Of a stretch of 64,000 nt of DNA, positions 1 through 64,000 are shown one piece after another. The position numbers and the translations under genes are program-made. The DNA comes from Tetrahymena thermophila SB210 (lineage: Eukaryota > Ciliophora > Oligohymenophorea > Hymenostomatida > Tetrahymenidae). Below the pieces are notes generated by a model. That model was not told the DNA's origin. It was given only the letters and a program-made list of their open reading frames with translations, and did not search any database. Position 1 is the first letter of the stretch; the number at the start of each line of letters is the position of its first letter. Location of the stretch: NCBI RefSeq assembly GCF_000189635.1, contig NW_002476214.1, forward strand, positions 1-64,000, in the 5' to 3' direction.

Positions 1-332
1 CCCCAACCCCAACCCCAACCCCAACCCCAACCCCAACCCCAACCCCAACCCCAACCCCAACCCCAACCCCAACCCCAACCCCAACCCCCAACCCCAACCC
101 CAACCCCAACCCCAACCCCAACCCCAACCCCAACCCCAACCCCAACCCCAACCCCAACCCCAACCCCAACCCCAACCCCAACCCCAACCCCAACCCCAAC
201 CCCAACCCCAACCCCAACCCCAAACCCCAACCCCAACCCCAACCCCAACCCCAACCCCAACCCCAACCCCAACCCCAACCCCAACCCCAACCCCAACCCC
301 AACCCCAACCCCAACCCCAACCCCAACCCCCC
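1..332. repeat. Macronuclear telomere, (CCCCAA)n
   Basis: Uninterrupted C4A2 units, the C-rich strand of a Tetrahymena-type telomere reading inwards from the chromosome end. Two units are irregular: a C5A2 at 85-91 and a C4A3 at 218-224. The array ends in a run of six C (327-332) directly against AT-rich DNA. C4A2 is known for Tetrahymena; Paramecium mixes C4A2 with C3A3, which is not seen here. Confidence 0.98.
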
Positions 333-1121
333 ATTAATTTTGTTATTTTATATCGATTTCAATTTCAATTAAAATTAAAAAAAAGCAAACAAATTTGTTT
401 TATTTAATAATATTTTTAATAAATTATAAAAATTCAAAAACTAATTTTCAATAAATAAAACTTAAATAAATTACTCAAATAAAGTTTATTTCTTGTTTAT
501 TTATATATATTTTAACATCAAAATATTAAATATTGAGTAAATAGTTTCATTATTAAAATTGGAAAATTAAAAATAAAATATTATAGATAATTTATAATAA
601 TATTAATTGTTCTTTATCTAAATAATTTTAAATTAAATATAAAAAAATATTATTCTGTAACTTCAATTTAAATCACTTTCACAAACAAATTAATAAGTAA
701 ACTTATTTAATATCCTTAAATTTTTTCTAATCATATTTATTAAAATGAATCAAAATATTAAAAGATTAATGGTTTTTATTTATGTTTGATTAACAATTTA
801 ATGAAAGAAATAAATCTTTTATATAAAATATAACTAAAGCTGAGTAAATTATTATAATTAGTTATATTCATAACTTTCTAAAGAAAAAATTGAAATTTAC
901 TTTTTATCATTAAAAATTTTAGTTCCAAAGTATTTACTTTTTAGTTAATTATAATAGTGATGAGTATTGTAAGAATTACTATTGTGTACAAATAACTATG
1001 GTTTTATTAAAAGTGATTATTGGTAAAAAATATATCATCAAATATTTATGCTTTATTTATTCATTTTAATTAATTATTAAGAATCTTAAACAAAGTCTAA
1101 GTAAATTAATAATTTAGTGTA
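333..1121. other. Subtelomeric AT-rich intergenic DNA
   Basis: AT-rich spacer between the telomere and the first gene. I see no gene, tRNA or tandem array. No intact chromosome-breakage sequence is expected, because that element is removed when macronuclear telomeres are added. Confidence 0.6.
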
Positions 1122-4100
1122 ATGGGAGTTTTAGATGGCAAAGAATTAGAAGTAAATTATAAATAACTCATAAAATATATATAATAATTTATAAAAAGGA
1201 AACAATTAATGTTTTAGAGAAGCCACTAGAAAAGCGTTCAAAAAATGAACTTTCTGTTCTTATCAATTTAACTAAAGATATTCCATTTTTTAAAGAATAT
1301 CGAGATAAGGGATAGAAAGAAAGTATTAATTTATTATACACAAAATACAATTTTACTTGGTATCAATTAAAATATTTTTTTAATTTAAATTAGTTCATGA
1401 ATAATGTGTTGCCCACATGTAGTATTAATTTGTTTAAGATAAGTAATATGTCTTTGAAATAGGTAGAATGCAATTTTAAATATTGAAAACTAAACATTTA
1501 ATGTAAATATTTCTAATGAAATTTATTTTGTGAAATATTTAGGCACTACAGGAGACAAATTTTATTTAATTTTAAACGGAAAGTGTGGTATTTACATAAA
1601 AATAGGAGATCCTCCTACCCTTACTTGTGTTAAGGTTATTGAAGGAGGAGCTGGGTTTGGTGAAGTTGCTTTGCTAAAGAATCAGCCTAGACTTGCTTCA
1701 ATATTATGCTAAAGTGATTGTCATCTAGCTACTTTGGATAAGTAGAGCTTTATCAAAATTTTGAAGTAAGCTGAGGAAGACAAATTAACTAAAGAAATGG
1801 AGTTTTTTGCTAAAATGCCAATGTTTGTAAAATGGGCCTCTCATTCATTAAAACTTTTATATCTCAACACATATAGAGTTAAATGCAAAAAAGGAGAGTA
1901 CCTCTTTAAAGAAGGTTAATCATCAAATGCTGCTTATATAGTTTGCTAAGGTGAATTCACTGTAAGATCAAATTAATTATATGGATTTTATTTTAATATA
2001 AAAAATCAAAGATATAAATTAATAGTAATTTTCTTTTTTAAATTTAAGGCCACAAAAAAGTTTACCTAAGAAATAGATGATGATGAAGAGTGCCTTTAAA
2101 AATAAAAGCATGAAACCCTCAAGTTTAAAAATCTTCAAAAGGATAACAGTCCAACAAAAGATTAAAGAGTAATGAGATTTTAATTGGAGTGAAGTTTTTA
2201 AAAAAGCATTTATTTTATCAAGATAGTATTTTGGTAGCCTTATGAATTATTTGGAGAGGAGGAATTCATTGATGAGATTTAAGATTTAGAACAATAAGAA
2301 AAGCAGAGAAGAGAAAGAATTAAAAACGAACAAGCCTAAGAAGAATAAATGTAAATTGAAAAATAAAAAAAATTGTAAAAATCGTTAGAACAAAAGAAAA
2401 AAGAGTAAGAGGTAAAAAAATTACAAACTGGTGGTAACAACAACAAAAGCAATGAATAAAATAAAGCTAAAATTTGTTCAAATATTACTGTTTAAACAAC
2501 TGAAAAGATAAAACTGTAAAAACGAAATTTAAGCTAAGCCAAAGTATAAATTTAAAATGATAAAAATGAAGAGGATGAAGAGTAATCTGAAAGTGATGAT
2601 GAAAATATTCAAGAGTAAGCTTAAAAAAAATAAATTCATAAAAATAAAGAATACTTAAGAAAATATTCTGTGCAATGCACAAGTGTGGTAGGAGAAGTTT
2701 GTATGATTAAAAAGTATGATTTTATTCATAGAGTTTTGAGAGATACAATGTCTAGATAGATAATACAGGAGAGAAACAAAATTAAAAATGGGTGGTTTTA
2801 TAACAAGGTTGATGGAGTTAATAAATTAATGAGCTACAGTGACTATTGCACATTTTATTACACAGACTTAAAACTGAGAAACAGGATACAAGGAGCTCTA
2901 GCAGAAGAAGACTAAGTAATTAAATATCCTCAATATTAAAATAAATACTTTAATAAAATAAATATTAACATTTAATTAAATTTTAGGAACTTTAAGAATT
3001 TGTAAATGTTGTTAAAGAAGCATTTTAACAGAACGAGACTCTGGTAAGATACTAAAGAAAAAGAAATACAAAAAGCGAGGATATTCCTCATTATTCTTCT
3101 AAAGAAATAAAAAAGTATGATATTCCAATACACGCGTTTGGAAATAAAAGTTAAAATATGAAGAGAATGAATGTTTTAGAGTAGGATGCCTTAGAAGAAA
3201 AAGCTAAAAAGGGGATCAGGAAACCCCCAGATATTATGGATGAATTAGTTAAAAAATTCCATTAAAATTTAAAATAAAATTATTATGCAAGATTTAAGAA
3301 GGATAGCTATGAACAATTCTCAAACATGGTTTAGCATATTGAACATTAAGGGTTAAAGTCTATGATAAAATAGGATGACAGAGTTAATCCAATCCTCAAG
3401 AGAGAGAAAAGTTTGTCTGAAGGGCTTAAGAAATAGAGCTCAGCCCTTATATAAATTGCAGCAGCCAAAAAATTCTGCAAAGTTTTATTGAAAATTAGGG
3501 ATAGAAATTAAATTTAGAAAAAAAACAATGATCAGAAAATTGACATAGAAAATTAAGAAAAAGAGAAGAATTCTTAAAATTAAGATCAATAAAAATTTAA
3601 CTCAAACCAATAATTACATGAGAGCTAAAATGAATAATAGCTTTATAACTTCAACAATACTAATACGGCTAGACATATGAATTCTTCGATTAATTAAACT
3701 CAAACTTTTGATTCTCCGAAAAGGGGAGATTCTGAAAATTAAGAGACTAAGATAACAGATTCACCTAAAACCCCTGAAACACTGCAGTATCAAAGAAGAA
3801 AATTCTTTTCTGTAGATGCTTATTAGAATAAAAGTGAATAATAAGTAGAAGAAACTCTATAAGAAAAAAGAAGATTCAGAAACTTAGCCAAAATCAATAC
3901 TTAAATTGAATAAATATCTAAATTAAATAACTAATCTATGGATAATTTTTAGCAGATACTGAAAACCAGTGAAGATAGAGGAGAATCACCTTTGAAAAAC
4001 CCTTAATATTTTATTACAAAAAATATGCCACATAAACCAAGATCAAAATCAAGAGAGCCTTACAAATTTGAACTCGAAAAATTGAAAATTTTTTAAATAA

Positions 4101-4687
4101 CTTAGCCTGATATTAACAAAAGCTTATCAAGTCTATAACTTGATAATAAAAATTCTTCACTTTCTACAATTGATAAATCGTAAATTATACACTCAAGTAG
4201 TAGCATGCCTAATAAAATTGCTTCTTAAAGATAAAAGCTAAAGCTAATTAAAAGGATTAACTATATAGGAAGTTAAAATGAATCTGATAATTCTATTTAA
4301 AATTTGATCAATAAATTTGGCGGAGAAAATATTCTAAATTAGAAATAGCTCAACCAATAATAGCAACATGCTAAATAAATTTCTTAATTAAGAAGTGCAA
4401 AGAGTTATTAATCCATCAACAATAACATCATATTCTAAAGTAGATAGAATTACGCTTTTGCATCACAAAATGGTTAAATATAAGTTAATTCCAAATAATT
4501 TAATTCTTCAAATAATAATAATAATGTTCAAAAAAATGTGTCAACTAATACAGAAATGAATCTTGTTAGTGATGATTAAAGATTTAATTCAGTTCATCAA
4601 GGATAAGATTCATCACAATCACCTTTAAAAATTTAGTAAATAATAAACAGTATACTAACACAGTAAAATTAATAAATATAGAAGTGA
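1122..4687 (+). CDS. Cyclic nucleotide-binding domain protein (two CNB domains)
   Basis: Seven exons: 1122-1151, 1220-1322, 1394-1462, 1543-1961, 2049-2168, 2223-2915, 2987-4687. They sum to 3,135 nt, about 1,044 residues, stop TGA. The N-terminus has the LEKP..KRS and KDIPFFKE lead-in common in ciliate CNB proteins. The first CNB domain (about residues 45-130) carries a phosphate-binding cassette GFGEVALLKNQPRLAS, keeping the FGE, AL and PR.A positions that contact cAMP or cGMP. A second CNB domain follows (about 145-200: KKGEYLFKEGQSSNAAYIV). The rest is a charged K/E/Q/N-rich region with no domain I recognise. No kinase or channel segment is visible, so it is not a standard PKA/PKG subunit; a cyclic-nucleotide sensor or scaffold is an inference. 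The first splice junction (acceptor AG at 1218-1219) is the least certain part. Confidence 0.88.
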
Positions 4688-5318
4688 ATATAAAAAATGT
4701 AAATATATAAAATTAATTACTTTAACAAATACAAAATTGGTAAAATTATTTATAAAATGAGTCATCTGTACATTATATATGCATCACACATCTTATCAAT
4801 GTGATATTATCATTTTAAATTTAACAAATTTAAATAAATAGCTGTTATTAAATTAAACTATTCATTAAAATATTATGTAAATTACTTCAAATGTTGATTT
4901 ATTTTGATATTTTTAAAATAAACAATTTAAATAATATTTATAAAATTATTTCTAAATTACATTCATAATATTAAAGAAGTTATTTTTAGTAGTCAGTAAA
5001 AAACTGTTCGTGAAAAATAAGCAAAATTTATTTTGAATTTATAAAAAAATAATAATTAAAAAATACAACCCAATTTCTAAATGACTCAAGTAAATTTAAT
5101 TAATCAATTTATTCTGCTTTTTAAATAACAATTAAGTTTTATTTCTAAACTTTAAAATATTTTTAATATGTTTTTACAAAAATTTAACAATAAATTAGCT
5201 CTTTATATTTAACACTAATTACTTTATAAACAGAATGGCAAAAAGAATTAGAATTTTGTTATTAAAGAAGTGTTATTTACGTGTTATTTATTACTTAAAA
5301 ATAAAATAAAAAATATTA
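4688..5318. other. Intergenic, nothing recognised
   Basis: AT-rich spacer between the CNB gene and the first tRNA. The T-tracts of the opposite strand just below 5319 can serve as the Pol III terminator of the tRNA. Confidence 0.5.
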
Positions 5319-5390
5319 GCCCGCCGTGGGGCTCGAACCCACGACCACAAGATTAAGAGTCTTGCGCTCTACCGACTGAGCTAGGCGGGC
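5319..5390 (-). tRNA. tRNA-Lys (anticodon CUU), copy 1
   Basis: A 72-nt cloverleaf on the minus strand. The acceptor arms GCCCGCC and GGCGGGC pair fully, the D arm is GCTC/GAGC, the anticodon stem is CAAGA/TCTTG with loop CTCTTAA (anticodon CTT), and the T arm is GTGGG-TTCGAGC-CCCAC. There is no intron. T-rich DNA follows the 3' end. Identical copies lie at 9257 and 24020. The base after the acceptor stem would be U, whereas eukaryotic tRNA-Lys usually has G there; I note this without drawing a conclusion. Confidence 0.97.
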
Positions 5391-5867
5391 GGAATGATTT
5401 AATATTGAAAATAAGCAAAGAATTTTTTAAAAGTTTTTAAATAATTATTTATGATTATCAATCAATACATTTTTTAAATAGATATTATTTCTAAGCAATA
5501 TTTTTAAAGAAAATATATGAGTAAAAACAATCAATTTTCAAACAAAAAAACTAAAATTATACTTTTGATTATTTTAGTCGTTGACATATATTTAATTTGC
5601 CAGTCTTTGAATATCTTAAAATTTTATTTCCTAAAAAATGTTAAGTAAATTTTTACAAAATTTATAATTTATTATTCACAAAATTTAAACATTTTATGAA
5701 AAAGTAAAAGAATATATAATTTTTATGAGAAGATGAATAAATAATTCATAAATATTCTGTATTACTCAAATAATATAAATTAGATTTTAATACAAGCAAA
5801 ATTTTTATTATCAAAAGATCTGTAGTCAAATTAAATTTAATAGTCTTAATTATAAAAATTTTTGATC
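5391..5867. other. Intergenic, nothing recognised
   Basis: AT-rich spacer between the tRNA and the LITAF gene; no coding signal seen on either strand. Confidence 0.45.
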
Positions 5868-6206
5868 TCAACAAACTTTATACTCATGTATACCTACTTA
5901 AGCTTAACAATAAGTACAAGTATGTAATTTATCCTAGCAGTTTTCGTTTAAAAAAGGTATGCAGCAGCAAAATGTTGTCATTAAAAGTATGAATGCACAG
6001 CACAATGTACCACTACCTACTTTACTCTTGACTTAAGTCACTCCAACTTAATTACAATGAGGACATTGGATAGAAGTAGGTGAAACTGAATGATCAGCAT
6101 TTCTAGGTAAGGCCATTTAAGCTGCTTGTTGTATAAAAACTTAAGGAGGTTTATATTCGTTGCTTTACAAAGGAGGAGGCACTTATTGATAATTATTGTT
6201 ATTCAT
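5868..6206 (-). CDS. LITAF-like (SIMPLE-like) zinc-ribbon membrane protein
   Basis: Single exon of 113 codons (112 residues) on the minus strand, ATG at 6206-6204, stop TGA at 5870-5868. The N-terminal third is Pro/Gln-rich, as in LITAF proteins. The LITAF domain follows (about residues 45-112): a CPHC knuckle near residue 48, then a hydrophobic Cys-rich stretch (GTLCCAFILLMTTFCCCIPF) and a second knuckle C..C in HTCTYCQAQVG. In this family the two CxxC pairs bind one zinc, while the hydrophobic stretch dips into the cytosolic face of endosomal or lysosomal membranes. Length and motif order are complete for the family. The individual biological role is unknown. Confidence 0.9.
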
Positions 6207-9200
6207 TTTATTTTTACTAATTTAATTTATTTTTTTTATTTTATATAATAATTTTCAAGAGAAAGATAATTACTTTTAAACTTAGATTTCCAATAAAATT
6301 AAGTAAATTAACTATTTTAAAATTGCCTATCAGAAATTTTTGACACCTATTCTTAAAATTTTTTGATTAGGTAGATAAATTAATATTTCTAAAAATAAAT
6401 AAACAAATATTTTTCTTTAAGACAAAAATATCTTAAAAATAGAAAAGCAAGCTAGTAAAAGCGAATTTCACCAAAAATAAAATATTTTATGTCAATAATT
6501 TTTTATTAAGAAAGAAAAAAAGGTAGATAATATTTAATTTAAGTATTTAAAACAAATTTTAGATAAAAATAATATCGCCTTTAGTCAAAATATTAATTAA
6601 AGGATCTTTCTATTGCATAAAAAGTAATTTAGTTTAATTTTTATGATGAATTAATTTACAATTTAATTTGCTTTACTTATTTACCTTAGTAAATTTATTG
6701 GAATTAAATTAAGTAACCTTTAAAAAAAATTAATAAATGTAAATTCATTGGTAACTCAGTCAATTTAATGTATCTTCATTTTAATTAACACTCAATTAAC
6801 TTAGATGATCAATGCATATTTTAAAAATATTTCTAAACAAAAAATAATCAATTGATTTTTTACAACATGAAAAATAAAAATATCTATTTATTTTTGATTT
6901 TAAATATAGTTTTTAATTTATTTTAAATTTATAAAATAAAAAACTAAGATGTGAAAAATTATTTTTTCATAAAATTTATTTAGAGCTCTAATTGTTATAA
7001 GAAAAATATTTTATTATTATTGTTATTTATTTTTATTAAAAGCGTAAACTTTATATTAAAAACACTTTCTTATATTGTTGCTGATATATATTGAATATTG
7101 TATTAATAAATCTAACCTAAATATTGCATAAAAAGTAATTTAGTTTAATTTTTATGATGAATTAATTTACATTATTATTGCTTTACTTATTTACCTTAGT
7201 AAATTTTTAGGAATTAAATTAAGTAACCTACCTTTAAAAAAATTTAATAAATGTAAATTCATTGTTAACTTAGTATATTTAATCTATCTTCATTTTAATT
7301 AACATTCCAATACATATTTTAAAAATATTTCTAAACAAAAAATAATCAATTGATTTTTATACATCATGAATAAAAAATATCAATTTATTTTTGATTTAAA
7401 ATATAGTTAGTATATAAATCATCTTTAATTTTAAATTTATAAAATAAAAAACTAAGATGTGTAGAAATTATTTTTTAATAAAATTTATTTAGAGCTCTAA
7501 TTATTATCAGAAAAATATTTTATTGTTATTGTTATTTATTTCTATTAAAAGCACAAACTTTATATTAAAAACACTTTCTTATATTGTTGCTGATTAATAT
7601 TGAATCTTGTATTAATAAATCTAACCTATTGATCTGTCAATTTTTGTTAAATAATTTTTTAAATTTGATTATTTTAGAAGATATTGGTTGGAATGAGTTT
7701 TGAAAGTTATAAAATGCCTTCTTCAGATTTTATTTATAAAAAAAATCTTTATTTGAAGAACATTTCTAGTTGCAGGGTTACCCATAAAATATAAATATTT
7801 CATTTTAATTACTGAGAGCCTCTGGTTGTTAGTGCTTTAATTCTTGTGAAAAATTAAAAATTTTACAAATTATTTAAATTTTTATCTTTTATTAACTTAA
7901 TTGCATTGTATTTATGCATAGCTTTCACAAAAAATATAAAAAATTTTTAAAAAAAATAAACCTTTTTTATCTTTTAGAAAATCTATTAATTAATTTAAAA
8001 AGAGATTCTTTCAAATTTCAAATTTTATTATAAATTTTAAGCAAATATATATATATGAGTTTAGTTTTTTGTTTTTAAAATAGATTTATATTATATTTTT
8101 AATTAATTATTAGTTGCTTTTATAATATTTAATGTTTATTAGCAAAATTTTGTTAGCTTGTTTCTATAAAGAATGAATAACTTTGAAAATTTATTTTTAA
8201 ATAGGTAAATTGAAAAAAATGAATATAATTGATATTTTTTTGAAAAAATAACTAAAATTAATTTGTCTCATTTAATAATTTTATAAAATTATACTAATTC
8301 AAAATATTAATTTATATAAATATCATCGAAGTTAATTTTTATTTAATAAATTCACTTTGTTTTTAAGAACGATATTTCAGTATTTAAACATTTTATTTTA
8401 ATTTTTAGTACTATTGCTTACTCGAGAAAAATATCTGTACTATGAAGCCATATGCTACAAAATTTGGAACATTGGACTTGCTTTTAAAATAATAAAAAAA
8501 GATTTAAGATAACCTTATTTGTCTTGTTGGGATATGAATATATTAAGTTATTTCGCTTATTATAATAATACTTTACTAACATAATTCTTAAAATTTTTTG
8601 TATATTTTATATCTGTATTTTTTTATACTAATAATCTTTGTCTTATTAAGAAAAGTACTATTTTTTTATGTAATGGATAAAATAATAAATAATTAATTTA
8701 AACTAAATGAGCTTGGAATATCTTTTATTTAATCAAAATGTAAATAAATTTGTTTGTATAAAAGAATTAGGATTTTTTTCGATTTATCCAAGAAGATTTA
8801 ATTCTTTTTAATCTGTTTCGATATTTTATTTTATTTTATTCCTTTTTTAGCTTTATTGGCCAATTTCCATTTAATTACAAGCTGAGTTTTCCTTTTTATA
8901 AATATAAATTTTATTATACTCTATAAAATTCTATTGATAAAATGTTATATCTATTTAAAAGAGTTTATATCATATGTATGCTTAAAAATAAATAATTATG
9001 AAATATAAAAATATAAAATAAATTTTTTAAATTTGTTTTAATGCTTTAAAATTTTTGATAGAGTATCTAAGTAAAATGATTGTTATTACATACAAAGAAT
9101 TGAATTTGCTTAAAACAAAAAAAATAAAATCAATATTTTTTGAGTTAAAATGATGCATATTAGGAGTTTTATGAATCTGTTATTATATTCTAGGTTGATT

Positions 9201-9256
9201 TGGTTTTTTTACAATTAAAATTTTCCATGCTTATTTAAAAATTAATAAAAATATTA
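6207..9256. other. Long gene-poor intergenic region
   Basis: About 3 kb of very AT-rich DNA with no convincing gene. Its main content is the tandem duplication at 6612-7628, described separately. Around 8440 a short ATG-initiated frame of about 30 codons exists, but it has no features above chance for this base composition. Confidence 0.5.
6612..7628. repeat. Tandem duplication, ~510 bp unit, two diverged copies
   Basis: Copy 1 (about 6612-7118) and copy 2 (about 7123-7628) start with the same bases (attgcataaaaagtaattt) and end with the same bases (aataaatcta, then accta). They stay collinear throughout, with scattered substitutions and small indels. Both contain the landmarks tttagagctctaatt and aaacactttcttatattgtt. 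Neither copy holds a gene I can see. Confidence 0.9.
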
Positions 9257-9328
9257 GCCCGCCGTGGGGCTCGAACCCACGACCACAAGATTAAGAGTCT
9301 TGCGCTCTACCGACTGAGCTAGGCGGGC
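9257..9328 (-). tRNA. tRNA-Lys (anticodon CUU), copy 2
   Basis: Identical over 72 nt to the copy at 5319-5390, with the same orientation and structure. Only a few flanking bases are shared (gga on the 5' side, tta on the 3' side), so this is not a recent large segmental copy. Confidence 0.97.
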
Positions 9329-9876
9329 GGAACGAAATAATATATTAAAATTAAAAAGACTTTTTTCATTCTTAATAACTATTTTATTTGGATTAAGTTC
9401 AAAAAAATAAAAATATCTTTTATTCAATTAGTTATAAATTTAGAATGCATATTAACTAATATTTTTGCTTAGATTTTATAGTATTTATTAAAAAAATGCT
9501 TACAGTAAAATAATGTGCATAATTAGATAAGATGGCGTAAAAATTAACTCTAAATTTTAAATTACACATTTGCCTCTAGAACCTTTAATATCCACAGAAA
9601 ATGATTAAATCATTGTAAATTATTAAAAATGAAGTGATTCATAAATTGTTTGCTTGTATAAAAGTGACAAATAAGTTCATTGTAATGATTTTGTCAAGTG
9701 TAAAACAGTGTGCAATTTAATTTGTCAGAAAATCGTAAAAAACAAACAAAAAAAAGGAAAATTAAATAAATTGATAAAAGAGTAGAAACAAACATTCTAT
9801 TAAAAACAAAAAAACTAACAAAAAAATATTCATTAATTCATACATACATAAATAAATTTCATTTGAGCGAATATAA
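9329..9876. other. Intergenic, upstream of the Cys-rich gene
   Basis: AT-rich spacer with A-rich stretches just before the start codon at 9877, the usual ciliate start context. No discrete regulatory motif recognised. Confidence 0.45.
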
Positions 9877-12800
9877 ATGATCAAAAACTACATAATAAAA
9901 TTCATAAAAATTCTCTTTAGTAATATTAATTTACTTCAATAATTTAATTTATATGTTTAATGAACATAAAATATATTAGTCCTTGCATCTTATTTAACTG
10001 GAGTAAGCTGTACTACTACTTAATAAGATTTCCATTTTGGTTTTAATCCCTAAGTAGAAGTATAATTATCATAACAAAACAATATAATTAATATGTCTAT
10101 CCTCAACAATATCGGTGATATAGAGTAGTTAAGATTATTCTTTTCTGTTGATGATTAAAATACGTGAGTTATTTTGCAATTTGCATTTAGTATTTACCAT
10201 TTTTAATATTTTTCTTACTTAAAAAGCCTTTTTGAATTTGATAGCATACATTATAAAGTTATAGATTAAGAAAATTGCTTTCTATTTTTAGAAAAAATAA
10301 AATAGAACGAGTACTTTCTCTTAGTATCTTTAAATAAGGCATTCATATAGGGATAATTTTTAAAAATAGAGATATAACCAAATTCTTTAGAACAAACAAA
10401 TGCTATCTTAGACTTCATTTAGATCACTAAGTAATTTAATCACCTTAGACATAAAATTCTTAAAATTTGGTTAACATTTTTGTCTAACTTTTTTTTTAAT
10501 TTAGAATTGAGTATAGAAAGAAAAAGCTTGAGTACACAATAGGACCTTCTTAAATTCTGTAAATTAAGCATAAAAATGCTTAATAAATTGAAGATCTATT
10601 TCTTAATTTTTTGAAATTAGATACATTAAAAACAAGGATTTAATTAAATATTTTTAATAACTCCTTCTAAAAATCTGTAAGATTGCTAGATTACCGTGAC
10701 AATAACCGCAACCGTGATAAAAATAGGGACCGTGATAGCGACCGTGATGACTGCAGAAATGGACAGATGCAAAATGGATAATGCGTATGCAGAGAAGGGT
10801 ATTATTAAAAATATAAAAGTAGATGTGAAGAATGTGAAGTTGATAATTGCAAATTATGCAAAGAAGATGAATTATGTGATGTATGCAAACCTGGTTACTA
10901 TACATATTAAGTCAAAAGGGATAAAAACTAATGTAGATAATGCTCTACTAAATAGTGTGCTTCATGCCCAAACGATTAGTGTAATTAATGTTAATCTCCA
11001 TATGCACTTGACAACTTAGGGAAATGCATATAGTGTAATGTAAATTAAGGTTACTTTATCGACTCTAATTAAGTGTGTAAGTAATGCAAAAACTGTTAAT
11101 AATGCTAAGGAGATGTTGATAATTAATGCCTATAAAATACTTGTAATAAAGGTAGACAATTTATTCCTTAGTCACCAACATCGTAAATCGGAACTTGTAT
11201 TAGCTGTGATACATAGAACGGATACTTCATTACCAAAAGTGCTTAGTGTCTAAAATGTCATAATTCTTGTAAAACTTGTGATGGACCTGACGATATAAAT
11301 TGCTTATAATGTTAAGATGGGTAAGTGATTAACGAATAAAGTAATAAATGTGGAGTTTGTGATTTAAGCAAAGGATTTTATATTGATCAGAAATCTAACA
11401 AATGTAAAGCTTGTGATAAAAATTGTAAAACTTGCTAAAATGCAAGTAACCTTTGTACCTCGTGTTAGACTAATATGGGCTTAGATAATAACTAATGTAT
11501 AAGCTGTTTGCAAAAAGATGGATTATTTATAGATGAAAATGGAAAATGTGTTAAATGTGATACAGCTTGTTAGACTTGCACAAAATAAGGGGCATCTAAT
11601 TGTTTATAATGTGCAACAGGATATTTTTTAGATTAAAAGATATGTAAAAAGTGTGATTAAAGCTAAGGCTACTACATTGCTTAAGATCAAACATGTTAAA
11701 AATGTAATGATTACTGTGCAACATGTACTTCAAACGGAAATACTAAATAAAGTTGCTTAACTTGCAAAGGAGTTAACAAATGGGTGTATCAAGACTACAA
11801 TTCTCCTGATGATAACTAAATGTTTTGTGGTTAATGTAAAACTAATGAAGGATTTTTTGTTGATAGCAATGGAGTTTGTAAAAAGTGTCCTTAAAATTGT
11901 TCATAGTGTTAATAAACAAATGGTCCATTAAAATGTACAAAATGCGAGTCTAATTTCTATTTTGAAGGGGATACTAATGTATGCAAATCATGTGACGTTA
12001 GTATTAATAATTACATAGAAAATGGAGTTAGTTGCAAATAATGTGATAAAACATGCTCTACATGCACTGCAGGAGGTCCAAATAACTGTATAACTTGTGC
12101 TAGTGGATACATTATTCATCAAGAAAGTAGGATGTGTGTGAAATGCGATTAACCAGGAGAAATGAAAAGTATAGATGAATAGACATGCTTAAAGTGTAAA
12201 GGTAATTGCTAAGAATGTAATCCAGCTATACTAAATGTATGTACAACGTGTTTACCAGGATTTTATCTGATGCCAGATAATACTTGCTAAAAATGTGAAG
12301 GAAATTAATTTATCAGTCCTTCAAAAACTTGTCTTCCTTGTCATCATAGTTGCAATGGCTGTTAATCTGAAAAAAGCAATGAATGCAAAAATTGTGCTTC
12401 AGGATATCATAAAAAAGATAATACAAGCTTATTTGAATGTGTTTAATGTCCATCATAAAAATATTTTGTAGATTCAAATGGAGTATGTGTTTAATGTCAC
12501 AGTTCATGCTTAGAATGTTCTGGGCCTTTACCTACAGATTGCAAAAAGTGCATTAAAGAAAACGAAAATCCATTAGATAACTCAGGATAATGTACCAAGG
12601 TATGTTCATCCAATTAATATTTTAGTGTTGAAATTGATGACTGTAAAGATTGCCATAATTCATGTAAAACTTGCAGCAATTTGAAAACAGGATAGTAAGA
12701 AGTACATATGTGCATAGAATGCTCTGGTTCTATGAAAAAATTGGAGGTTCCTGATCCTTCAGGCTTTGTCTAAGAATGCGTGAATTGTGATACAAATAAA

Positions 12801-15800
12801 GGATTTTATTCAGATAACATAAGATGCTATAAATGCTAAGCAGAATTTTGTGATGTTTGCTTTGGTGAAAACGGCTCTAACTGTTCTAAATGTTAGTCTG
12901 GGAAATACTTGCTGGATAAAAAATGTGTAGATTGTAATTAAGATGGGTATTATAAAACAGATGACTCAAGTATAGGAGGAGTGTGCAATTAGTGTTCTTC
13001 CAACTGCAAAGCATGTGATGGACCATATAATGTCAAATGTAAATAATGTATGGATAATTTTTATTTCAACGAAAATTAAGAATGTGTGACTTGTCCTGAT
13101 GAATTATTCTACAAGTAAAATGGATATTGTAAGAGCTGTCATCCAAATTGCTTGAAATGTGAAAACGGTAGCAATGAATCAAACTGTACTATTTGCAAAA
13201 ATAATATGTATTTAATTGATGGCAAGTGTTAATTTTGTCCAACTATAAAATACTTTGAAAAAAGGAGTACAAATTAATGTTTGAAATGCGATGATTCCTG
13301 TGAAACTTGTTCTGATTAAGGAATAGAAAATTGCGCTACATGCAAAGGTGGATTTTATTTTTTTGAAGAATCTGGTAAAAAGACTTGCAAATTCTGTGAT
13401 GAGAATAAAGGTTTTTTTATAGACTCAAATTCATTTTGTAAACCATGTCATTAATCATGTAGCACTTGTATTGGATTAAGCTCTAATCAGTGTTCAAATT
13501 GTAAGTCTGGTTTGCATCGGACGAAGGACTCAACATGCATTGAATGTAATTCTTCAAATGGCTTGTTTATAGAAAATGAAACTTAGATGTGTGAAGCATG
13601 TCACCCAACTTGCAAAATTTGTGATGGAAATAGTTAGAATAGCTGCCTAACTTGCAAAGAAGGTTAGTTTTTAACTATTGATAGAATGTGTAGTGATTGC
13701 AATGGTTATGGTGAATATAAGGATTTACAAAATAAAAAATGTTTTAAGTGTCATGAATCATGCTAAACATGTGATGGAATAAATTAAAATAATTGCCTAA
13801 CATGTAAAGCTACTCTTTACTATTTTAAATAAGAGAAATCCTGTAAATTATGCCCACAAGAAAATTACTTTACTAAAGACTAATCCTGTTTAAAGTGTCA
13901 TGAATCTTGTAAAACTTGTGATGGAGAAACAAGTTCTGACTGCTTAAGCTGCTAAGATAATCTCTCTTGGAATGCATAAGATAAATGTGAAAAATGTCCA
14001 ATCTTAGGTTATTATATTGACTAAGAAAACACATGTAAGTAATGTCCTCTCAATTGCTCAAAATGTAATTCAGAATAATAGTGTATAGAATGTGAAAGTG
14101 GGTATCTAATCGAAGAGTCTAAAAACCAATGCGTTTAATGTGAGAATCTAAATGGCTATTACTCAGATTTGGAGAATAAATTATGTAGAAAATGTGATTA
14201 ATCTTGTCTCTAATGCAAAGGTCCAACTAGCAAAGATTGCCTTTAATGCAGTGATAATTATTTTGAAATTGGAAAAAATGGTTGCTAATTATGCCCAGTA
14301 ACTGAATAATTTGAATTGTAAGCTAAAAATTGTCTTAAATGCGAGAAAAAGTGTTCAGTTTGCTCTAATAGTTAGATGTATTAAGAGTATAGTGCTTAAA
14401 TACAATAAGATGACAAGATTTGTTAGTAATGCAAATGCAGTTAATGTTAAAAGGGATTTATCTTAATTAATGGAAATTGTGTCTCTGATTGTAGTAAGTT
14501 TGGCTATAATTTTGAGGAAGATCCAATCAAAGAAACTTGTAGATGCAAAGAAGGATTTCAGTATCAAATTTATGATAACTCTTCTACTACAAACAAGCCA
14601 TACTGCTCAAAAATAATCCCAAATGGATATTTTTGTACAAGAAACAATAAATGTTATAAGTGCAGTGATAATTGTTAATCTTGTTAAACAATATCCCAGT
14701 GCTCTGCTTGTGATTAAGGCTATTTCGTTTGGGAAGGTAAATGTGTTTCGTAATGTTTTCCTGATAGAAATATTGTCTAAAGCTCAGACAAAAAAGAATG
14801 CTAATGCTAACAAGGATATATATACTACCCAGGTGATGATGAAATTAAAGAAAGTGTATGCTTACAGCCACTAAAACTAGAGAAAGTAGAGATATCCAAT
14901 CCCTATATCAATTAAAATGATAAAAAATATTCATATACCCAAAATAATATAATCGTATTGCATTTAAATAGAGTGCCTAGAAAAGATGAAAGAAAAGATT
15001 TTTCAATCTATATCAATCCATCTACTCTTATTAAAGATAAAGATTATTTTGTAATTACTTAAGAATTCTAAGATAACTTGATAATAGTTGAGATAGAAGT
15101 AAATCACAATAGGAGAATAGATGAAATAAAATTTACTTTGAATGGAAGTGATAATACAATAAAACTGTAAAATGTATTGTTTACATCAAAGGATTACAAT
15201 AAAAATTAATTAGAGTAATCTAACACTGCAGGTTAGGCTATGCAAGGATTAAGTGAAGTTTTAACTCCGTCTGAAGGAAGCATGAAGGTCTTACTTGACA
15301 ACTTGAAGAGATTTTAAATCTTGTGTTTCTTATCTAACTTTGTTCAAGTATTAGCACCAATAACTCTATTTAAAGATTTCTTACCTCCTTAAGTTTATAT
15401 TGGAGGATAATTAGGTGCATCTTTCATTTTCAGTGAACTGAAAGCCGTGAACGACATAAATTTTAGCGAAAATATTACCAATTCAAATAGCACTGTCAAT
15501 TAAACTAATCAAAGATAATTAGGATTAAATTATGCTGATACAATATAGAAAGAGTAAATAAATCATTAAAAAAATTACAATTAAGATTTAGAAATATTGT
15601 AATAAAATCAAATAAGAAAATTGTAATAAATTGAAAATAAAAATGATGCAAGCTAAACAATATTCTAAAATATGGGAAAATAAAACGAGTCTGAAAATTA
15701 ATAAGGAAAAGATAAAAATAAAGATAAAAATAGAGAGGATAGGAGAGGAAATCACACTAAGCCATCACTTCCAAAAAACGACACTACAACTCAGAGTAAG

Positions 15801-16850
15801 GAAACGAATTCCATATCAAGTGATGCTTAATAAAGTTCTATTTTATAAACTCTTTCAGGATATGGATTGTAGCCTTATCTGTATAGTAACTTTATATTTG
15901 CTCATTTGATAATTGTGATATCATCAATCTTCATATTGTTATGCTTAATAGCTAGACTTACACTACCTGGTAAATAGTATACTTTACTGATAGTGGACAA
16001 GAGTGTAAATTTTGTATGCTCATTTGCTTAAGGATCAATAACTGCAAGTCTATTCTCTATTTATTATTCTTTATAATTTGCAGAAGGAAGAGGATTAGCA
16101 ATATTTTAATTGTTTTTAAATTTGATGTTTATATTAGAAATGTTTTACTTGCTTAAGTCAAGAGATATTGAGTATATTCAGAATAATATTCCTAACTTCT
16201 TTGATGGTATTAACTCTAAATTACAAGGTGCTAAGTCTTACATTTTTATATCTTTTTTAAAGAAGTATATTGTAATAATCTTATTTTTGCTTCTTTCTGA
16301 TTATCCTGAGACTTGCTCATTTATCGTATCTGCAATTTTCTTTTCATAAGCTATCTACTTAGCAAAATATAGATTTTTCTAATTAGCAATCATAAACTAC
16401 ATCAAAATATTTTAAGAGTTTCTAATTTCTACCTTCTTTGCTTTGTTAGGAGCTTGTATTATTAAATATAAAGATGTGATACAGTAAGATATAGTCTCTA
16501 ATTAGGTGTTATTGCAGACAAAACAATTTAGCTTTTGTATAATAATATTTATCATAATGTGCTTAAGCATTAGTTTGTTGATATTTTTGATCAGATCAAT
16601 AGTTACTTTTAGTTAACTATCGATATTAATTTACAATTATGTAAAGAACCGTAAAAAGAGAGATCCAATTAAAGCCTCAGAAGAGTTAATTCTTATATCT
16701 CTTAATAGCTAACCTCTCACCTCACTTAATTTTTCAAAGAATAAATTACATATTCATGCTCATAGCTCAAAAAGCAAATACCTAGATACAGTTAAACACT
16801 CTCTCAAAAAAAGAGCATCACCAAATCTTACATAGACTTTAGATGATTGA
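9877..16850 (+). CDS. Giant cysteine-rich (furin-repeat-like) multi-pass membrane protein
   Basis: Four exons: 9877-9919, 9980-10163, 10227-10430, 10505-16850 (6,777 nt, about 2,258 residues). Exon 1 plus the start of exon 2 makes a signal peptide (MIKNYIIKFIKILFILASYL, cleavage likely after GVSC). Residues about 20-210 look like a beta-rich ectodomain ending in an Asp/Arg tract (RDKNRDRDSDRDD). Then about 1,350 residues of tandem Cys repeats of the form C..C...C.TC.......C..C..G, typical of furin-like/growth-factor-receptor Cys-rich proteins. A beta-rich stretch and an N/K/Q-rich linker follow. From about 15,850 there are several hydrophobic helices (e.g. FIFAHLIIVISSIFILLCLI; FCIIIFIIMCLSISLLIFLI) and a basic tail. 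This layout matches a large ciliate family of surface proteins without known function; a receptor or adhesin role is an inference. Confidence 0.9.
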
Positions 16851-18517
16851 AAATTCTTTTTTAAATTTTAAAAGCATTAATTAATTTATCTCTCAAAATA
16901 CTTTATATTTATAAACTAAAATTTATTCAAATTAAAATAAATAATAAAAATATTTTTTAAATTTGCTATTAAATTCTATTCAAAATTCATTTATATTATT
17001 TAATGTATTCAAATAATACCATATCTATCATACATACATACATACATACATACATACATACATACATACATACATACATACATACATACATACATACATA
17101 AATATATATATATAATAAAAATCATAAAAAATTTTAATTTAATTTTTCCATTAGTAAAATAGCAGCAAATAAAACAAACCAAATATTGATAAATGTCTAT
17201 AAATTAGATGTTTGTTTGTTTTAATTTATTTGTTTACATATTTTATTTCTCATAGGTCAAAATAAAAAGTAATATTTTCAAATTCAATTACTGTTTATAA
17301 CAATTTTATAAATTTATAATAAAATCAAAAATAGTATTTGAAAAGTTGGATTTTTAGAAAATTTAACTCAAAATTAACAGAAAAAAAAAAATTTTTATAA
17401 TTTTTTAACATTTATTATTTTTGAAAAAAAATAATTTAATTTGAATTATTGAAGATAATTTATCTAATAATATGTCTGTAAAATTAGTTTTTTTTATGAA
17501 TTTTAGAACAAAAATTTTTTAATTTGAGGTGAAAATTATTTATTTTTGATTAATTTATACAATTTTCTCAAGAAAAAAAGATAGTTTTCACATTTAATTC
17601 TAATTTAAATGAAATTTTAATGGTCTTAGTAAAAAATAGTGATGCCTCTTCACTAAATTTTAGAAATTTATTTAAATTAAATTTATTTTAATATTTATAC
17701 ACTAATGAGTTACAAGTATAATTTCCAAATATTTCATAGGTATATATATATAATTTTTCTTTAATTAATGTAAAATCAAACATATTAATAATGTAGTTTA
17801 GGCAGTAATAATAGTTATTTTTTGTTTATTTAACTTCCTTTCTTCTTCATTTAAATTTATTTTTAGTATTTAATTTATGCAGATAAATTATTTCTCTGCA
17901 TTCAAAACATTTTATAAAAATAAATTTTAGGATTAATTAAAAAGAGTTAAATTTGATAATATAGTATGTAAGTTAAAATAGACAGAGATAGAGATCAAAT
18001 AATTCAAATATATAAAAAATTATTTAACATTAATCAAAATTTTTCTAATAAAATTATCAAAAATGATAAAGGGAGAATAAATAATTATGTTAATGAATCA
18101 AATTAATTAAAATCAAAAGAATAATTCCTTAAAGAATAAATTATTATTATTTTTTACATAGTTGATATTAAAAATGAGTAAAAATAAATAAAAATAATCA
18201 GTTCAATAACAAACAAAGTTTGTTAACATGAAAGAAGTAGAGCTGATATCATTATATTTTATAACTAAATTTCTTTTTGTTAAATAAAAAGTTTTTAAGT
18301 TCTCCTCTATCATCTCACACGGATATCTAAATTATTTAAATGTAAAATACTCTTTATTTTATTTGATTAATGGCTTTGATAATACAATATTTACTTACAA
18401 ATAAATTATGATTAAAAACTTATTTAATATTTTCAAATCCAAAATATTATTTTTTCTTTACTTTTTTTTACATAATCATTAACAAAATTATATTTTCTGT
18501 AAAAAAGGTACAATCAG
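16851..18517. other. Intergenic with microsatellite
   Basis: AT-rich spacer containing the (CATA)n array at 17029. A weak inverted repeat lies near 17166 and 17213 (aaacaaac and gtttgttt arms). No gene seen. Confidence 0.5.
17029..17101. repeat. (CATA)n microsatellite
   Basis: About 18 perfect CATA/TACA units followed directly by a short (AT)n run. It is likely length-variable between strains and copies. Confidence 0.95.
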
Positions 18518-20025
18518 ATGAGCGATTAGGAAAAATAAGACTTGTGTTCTGGTTTAGCTAAATGCACTAAACTTTCCAAATTAATACTACATTTAAAGTA
18601 AAAATAGTTTGTTTATTTTGAGTAGCTTTTTAAATAACTTAATTCAAACTCATAATAATAATTTCAAAATAAAAATTTATTTCTTTTCTAATTGTTAATT
18701 AACTTTATTTTATCAAATTTTTTTATTAAAAATTAACTTTAAAACTTTCCATTAATTATCTTAATTAGTTAAATTTCTAATAAATAATTTTTCATATCTA
18801 AATATTAATTTTATTTCATAAATTTAAAGTGGATCGATGCTTTGTGATAAGGATTTATAAAATTTAGGCTAAGCTTTATAAAAATGCTCTAATCTGTCAA
18901 CTTTGAGTTTTTCCCAAGAGTATAAATTACTTCTTAATATATAAATTATTTCTTGAATTATTAATAAAATGAGAAATCTTGTTTTATTTAAATATTGCAA
19001 TATTTATCATACATTAATTGCTAATTTTCAAATTAAATTCTTAAATATTTAAAGTTTCAATGAAATTGGTCCATTTGGTGCTTCAATAATCGGTTCTGCA
19101 CTATTAAATTTGAAAAACCTATCAAATTTGACTCTCTTTTTAATGTGAATAGATTAATTTCATTTTTTTTATTTTTTAATTAGAGTTTTTAATTTTTTAT
19201 ATTCATTATCAATCAATTTATTACTTTCTGATTCTCATTAACTCACAAATTTTTCATTTAGATAGCATTATTTCTTTCAAATTATTAATGGATTTATCTT
19301 TAATTCTTTACAATTATTCATAATAAATTAAAAGAGGTAATCAAATTCAAGACGAAGGTATATCAAGTTTAGCTTCTGCTTTATCAAACTGTACTTAATT
19401 TAAGAAATTAGAACTTTGCCTTAAGTATAAATTTTTTATTTTAATTTAAAAATCAAGATACTTATTTCTATTCTCTGTACTCAATAAATATCATGAATTA
19501 CCTACTTATAAAGCTAACATAAAAATTTATTTTTATTATAAACTTTTTTTATCTATATTTTTATCAATTCTATTTATTCGTTTAACAAACTGATAAATTT
19601 ATTTTTCATATAAAAAGTGCTAATTAAATTAATGCATAAGGAGCATCTAGCTTAGGTTAAGCTTTATCTAAATGCATAAATCTTACAACGTTATTAATTG
19701 ATATTTGGTAAATATATTTCTTTATTATTCTTTAATTAAACTATGTGAAGACACCAAAATTAATTAATAAAATTATATTCCTTAAAATTTTATCAATATA
19801 TCTATTTATTTATTCAGACCTATTAACATTAAACAATTTCAAATAAATTCTCTAAAAACTCAAAATACAAAACATGTTTTTCTTATATGAAAAGCAATAA
19901 TAATATTGGAGATTAAGGAATGTCAGATTTAACTACTGTTTTTTCTAATTGTACTAATCTCTCAAATTTGTCACTAAATCTGAAGTAAATTAATTGCTTT
20001 ATACTAATTTTTTTAAAATATGATA

Positions 20026-20056
<31 letters not shown>

Positions 20057-20719
20057 GATTTGTCAATTTTTTAAAAGTATCAATTTATGTTTTGAATTTA
20101 AAAATTAAAAGCAATAATTATATTGTAAATGGATGCATACCTTAATTAGGATCTGCATTAATAAGCTATACCAGTCTCATATCTTTAACTCTTGACCTGA
20201 GGTAAAAAGCGCTCTTTTTCTTTTTATATAAAATCTTATTCTTCATTCTTTTAATATTAATTTAAATATTAGCAAAGTAAAAATACTTAGGAGTTTTCAT
20301 TCTTTTCTAAATTAATTTAATGTATTTATTAGCATATAGTTTGTTCTTCTATATCTAGAAATACCAAACCCTTTTTTAATTTAACTAAAAATATTTCTTA
20401 ATTTAAAAAGATATAATTACATTGGAGTTGAAGCTGGCTTAGAACTTAGTTCCGCATTAGCAAAATGCAAAAATCTCTTAGTTTTGAATCTCTAATTAGA
20501 ACAGTAAATAGATTTTTATGTTTTTACTTAGTATTTGAATTATTCATTTATTATTTAAGAAACTTTGTTTAATAGTTTTTTAAATAAAAGATTGTTTTAA
20601 CTTTCTTTTAATATTAAAAATATATTATCTAAAGAGAGTATAATTATAAGGAAGAATTATTGATCAAAAACAAAATACTCAGGATGAAGAGATTAGTTCA
20701 TTATATTGTCTAAGTTTGA
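18518..20719 (+). CDS. Leucine-rich-repeat protein, one repeat per exon
   Basis: Nine exons: 18518-18597, 18830-18919, 19055-19144, 19335-19424, 19618-19707, 19895-19984, 20112-20201, 20411-20503, 20635-20719. They sum to 798 nt, 265 residues, stop TGA. Exons 2-7 are each exactly 90 nt and exon 8 is 93 nt. All introns are phase 2. Each module encodes one ribonuclease-inhibitor-like LRR of the form N.I...G...L..AL..C.NL..L.L.L, e.g. NQIQDEGISSLASALSNCT. There is no signal peptide, membrane segment or catalytic domain. The protein ends in a short basic tail (NKILRMKRLVHYIVQV). It is probably a protein-interaction solenoid; the ligand is unknown. Intron 6 contains a (TTAC)n tract near 20029-20056. 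Confidence 0.9.
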
Positions 20720-21645
20720 ATAATTTTAATATTTTTAATTGTTATTTGATAACATTTTTAAATAATTAAAAATATTTCACATGTGCAGTTAGTTTATTTT
20801 AAGTATTTAATTAACTTATAATTTTTTTATAAAAAATAATCATTGATTACTAACTAATTAATTTAAATCATAAATTAAAAATGTATAAATACTTTCCAAG
20901 TTGTTTATTGTGTACTTTTTATTTTGTATAGTTAAACAGCATTTTAACTATTGGATTTATATTTCAGTTCAATTTATACTTTTCATGTATTTTAATATAT
21001 TTTAAAAGAATGTATCAGAATTAACAAATTTACTGCAATAATTTTTCTTTTGTTTAAATGCCTTTTTTAGTTTTGAAAATTGGAGATTATTGTTCTAAAA
21101 TAAAAGAATTTTAATTTCAATAGAAAATCATTGAAAAATTAATTTTTACAATTTAGGGCTCAAAATAAATTTATATTTTGGATTAAAAATATAAATTAAC
21201 CTCGTTATACCTAGTTAAGTCTGGTATATTAAAATGAAAAAGTATGTAATTTACCTCAATTTAAAAAATTTGTTAAATTAGAATTAAAATTTTTCGGATA
21301 CTTAAAATTTGAATAATTGAAATAATTTTGTTTTAGAATTTAACTGTTTTATTCATCAAATATTATCTCATTTATTATTAGTTATTGAAAATAATAATCA
21401 AAAACATGAAAAAATAAATGTAGAAGTCATTTGATATTTTTCTGAGAAATTCCACAGTAATTCCAAGATAATTTTTGTTTTTAATATGTGATAGCAATAT
21501 AAGTTTTTTTTATAATTTTATTTGTTGAATAAGATAATATTAATTATATTTCTTAAGAATGAATAATATAAATTTTAAACATTAAATAATTTAAAAAAAA
21601 ATAAAATTAAATCTTGTTTATAGTGATAAATTAATTTTTATATTT
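20720..21645. other. Intergenic, nothing recognised
   Basis: AT-rich spacer between two genes that converge on it (LRR gene on plus, unknown gene on minus). No coding or RNA signal seen. Confidence 0.45.
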
Positions 21646-23584
21646 TCACACAAAGTATTTTTTGTTTGATCTCTTAATTTCATTTAAGATGTTATCTATC
21701 TTTTTAGACTTATAAGCTGTTAAAAATGTGTTAATCTATTGTATATTAACCTTTTGATTGAGTTCTCTTGCTTTTTCAATAATGCTATTTATACTTTTAT
21801 ATGCCTAAAGAACTTATTAAATTGATTTCTCATTTTTAGAAATATGAAATTTTTATTTTACAACAGGAACCTTGGAGATTATAAACTCGATAAATTGAAT
21901 CTTATCTTAAATTAATTTTTACTTTTCATCTAGATTGAGTTGTAGTACGTTTACACCTTTTTTCTTATTTTAATTGCATAAAATATTTAAATCTTTAGAA
22001 TGCTTTTGCTAGAATAAATCTTTTTGTACATTATCTTACTTTTAAAGATTCATTTTACCTGAATTTTCTTTATTTTTTTAAGTGAAGTTTCCATTAATTA
22101 AATTGCTTTATTTTTTTTACTCTTAATTTACTTTATCAGCTTTTTCTTCTTTAATTATTATGTAATTAGGTAATATCTTACTTTATAGCTAATCTTTTTT
22201 TAAAGGAGATTCATTATCAGTCTACGAATAATCAAGTTTTGTATTAAAAGATTCTTCGTTGGGCTATATCTTTTACTAAGTATGAATACAAGTTGAGAGG
22301 GTAACAGAAGAGTTTTCAGCTATTGTTTAAATTTTGTTCTTCTCTTCATTATACATAAGCTAAAGAGCTTTGATAAGTTCTTTGGTTGAATTGAATTTTT
22401 AATCAATAAGTACTTCTAATTTTTTTTACATGAAATATCTAAGTGAGATTTCATATTCCGAAAATTTTTCGTATCTGAGGAAGACATCGCAGAGCAAATG
22501 ATTATCCTTATGAATCTATTTTGATATTTTAACTTTATAGGTGATGTAGTGAGTTTCAATAAACTATTTTTTATCAAAAGGCATTTATTGGTTAAGCAAG
22601 ACAATACTGTATTAAGGTAAATATTGAACAAATTTGTTAATTATTGTTTTCTAGGAGTCTGTCAAGTACGAATAATCTTTTTCAGGGTCATAAATCCTTC
22701 TGAGATACTCAATAATACCATCTGTTAGGCAGTTTGAGAGAACAGTGAGTGCAATACTTATCTCAAAGTCTGTAAGATATATTTCTCTAAGAGGCTCAAG
22801 CTCGTCTCCGTTTCTAAGCATATCAAATTATTTCTAGATCTCAGATGTACGTAGGTCCTCTAATTTTGCTTAATTAAATTCCCAATAATTTGTGAGGTAA
22901 ATGTTCTGAGAAAATTCCTTATCCTTAGAAATATCTCTAAAATATTATAAGTTTATATTTTCGTTCATAGAATCTTCTTCGTTTTATTTAACCTATGAAG
23001 GCAAATATATTTGATTTTCTATGATTTTTTTGTCTGATTCAAGCTATTTAACATATAAAATAAATTCAATATTATTATTTGTATTAATTTAAAAATATTT
23101 ATGGGGTGAGTTTAAAAATTGAGATGAACTGACTATACGATATATGTATATATTTCTTCTTTGATACTAGAGTGAAGTGTAGTAAATATAATTTCTATTA
23201 TACTTAATTACATCTAATATACAGAAATTTTACTTATCTGTATAGGTTAGACTAGGTTTTTCTAAGAAACGAGGTGAAATTAATCATAAAAAATTCGAAA
23301 ATATATTTGTTTGTTATTATTTTTTAAATATTAAAGTTAGATTGATAAAATAGGTTATATTTTTATTGTAATTCATATTAAGCTTTAATATTTCTATTAA
23401 AAACAAGGTTCAGTTCCCATTAAATTTAATATTTAAATGGTAAAGTCAGAGCTTGTAATTAATAAATTAAAAAATAGCAATCAAAAAAATAAAAAGATAA
23501 ACGTAAAATTTACCTCTTCCTAAATATATTCGAAAGGAGCATAATTTAGTTAGAGATTTTACAATTTTTCATTTTATTTTTCAT
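21646..23584 (-). CDS. Unrecognised protein with Lys/Gln/Asn-rich region
   Basis: The main exon (minus, 23261 down to 21646) is one open frame of about 538 codons ending in KKYFVC and TGA. Two short upstream exons are proposed: 23584-23514 starting MKNKMKNCK, and 23451-23405. The phases then close to 577 residues. The second intron would use an uncommon GTTTTT donor, so the N-terminus is tentative. The first half is well-mixed, globular-looking sequence (e.g. EPLREIYLTDFEISIALTVL); residues about 300-420 are Lys/Gln/Asn-rich; the C-terminal 120 residues look helical. No membrane helix and no domain I can name. Confidence 0.75.
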
Positions 23585-24019
23585 TCCATTTAATTTGTTT
23601 TTTGCTATAATTTGTATTTATCATCAATCTAAATTATTTATTTAATAGTTATTTTTTTCTATTTTTTTAGAGCTAATCTATTAATTTTTTCTTTTTTTAT
23701 TTATTATAGCTTTTCTCTACATTTTATCAGGAAATTAAATAAAAATTATATATAGGTGCTTACAAAATTTTTTATATCAATTTTTAAAAATATTCTAAAA
23801 AATTTAAAGATTTATTAAAAGTGCAATAATTACTAAAAAAGTTCAAACCAATATTTTACATTTTTAAATTTGTTCAATTTGTAAAAAAATGACACAAATC
23901 ACTTTTTTTTATCAAGATTTTATGGTTTTTCTTAACTTTTTGATTTATCTTAGCTATTATCTAATCTATGTTAATTAAAATAGCCTAAAAATTAAAATTA
24001 TTAAAATAAAAAAAATTTA
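23585..24019. other. Intergenic, nothing recognised
   Basis: AT-rich spacer between the start of the unknown minus-strand gene and the third tRNA-Lys. Confidence 0.45.
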
Positions 24020-24091
24020 GCCCGCCGTGGGGCTCGAACCCACGACCACAAGATTAAGAGTCTTGCGCTCTACCGACTGAGCTAGGCGGGC
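24020..24091 (-). tRNA. tRNA-Lys (anticodon CUU), copy 3
   Basis: Third copy, identical over 72 nt to those at 5319 and 9257, on the same strand. The flanks are AT-rich and unrelated apart from 3-4 bases on each side. Confidence 0.97.
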
Positions 24092-24417
24092 GGAACAAAA
24101 TTACAGAGAAGAACGAGATATTTTTTATTATTTTTGGTTATAATAAAATGATTGTATTTCTTTTAATTACTTATTAATACATACATTAATTGCTAAATAA
24201 AATAAACTTTAATACAAATTAAATGATATTTAGTATAAATAAAGCTAAATATTGATCTTTCAGTAGGAGAGAATGCTATCTATTTTAAAGATATTAATAT
24301 TTTGAAGATGAAAATTATTATAATGAATTTATTATTAAAAATTAAAGGCGCAGAATAATTTGATTACTAAATTAATTTGTTGAAAAATATTAATTATTTG
24401 GTTTAACAATATCTAAA

Positions 24418-25620
24418 ATGAAAGTTTACAGTTATTAAAGGAATGAATGTAATACTTCTTTGAAAAATGACAACGATGAAGAGAAAACGGTTTTATTAAA
24501 AGAATACGAAGTTAAACTTCATAGCATAGCTTTTGAAATGGATAAATTAACTTCTAAGCTTAAGGAAAAGAATTTGTAGCTTGAAGATTAAAGATAATTT
24601 TTTAATGATAACTACTTTTTTTCATCTAAGTTTGACTAACATATGGAAAATATGAAGAGTTCTTTTTAGCAATATAACTCTGAGTTTGAATCACCATAAA
24701 AAAATAAAGATACTTAAATGCATTAAAAGGAGGGATCTAATTGGGAGTTAAAAGAAAAGAATTAGTTAGAAAAAGAGAACTGCGAACTGAAATAGATCTA
24801 ATTAAAATACGAACATGAGATTTAAGAGCTAAAAAAATATATCTAAAATTTACAATATAATTTTAACATGTATTAAAATGAGATTAACGCTTAGAAATAT
24901 TAGATGCAGAAATAAATTTAGATAGTTGAATAAGATCAAAAATGTCTAAATTAAGTCATGGCCTTAGCAAATGAGTTATAAAAAATGATTAAAATAGTGC
25001 AATCAAAAAATGAAGAGATCAAAGACATAAAAAGTAAAAATGAATAACTTGAAAAAAGAGTTTAATAGCAAGAAAAGGAAAAATAAGCTTTAGAGGCAAT
25101 CATTTCAATATAAGCTGGATAGATTGAGTCGAAAAATAAACCAGAAAGTGGTAGAAAGGGAGACTAGACTCCAAAATAATTCAAAGAAGAGATAAATAAT
25201 TTGTTAGCAAATTCCTAAGATAAGAGCTATAAAATTACTATTTAAGATTTCGATATTAAAAGCAATAATAATTTATATTCTAATTAAGATATATAGCCGT
25301 TAGGATTAAATAAAATAGAGTCATAGTAGAAATAAGTCAACCATTTCTATTTGGTAACTCCAAGAAGCAATATAAGTTAAAATATTAGTGAATTTACAGG
25401 TAAGAGTACAAATAAGGGTGAAGAATTCTAAAAATAAGATTTTACAAGAGCCTCTTAGCATTTTCTAAATAATCAAAGATAAGATTTGACTCCAAATTCT
25501 AGATTTGATAAATAAACAAATTCAAGATTGGACTTGACTTCTAATAGCCTATCACCGATTGGAAAAACTTAACCTAAAATTGTAAATTTATCTCAAAAAT
25601 AATTAAATTTTAAATAATGA
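24418..25620 (+). CDS. Coiled-coil protein
   Basis: Intron-less frame of 401 codons (400 residues), ATG at 24418, TGA at 25618. Residues about 20-260 are dominated by E, K, Q and L in heptad-like spacing (e.g. LEKENCELKQIQLKYEHEIQ), predicting a long coiled coil. The C-terminal third is Ser/Asn/Thr-rich and disordered, with repeated short motifs such as DLTPNSR and LDLTSNSLSP. No enzymatic domain. A structural or cytoskeletal role is plausible, but this composition is very common in ciliates. Confidence 0.85.
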
Positions 25621-25947
25621 TAATATTGTATTTTTTCATGTTTATATTACTTTCTAAAGATAAATTATATATTTGATGATATTCTGGAAATGAATATTTA
25701 TATGAACGAACAATATATGTATATAAATAAATACATTTTTTAATTGATAACTAATAATTTAAAATACAAGTGTTTTTAAAAAATAAGTAAATTTAAATTG
25801 AGTGTGATAGTTTGTTTATTGTTATTATTTTTATATATTTATAATCATTTTGTATTATTAGTAATATTTCCATTTCCTAGAGAGCTGCTTGAGTTAGAAT
25901 GGTAGCTGTTATTTATATTTAGTGTTTAAATTTAGGTGTTAAGAGAT
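25621..25947. other. Short convergent intergenic spacer
   Basis: About 330 bp between the stop of the coiled-coil gene (plus) and the stop of the second LRR gene (minus). No gene seen. Confidence 0.45.
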
Positions 25948-28900
25948 TCAATCTATTTTTATTTAAATAAAATCTTTTAAAATCTAAAAAAGTGGATTGA
26001 TGAATTAAATTTAAAAATATTTTATTTATTTATTTATTTTTTTTACATGTTCATATGTGATTCTCTTTTGCTCGTCAGCCATGTATAATCTATCTTGAAG
26101 TTCTTTAATTTTCTTTTCATATTCTTTGTTTTGATTAAGCAAAAATTAGTTCTGTTTATGCAATAAGGCGTTTTCGTTAATTAATTTTGTTTCTTATGAA
26201 GCCCTCTAAAGTTGGTAATCTCCTTTAACTTCATAAATCTAAAATGTATTCTTTCTCACTTTGCGGAGCACTTTTTCGTCAAAGACATTACTCAAGACAA
26301 AACTGTTCTAATTCATAACTTTCGCTATTTTTGAAATAGCGCTCATTAGGAAATTAGGATTATTAATTCCATAAAAGATAATTGGTTCAAAAATAAAGGG
26401 TTCTTTTTTATGTATTTTTCTAAGTGTAAAGAATTAACCAGAGCAACATACATACTTTTCTTTTATTTCATGCAATTTATCAATATTCTACGAAAAAGGA
26501 TTTTCTTCTTAGAATTTCTCAAAATATTATTTGAACTCATCTTCATTTTGTTGTGAAACTGATGAATTTCTTAATTAATAAAAATATTATGAATTACCTT
26601 AATTAAATAAAATAAATTATTTTATTTACCTCAAACTAATTTTCAACTCTCCAAAATTTTTAATACCCTTCTACTCAATAACCTTAGCAAGTCTGCCAGC
26701 CCCTTCGTCTCCTATATTATTCCAGCTGTAAACAGTGTTAAATAAATTTTTTTGTATATATTAATTTACTTAAGTTCGATGTTGAGCATCTGAATTTTAG
26801 GCATTTTTTCAAGAGCTTATCCTATTTCTTCTGCACCTTAGTCTGTCAAATTGTTATGACTAATAACCATAAATTTAAATAAAATTTATTAGATTTTTAA
26901 AGATATTTTACTAGAGATTTAAGACCAATTTTTTTAAGTTAATTAATTAGCTTAATCCATTCTTGAGGTAAAGCATTCCTTTGTCACAAATCTAACATCC
27001 TCTATAATAAAATTTAGTCAATATAATTCATAAATTGTATTAAGTTTAAAATTACCCTAGATTGAGATCAAGAGAAATCAACTGAGGGTGGTGAGCTATA
27101 GCATCAGAGACTAGTTACAACCCCCTAATTTTAATTTTGCACCACATTACATTTAAGCTAAAATTCTTTAAATTTTGCAAACTTTTGATTCCTGGTATTA
27201 AATTTTCTATTGAATCTGAGTAAATTTTGTTTTTATGGCTTTTTTATTAAAATAATTATTTAAATAAATATTTTTTTTATAAATTAATTAATTAAATTTT
27301 ACTTAATACTTAAGTTAAAGGTCTCCAAGTTATTTAATCTCTTCAGGGTGTTTGACAGAGCTTCAAAGCAATTAGAAAAGTGCAGCATATTCCACCTTTT
27401 AAATTGCAAACAAAGTCAAATTTTTATGCTAATTTTAAAAATATTTTACCCTAAATCAATGTGCAAATACTTCAAATCTTATTAGTTAGCTAAATCAAAA
27501 GATAATTATATCAATGCTGCATCAGTGAGCTAGTTTCCACTATATTCAAATATAAATAAATTTGTTTGTTTTGATTAATATTTATCAACAAACTAATTAA
27601 ATAAACAAGTTACGCTAAGTTGATTTAGAATTTTTCTAAACTTTTAACTTTTGCAATGACTGAACTAATTTCAGTAATTCCAGTATTCATTACATGATTC
27701 CCCTTTAACCCTATGTCTAATATTCTCAAATGCTTTAAATGTTATAATCCTTTTGCTATTTCTGAGGCACCTATTTAACCTATGCAGTTTTCTCTTTATA
27801 ATTATTTATATTATTTAATTTTTAATAACCTTTATAAAAATTTTAATATATATTACGGGTTTTAATCATCTTCTTGGTTACTTAAATGGAAACTTTTTAA
27901 ATTAAGTCTGAGACTAATCAGTTTATTCATACATTAGAGCATCCTTTTAATTTCTTCTCCAACTTTTGGCTGCAAATAATTGTTTCTAATTTTTAAGGTA
28001 ATTCTTTAATTTAAATTATTTCAAATAACAATCACTATTACTTAAAACATAAATCTAGTTAAGTAAGATTCTAACAGAGGGATACGCTTTTTACTATATG
28101 CATAGCTTCACGATTAGTGATTTTATTAGACCTTTAAAATAGAAATAGCAATTCATTAAAAATTAGATTTAGTTATAATTAATTAAATTAATTTACCCAA
28201 AATCTAAAACTAAAATATCCAAATTTTATCCTATTTAATTAAAGCATGTATCGAATTCGCTTAAACCTTCATTTTCTATATTTGTGCGACTTTTTAATTA
28301 AGCAAAAATAAATCAATTTATCTAATTATGCTAAAAGATTTAAGTAGAAATTTACTTTAATATAACTTTCAATTTAATGAGCTAATTAAAATGCTATAAT
28401 CCATGAAAGAGAACTGAAGCGCCTTTATTTTTAATTGGATTATCCCTATTTATAATTTAAAAAATCTCAATATTAGATTTCATAGAGAGCATTAGCATTA
28501 AAGCAATTAATTTCCAAAGTATTTTACCCTAAATCTAATTTTAATGTTAGCAAGTTTTTCATTTTCTATAAGGCCTTGACTAAGTGAGTGCATCCCACAT
28601 ATCCAATCTTATTTTACCTATTTAATAAAATAATATTTTATTCTAAACCAATTAAACTTAATTAATTCTGTAGTAGCTATTGCTGCAATACAATTAAAAC
28701 ATCATATATATATAAGTTCCTTGGCTATTAATGATATAAATGAAGATGATACCTTAGATTCAACTTGAATTCTCTTAGTAGCTCTCCCTTGATATACTCA
28801 ATACCAAAAGAATTGTTATTTATGCCCATTCCCTAAAAGTTAAAGTGCATTTATTCAATTTCTAACTAGCCAAAAGCTTCGAATAAAGCCTACAATCCTT

Positions 28901-29291
28901 AAGCTCCAATATCTGTAAAATTAAGATTCATACACAAATATCTGAGCTTCTGGAACTGGAGTATCTTGGATCTGAGGAATTAAACATCAATATTTTTATT
29001 TTCTTTTAGTAGTAAATTCAAATAAGTAATAGATTTTAATGATAAAACGAGTTTCGTCAGTATTGGTCTGAGAAACTTTGAATTATCTCCGCTCAGTAGA
29101 AGATAAAATGTCTTTAAAGGTTAACTTAATTCTTAAAGCTTGGCAAGAATTTATTCTTCATCGTTATCTTCAAATCCAACTTGCTCAGAATAAAGGTCAA
29201 GCATTATATCATTTATCACCTTATTTCTGTTCCAAGTATTTAGCTCTTCCATTTAAGGAAAATATTGAAAAAGCTTGTCTCTGTGAATCAT
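25948..29291 (-). CDS. Large leucine-rich-repeat protein, repeat-per-exon structure
   Basis: Minus-strand gene, ATG at 29291-29289. Exon 1 (29291-28753, 179 codons plus 2 nt) encodes an N-terminal region (MIHRDKLFQYFPQ...) and the first repeats. About a dozen short exons follow, most encoding one 30-residue LRR and two encoding two, all joined in phase 2. Examples: NNIGDEGAGRLAKVIEQKG, GCTHLVKALQKMKNLLTLKL. The last large exon (from about 26570 downwards) adds a non-LRR region of about 170 residues ending in a short coiled coil (NKEYEKKIKELQDRLYMADE). The stop is TGA at 25950-25948; whether a final in-frame intron lies near 26045-25985 cannot be decided, as both readings stay in frame. Total roughly 780-800 residues. 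It shares its design with the LRR gene at 18518. Function unknown, probably protein binding. Confidence 0.87.
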
Positions 29292-29804
29292 ATCTATCTA
29301 AGGTGTTTGTTCTTTTAATATTTAGTTAGTTAGTTATTGATTGATTGATATTTATTAATGTTGATTCTGGTTAGCTTTTATCTTTGTTTTTTTGGTGAAA
29401 TAAATAAAGATTATTTTAAAAATAGTTAGTAAATTTTAACAAATTTAGATATATTAATTTATCTAAAATAGTACATACATACAATTTTCTTTTAATCTTG
29501 ATTTTAAATAAATCAAAATAAATTAATCTTGTCCACTTCTTTTATAATATGTTTCATGTTAAAATCATACTACTACCCTAACTTTAAATTTTAATTTCCA
29601 TATTTGAACATTTTAGATTTTCCAAATTAAAATCAACAAACTAACAAAAAAACTTACTCATTTAGATTTACTTTCTCTTTTTTAATTTATCTGTTACTGA
29701 TTTTAATCAAGATTCTCTTTTTTATATCTAATTTTCTATATCATTTTTGTACTTTTGTAAGCTTAACTTGGTGGAGGTCATTATTTAATTTTCATTTTTT
29801 ATCT

Positions 29805-30121
29805 TTTTTTTCCTAAATATTTTTATTATAAAACTCCTAATTATTTTCTTATTAATTAAATGCAATAACATAAAAAAACTTAATTTAGCAAATAATCTCC
29901 AAATTCTTTCTAATAAATTAAACTTATTTCATTTTTGCAAGTAAAATAAATAAATTAATTAATTCTAATTTTATTTTATTTTTCTAAATATTTTTAATAA
30001 AACTCCAAATTATTTTCTTATTAATTAAATGCAATAACATAAAAAACTAAATTTAGCAAATAATCTCCAAATTCTTTCTAATAAATTTAACATGCTTTAT
30101 TTTTGCAAGTAAAATAATAAA
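29805..30121. repeat. Tandem duplication, ~150 bp copies
   Basis: Two near-identical copies (about 29805-29949 and 29975-30117) share in order ctaaatatttttat, tattttcttattaattaaat, gcaataacataaaaaa, aaataatctccaaattcttt and ttttgcaagtaaaataa, with a few small indels. Confidence 0.88.
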
Positions 30122-30504
30122 TCAATTTTAAAATCTTAATTAAATATCAATTTAAAAATAAATATTTAATATAATTTATTAAATTATTTAAATATGAAAT
30201 GTTTTATCAAATATTTAAGTAACTATTTAAAATTTATTGATGTTGGATTAAATATTTAATTAAATACTTACTAAATAAATATTTATTTTCATTAAAAAGT
30301 TAAACATATCTGTTTGAAAAATTTGAAAGAAAATTTATATTTTAATTTAAAATTTTATTTAAGTTCATTAATAATTTAAAAAATTTTTTACTTTAAAGTT
30401 AAAAAATTCAATTTAAGTTTAATTTTAATTTATGTATAAAGATTTCAATTTAAACGAAAAATATTTTCCAAATAATACTGCTTAAACCTACATAAATGTT
30501 TAAT

Positions 30505-30576
30505 ATTTTTTATAGAAATTACAAAAATATAATTTTTAAATTTTTTATAGAAATTACAAAAATATAATTTTTAAAT
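30505..30576. repeat. 36-bp perfect tandem repeat, two copies
   Basis: The block around tatagaaattacaaaaatat followed by aatttttaaattt occurs twice back to back. Confidence 0.85.
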
Positions 30577-30758
30577 TTTGTTATAATTTTATCTTGCTAA
30601 AATAAAATATAAATTAGCATAAATAAATGATAGAAATTAAAATAATTTGTTAAATTTACTTTGAAATAATTGTTTAAGTAAGATTGGTTCAGTTATAGTT
30701 TTATAAAAGTAAAATGTTTATATGTTGAAGAAAAAGATGCATTTTTGGTTTAATTTAT

Positions 30759-33601
30759 TCAAAAATCCTTAAAAATCAATGGTTATAATTCTTAATGCCA
30801 TATTAACGCCACTAGTGCAGATAAAGTAGAAAGGAAAATTTAAATTACTAAATTTTTTGAGACCACTATGTTTGTTACCTTCATCGGTCTGTATTATTAA
30901 TAGATATCTATTTCTTAAATCAGATTTTAATATAACTCTTGTATCTACCAAGTATATTCTACATAATCCACGTGGCTATACTCTATTTCATTTACAATTC
31001 TGCTAAAGCTATTGATTAAAGTGGAGTACACACAGCTTGTAAGGTGAATATTTTTATTTGAATATAACTCATAGTTTAGAGAAATCTCAGTGAATATTAT
31101 TTTGTTATTCATTATTATACCTTAGTGCAGTGTTGACTGTTCATTTATTGCGGCCGCAGTCATAAAGCACTTAGAAGTCAGAATTAGAAAAAGCAAAAGA
31201 TCATACCCTATGATCAATATATCCTGAAGATTAAGTTGCAAATTTGTTTTAATAATCCCAAAAACACTCAGTAATACAAATATTGTGATTCCCTCTATAA
31301 AAAGCAAGTAGCATGAAAGGAAAAAGTTTGACCTGTTTTCAAATACTTTACCATAGTCCATAATTACTTGCCTCATTTTTCCCCAAGATCTTATGCTTAT
31401 GGGACAACCCATCGTGAGTGTCGGTAAAATTTTTCTTCTGTTGAACTAGTTGATAGCTTCTATTTTTTTAGGAGAAATCAAATACGATAATTAAATTAGT
31501 AGAAATTCTTTTCTCTTTAAATCATTCAGGAGAATGTAAGCAATCTCTATAAAGTAGAATAGACAATATGTTTCAACAATCATAATCATAGTAAAGCAAA
31601 TAAAAGAGTATACATCAACTTTTAAATCGCCATTTATCACAGGATATATCCTAACAAAAATCAAAATAAAATTTATTAAATTTCTATGAGTGAAATTAAT
31701 TAATTAGCTACTTTATGAAGATATTGTAAATGATCCTTACTACAACAATGCATACAGACTTTAAAGTGAGATTCTTATTACTAAAATTAGAGTTGTAATA
31801 ATCTATCAAGTAGAGAATGATATTGTAGCAATGTACTAAATTGTCTAAATTTCTTTCATGGTTAAGTATTTTTAATTTAGGTCTTTTTCTTTTTTATATT
31901 AAATTATGAATAAAAATAATTAAATATTTCTTATTTATTATTATTTACATGTAATTTTGTCCTAGCTTTTGCATTATTTGTTAAGAAGGATTTATTATAA
32001 ATTCCAAACAGAAAGTTGAAAGTTCTACTTCGTTCCTCTGTATGCTATTATGCAACTCTTTTTATATAATACTTGCATCTTAGTGTTTCCAATATTTTCT
32101 TAAATAATCCTCAATCAAATCAGATCCCTTCAAATAGCTAGTTTTATATTTCTAATACTTCAAAGTATGCATGTAGCCTATTAATTTATATAAAATTATT
32201 TTCATTAATTAATTTATTAAATTAAACTTTATATTCAATCATTATTTTCATTAAAAAAAAGATATTAATAATTACCAAACTTAATTGAAAGCATCAAATA
32301 CATCAAGAAATTAATAAATATATATTCTGAGTAATACAAAACAATATTTTCTGTAGAATTTAACTTTACAAATATCATAACTGTAATACCGACAAAGCAT
32401 ATGTATAAAGTGATCAAATTAAATGTGCTTTTTACATAAAACCCCATATTATGCGCCATATGAAAAGACCCAGTTTTTAAGTAAACTACTAAAGTGGCTA
32501 AAGGACCAATTAAAAATCCAAAAATCATAAAATAAATTAGGGTCTCAAAAAACTAAGACCATCTAAATATCACATCGTATGGTTTTCCAATAATCTTCTG
32601 TCTTTATTATTTGGATGACTATCTTTTGGAACGTCTTTTTAGAATAAATTATTTTAATGAAAACAATTTTAAATAAAGAAAAATTTATTTTTATTACCTT
32701 GAAATAGCTTGACCTTATTTTAAATTTTCAGCATTTACACTTTTGTCATCTTAAAAGTAATAATTTTTTCTTTGAGATAACTCACTAGCAGATCTAGATT
32801 AAGTTTTGAGTGTAGAATCTGTTTTTATTTACTCTTTTTCATTAGTAGGCTTGTTTGGTACTACTTATTGATTTAGATCAACCACTTGTGGTTAATCTCC
32901 TCCCTCATCTTCAAGTTATGGATACTGTTTATCGCCATTACTTTAAAATATAAGCTAAAAGTTGTTTTGTATTAGATTGTTATGATAATTGAATTTAGGT
33001 AAAACAATTTTGTTTCTCCTAAACGAGTACTATTAACTACTCTAACTGCTGGCAGCAGCAGCATCATCATCAAAATTAGTTTACTTTTTAGATTAATTTT
33101 GTCTGTTTATATTTTTGAGTGGAATATTGCTAAAGTACACCTAGTTATGATATTTATATTCATCTAAATTTTCAACGCTATTTTTCAATTCAATGTCTGC
33201 CAAATCATTAAGCTTAATTTACGGCATGCAAGATTTTTGGCTTATAAGTTTGGCATCTTCTAAATTCTACAAATAAAATTTCTCTTCTATAATCTCTGAT
33301 TAACTTTTGGATCTATTTCTTAAATGTTAATTCATATATCCACTCAAAATTTCATCACTGATGTTTTATCTTCTATCAATAAATAAATATATGCTGTTCT
33401 CACCTCTACTTATTTTAAAATTAATATTTAAATCTAGCTTTTATACCAACGAATTCAATCTTTTGTATATTTTGATTCTTAAATTACTATAATATATTTA
33501 ATTAATTCTTTTCCAGATTTATTCAAGTTAATTACATTTTACATATAATTTCTTCTGCTAACTTGTAAAGAATAACATTTGACAATATATTTCTAAGGCA
33601 T
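30759..33601 (-). CDS. Multi-pass membrane protein, unknown function
   Basis: Six exons on the minus strand: 33601-33543, 33486-32698, 32634-32276, 32177-31949, 31852-31712, 31650-30759 (2,469 nt, 822 residues, stop TGA). Residues about 1-300 are soluble, rich in Ser/Gln/Asn, with a short Asp/Ala tract (DDDAAAASS). Seven or eight hydrophobic helices follow, e.g. FFETLIYFMIFGFLIGPLAT, STFNLITLYICFVGITVMIF, YSFICFTMIMIVETYCLFYF, FLSCYLLFIEGITIFVLLSV. A cytosolic-looking loop of about 110 residues separates helices 3 and 4. I do not recognise a transporter, channel or receptor signature. There is no signal peptide; the first helix would act as the signal anchor. Confidence 0.85.
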
Positions 33602-35165
33602 TAAAAAAAATCAAAATTTCATAATCAAACAATTAATTCAATAGATATTTTTTAATCGAATGAATTAATTTATTTTTTATGGTTACATCAACTTAATCTT
33701 TCTAAATGCAAAAAAAATAAGTAAATAATTAATTAATAATTAAACAAGTATCATAAATTCTTGAAATAAATAAGTTATGACATTTAAACATAATTAATCC
33801 ATTTTTTAATCCTTATATAATGAGATATAATTTTATATAAAATTATTTTTTATTGTTATTTGTATGAATGAGGATCTTTCTTCTGTTATTTTTAAAAAAT
33901 TAATTTTATATTTATTTTAAATTAATATTATTAAAAACTAATGTTTTCTTCAGAAATTCATAAAAACGTTTTTTTTTAATTTAGCACAAAAAGCAAATAA
34001 AAATAAATTAAATGCGAAACAATAATTTTAAATTATCTAGTTTAATTTAAGGTGATTAATTGATATTATGATAGTTTAAAATTATTATAAAATATCAATA
34101 ATAATAGTAAATATAAGATAATATCACAAATGATATTACATTTTTATTTTTTTAAAATTAATTAAATCAAAAAATAAACGGTCAGAAATAGTTTTTCCCT
34201 AAATAATTTGAAATAACCAAATTCTTTTATGGTACCATCTTAATGTAATTCAGTTAGTTTCATAAATAGATCATTAATAACTTAAAATTTACCATTATTT
34301 CAGATTTAAAGCTAAAATCCATGAATAAAGTTAACAAATTCAGTAAAATATTAATTTATTTATCAGTATAATATATAAAATAATGTGTTTATAAGATATT
34401 TAATCTAAATTTTAATTAGAAAATTAACACTAAATATAATTTGAGATTGAAATATCTATCTTCAAAAATTGTTTAAGTCCTAAAATAAAATATTTAAATA
34501 AATTGATACTAATTATTAATTAACAAGGTATAATAAGCATATATTGATTGCATTAAATAATTTTATTCAAACAGATTTTAAAATGCTGAATGTTAATCAT
34601 ATATTAATTATCTTCAGGATTATTTTATTAGCTTTTATTATTAAATTTAAGAAGTATGGTTAAGTAAAATAATAATAACTAATAAAATCTACTGATCTTA
34701 CAATTACAAGTATCTTAAATTTGAAAATAAAAACAATCTATTCAAGTAATTTTTTGAACATTTTGCTATAAAAACAAAAAAATCAACCAAAAATATATTA
34801 TTATTTTTACTTAAAGTTATTCTACTAAATACTTTAATATTTTAGCAAAAAATATTATTTAATTTAACAGTTTTTTTAATCAAATAAATGCTTATTGATA
34901 CATTTTTTTTATAGATCAGAATAATCTGAATATAATTTGATTTGTAACAAAATCCTTAAAATTCACATGATTTTACTATGTTATTTATGAGATATGCGCA
35001 TTTATAAAAGAAAATATCAGAGCATTTACATAAACCAAATTCTTTTTTAATTAGTTAATTAATTTTTAATCAAATATTTATTAAATTTTTTGATCTATCA
35101 TATCACTAATTAGTCTTTTTATTTAGAATAAATTAGGTTTAAAAGAGTTAAAAAAGTAAATTAAT
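33602..35165. other. Divergent intergenic region, nothing recognised
   Basis: About 1.56 kb of AT-rich DNA between two divergently transcribed genes (multi-pass protein on minus, peptidase on plus), so it must hold both promoters. No distinct motif recognised. Confidence 0.45.
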
Positions 35166-36826
35166 ATGAAATCTTTTCTTGTGATCCTTTTAATCTTAGC
35201 CATATCTTGCAATGGTCAAGATTATAAGACTTATTACTTTGACTAAAAAGTTAATCACGAAGGCTTTGAGATGAATGATTTAACTTTTAAGTAGAAATAT
35301 TTGGTTAAAGATGATTTCTACAGATATGATAAGGGACCAATTTTATTCTATTGTGGAAATGAAGGCCCTATTGAAATGTTCTACAATAACACAGGTTTTT
35401 AGACTCACACTTTAGCAAAGGAATTAAACGGTTTGGTCGTTTTTATGGAACATAGATACTTTGGAGAATCTTGGCCCTTTGGAAATGAAGAAGAATCTCT
35501 TAAAAAGGGTAATAATAAATATTTGACTTCTCTCTAAGCTTTAAATGATTATGTTGTTTTCTTAAACTGGTTTAAGAAGAGTTTAGGATGTGCTGATGAT
35601 GAATGTCCCGTTATTGCTATTGGAGGTAAACATTTTTAAATTAATTTAACTTTGAGCTAATTAATTAATTATTTAAATTTAGGTTCTTATGGTGGTATGT
35701 TAGCTGCTTGGATCAGAATGAAATTCCCTAATGTTGTTGACGCAAGTTTAGCTGCTTCTGCTCCTATTTATTAGTTCTTAAATAGAGAAGGTTTAAATCA
35801 AACTCTCTTTTATTCAATCATTACTAGAAATTATGCTTAGAATGGTTGCAGTGATAAGATTCACTAAGCTTATTAATACTTGACCAACATAATTGACTCA
35901 CCTATGTCCACTAAATATTTTAAGTATCAATATGACTCTATATTTGCTAACATATCTTAAGCTATGAACACATGTGAACCTATAACAAACAGCACTGGAT
36001 TAACTCAATTAAGAACATATATGGATACTGCTTACAGCTATATGGCTATGACTAACTATCCTCAAGCCAGCAGTTTCTTAAGATCTATGCCAGCTTGGCC
36101 TGCAAATGCTTCTTGCATTCCCATGGAGGCAGTCAATAGCAACTCAACAGTCTTTGAATTGTTTTCAGCTATTAAATTATCTACTGATACCTTTTATAAT
36201 TATGACCAATCAGCTAACTGTTCTGATATTTCTCAAGGAGATGATGGTGCTTCAGATAATGATATGAGTGGATGGAATATTCTTGCTTGCTCTGATATGG
36301 TCTTACCAATGGCTTCGAATGGAAAAACAGATATGTTCTATAACCAACCATGTAAAAATTACTTTTAAATAAAATTATAGATGGGTTAATTATTTTATAT
36401 TTAATAAATTAAAGGGAACTTTGAATAATACAAAGAATGGTGCAACTACACCTATGGAGTTACCCCTAATTATGACTGGGCTTTAGATTTTTACGGAGGT
36501 AGAAATGATTTAGAAATGGAAAATTTCTCCAACATCTTCTTCTCAAATGGTATGTTAGATCCTTGGAGTGGTGGTTCACCAACTGAATACCTTAGTGAAG
36601 ATTTGGTAAAAATTATTTTATTTTAAAAAAAATTGTTTAAAATCTTAATAAAAAACAGCCTACTAATTACATGTATGCATCTGCTCATCACAATGATCTC
36701 CGTTTACCTCAAGAAGGCGATCCAGAAAGTGTTGTTTAAGGAAGAGAATTAGAAATTAAGTATCTCAAAAAGTGGATTCAACATAAGTTGCCACCAAACT
36801 ATTTTATTAACAAAAGTGATTATTGA
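35166..36826 (+). CDS. Serine carboxypeptidase, family S28 (PRCP/DPP7-like)
   Basis: Four exons: 35166-35625, 35683-36351, 36415-36605, 36659-36826 (1,488 nt, 495 residues, stop TGA). A signal peptide ([17 protein letters not shown]) targets it to the secretory pathway. S28 landmarks in order: [28 protein letters not shown], the nucleophile motif GGSYGGM (Ser about 155, split by intron 1), QPW (restored by removing intron 2), [10 protein letters not shown] (catalytic Asp about 425), and SAHHNDLR (catalytic His about 450). Several Asn-X-Ser/Thr sites suggest N-glycosylation. S28 enzymes cleave after proline in lysosomal or secreted compartments; the triad is complete, so activity is expected. 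Length is normal for the family. Confidence 0.96.
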
Positions 36827-37362
36827 TTAAAATTTAAACAGCTTTATGTAAATGTATAATAATTCAATTTGAAATAAAATATAATTAATATGAAAATTTA
36901 TAAAAAACTTTAAAAAATTCTAGTTAATAAATATATAATTATGGCTAAATAATAATTAAAATCAGCATACTTATTTATACTTTTAGATTGTAATGTAAAC
37001 TTTATTATTGAAAACATAAAGGAATTAAGTTCCAAAGAATTTGTAAATTGATTAAATATTAAACTTGATTTTTTTTGAATTTAAAGAACTAACAAAATTA
37101 ATTATTGTATTTTAAGCTATTAATAATTTATTTAAAAATAATATAATAAATTTTAAAATAAATTACAAAATATTTTTATCAGTTTTTTATTCAATTCAAT
37201 AAAAAGATTAAAATTTTGAATACAATTAAATAAACATGAATATTTTTAAGACTCTATTAAATTTTTTTATATTTATTACAATGTTGCTTGCTTGCTTACT
37301 TGCTTGTTTGCTTTCACTTTTTAGAGGAGCTTCTAAGCTTTTTAAATTTTTAATCTTCTGCT
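36827..37362. other. Convergent intergenic spacer
   Basis: AT-rich spacer between the stop codons of the peptidase and the ORP gene. It contains a short degenerate (TTGC/TTAC)n tract near 37285-37315. No gene seen. Confidence 0.45.
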
Positions 37363-38928
37363 TCAATTCTAATTTTTTCCCTATGTTTAATAAAGCGTTA
37401 TTAATTTTTTAATGTATATTTTATTTAAGTCAAATTACTTTTATGCTTCTTCTATTTTATTTTTTTGTATTAATTATCTATCTAGTCTAAATGTGCTATC
37501 ACTACTCAATAATTTTTCATCAGGTGACCATGTTTCGTTATGGTCATCAATCTTCCAGAATAATTTGCCATCAAACTATAAGAATGCTAACCAATTTCCA
37601 TTACCTTTAGAGATACATGCTTAGCAATCATCATTGTCTTTTTGGTTTCCATTTTAGCTAATTTTATAAATTGATATATCAAAAGAATCCTTTTCTAATA
37701 CATTTTCATTTTTCTTTTTAGATCCACCAAATAATGAACTGATTGTATTTGAAATTTTAGCAATATGGCCTTCAGACTGTATTAAAATAAAACAATTATA
37801 AGTCCATTTAAAGATGAAAAACAATTTTTATTTACTTAATAATTAAAGTTGATGACTGCTTTTAAATTTTGCTTTTTATTCAAAAGTTCAACCTTTCCTT
37901 TATAGTGAAATGCTCTATCTCCCACCAAAAGACCATCTATGTGGCTTTTATATTTATAAAAAATTAAATTTAAATGTTTAGATAATTCTTTAAAAAAGAA
38001 TTACATTTCTGCTAACTCAGAAACTATTTCGCTATCCTTAAATTAAAATGTTTATTCACCAAGTGCTCTTCCGACGAGTGAGTTTAGGTTTTTATTCAAA
38101 TTGACTTTAACCTATTTTTCAAATATAAATATGTAATATAATTTAAAACATCAATAAATATTGGTATTTACTTAATGAGAGTGATACTATCTGTAACAGT
38201 TATCAGGACCAATCATAATGACACTTGCAATAGGAGGATTTTAGCATATTTGTTCAGCTAAAAATTTTGTTCCATCACTTTTTTATAACTAAAAAAATAT
38301 TAACATATTTGATTATAGATGCGATTCTAAAATGAAAAATTACTTATAGTGTTTCTCCTAAGGTTGGCTCAAGTGGAGCTTTTGTAAATAATTTAGATGA
38401 ATTATAGTGAAGCCCAGAAATCTAATGATTAAATATTTTAAAATGAGATTTTGTCTTATTTTCATATTTTTACCATGTGGGCACAAACTAATTGCATTTA
38501 TCTTAAAGGGTCGCTGCTTGCTGCTTCTTTTAAAAAATCTGTGTAAACGTGATCACTTTTTGGTTTAGAAAAATTATTAAGATATATATTTACAAATATA
38601 GATAGATTGTAGTACTGGGCAATGCATTCGAGAACGCTTAAGCTTGTGCACATAGCTGCAGGTCTTGAAATTTGCATGGCGTTACTAATTTCACCATTAT
38701 AAAGCTTAACTCCTATTTACTTTAATACGTTTACCATAACTGCTCTAGTGCTGTTATCTTCTACGTAGTTCATTTTAAATCCACCTAAATAAATAAAAAT
38801 GAGCTTAATATATATTTATGCTTGAAATTCCTGTCTTCACCTTTCTAAAGTCTACATTTATGATAGGGATAGGCCTTGCCCTCTTCATAAATTTCGTTCT
38901 CTTGTAATGTTTTTAATATTTAATTCAT
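37363..38928 (-). CDS. Oxysterol-binding protein-related protein (ORD domain only)
   Basis: Seven exons on the minus strand; exon 1 is 38928-38841 and exon 2 is 38784-38474. The protein is about 435 residues, stop TGA at 37365-37363. It starts MNQILKTLQENEIYEEG. ORP landmarks appear in order: a lipid-domain start (ISRPAAMCTSLSVLECIAQY), APLEPTLGETLQ (cf. the family's KPFNPLLGET), then KFLAEQICQNPPIASVIMIG at the position of the EQVSHHPP fingerprint, and a C-terminal GNWLAFLQFDGKLFWKIDD. There is no PH domain, ankyrin repeat or FFAT motif, so it is a short Osh4-type ORP. ORPs exchange sterol or PS for PI4P between membranes. The two signature histidines are replaced by Gln-Asn, which matters because they bind PI4P headgroups in Osh proteins. 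Confidence 0.88.
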
Positions 38929-41490
38929 CAAACAAATTTGGGTAAAATCAAAAATTTTTTAAATAAATTGATTTATTAAAATAAATAAGTTCTTTTTCCC
39001 ACTTTTTAATAATATTATTAAAAAAGAAGTATTTTTAGATGTTGTTTTTTAAATATTGGTGAATGATAAATTTGATTATCTCCTGAGAGAAATTTATCTT
39101 CTAAAAGAATACATGCATCAAAAAATTTTAATTCAAAAGTAATATACTTTTTTGAAAGTTATTTATTTTTAATGTTCAAAATATGGTTTTTTTCATTATT
39201 TTTTTACGAAGATTCAGTTTAAAAGATATTTTTTAAGAAATAAAATATTATCTAAAACTAGAAAAAAAAGCTAATTTTAAAACATATAGCATTTGCAGAT
39301 TAATTTTAAGGAAAAGAAATGAAACCTAAAAACTAAATTTATTTAGCTTTTCTAAATAGCCAATTAAAACAAACTTCTATTTAAAAAGTGATGTTTATTT
39401 AAATTTGTTTTACTAATTGTTCTATTTTAATTTTTTATTTAAATGAGTTTTTCTTTTTACTTTTAAATTTATCTTTTTACTTTCTTTAATTTATATGATT
39501 ATTTTTTTATTGCAGAAATTATGGTGATTTTTATTGACACTTATTAATTATTTTTTAGATTAAATTGTTAAGCAAAATTTGTAATTTTTTATATTAAAAT
39601 TTTATCGTTAAGGTTTATTTCAGAAATCATTAGTTGAGTAATATATATTATTAATATCTGGGACTATTAGATTAAGTTAAGATTTGTAAAGAAGAAATAA
39701 AAGACACGCTGAGATTATATTTAATGGGACTAAATTGAGGGTAAAAAAATATTTAATTTATTTAAATAAAATTATTTTCATAATTGTTGAGAATTTTAGT
39801 TTATACATTTTTGTCAATCCTTAATTTCTATTTCTAATTCTAAGATTTCTGGAAACTTAAATTGAATGAATGAATGATGTTTGTCTGTTAATATATGAGA
39901 AAGGTAATTGAAGTCCAAAAGAAAAAATCTAATTAGGACCTCTTTCTACTACAAACTGAAAAATAAAAAAGGTGTTAATGAATAACATTGAATTTGTGCT
40001 CCATTTTTAAATTCAGTTTTTTTGAGTAATAGAAAATCGCTATAAAAACTTTTCAATTTAAGTTTTCCATATCTTTTCTTTTTATAATTGTTTGTCTGTC
40101 TTCAATTAAAAGTTTCTTAACAAATTAATATTGCAATTTTTTTCTTTATTTTTCAGTTCTGCTTTTATAGTTGTGATAAATCTTATTAATTTTTATAACT
40201 AAATTTTATTTCGCAAATTAAAAAAATTAATCAAATCAATTAATTAATTTATTTATTTATTTGATAGATGAGAATTTTTTGAAGTAAGAAAAATAAAGCA
40301 AACAATATTAATTAATTAAGAAAAATTATAATCTTTTTTCAAAAGAAAGGAAAAAAAATTTAAATTAACAAGAAGGAAAAAAGTAAACTTCGAAATTCAA
40401 AAGAAACATTAGGCATTTCATAAAACTATGAAATGTAAGTTTTTAAATTTTCTATTTTACAAAAACATGATAAAATATCATTATGTTGTAATTAGAAACA
40501 GAAGTTTGTACTCTGAAATAAATTTAAAATAAAATATTAGTTTTTAAAACCCGCAATAAACATGATTGTTGTGACTTCCTAACCCCAGTTTTTTAAATAC
40601 AAATTATTTTAAATTTAAAAATTACAAACATACCCCGACCCAACAACACAGTTCTTCTATTACCCAGCGCTTCTTCAATTTAAAATAATAATTTTAGATA
40701 AAAACATCATCATCATCATTTTGAGAGGCTAGATTCTTGAGGAGATTCAAAGAGAGAACATAAAAAAGAAAGATTTTAATTAATGAAAAATAAAAAAATA
40801 AATATTAATTATAAATAAATAAAATATTAAAATAAAAGAATATAAATATAAAAGAAATAAAAAAAATCAAGTAAAAAAAATAAAAGAAATCAAATAAACA
40901 AAATAAAATAAATGAAAAAAATTAAACAAAAAGCAAAAACAATAGATAATAAAGCGGAGGGAGACTTCTTGTATATGTTCAAAAAATACTTATTGCTATT
41001 GCTTTTGAAATTTGTAAAAAATACAAAATTCAAAAATTTTGTGTTAAAAATATATGATTAAATTTTATTTAATTAAAAAAATAAAAATATAAAAAATAAT
41101 TTGATTATTTTCTTTAATTAAATTAAATATTTTGGTAGAAAAATGAATGAAATAAAAATTGTTGAAAGAACATTTTAACTAAAAAAATAAGATACTTTAT
41201 ATAGAGTTTTGTGTAGTTTACGATTTTAAGTTAATAACTAACAAGACAGATAGATAATAATTGATAATTAGATTTGATATTAAGATATTTTTAATAATTA
41301 TTAATTAGCTTTTTAAAAGTTTATATTAATTTATTCATTTATTTATTTTTTTTTTTCTGATAATAACTTAAAATTATTAAGTTTTCTTTTTAAGCTGACT
41401 GAGTGTTAAAATAGAGTTATTTCTTATTCTCTTTCTACTTCTGGATGCAAATTAATTTTTAAATATATATAAAATACAAGCTCTTCTTTT
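38929..41490. other. Long intergenic region with a GC-richer patch
   Basis: About 2.5 kb, mostly AT-rich. The stretch about 40550-40780 is clearly richer in C and G and contains a 74-codon ciliate-code frame, listed separately. Otherwise I see only simple A-rich tracts and a short palindrome at about 40419 (catttcat...atgaaatg). Confidence 0.5.
40562..40786 (+). other. Possible 74-residue small gene or structured RNA
   Basis: ATG at 40562 to TGA at 40784 is open when TAA/TAG are read as Gln. It encodes a Pro/Gln/Ile-containing peptide (starts MIVVTSQPQFFKYKLF). A frame of this length is not significant by itself, because TGA is rare in AT-rich DNA. What is unusual is the base composition: ccccgacccaacaacaca, acccagcgc and gaggctag stand out from the surroundings. 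The opposite strand could instead hold a small spliced gene (gtatgt...gggttag) or an RNA. Low confidence. Confidence 0.25.
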
Positions 41491-42534
41491 TCAATCATCT
41501 AAGTCATCGAACAAGTCTTTCTAATTTTATCGAAGTAAAATAAATTAAAATTAAATTTATTTAATTCTATTTGAATCTTTACATCATTTATAAGATCCTC
41601 GAAAAATTTATCATCTTTATTGGGAGGATTGATCTTATTATCTAAAGCTAATCTAAGGGCTTCTTAGAAGATTTTAACTACGTTTGTTCCATCAGCAGCA
41701 GAAACGAAATAGAAGGGTAAGTTATGTTGGGTTGCAAACTTAAACTACTTGTTGGTGACATTACGATCAGCTATATTTATTTATTAAATTGGTTATTTAA
41801 ATCTATTTTGGTTAGCTTAAATTAATATGAAAACTAATAATTAAATACCATCAATCTTATTGGCTATTAATATACAAGGGATGTCTGGACAGTGTTCTCT
41901 CATTTCAGTGTACCACTTTTTAAGATTTAAATAGGTGATTTTTCTTGTAATGTCAAAAACTAAAATGCAGCAATTTGCTTGGAAGTAATAAGAAGCATGA
42001 AGAGTTTGGAATTATTCTTAGCCTGCAGTGTCCCAAATATCTGTTTAAAACAAGTAAAAGTTAAAAAAGTATTACACAATCTAAAAATGATAAAAAACAA
42101 AGAAAATTCTAATGTATTTTTAATGCAATTTACCTATCTTATATTGCTTTCCATCAAGATTAGCTACATGACGATACATGGTTAATGCGTAAGTTGACAT
42201 ATTTCTCTCTTCGCTAATAGTTAAAAAAATAGATTTTAGAAGCTTTAACAATAAGTAAAATGCAAGATGGTTTATTTAAAAAAATCAATTACTAATCATC
42301 AAGCAAGAATCTTTCGACAAGCCTATTTTATAAAATAATTGTTGATGTTAAAAGCAATTAGTATTAAATAAATTGAATCTAAATTTAGACTCTTAAGTAA
42401 AAAATATCAATTTAAAAGGCTAGTTACTTGGATTTTCCAACTGCTGAGTCACCTAGTAAAATGACTTTCATATCGCAAGGAGAAAATTCCTTAGCGTCAT
42501 ATTCTTTGACTTGTTTTTTTGATTTATTATCCAT
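41491..42534 (-). CDS. RABL2: RABL2 small GTPase (ciliary IFT GTPase)
   Basis: Six exons on the minus strand, exon 1 42534-42428, stop TGA at 41493-41491, about 208 residues. G motifs: P-loop GDSAVGKS, then KLVERFLLDDY, switch I with STYALT, DIWDTAGQEQF (G3, catalytic Gln present), IANKIDAD (G4) and FVSAADGTNV (G5). The stretches STYAL, HASYY, LPFYFVSAADGTNVVK and the DIPCILIANKIDA region are hallmarks of RABL2 rather than a vesicle Rab. There is no C-terminal prenylation cysteine; the tail is acidic (KDLFDDLDD), also as in RABL2. In other organisms RABL2 binds the IFT-B complex at the ciliary base to start intraflagellar transport; a ciliary role here is inferred by orthology. Confidence 0.95.
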
Positions 42535-43757
42535 TTTCAAAATAAATAAGTAAGTAAGTAGCTTTTTAATTGGCTTTTTAATTTTTTATATTTTTAATTT
42601 TTTTTTAATTTTTTCTTTTAACTTGAAATGCATTGCTTTGCATGTATTCGATCACCTGCTTGTTGATTTTTTCTTTTGTTCTTTGGAATCTCTGCATCCA
42701 ATATTTTTAAAATAAAGAGATTTTGCATTTCCTTCTTATTTTCTTTTTTCTAGGGTAACTTTAAAGCCCCTTATTAAACATTTAAAAGCCTATATTAAGT
42801 ACTCAATATCTTAGATATTAAATAAATAATGTGTTTGTTTGTTTGTTACAAATTCACTATGGTTTATTCAATCATTTAAATAATCGCTATTTCTCTTGAA
42901 TTATTTTGAATGTTTCATTTTTTTAGTGGCTAAAATTTATAAATCTTCCTTCTTCATAACTGATTATCAACCAATTTATGTGATGAATCTTTAAATTAAT
43001 TAATTTTGTGGTGAAAATTTTTCTCTTAATTTTATATTCAAAAAGTTAACGAACATATTTGAACTTCTAAAATAAAAGTATCTAAAAAGTATAGAGTATC
43101 TAATAAAGATATTTATTTATTTTTTCAAAAAGCTTTAAGTTTTATTAAAATTCTATCAATCAATCTACTAATTTGGATTAATTTTAAAAATAAAAACCAA
43201 ATAAATTGATTATATGAAATACAAATAAAATAAAAAAATTATTATCTCATGTGAATACAATCAATTATTTATTTGACTTTATATTTAAAATACATTAAAA
43301 TGAATTATTTAAAAAACATAAGAAAACAAATAATTGGAATATTGCTTTCATAAGAAATCAGTCTTTATTTAATGTAAATTATTGTAATTTTAATTTTAAT
43401 AAGATAAATTTATTTATATTTTATTAATTTTCATATGAGTTTCATTATTAATTTATCTATCTATTTGGTTTATTTTGTTTTGGATTTATTTATTTTTATT
43501 CAATTTATTACATATTTTTTATTTGGTTTATTCCTTTTTTATTAATTAATTTATTTTGTTTATATTTATGTTTAGTTTATTATATTATTTAATTCATTTT
43601 ATTTTATTTTATTATTTATTAAAAAATAATCAATCAAATCTACTCATCTATCTAATGATTCAATCTATTAATATATCTCTCTAAAGTGTTCTTTTTCTCT
43701 CTTTAATTCATCTTATTTTATTTAATATTTCATTTTAAAATTGTAAGAAAAAAGATT

Positions 43758-43841
43758 ATGGCAATGGCAATGATTTTGATCTAACAACTTGCTAAAAAGC
43801 AAAATTATATCTCTAATGAGCAGGATATTTTTTCAGATTGA
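43758..43841 (+). other. Possible 27-residue microprotein within a GC-richer island
   Basis: A short frame starting MAMAMILIQQLAKKQ and ending at TGA lies in an island (about 43750-43990) with elevated GC: aaggagtgcgactggcaaag, ggtgcgtatttcttgcagtc and tctgaaggggaatt. The island may equally be a non-coding RNA. Nothing matches a family I know. Confidence 0.2.
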
Positions 43842-44804
43842 ATTTCAGAGGGTAAGGAGTGCGACTGGCAAAGAAATTATTTATTTGATATTTTTAATCA
43901 TGGTGCGTATTTCTTGCAGTCTGAAGGGGAATTAAAAATTATTTTCAATCTGCTATCTCATATCTCATAAGATCTATACTTCTTTTTATATTTTTTACAT
44001 TTCGATTTATTAATTAATATTTGTTTACAAAATTTTTGAAATTTAAAAATTAATTAAAGAAGTATCTTTTTAATTTATTTATAATTTTCTTAATTATGAA
44101 AAATCAGTTAAAAATTAAATCAAATTAATTTATTTGAAATAAAGTGCAAAGAATCATTGATTTTTAATATTAAAATGTAAATATAAAATATACCTCTATA
44201 TAATACAAAATTATAATAAAATAATATAATTTAAAAAAATATTAGAAAAAAGTCAATATATAAGTTTATATTTTTGCTTGCTCAATTGTTTGATTGCTTG
44301 CTTATTTTTATGTATTTATGTATGAATGTATGTATGTATTATGATGAACTTCACTGCATTATTGATGAAATAAATATTGTAATATTATATTTTATAAATT
44401 AAAAAATTCTTTATTATTATTTACCAAATTTTTGGTAAAAGAGCAAGTTGTATGCAAATCTACTATTCTAAATCCGATTTGTTATTATTTTTAAATATGC
44501 ACTAAAATATTGTATGCAATAATTCTTATTTAAAAACACTATCTATATTGATTGTTGAATCAAACGAGAGGAAGGATAGATTTACTTGCTTTTATTCGGA
44601 AAAGAGCATACTTTTATTGATTATTATTCATATTTTTTTATTGTTGGTTTTTGATTAAATATTTAATGATTTTAAGTAATATTTATGTTATGAATAATCA
44701 TAATCCATATAATATTTTAAAATTACTATTGCCATCAATTATTTAACTGATTGCTATTTATAATTTACAATAGCATAATGTTCTTTATAAAATAAATTAA
44801 TATA

Positions 44805-44885
44805 TGATGTATGTATGTATTAATGCATTGATGGCTGAATGAACGAACTAACGAACGAACCAACGAATGAATGAATGAACTAATT
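44805..44885. repeat. Degenerate tetranucleotide repeat tract
   Basis: Runs of gtat, then gaac and gaat units with scattered changes (e.g. aacgaactaacgaacgaac). Low-complexity DNA, not coding. Confidence 0.7.
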
Positions 44886-45192
44886 ATGTTACTAACAATA
44901 TCACTACTGATTGAATGATATTTGTTTATATTATATATATTCTTAGTATAAGACAAAATTAATAATTAGAAGAAAATATTTAGACTAGATATTCAAAATA
45001 ATGCAGGTTAATAAGTTATGATGCCAAAAAACCAATTTTCGTTTCAATAAATTGATCTATGAATCAATGAAAAGCTTGAATTTTATTTATTAATCTCTTA
45101 AAAAGAGTTTATTTATTTTTGTAGTATTTATTTTTTATTGAGTATGTATGTATGGGTTTAGGTTATTATAATTTTTATCTTTTCAAGACTTA

Positions 45193-46402
45193 TCAATTGC
45201 AGCAGCAATCATTAGATTATTTTGGCTTTTCCAAATCTTCTTTCTTAATTACTATGGGTCCATCATTGGTGAGTTTGGGCTTATAATCCTAACCATTTTC
45301 TACACTATCGCGATAAATTGCTATTTTTATTTAATTTAAAAATTAATTAACATTTTCACGCTTTTATAAAATAAAATGATTTATTTACATTCGATTAAGG
45401 TCTAAAATGATTCCTTGACATTTTTACCACTAACTGCACTTGTTTCCTCATAAATTAAATTATGTTTTTTTGCAAACTCAATTACTTCTTGCTTATCTAC
45501 TTTACGCTATGAAGGGTCTTCTTCTATTAAATCTAGTTTATTACCTATCAACATAATTTTGATTCCTTCTTCTGTGTGATTTTCTATTTCTTATAACCAT
45601 TTTTTGGTATTCTTAAAGGACTCAAGTTCAGTTAAATCGAAGAATAATAAAGCTCCTACACTCTTGCGATAATGTCTATTAAAAATAAATTAAATAAAAA
45701 TGATTCTTTTATCGTCTATAAAGATTCAAGAAGTAAGTAATCTTTAGTTTCAATTCGAACAAACTATATCCTAAAAATCTTTCAAATTTGAAATTTAAAT
45801 TCTATTACGCTACTGAAATTGATTTATATTTTTCTGATCCAGCTATTATATTTATTTAAAAAAATTGAGATTTATCACAATGAAAACATAATAAAATTAA
45901 TCAATTTTAATGAAGCAACAGCTTACACTCCATTTAGAAAGATAGTATAAGCTCTTTCTTCATTTAAGTATGCTTTTTAATCTTTTCAAATTTATTTTAA
46001 TGAATTTTTACACATATCCCAGATCTATGCTTTTACAATGCCTTCTCCTCCAGATAATAAAACTTACTTTGATAAATATTCTACACCTATAGTTGGCATT
46101 GGACTCTTAGGAAGAACTCCTTTTATATATCTATTAAAAAACAAAATAAACTCAAGCTTCTGGCTATAAAGTATTTTATTTTGTATTATCTTCAGAATAT
46201 TTAATAATCGCTTGTTTGCTTGCTTGCTTGAATTGATGAAATTTTGCAATAATTTACCTAATCAAGAAACTGGTTTTTCCAACGCGAGGATCACCAACCA
46301 TGATAACTATTTAGTTATTAAATTGATGGTTGAAGAGCAAGAATAAAATCAAACTAAAATACTTTTATAAAGATAGTCATGATTCTCTTTTTTTGATGCC
46401 AT
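45193..46402 (-). CDS. Rab-like small GTPase with non-canonical switch II
   Basis: Minus strand, seven exons; exon 1 46402-46363, exon 2 46306-46258; stop TGA at 45195-45193; about 218 residues. Motifs: P-loop GDPRVGKTS, effector PMPTIGVEYLSK with the switch-I Thr, GNKLDL (G4) and ETSAVSG (G5). The C-terminus ends DCCCN, so it is likely geranylgeranylated. It is therefore a membrane-trafficking Rab. The G3 motif, normally WDTAGQEK, reads WDMSGSEK after splicing, replacing the catalytic Gln by Ser. That reading depends on a donor at GTAAAAATTC; the neighbouring in-frame options do not give a canonical motif either. It is not closely related to the RABL2 neighbour. Confidence 0.88.
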
Positions 46403-48183
46403 TTCAAAATTTGGTGATATCTATTTATTCTTATATGCTTTTGATGATAGTATTCTTTTTTTACTCTAAAGTTCTTCTTCTTTTTTAATTAAATTTGATT
46501 GATATGTTTGCTTCTTTAACAAGCAATTATCACTTCCTTTTATTAGGCATTTAAATTTATAAGAAAATTCATCTCTAGCGTAGTCATAACATCTTATTAA
46601 AAATTAAAGAAAAATTTTAAAAATTATAATAAAGTGATTGCTTGCTTGCTTGTTTTCAAAGCAGCTTGCTTTCGTTTGTTTTTGGGTATATTTCTTATAA
46701 ATATTATAAATATATTATTCTAAACTTATTGTAAATTAGATAATCAATAATTAATTAATTACGTATTTATTGGTCAAGCAAGTCAAATGATTTCTAAATA
46801 TGTTATTTAAACCTAAATATCCTCTTTCCTTTTTATTTCATCACTAATTAAATAAAATGCCTATAAATTTACATATTTTTTATTCAAATTTAATAAAATT
46901 CAATTTTTCAAATTATAACAAATATTTACTCTATTTTTTTCTTTTATTTTTGAGTGAAAAAGAGAAATATTTTTTTTAGTTAATCATTTCCTATATCTTT
47001 TTTACAATAAAAAATTCTTGAATTTTAAATATTTTGATAATAATTATTGAATTGTTAAAATTAGAATCATAAAAAAAAGAATTAAAAAAATTAATTTTGC
47101 AAAAAAGGAAAAGCAAGAATGCATATTTTTAATTAAAAAATTTTAGTTTATAAATAACCTAATAATAATAGACCTAAAATGGCCAAATTAATGATCCCTT
47201 ATAAAGCTATAAAATAATTTATGATTTTTTAAAGCAAAAGCAGTTGTACCTATTGAAGACTTTTAATATCATTTAGATATGAAGATGGAAGATATTTACT
47301 AGAAAGAGCTCAGTGCTTGGTCTGTGAATTATATATTTTTAAGCTTAAACACAAAAGCTTAAAATGTTTTAGTGATTATTTTATGGGTTTCAATTACCTC
47401 TAACTAATTCTCTTCAAAGTCTTTTTAAAGATTTATTTCAAATTTTCGAATTCTTAGAAATTAGAAAATTTTTATTAATAACCGTTTTGGAGAATAACAA
47501 TCATCCTATTTTGTTTAAATTTTTTTCTCTTTTGGTTTTTTAAATAGGAACTAAACTTTTTTAAGTTAAATTTAGTCTTGAAGTTTTAATACAGCATTTT
47601 ATATTCAACATTTTTTCAGATTAATTATAAATCAAAAGGATTTACTGCATTTTTGACTTATTTAAATATTATAATTATTTGTATAATATTCATAAGTCTT
47701 AGGTAATTCAATAATAAGATATCTCTTAAAGGTATATTAGTTAATAGGCTTACATAAATAAGTTTATTCAAATAAAGATGAGCTTTTATTGCATTAAAAA
47801 CATATAAAAAGTTGTAAATAAAATTTATTAAGAATGGAATATATTATTTATTTATCAAGAAATGATATTCCTATATATTCCTCAATGTCTCACAAGATGT
47901 TTTTTTATTTTATTTCACGTTTGATAATACTCCTTTTTCGATCAAGTAAACTATTTAGTCGTTCGAGATTCAAGCAATAGTGGTAGATATAAATGTATTA
48001 TTTAAATTAAAAAATATATTTTATAAGTTTTTACACTATAACCATTTTTTATGTTTATTATTTATTTTTCTATTTTTTTTGTACCAAAAATATAAATTTC
48101 AAAATAAGAAAAAATTTTTTTGAATTGTAACTTATATAATGTAGTATGTATGTATGTAATTAACAAATAAGTATATTTTAATT
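46403..48183. other. Intergenic region, one weak open frame
   Basis: AT-rich spacer. A plus-strand frame from about 47225 to 47577 is open in the ciliate code (contains VVPIEDFQYHLDMKMEDIYQ). An ATG nearby at 47179 is in a different frame and no intron joins them, so I do not call a gene; it could be a decayed fragment. Short (CTTG)n tracts occur near 46640. Confidence 0.4.
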
Positions 48184-49704
48184 TCATACATTTCGGTTTT
48201 TATTTCTTAAATTCATACTTCCGTTTACAGACCTAGTTTAATCATCAACACTTAAATTACATTTTTCGTTTAAATATTTAATGCTATCTTCCTTATTTAA
48301 CCCAATTTAGTCTGTAGTTGATTTTTTATCTGAAAATATTTCTTTTTAACTTACTTCAATTTGTTGGTAGTCAATTTTTTTCTATACAGTAAAAGTTGTG
48401 TCTATCTGCTTTCCTTCATCTTAACAGGCATCATATAAATATGTGTTACTAACTTCATCATTAGCTTTTTTCTGAAATTCTTGCTTGAATTTGTAATTGT
48501 TAGTTGGAATTAAGATAGTGGTGTTTTCGTTCTTTTCAAGTCTCTCCAAGTTCTCTTCAATTTGTTGTTGCGATAAGTTTTTTTAGTAAACCAAGTTTTG
48601 CTCATCTAAATCTCTTTTTTCAAGAAACTTATTTATTTTAAGCATTTCAAAATATTTTTCTTAAAATACATTTTTCAATAAAATCAAGAAAAAATCATTT
48701 CTCAAAGAGCTCTATGAAAATTTCTTTCCTAAAATTCCTACAAGCATCAATGCAGCGATTGTGCTATTAACTTAAGCTAATACCTAAGGTAGTGTTGAGT
48801 ACTAAACTTGAATTTATTATACAATTTCGTCCATCGTAATGCTAATTTACAAATAAGGTCCTTCTCCAACTTATTTCAAAGCGTATTGCCTATCTAGGAC
48901 TTAGTTTTATAAATCGTATTAAATTGGAGAAGAAAAGCTAGTTTAAGATTAAACAAAGTAACCTTATTTAATTTAAGTTATTTGCTTTTATGTTTTAAAA
49001 GTACTTAATATATATTAATCAGCAGTAGTATATATAAATGAGTTTCTAAAATTAATCTATCTCAATTCAGATGTTACATTATACTAAGAAGTTAATAGCT
49101 TCAGTCTCTAACCTGCATTTAATCCGTTTACTATTTAATCAATATCAGTTTAGCTAGCGCAATTATCTGGAATAGTAGTCTTTAATTTATCTAAGTCTAA
49201 GCATCCATAAGTAAACACTTGAATTTATGACTAAATATTATCTATTGTACTCAGTGTTAGAGAATAGTTAGCAACTTTACTGTAATCCAAGCAATAATAT
49301 CCTTTGAGATTTTCATCTGTGCACTCGTTTATGTCAAGTTAAATATTTTAATAGAAATCATTATCGTTGTAAAAGAAGAGAGCGATGAAAACCAAATATG
49401 TCTTATTTTATTATTTTTCCAATAGCTAGATGCTTTTATTGACATCATACTCAAACCTAAATCCAAATAAGCTATTATCAAGAGTTATATTAATTTATCC
49501 TTAAGATATGAAGCTTTACTCTCTATAATTAGGTTCTATTCCATTTGTGAAGTATTGTTCAAGAATGTAAATAAAATAAGAAGTTGCTAATCCAACAATT
49601 AATATCGATAACGTTAATCCGAAAATAGTACCTTTCCTAATTTGTTGCCCTCCAACATTCATATAGAATTTAGAAGAAAACAAATCATATTTTAGTAAAC
49701 TCAT
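48184..49704 (-). CDS. Two-helix ciliate membrane protein, unknown function
   Basis: Intron-less minus-strand gene, 507 codons (506 residues), ATG at 49704-49702, TGA at 48186-48184. It begins MSLLKYDLFSSKFYMNVGGQ with QIRKGT, the start of a large ciliate-specific family. One helix lies at about residues 28-50 (FGLTLSILIVGLATSYFIYI) and a second at about 310-332 (STIAALMLVGILG). A long Asn/Thr/Tyr-rich lumenal or extracellular domain between them has several N-glycosylation sites and a few Cys. The C-terminal 170 residues are charged and cytosolic-looking, with a coiled-coil part. Function of the family is not known to me. Confidence 0.88.
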
Positions 49705-50947
49705 AAATCCTACTTAGAAACAATTTTTTACTTTATTTTACTTCTACTTTTGATCTGTAATTGAAATGAATTTAATTATTTAAATAATTACTCTATTAAA
49801 TTAAAATTAAAACTAATGAATAGAGCTAGCCACACATTTTTTACCATATTTTTAAAGGTAAAAAATTTAAATATTTATTTTAAATTTATTTTATGGAATT
49901 ATTTTTAAAAATAATTATGATATTAAAAAATTAAAATAATTCATAAATTAATATTTTTCAGCTTAATAAGATTTATTTAGTATTGAAAGTATAGTTTTAG
50001 ATATATAAGCTTTTCTTTTAATATTATCTTATACAAAAAAAGCTAATGGTTCCAGGAGGTAATTAATTTTATAAGTTTGTCTTTATTTGAAATCCTAAAA
50101 ATGAAAAAAAATATTTTTAAACAAATAGAATTTTAAATATAAAAAATTAATTTTTTTAAAATAAAAAATCTACCTTCTTTGCAGTAGGACCATTTATAAA
50201 TTCTTTATCAAAAGATTTTATCTAATAAAGGAAATTCATACATTTAATTTATTGCTTTTAAAAAATTTGTAAATATTAATTTCAATTATAAAATAATTTT
50301 GAATTCTAAATTTATTTACACTTTCAAGTTGTAATTTTTAAAGAGATTAATTAATTTCTATAAAAAAAGTAAATTTTAATTAATTAATTAAAAGAAAATA
50401 CTTCAAGCTTATTTACTTATTATTTTTATACATTTATTTCGTATTTTTGATAATTATTATTGTCTTATATAGAAATAAATATTAATTTCAATTATAAAAT
50501 AATTTTGAATTATAAATTTACAATTTCAAGTAGCAATTTTTTAAGAGATTAATTAATTTCTTTAAAACAAGCAAATTTTAATGAATTAATTAAAAGAAAA
50601 TACTTCAAGCTTATTTACTTATTATTTTTATACATTTGTTTTGTATTAATGATAATTATTATTATCTTTATATAATATGCTAATACAAATAATACGAATT
50701 GATTAAAATTAATTAAAAAAATTGAATTTATAACGATTAATTATTATAAGCTGAGCGGATGGTTAGTAGTTGATTTATTAGCACTCCATAAAGAATTTAC
50801 GAATGGTGAAATCGATTATTAATGATTTCGATATCTATTAAGATAATAAATTAATTACTTAAAATTGTAAAAAGAATATATTTACTCTTTAAATTTATAA
50901 AATTTTAGAAAATTGCATACTAAAAGATTAAATAAACAAAGTTATAA
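49705..50947. other. Divergent intergenic region with tandem duplication
   Basis: AT-rich DNA between divergently transcribed genes; contains the ~200 bp duplication at 50271-50670. No gene seen. Confidence 0.5.
50271..50670. repeat. Tandem duplication, ~200 bp unit, two diverged copies
   Basis: Copies at about 50271-50471 and 50477-50670 share in order aaatattaatttcaattata, aaataattttgaatt, agagattaattaatttct, aaaagaaaatacttcaagct and tatttacttattatttttat. Small indels separate them. Confidence 0.9.
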
Positions 50948-53900
50948 ATGTAAGAAAATGATTTAGATATTTAAGGTTTTAGAGATTATGTCTTTAGTCA
51001 CAAGTTTTAGACAGAACAAACCATCATGATGGAATATGAAGAAGGAAAGTTGAAGAATCTTATGCTAGATCCAGATTAAATAAAGGCCGTTTCTGAGAAA
51101 AAATAGATTTTGGATTCTTTGGATGATCCTAATTTGAAAATTATAGATGCAAATGAAACATAATTAGGTGAAATGTTTGAGTGCTTCGATTTAAAGACAT
51201 AAGAAACTTACATATTAAAAATTTACTATAATATTGCTGAAGAATAGTTTACCAAGGAATTAAATTTAAATGATATTTTACGGAAGTTAAGAGTTCAGGT
51301 TACGCCTGGCATTAGAGAAGAAAACGTCAAAAAAAATGCTATTTTGCTAAATTATGGAAATTGTACATTAGAAGATTATGATAAATTTAGAGATAGAGAA
51401 TTTTAGGAAGAAGAGCTTTTATATATTTTAAATAGTATTTTTTCTTATAGTTATGTCATGAAGTAGTAAGATATATACCATGCAAATATTCATACAGGAA
51501 ATATTGTTTTAAACAAGTTTTCTAAGTCTAAAATAGATGCAAATAAATATGCTATTTTTTTTGTTAATTGTTTAGGTTTTGATAGCAAATATTGCACTAC
51601 TTTTTTATAATAAAAAGATTAAGCAAATAATTTTCCCTTTCAAGATCCAGACTTAGTATTCAAAAAAATTCATGGCATTGAAATCGATGTTACTGATTTA
51701 GAGAAAAATGATATTTGGTCAGCTGCAAAAATGGTACTTTAGATACTTAGTAGACAAGGTAACATAAGAAATGATTTAGGGGTTATTTAAGACATTTTGA
51801 ATGTAAATTTTTCTAACAATATACATTTACTTTATTAATTTATTAATACCAAAAGAATTTAAAGTAGAAAAATACTCACAACAATTTGATAGAATTGCTA
51901 GAAGGATGCTTTGGAATTAACTAAGTTAGATATGTGAAATTGACTTAAGTGCTTGATCATATGAGAGAAAAGTATTAGAGAATACCAGAGTTATATAGTG
52001 ATTGCATTGTGGATAAAGAGAATATCATTTCTGAAATGAACGAAAAAAGAGTGGAGATTTATCTAAAGTCAAGTAAACTCGCTCTTAAGATAGTTAGCAA
52101 ATATTATGATTGGGGTTTATACCAGAGAGGTCTTGAGGTTCTCGAAGAATTATATACTTAAAAATCAGAGACTTTCAATGAAGCTTATAATTTGGATAGG
52201 GATTTTGAAAAAAATGAAGATTTAGATTTCGATCCTGGATAAAATTGCATTATTTTTTTACTTAGATTTTATTATTGCTTGCTTTTGCATAAACTAGGTT
52301 TACAAGAGAAGTCTTTTGAGGTTTTAAAGGAAATTTAACAATTAATGAAATAACAACCTCCAACAGTAGAAACAAAAGAATAATCTCTTTTATTGGCATT
52401 GCTTTATTGTGAAAGTCTTGCTATTAATGGTATCTATACTTGCTTTGAATAAATGAAAAAAACTCTCTCCAAATATGAAAAGTATTTTTCTAAAGAAAAC
52501 TCATAAATAGCAAGTGAATTTGCTGTTAAGCTATACGAAATCTTAAAATTTGTCACAAAGATTCTCACTTAAAAGTAATGGTATGAAGAAGGATTCTTCT
52601 TGGTGTATGAATCTATAAATTTCACTTAGAATTACATTAAAGGAGACTTTTCAAAATTAACTTTAGACTCTAACTATTGGCAAGCCTCTATATTAAAATT
52701 GCTCTCAGGTAATTTTAAATAAGTGTATTATTTATTTATATTTCTATTTTTTATATAGGAAAATTTGAAGAGGCAGAAGAATACATAGAAAAAAGCTTAA
52801 AATTAGATAGCTAGAATGATTTGGAAAAGAAAATGACTCTTGCTGCAATTTACTTTAAGTAAGGAAAGTTCACAGAGTCTTCGAAGATATTTAGATCAGT
52901 TGAAGAGTTCCAGAGGAAAAGAATGAATGTTGAAAAAGGGGTTGTTATATTATTTTGTGCAATATCAATGGCTATAGAAGGATCCTATTTAGGTGCAAGT
53001 GATTTTGCAAAAAGGTCTTTTAAGTTTTTAAAGGGTGAAGATAATGAACTCCCACATTGCATGTCTGTTTTAGGCTATATTGAATTTTTTATGCAGAATT
53101 ACAAATAGTCTATTTAATGGTTTGATAAAGCTGTTTTGCTGTTTAAATCAAGAGGATAAAATTATCAGATGGCTTCAAATCTAGAATTTGTAGGATTTGT
53201 GCACCAATAACTCAAAAACTATGATTCGTCGCTGTGTAGCATTAAAGAAGGATTCGAGATCAAGAAAGCGCTGATAGATGCAGGGAAAGATTTACAGGTA
53301 ATTAATTTGTTTTATTGAAAATAAAATTATTATAAAGTTATTTTATTGAAATTAGGATGATTTGGCAGATTAAATAAATGGGTGGTCGATTATTAATACT
53401 CATTTGAATAATTTAGATAAATGCATTCATTACGGAGAAGAAGCTTTAGAGGTATTAGTGCAGGGCCTTTAACATAGAAGAACTGCAATTTAATATGAAT
53501 ATCTTTCTAAAATATATTGGAAGCACACTTAAAAAGGAAGGGCTATTTAATCTCTTTAGAAATGCTTAGCAACAATGAATTTGGTAAGAGAAAAAGAAGA
53601 TGATTACGAAATAAGCTGTATTAATTATTTATTGTCAAAAATGTATTACGATGTTGAGCAATATGATTCAGCTTTATATCACATTTGCAAAACTGTAGAT
53701 TTAATGCAAGATCTCTACGAGAAGCATGGCAAAACCGAATAGTTTGTTCAATAAATTAAACTTGCAGTGGAACTCTTTACTAAGCTAAAAAAATTTAAAG
53801 ATGGTCAGAAATATTTGGAGTTTCTGCTTAAAGTGATCGATCACAATTAACAACAGCCCAATCAAAAGAAATTAAAAGTTGATATTCCTTCAACACTGTT

Positions 53901-54126
53901 GCAAATTTCCTTATTTTACGCATCTATGGGTGATAAAAAGCAGGGACTTCATTTTGCTAGAAGTGCTTACAATTTGCACAAATCTTTGAATCCAAAAGGA
54001 GATTTCTAAAATAAAATTCATATATTAAATAATCTAATAAGTATTTTAATGAATCAAGGTTAGATAGGAGAAGCTGAATTGCTCAAAATGGAGCTTTAGA
54101 CTATTAAAAAGCAGAGCCTATAATGA
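50948..54126 (+). CDS. Pseudokinase-like plus TPR-like repeat protein
   Basis: Four exons: 50948-51802, 51856-52708, 52759-53297, 53356-54126 (3,018 nt, 1,005 residues, stop TGA). Residues about 60-280 resemble a degenerate protein kinase: a beta-3-like Lys in TYILKIYY (about 91), a hinge-like LLNYGNCTLEDY, a catalytic-loop-like HANIHTGNIVL (His 178) and a subdomain-IX-like NDIWSAAKMVLQIL. Catalytic Asp of HRD is Asn and there is no DFG, so it is probably inactive. The rest is helical with TPR-like hairpins, e.g. GKFEEAEEYIEKSLKLD and TLAAIYFKQGKFTESSKIFR. TPR arrays bind partner proteins; the combination suggests a scaffold. The kinase assignment is my inference from motif order. Confidence 0.85.
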
Positions 54127-54738
54127 TTTAAATAATTTCGATGATGAATTTCCTCCTGTTCTATAAAATTTTAAAATCTTTTCTGATAATGTTGGGTGTT
54201 TCCTCCTCTTTAATGGAAATGTTTTGAATTAGCAGAATTTATAAATTATTATCAGTTAAATTATGCAATATTTCTTATAAGAATGAATTTTTAATTAGAT
54301 TTCAATTTCTTTCATAAAAACTGTAAAAACAAAATGCTATTAATCAGACAAAAATGTTAAATTTTTATGTTTATTTAATACATTTTATTTATACTGTTTG
54401 TAAATTAAAAATTAGTATTAATATCTTATCTATTCAAATGTTTTTTAGATAGAATTATATTGTTATTTCAAAATATTGAATAATTAATTTAATTTCAGAT
54501 TTTCCGCCTTTACTCATTTATTTATTTGCTCAATGGATAATATCAAAAGAAAATATTCAAAATAAATTTTTCTTTCTAAATTAATAACCTTGAAGAAATT
54601 GCAAAATAAACACTTTAAAGTTAATTATAAAATAAATCCTAAGAAGATAGCAAAAACTAAAGTACTAAGAAGATAATAAAAAACAAATAACACCGTTTTA
54701 ACTCTAAATATTAATAAAGCTGTTAAATTCAAATTATA
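54127..54738. other. Intergenic, nothing recognised
   Basis: AT-rich spacer between two genes in the same orientation. Confidence 0.45.
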
Positions 54739-55662
54739 ATGAGCGACCTTAGTGAAATTTATTAAGACCGTCCCACATATATGGACAGCGGAGAGTCTGA
54801 TGATTCTTCTTTCTAATGTTCTTCTTTGAATTCAAATTCTGAATCGTCTTACTCCTCAACGAAAGACTTCTTTAATATGGAGACTCGTGAAGATAGCTTT
54901 TTAGAAAATATGTATTAATTTGTGAGCTAATGTTTGAGTAATGAAGAGTTAATGAGAAGATTGAAGCCTAAAAAAAATCTTAACTCCAAAGATAAGCAGA
55001 TTTCATTAGAAAGTAGCCAAAAAAATAGTTAAATCAGCTCTAAGTTCATTAAAAAGCCAGCTTATGAATCTAAAGTTTAGAAAAATATCAATATAATTGA
55101 AATTGTCATGTAAAATAAAATTTAAATTGCTTTGTTCTTTGTATCAATAGTAATGATTGTTTTAAGAGCATAAGATTTAAATAACTTATATGAAAAGAGA
55201 AACAAACAAGCTTGCTTGTCTTATTTAGATATAAATGAAAAAATTGATAGCTTTAAAATAAAAGGCTGCATGGAAGAAGCTACTTATTAGTTTAATAATA
55301 GAACTTTTTTATAATCAACTAAAATCCTTCTCCTTGATTATAATTAATTTTTTTATATCACTATAATTTGTATTGCTCTTTATAGTATAGTAAAGAATAT
55401 ATTTTCTACATATTCTATTAAATCTTTCGCTGACTATTGGAATAAATACTGTAAAATACACAAGCTCAGTACTTCATCAAAGGTCAAATTGACTGATTTA
55501 AAGAGCGATTACTTGAAGAGATAATCTTAAATTAGCAGTAACATGCTATAGAATAGCCAAAGCAAAAGCAATTCTAAAAAGAACTTCAAATTCCTTGGAA
55601 TTTCTTTTAACTTAAATTTCTTTTTCCTTGATAAAAACCAAGAGCGCAACAAAATTTATTGA
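54739..55662 (+). CDS. Small two-helix membrane protein, unknown
   Basis: Intron-less, 308 codons (307 residues), stop TGA at 55660. The N-terminal 60 residues are Ser/Asp-rich (ESDDSSFQCSSLNSNSESS) and probably disordered or phosphorylated. There are two hydrophobic segments, about residues 126-146 (QIALFFVSIVMIVLR) and 197-219 (FFYITIICIALYSIVKNIF), separated by a loop with two Cys. The C-terminal tail is basic and Ser/Gln-rich. No signal peptide and no recognised domain. Inferred topology: both termini cytosolic. Confidence 0.82.
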
Positions 55663-56942
55663 AGAATATCTATTAAACAAATTTAAATTAAAAGAAATCT
55701 TTCTAATCTTGTAAGACCGACCCTTAATAATCTATAAATACCATTTTTCTCATATCAACTTTTGAATTTCTGCTATATTACTAACTAAACAATAATTAAA
55801 GTAATTATTTTTTAGAAAAAATAAATTGATTTTATTTAATTAATTAATTAATTAATTAATTGTTTATTTATATAAGATTTATAATTAATTTTGTAGTTTA
55901 CCATTTTGATATTTCAAATTTTATAAAATATAATAAAATTTTAGTTAGATATTTTGTTTTGATTTCTTTTATTTTGCTTTGAAATAGTTTAAAATAAATT
56001 TTATATTTATTGAAATTTTTCCATTTTATGCAGTAAAAACTGTCAATCAAAACCTATAAAAAAATTTTTAATAGACCTTAATAAAAAATGGTTAAAATTA
56101 AATTTATGGAGAATTAATAGGATTTAATACAATATATATTTTTTAAATAATCAATGGATAATTATTCCAAAATAATTTTTTTATATCGTAAGTAAATATT
56201 TAAAATTCAAAACCAAAATAAAGAAAAGAATTTTTTTAAAAAAGTACTTCCTTACATCTATCTTAAATTTTAAAAACAATTAAATTAAAAAATTCTAAAG
56301 TAATAAATTCTTGATATTTTAAATAATTTATATTTTGGATTGATGTTAATATAGAATAATATTCAAATTTAATAAGTTAATAATATCATCATCGTTGTGC
56401 TATTGAAGAAAAAACTAATTTTATTTTTTACTATTTGAAATTGGTTCTATTTCTTGTGATTATATTAAATCTATATCTAAAATATACATTATAAATAGTC
56501 TATTATTAGATCATTATTTTTTTATGACTAATATAACTAAGTATATGTAAATATAAATAGCAAATATTCAAGATAAAATTCTTCTTGATTTATCCATTTT
56601 TAAAAATCACAAAATCTAAAAAATTTAAATTATAAAAGTGTTTACAAATCCAAAAGATAACTTTTTTAATTCGTTTACACTATAATAAATTTGACTTGTC
56701 TTATTGTGGGGATGAGTTATAAATTTTAATATTTAATAATTAATTAAATTTTTTGCGGATATATTATTTAATGAATTAGCAATTTGTAAATTAATATTTT
56801 GGCTTGTTTGAAAGATAACCATTAATATCTTTACAACTAAGAAAGATAAAAGATTATATTAATTTCAAAAACCTATATTAATTAGTTTTTGTATAAAAAC
56901 AAAATATCAGGCAAATTTCATTTAATAACAATCAAAATTATT
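55663..56942. other. Intergenic, AT-rich
   Basis: About 1.3 kb of AT-rich DNA with a perfect (TTAA)n tract near 55837-55861. No gene seen. Confidence 0.45.
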
Positions 56943-59277
56943 ATGAATAGTATAATAAGAAGAAGCAATACAATAAACCCAAATTTTAACTTGAATGACT
57001 CAAGTCCTACATCTTTGCAAAAGAAACAAAGATTAGAGAGTCTTCATGCAGAAATTCAAGAAGAGTAGCTTTCTGAATTTGCTAAATACTACAGAAACGA
57101 AGTAAGAAAAGAATCATTGATTAACTCTCAATCTATTTTGAAGGATTAGTTAAATAGTAACAACAATAATAGTAATAATTATAATAATCAATTACATTCC
57201 AAATAAACAATTGATATGAGTGATCTTAATGATGAAAACCATAGTAGAGTCTCATTTGAAGCTTTAAGTCCTCTAAAAAGAACAAGCAAAAGCTTGGCTA
57301 TGAATAAATGCGTTTACTCTTCAGGATTTCCTTAATTATCTACTTGTTTAAGTTTTTAAAATTCAGAAATTAAAAGTCCTAACTTTTGCTAATCCTAAAA
57401 GAGAGTTGACTTTTCACCATTATAAAATTCTAATTCTAAGCAAGGTTAACTTGAAAGCTTTAGAAGTGCTACCGAAACTATTTAATTAATTAAAATGTAA
57501 AACACATTTCTTAAAAAACAAATTAAACCATAAAATTAACAATTTTTGGAGAAATGCCTTGGATAACTTCCTGATTAAAACAGAGGAAGTGGGTTTTAAA
57601 CACCAACAAAATCTTAAAAATACATCCCATTTAATCATTCAACTAGCAGTAAATCTAGTTTTGTTAAATTTGATGCTTTCTCTCAACAAAGAGGAGTGCG
57701 TCTGTAAGAAATGGACTTTCTTACAAGATTAAATAACGATAGCTAAAATACAATTAAAACTGATAAACCTAGTTCTTTAAAAGTATAGAGAGCAACCTCT
57801 TTAACTGAGTTTATGAAAACTAGATAATCAACAGATAGAATAATAGATTCAAAGAGAGAAAGTAGTTTTCAAGAAAAACAACAGCCAGAAGATCATTTTT
57901 AAAAAAAAGCCCTCAGAAGGTAGAATTAAAATACTCGTTCATAGAGCTAAATATTTATTCACAAAGATAAAGATTTCACAATGAATAGTCCTTTAAATTT
58001 TAGCAAGCATTTAAAATCTCTAGAACAATTATACTAATCAGAGAAAAATAGAAGAAAAATTAGGAGAATAGCTGAAGATTTGACCAAAAACTTTAGAGAT
58101 AGCAATTCAGATATACAAAAAAAACCAATTAAAATTATCATTTAATAAGATTTAGATCAGTCCATTAAAAAAAAGGAGACTAAAAGTCAAAGCAGAAAGT
58201 CTTCAATTGAAATTACAGAGTAAATTCACTATTTCAAAAAGCAGAGAAATGAGCCTGCAGCTTCATAAGACTATTTATAAAAAGAAAGAAAGTCAATATT
58301 GCTTGGTAGTAATTCTTAATTTAGTCATATTATAAACAGCTCTAAATAAACGGTATCACCTCCAAATAGCTTATCAGCAATTGCAGGTTTTTTATTTATA
58401 TTTTTAAGATTATTCATAGATAAAATAAATATTTCTAGTAAAAAAAAAGATGACATTTAAAAATTATTTATTTCTTTATTTAATAATAAATATTTTTTAT
58501 AGAATTTAGAATAAACAAAAACAAATTTGATATTCTTTCTTTAAAATATATATAATAAGATCATTTAAAAATTCATATATTAATTTTTAAAAATAAGATA
58601 AGCATTTTTAAGACAAATAGGTGGAGGATAAAATAAATAATTCTATAAAATTAGCAAAAGAAACTCATAACTATTTACAAAAATTATTTTCTTTGAACAT
58701 CAGTAGATAAAAAATAGTTAAAATTTTAAAAAGTTTTTTGTCTGGATAATCTCCATTATTGAATATACTTTTAGATGAGAATAAATAAAATTTAAATTAA
58801 GAAATAAATGCAAAAATGCTAGAAGATTTAATTATTAGCAATGAAAATTAGACTTAAGAAGAAAAACTGTTGATTGAACATGAATTAATTTACGTTTGTA
58901 CTAAAATACAAGAATATATTCTCTAACAAGAAATACAATAGTGTGAAATATACAAATAAGACATTCTTAATGGTTGCTAAAATCTCCAAGATATTGCAAA
59001 CAGCATCAACATAAGAAATAAGACCCACAAAATTACAGCCTTTAAAACTTTAGAAAGTTTGTCCTTTATGAGTAACCATATGTTTAACAAACAGCACTCC
59101 ATAGTTGATTAGCTGGTAAAATCAGAAATAAAATTTGGGTAGTTGCAATTTGTAAATCAATAAAATTTGAGTATGAATAAACAAATAGAAAATAAAATAG
59201 AAAAAATGGTAAAAACAAGATAAAACCAAATTAAAATGATCAATATTTTCAACAACTAAAAAAAAGAAGAATTATGA
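56943..59277 (+). CDS. Low-complexity protein with C-terminal coiled coil, unknown
   Basis: Exon 1 starts at 56943 (MNSIIRRSNTINPNFN) and runs open to about 58386. Exon 2 runs from about 58613 to TGA at 59275. The best joining intron is 58387-58612 (G+AC gives ...AIADKQVEDK), but its donor is the uncommon GTTTTT, and another acceptor (before ATAAGC) also keeps frame. About 480 residues of Ser/Gln/Asn/Lys-rich, basic, disordered sequence are followed by about 220 residues of helical, coiled-coil-like sequence (LLIEHELIYVCTKIQEYILQ). No domain recognised. Confidence 0.75.
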
Positions 59278-59689
59278 AAATAATTAATTTTTAAAATGTA
59301 TATAAAAAATAGAATAAATGAATTAATAAATAAATAAATGATATTAAAACACATTTATTTTAACATTTATTCCTAAAATTTTGTGTAAATAAATAAATAA
59401 ATAAATAAATAACTTCACTTGTTAAATTCTGAATATTTTATATTTTAAGGAAACTTCTCTATATTTATTGTTTGTTATATTTCTTTGTTTAGAAAATATT
59501 ACTTTTTTTCTTTGGAGTTGGTGATAGATATTAATTATATTATTACTGAAGCTTAATTGTTTTAAGCGTTAAAATTTACATTTTCAGAATTTGTTACTTC
59601 GAACTTATATTTTATAGTTTATTGAATTTATAGATAAAAAAGTGACTAATTAGCAAATATATTAAGAATAAGAGAAATCTTTTAAAGAA
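59278..59689. other. Intergenic with (AAAT)n tracts
   Basis: AT-rich spacer with (TAAA)n runs at about 59318-59340 and 59387-59412. No gene seen. Confidence 0.5.
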
Positions 59690-62600
59690 ATGATACTTTT
59701 TTCTTGTAAAGTGATTAATATTTTTCTTATATTTATAAGTGTTACATTATCACAATTTGCTCCGTTAGAGGGCATACTTTAGAATAATATATAATGCCCT
59801 TATTTGTCTTAAAAAGGAGGTAAGCTTTTTTCATTAGTTGCATTTGTATTTACATTATTTTAATAGTTATTAATGGAAAGATAAATTAATTCTTGCTTAT
59901 TGATGGATCAAATATGCTGTTAGTTATAGATGAACAAAATATCATTTATTTATTAGATCCTAGCAATGGATAATATTACAAATCTTTCAGCATTTTATTT
60001 TAAGGATTTCAAATTGTCAATTGCATCTAGATAACAGATTTTTAAATATTTATCCTTGGAACTTAAACATATTTTATAATTGACTTTAAATTTGGAGTAA
60101 TTTCTTCTAGCCTTGTCTTTGCAGATGATAGTAAATTAATATTTAGTTGGTATTTAAAATAAATTAATGACTGAACATTATTGTAGAACAAGCATAAAAT
60201 TTGAAGGTCTTTAGACTCTAGTCACATTAAGTTCTCCGAGTAGAGCAAATTGCTGATTATTTTATTATATAACAAAATTAATTAAATGTAGAAATTATAA
60301 TTACTTTTTATAGTGCTTCTCAGATCATTTCAAAATAAAGAATCAAGAGTATATTTATTTTTAAATTAAGTAGAAATTTATTAATTATTCTTTTTTAAAT
60401 AAGTAAATAAAGAAAACAACACTTTATAAGATTGGAGTAACCTTCCTGTTCAGTACTTATTCATAGAAAACTATCTTCCTCCATAGCCTAATTCATACTT
60501 TAAATAACCCATTAATGTTCTTATTGGATATTCTAGTTTAAGTGGCTACATATATGGTTAAATTATTGATAAAAATATTGATATTATCAATAGTTGGAAT
60601 CCATACTATATACCATATTAAGTTATTTATATGAGTGTATTAATAAAAAAAAATATCATAGTAATTTAATTTGGTTAGCCTTTGGTTGCTGATAATTCAT
60701 CATGGCAAAATAAAATTTGCTTGTTTGACTTTTCGAAAATTTAACCAAGTGGTAGAAAAAACGAATTAGATTTTTAAGGTGTTTTTAATAACCCAACAGC
60801 ATGCAAAAACTGTAAAATTTTATTAAATGATACTTTTTTTCTTATTAATTTTAATTTTTTTTTTTAAGATAATAACTAAATAGCTAAAATACTTCAAATA
60901 AAATTAATTGATTCCTTGTTGTTTATTGACTCTATGCAAAACATTTATTTGCAAAAAATTTCTGATTTTTTAAATTAAACTTAAGACAACTAAAACACTC
61001 TTCTTTAAATACCAATTAAAATATAATAAAATTATTATAATATTTTTCATATACCATTTTCTACTCATATTATATTGAACAGCTATGTTAATTAGAATGC
61101 TTACTCGAATGGAGTAATTGATTTATCTTCATTAATTAATTTAAAGCAAAAAGATATAAACGCCTTAACTGATAAATAAATATTTTTATATAATCACAGT
61201 GGAATTAGTAAGATTAAATTTTTTTAATAATAAAATTTTATTAAATTAACCTAAAAAATATTTAGAAATGCAAAATCAAGCTATTGTCTACAAAATGAGG
61301 AATAAAGATTAAATAGATATTGTCACTGATTTGAATATAACAGATTAAACATAATAATTTATTTCATTTAACATTTCAGATTATTCTTTTAAACAAACAT
61401 CTGTTAGTATTTTGAATAGTAATTTTACAATAGAAAAATAAATTATCAGTAATAAATCTTAATTGATATCAATTATTTCATAGAAAAATCTAAATTTTTA
61501 TTAAGATGGCTAAACAAATTAATGTAATGGTAATAACAATTTTGCAATATCTAATAGTATCTTTCTCTCTATATGGTAAAATAGCACTTTTTCAAATAAT
61601 ACATAAATAGACTTAAAATAATAGAATTTAAGTGTTATTAATGTTCAGTAAGTCAGATAAATATAAGATGACAAACTCCTAATAATAATATAAGCTAAAA
61701 ATTTTAATTATTCTGGCATTTGTTCTTCATAGCTGCTTTTATAAAATTCTATTATGTAAGATTCTAAACCCAACTAGTAAAATTACTAAATTATAGCTTT
61801 GATAGTCGATTTTGATGCAAGAATTTTAGGATTAAGTAAAGTTGTAGAAATACCACCAGTTTAGTAGAATCAAGTAATATCTTTAGATTTAAATTAAAAT
61901 ATATTTATTACTCTCATAGATCAAATTTGTGTAGTATAATATAAAATTTTGAATAGCAGTAGTGCTACATTTTTTATAAGTTAGATATCAAAAAGCTAAT
62001 ACCAAGGCTAAGTAGGAAAATAAATCCAAATATTCGTACATGTGTTTTGCTTTTAATAGATTAACCATATTTTAGTAAGGTACATGTCTAATAATTATGA
62101 AGGGTTTGCTTTTTTATCATACGACCCAAACTGGACTAGCTCTAATAATTAAAATTTTACATACGAAATAAAAAGAGACTATTAACTAATATCTGATATT
62201 TAATAATAAACTTATTCAGCTTCTAATTATTTGTATTTGCATAAATCAAGCATTTTGATATTTTTAAGTCAAAAATATTTAGTTTTCTTCAAGTATAATT
62301 AAGATTCATCTTAGATTGATAAAAGATTATAAATTTAAGCTTAAACATCAAGCTACTAAGCTGAGCATCTAGGTTTTTATTCTGATTTACAAGAAGGATA
62401 AATATTATTGATATTTCAGAACTTACAATTTTAGACGTAATTTTTTATTTTATTATGATTAAATACATTCAATTAAATGCACACATCCACCATAAATCCT
62501 TATCTAAATATTAATATAAAAAAATACACTAACATATAAATTGGAGACATTTTTAATAGATATAATATTTGTTTTTAATTTATAGTATCTTTCAAAATAT

Positions 62601-64000
62601 CAAAATTTTATAATACATAAAGATATTTTTAAAGAACAAAATTATTTATTTTTTATAAAAAAATATTAAGATTATTTCCTAAGGACTGTCTCTATCAAAC
62701 ATGTGATAGCAATACTTGCTACATTCAAAAATATTATAACCAAAAAGAGCTAAATTTTACTATGAATTTTATGAATGATAATTCAAGCTTGAATTCTTTG
62801 AGATAAAGTTAAATTTACTTGCTCAGTGATATGTTTGATTTATTAAAATGCTAAAAAATGATGTCTTTTACTACTATAAATATCTAAATTAATTTGTTTC
62901 CTGGCAGCTTTTTAGATTTCAATTATTTTAATCCTTATTTTCAAAACACATTTGACACTTTTAATTTTATTGGAGTTTTCTTATCAACTTTAAGTAGTAA
63001 TACCTTTTAAAGAGCAATAATTTATTCTGATTTTCAGTTATATTTTACAAATATATGTACAATTTATATTTCACAAATTAGCTTTATAGTTAATTTTGGG
63101 AATTACACAGATAAAACTCTACCATTTATAAAGTCTAATAGCATATTTTAATACTACTTTTTTGTAGATTTTTATTCTTAAAAGTAACAAATAATTCAAT
63201 TCAATTATCTTCAATTTAATTTAATTCCTTTTTTTTTATAATTTAGCTATCAGCAATATGTAGATACTAATGGAAATATAGATGAAGGATTCTTTAGATT
63301 TGAAATAGAAAATGGATAATTAGTTTAAATTGTTGGTCTTAATTATACAAACAAATATTTAAATTAAGGTTCATATTTAATAAAGCTAAACACCCCTAAT
63401 ATTTCTCTCAGTATAGATGATATTTTTATTTAAAACTGTTTAATGAATAACTTTACACTAAACCTCATCCAAAAGAGTAATGTGGTGCAAATAAACTAGT
63501 TAAATTTAGTAAATAACACAATTATAAATTAAAATTTATAAAGCTAAGGATCTGCTTTTATCTCATGTGCTGCTTGCATAATTTCCAACTCTATTATCAT
63601 TTCTAATAATTTTTAAGACACTAGCATAATACGTATAGAGCTTTTTTCACTTTATTTGAATTTAATTTTTAAAACTTAAATATAGAAAAGCAAAATGATT
63701 ACTCCGCAGTACCATTAATATAGATTAAGAACATAACAATAACTAAAAATCAGATAAATTTCAATAACAGCCAATTAGGTTTTTTTATTGATTTAAATCT
63801 ACCTCTTAAATTAGATACTTAGAATCTTACTGTTTAAATTGATGATTTGACTATCAAAAAAAATTATCTAATTTAAAAAAATTTCTAGAAATCCTCTGAC
63901 AATATTGTTTCAAGGAAAAAAATTGACTTACATGGTTAGGATTTAGAAGATTTGATAATAGATTTAGATTAAGACTTCTAACAGTTTAATTGGATTAAAG
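59690..64000 (+). CDS. Large secreted/membrane protein, truncated by the window end
   Basis: Starts at ATG 59690 with a signal peptide (CKVINIFLIFISVTLSQFAP). Exon 1 is 59690-59819, the intron 59820-59866. Exon 2 gives a beta-rich segment (NGKINQFLLIDGSNMLLVID; SNGQYYKSFSILFQGFQ) resembling propeller or quinoprotein-like blades. Further downstream the coding is broken by several introns I could not all place. The visible parts (about 61260-62450 and 62900-63650) are Asn/Gln/Ser/Ile-rich with recurring N.S.F..N / I..NNF elements (e.g. AISNSIFLSIWQNSTFSNNT), as in ciliate polymorphic beta-helix surface proteins. The last bases remain open (DLIIDLDQDFQQF), so the gene runs past 64000. Function unknown; exon structure after 60150 unresolved. 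Confidence 0.7.

Follow-up and report, generated by a model that had tools for sequence, protein, structure and literature searches.

Does a gene in which each leucine-rich repeat (LRR) occupies its own frame-preserving exon still change its repeat number, or does the layout record growth in the past? The question is raised by a locus of Tetrahymena thermophila SB210 for which a first-pass annotation had described six consecutive 90-nt exons, each encoding one LRR and bounded by phase-2 introns, and had called the arrangement an exon-modular solenoid suited to rapid repeat-number change. The window analysed here is the whole 64,000-nt (64-kb) stretch of NW_002476214.1 that contains the locus, and all positions refer to it; its positions 1-240 carry CCCCAA repeats, presumably of the Tetrahymena telomere type, indicating that the window begins at a macronuclear chromosome end. 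Direct parsing with the ciliate code, in which TGA is the sole stop, confirmed the six exons, which span 18830-20201: each is bordered by AG and GT, and each is in phase 2 at its entry and its exit.

A 29-residue LRR profile was seeded with these six exons. Its re-estimation drew solely on 225 hits from 20 other places in the genome (114,919 bases), which are relatives rather than a random sample because they were chosen by DNA similarity to the region of the locus. The re-estimated profile recovered the six seed exons (scores of 12.2-60.6) and added two more, at 18508-18597 (48.3) and 20411-20503 (40.4); no score rose above -4.6 when the 64-kb window was shuffled 100 times with a first-order Markov model. 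The family's leucine-rich consensus, as captured by this profile re-estimated on other loci, is present in all eight LRR exons. What had been annotated as an 80-nt first exon starting at an ATG at 18518 belongs to a longer LRR exon of the canonical 90 nt (18508-18597), of which it forms the 3′ portion, and this brings the run of 90-nt exons to seven. We rejected ATG 18518 as the exon start because both the profile and the AG acceptor place that start at 18508; an internal start at this ATG is possible. The array is also longer than had been proposed, with an eighth LRR exon of 93 nt and two leader exons upstream. The dinucleotide frequencies of the window give a chance of 5e-20 that seven such exons would all be bordered by AG and GT. 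The corrected gene model is as follows.

18174-18236, + strand: exon 1, 63 nt, MSKNKQKQSVQQQTKFVNMKE, ending in phase 0; aligned with the first exons of sibling LRR genes and followed by a conserved GTA donor.
18237-18291, + strand: intron 1, 55 nt, phase 0; an intron of 53-58 nt lies at the same place in 15 sibling matches.
18292-18341, + strand: exon 2, 50 nt, FLSSPLSSHTDIQIIQ, the predicted N-terminal cap ahead of the first LRR, ending in phase 2; homologous to FLNSSLSSHTDIEIRL (L029) and others.
18508-18597, + strand: LRR exon, 90 nt, phase 2/2; profile score 48.3, AG at 18506-18507 and GT at 18598.
18830-18919, + strand: LRR exon, 90 nt, phase 2/2; profile score 20.3.
19055-19144, + strand: LRR exon, 90 nt, phase 2/2; profile score 43.5.
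19335-19424, + strand: LRR exon, 90 nt, phase 2/2; profile score 47.4.
19618-19707, + strand: LRR exon, 90 nt, phase 2/2; profile score 56.4.
19895-19984, + strand: LRR exon, 90 nt, phase 2/2; profile score 60.6.
20112-20201, + strand: LRR exon, 90 nt, phase 2/2; profile score 12.2.
20411-20503, + strand: LRR exon, 93 nt (one extra codon), phase 2/2; profile score 40.4, GT 3 bases past the canonical place.
20635-20719, + strand: putative terminal exon, 85 nt, ...KNKILRMKRLVHYIVQV then TGA; similar to the last exon of the family, with moderate support, and alternative acceptors may exist.

The spliced predicted frame is open over 306 codons in 11 predicted exons (two leader, seven 90-nt LRR, one 93-nt LRR and one terminal), and at the predicted junctions phase-2 introns flank every LRR exon on both sides. 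Two microsatellites lie in the region, (CATA)n at 17030-17099, upstream of the gene, and (TACT)n at 20024-20059, in the intron before exon 20112-20201. Also upstream, 17311-17614 (+ strand) has 70-84% matches at several places in the genome (C327, C417, C17, C36, C169 and others) and is apparently a dispersed non-coding repeat.

The two ends of the model rest on comparison with sibling LRR genes, whose starts the DNA upstream of 18508 resembles. Complete leaders, one per locus, were found in 15 of 31 loci (L009-L039). Their first exon, mostly MIQQ..., measures 36-42 nt, and the second, which ends in phase 2, 50-62 nt; the intron between them has 53-58 nt, with lengths in all three classes modulo 3. 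The search pattern called for an AAAAAG acceptor, 40-79 nt of intron and a first exon whose penultimate residue is E, and had no match in the other 16 of the 31 loci; these include L010, L017, L022 and L024, in which the first exon is recognisable by its peptide, as well as pieces that possibly lack a gene start. The position of the siblings' ATG is not an ATG in the window gene, and an in-frame ATG exists eight codons upstream; we infer that the gene probably starts there, at about 18174, and not at 18518. A single upstream exon, 18174-18341, was rejected: it would enter the LRR exons in the wrong frame, and the sibling alignment has a short phase-0 intron. At the other end, the TGA originally annotated at 20717-20719 fits a terminal exon at 20635-20719, for which the evidence is moderate: in a comparison with the family's last exon (KCLKSKRLVVF; 16 sibling cores), this is the best placement within 20504-21100, with a score of 3.4 (the next scores -8.5), and it ranks 5 of 112,980 scored placements in the window.

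A Pfam scan found no family, LRR included, at the cut-off, and no ROC-COR or NACHT domain was among the 5 families listed for the 306-aa model at E up to 10. Among PDB entries, 13 distinct sequences matched the LRRs at E up to 0.001 (best 7.3e-11; RI-like, NLR and DRC5 LRRs); the phmmer matches include DRC5, an RI-like protein, RanGAP and 5irl/5irm, the last of which we take to be NOD2 structures. The predicted product would be an LRR arc of eight turns, similar in type to ribonuclease inhibitor and DRC5, with a concave beta-sheet through which it would bind another protein. Because the intron cuts inside a strand (within codon 30 of the unit), each 90-nt exon would encode one turn's helical side together with half of each of two adjacent beta-strands, and gain or loss of an exon would add or remove one whole turn in frame. 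To this extent the modular solenoid of the first-pass annotation stands: each of the eight LRR exons, seven of 90 nt and one of 93 nt, could be lost or gained in frame, and array length does vary in the genome.

The 90-nt-exon pattern is already known, since Tetrahymena LRR arrays with 90-bp exons are described by Xiong et al. 2019 (PMC6564038) as groups II and III, of which group III is masked by a consensus repeat sequence (CRS) and group II is not. As far as the available portion of that paper goes, the window gene shares with these groups tandem 90-nt exons, phase-2 introns and one 30-residue LRR per unit, and likewise a variable exon number and introns above the genome background of about 56 bp. 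It departs from them in the length of the introns between its LRR exons, 127-232 nt against a main peak of about 257 in group III and about 56 in group II, and in its one 93-nt exon, unlike the exactly-90-nt family pattern; the same portion does not describe the two-exon leader, the terminal exon or the hypervariable positions discussed below. Taking at least three consecutive LRR exons of exactly 90 nt as the mark of the family, we find seven here, and by exon length, phase and consensus the window gene belongs to the Tetrahymena 90-bp-exon LRR family. The best DNA matches of the region of the locus to other arrays are 72-83% over about 80-180 nt.

Comparable layouts occur in other lineages, as described in the parts of the two papers drawn on here. 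The brown-algal LRR-ROCO genes (Teng et al. 2024, PMC11378527) resemble the window gene in having one LRR per exon, phase 2 and exon shuffling, but have 72-bp exons, 23-residue LRRs and a ROC-COR GTPase, which was not found in the window gene. Human NLR genes (Hoss et al. 2019, PMC6642158) likewise have frame-preserving LRR exons and RI-like LRRs, with the exon border always at one fixed point within the beta-sheet, as here; their exons are 171 bp (two LRRs) in NLRP and hold one 28-aa LRR in most NOD/NLRC genes, and, unlike the window gene, they are animal receptors with further domains. Within Tetrahymena, two loci (L040, C270:468000-472000, and L041, C112:24500-29500, the latter with two blocks) hold LRRs of the same profile at about 90-nt spacing and no introns (compare group I in the available portion of PMC6564038). 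These uninterrupted-repeat paralogues belong to a different branch, and their existence does not count against the exon structure of the window gene.

In this genome, the 33 arrays analysed hold 292 repeat exons, of which 278 have AG and 288 have GT at the canonical place. Array size runs from 4 to 19 repeat exons, arrays with fewer than 4 having been left out and some being cut by the ends of the sampled piece. Neighbouring exons in the first 20 places lie a median of 257 nt apart, as calculated from the 195 of 202 gaps shorter than 600 nt; the intron figures given in the available portion of PMC6564038 are 257 nt for T. thermophila and about 232 for T. malaccensis, so that the gap length points to the former species without proving it. 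A continuous cycle of intron length is unsupported (Spearman 0.20, p 0.27, for intron length against exon identity in the 33 arrays), and only a separate older group of arrays is seen. The window itself holds a second LRR gene on the - strand at 26630-28617, with ten predicted exons (90, 93 and 96 nt) with AG/GT borders, seven short introns of 44-82 nt and two gaps of 502 and 144 nt. The search that found it accepted only phase-2 exons with lengths of 3n, and the gene has the look of an old member of group II.

Several lines of evidence bear on the age of the window gene. Its seven 90-nt exons have a mean identity of 51% (0.51), and none of the 34 arrays compared has a lower value; the median length of its introns is 190 nt. 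Four of the 11 loci chosen for likeness to its upstream part (L029, L031, L032 and L037, of L029-L039) have identities of 0.55-0.63 and median introns of 144-198 nt; the other 29 arrays have exon identities of 0.67-0.91 and median introns of 239-308 nt. The earlier statement that the introns are unrelated to one another in sequence was borne out: the 36 pairs among nine introns gave a mean z of 0.40 (largest 2.6), and those of the similarly old L037 a mean of 0.5, against a mean of 51 and a minimum of 30 for the 36 pairs in the control array L010. When compared with 252 family introns, none of the nine window introns exceeded the largest of 12 shuffles, although one tied, and homology with the introns of other genes was rejected after DNA matches reaching into introns failed a shuffled control. 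The longest identical run between units of the window gene is 14 nt; 28 unit pairs of L010 share 30-89 nt. With runs of no more than 14 nt, exons 51% identical and introns without homology, little identity is left for misaligned crossing-over. Suitability for rapid repeat-number change is a fair description of young family members, whose units are near-identical, but does not appear to fit the window gene.

Despite this divergence, the exons appear to be constrained. Differences from the family consensus fall at codon positions 1/2/3 as 76/70/108 (p 0.007), and differences from the nearest family exons as 58/61/95 (p 0.003), exon 8 being cut to 90 nt for both counts; 304 family exons differ evenly (5.8/5.5/5.7 per exon). 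NG86 dN/dS is 0.48 among the gene's own 90-nt exons and 0.51 against the nearest exons, rough values since within-gene dS is near saturation (1.35); neutral simulations of ten young arrays, based on the mutation spectrum of the introns, gave mean dN/dS of 1.1-1.4. With near-saturated dS as a caveat, the third-position excess and the dN/dS near 0.5 point to purifying selection on the window gene, which looks both old and constrained.

The reading that we favour, with a probability of about 0.85 and given the predicted junctions, is that the locus holds a single member of the Tetrahymena 90-bp-exon LRR family, intact-looking and relatively old, whose array grew by unequal exchange and has since been frozen and under purifying selection. 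Growth would have taken place while the units were still alike; later drift of the introns would have frozen the repeat number, and purifying selection would have preserved the frame and the leucine core. So the modular layout of the window gene would be a record of past growth, and ongoing repeat-number change, if it occurs anywhere, would be found in young arrays elsewhere in the genome.

The gene might instead be a decaying pseudogene, a truncated array with a broken first exon and a frame open only by chance. Its exon identity at the bottom of the 34 arrays, the loss of the family's ATG position, the low profile scores of exons 18830-18919 (20.3) and 20112-20201 (12.2) and a terminal exon only moderately like the family's are all consistent with this, but each of the 11 predicted exons is open with AG/GT borders, the sole length change among the LRR exons is in frame (+3), and the excess of third-position differences together with a dN/dS of about 0.5 argues against it, so that we consider decay unlikely. 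The opposite possibility, that the array at this locus is still gaining and losing exons, as the first-pass annotation read it, is permitted by the symmetric phase-2 90-nt exons and agrees with the range of exon number in the family, from few to many both in the genome arrays and in the available portion of PMC6564038; the unrelated introns, short identical runs and low exon identity documented above make it very improbable. Modularity might instead serve mainly alternative splicing, in which skipped exons yield variant receptors; such a role has been proposed for the ROCO genes of brown algae and the NLR genes of humans. Every LRR exon is indeed frame-preserving, and the available parts of PMC11378527 and PMC6642158 supply the precedent, but no claim of exon skipping was seen in the corresponding part of PMC6564038, and this role has, in our estimate, only a small chance of being the main one.

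In the young arrays, variation is concentrated in a few codons. Units, each an exon plus the following intron (200-330 nt), were compared within arrays, with the introns as a neutral yardstick. Eight of 31 arrays have introns that differ by less than 0.12 on average. In these eight, the difference per nucleotide, relative to that of the introns, is 3.2- to 8.7-fold at five positions of the 30-codon unit, namely 26, 28, 30 (the codon at the junction), 1 and 3; it is 0.2- to 1.4-fold at structural positions and 0.8- to 3.4-fold at other positions. After correction for composition (intron mutation spectrum), and with L050 added, the five positions stand at 3.0 to 6.3 times expectation in nine of nine young arrays and the other non-structural positions at 0.5 to 2.5 times. 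We take the five to be x3, x5, x7, x8 and x10 of LxxLxLxxNxL in canonical numbering, on the concave strand. In 35 of 35 arrays they exceed both the introns and the remaining non-structural positions. Variation is also seen outside the set, at codons 6 and 7 (0.62 and 0.56). The young arrays with hypervariable concave codons are L009, L010, L013, L016, L024, L026, L042, L046, L050 and L052. In the window gene, the amino-acid difference is 0.90 at the five positions, 0.77 at other non-structural and 0.40 at structural positions, the introns and silent sites being saturated.

The choice of positions calls for some care. A first set (24, 26, 28, 1 and 3) gave p 0.053 in the young arrays and was replaced by the present one, whose permutation p of 0.0004 is not independent because the set was chosen after the first result had been seen. 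With the positions fixed, six of six later arrays went in the same direction (4.8, 4.0, 1.8, 1.8, 6.6 and 1.7 times the intron value, uncorrected for composition); these six are the independent part, although only three are young, one also counts among the nine, and L051 and L052 share their contigs with L009 and L016. Measured on aligned columns (an ungapped count of up to 0.34 reflected indel shifts), divergence over the 20 bases at either end of the intron is 0.00-0.16 in the nine young arrays, and intron ends are close to or below the intron middle in seven of nine, L046 and L013 having first 20 bases above it; there is therefore no general mutation hot spot at splice sites. NG86 dN/dS above 1 (1.1-1.9 in the ten lowest-dS arrays) was dropped as proof of positive selection, since the neutral simulations already have means of 1.1-1.4 and reached the observed value in 13-53% of runs in each of the ten arrays.

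The excess is present even between units that are otherwise almost identical. In five pairs from four arrays with near-identical introns (mean difference 0.007), 28% of the nucleotides in the five codons differ, against 2.6% in codons elsewhere that keep their amino acid, and the five-codon difference stays flat at 0.37-0.39 from an intron difference of 0.03 to 0.13. In L051 and L052, where no unit pair is as close as a mean intron difference of 0.007, eight pairs at 0.035 gave 0.37 and a single pair at 0.114 only 0.07. Units 2376 and 3039 of L016 differ by one substitution in the 250-base following intron and by 3 substitutions plus 16 gap columns in the preceding introns; codons 1, 26 and 28 are changed at 3, 2 and 3 bases, and there are two silent changes elsewhere in the exon.

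The simplest reading of the five-codon excess would be strong diversifying selection. Very old alleles kept in a homogenised background might produce something similar, but the pattern of silent variation across codons speaks rather against them: it is low at codons 2, 4 and 27, which adjoin the hypervariable ones (0.05, 0.00 and 0.02), and higher at codons 11, 22 and 29 (0.24, 0.19 and 0.18). Gene conversion limited to the introns and framework may also contribute, as may mutation focused on the hypervariable codons, for which the silent data are mixed (0.36 at codon 1, in 44 pairs, and 0.07, 0.00, 0.05 and 0.09 at codons 3, 26, 28 and 30).

Under diversifying selection for recognition, five outward-facing concave residues would be replaced at several times the neutral rate with the framework nearly fixed, even between units with almost identical 250-nt introns. 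The phase-2 intron lies inside the hypervariable strip, so that exon exchange would recombine half-strands and remake the junction residue. The five-position excess supports, without proving, a recognition role for the LRR family, and the location of young-array variation mainly at residues expected to touch a partner hints at a diversifying recognition system. From these comparisons we lean towards the view that the 90-nt-exon LRR genes form a germline-encoded, actively diversifying recognition repertoire. The positively selected concave sites reported for ROCO genes in the part of PMC11378527 used here parallel the expected concave place of the Tetrahymena hypervariable codons. For the Tetrahymena genes, the available portion of PMC6564038 gives Ka/Ks below 1 between genes, with purifying selection as the only kind named; its main text uses none of the terms positive selection, diversifying, hypervariable, concave and ligand, and no paper on positive selection in Tetrahymena LRRs was among the matches listed in the open-licence PMC literature. 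Concave-strand hypervariability in young arrays may thus be new.

The exon pattern itself is published, and the window gene adds to it one closely annotated old member and a corrected gene model. The hypervariable concave strip of the youngest arrays names the residues that would be expected to bind ligands, and the first arrays in which this could be tested.
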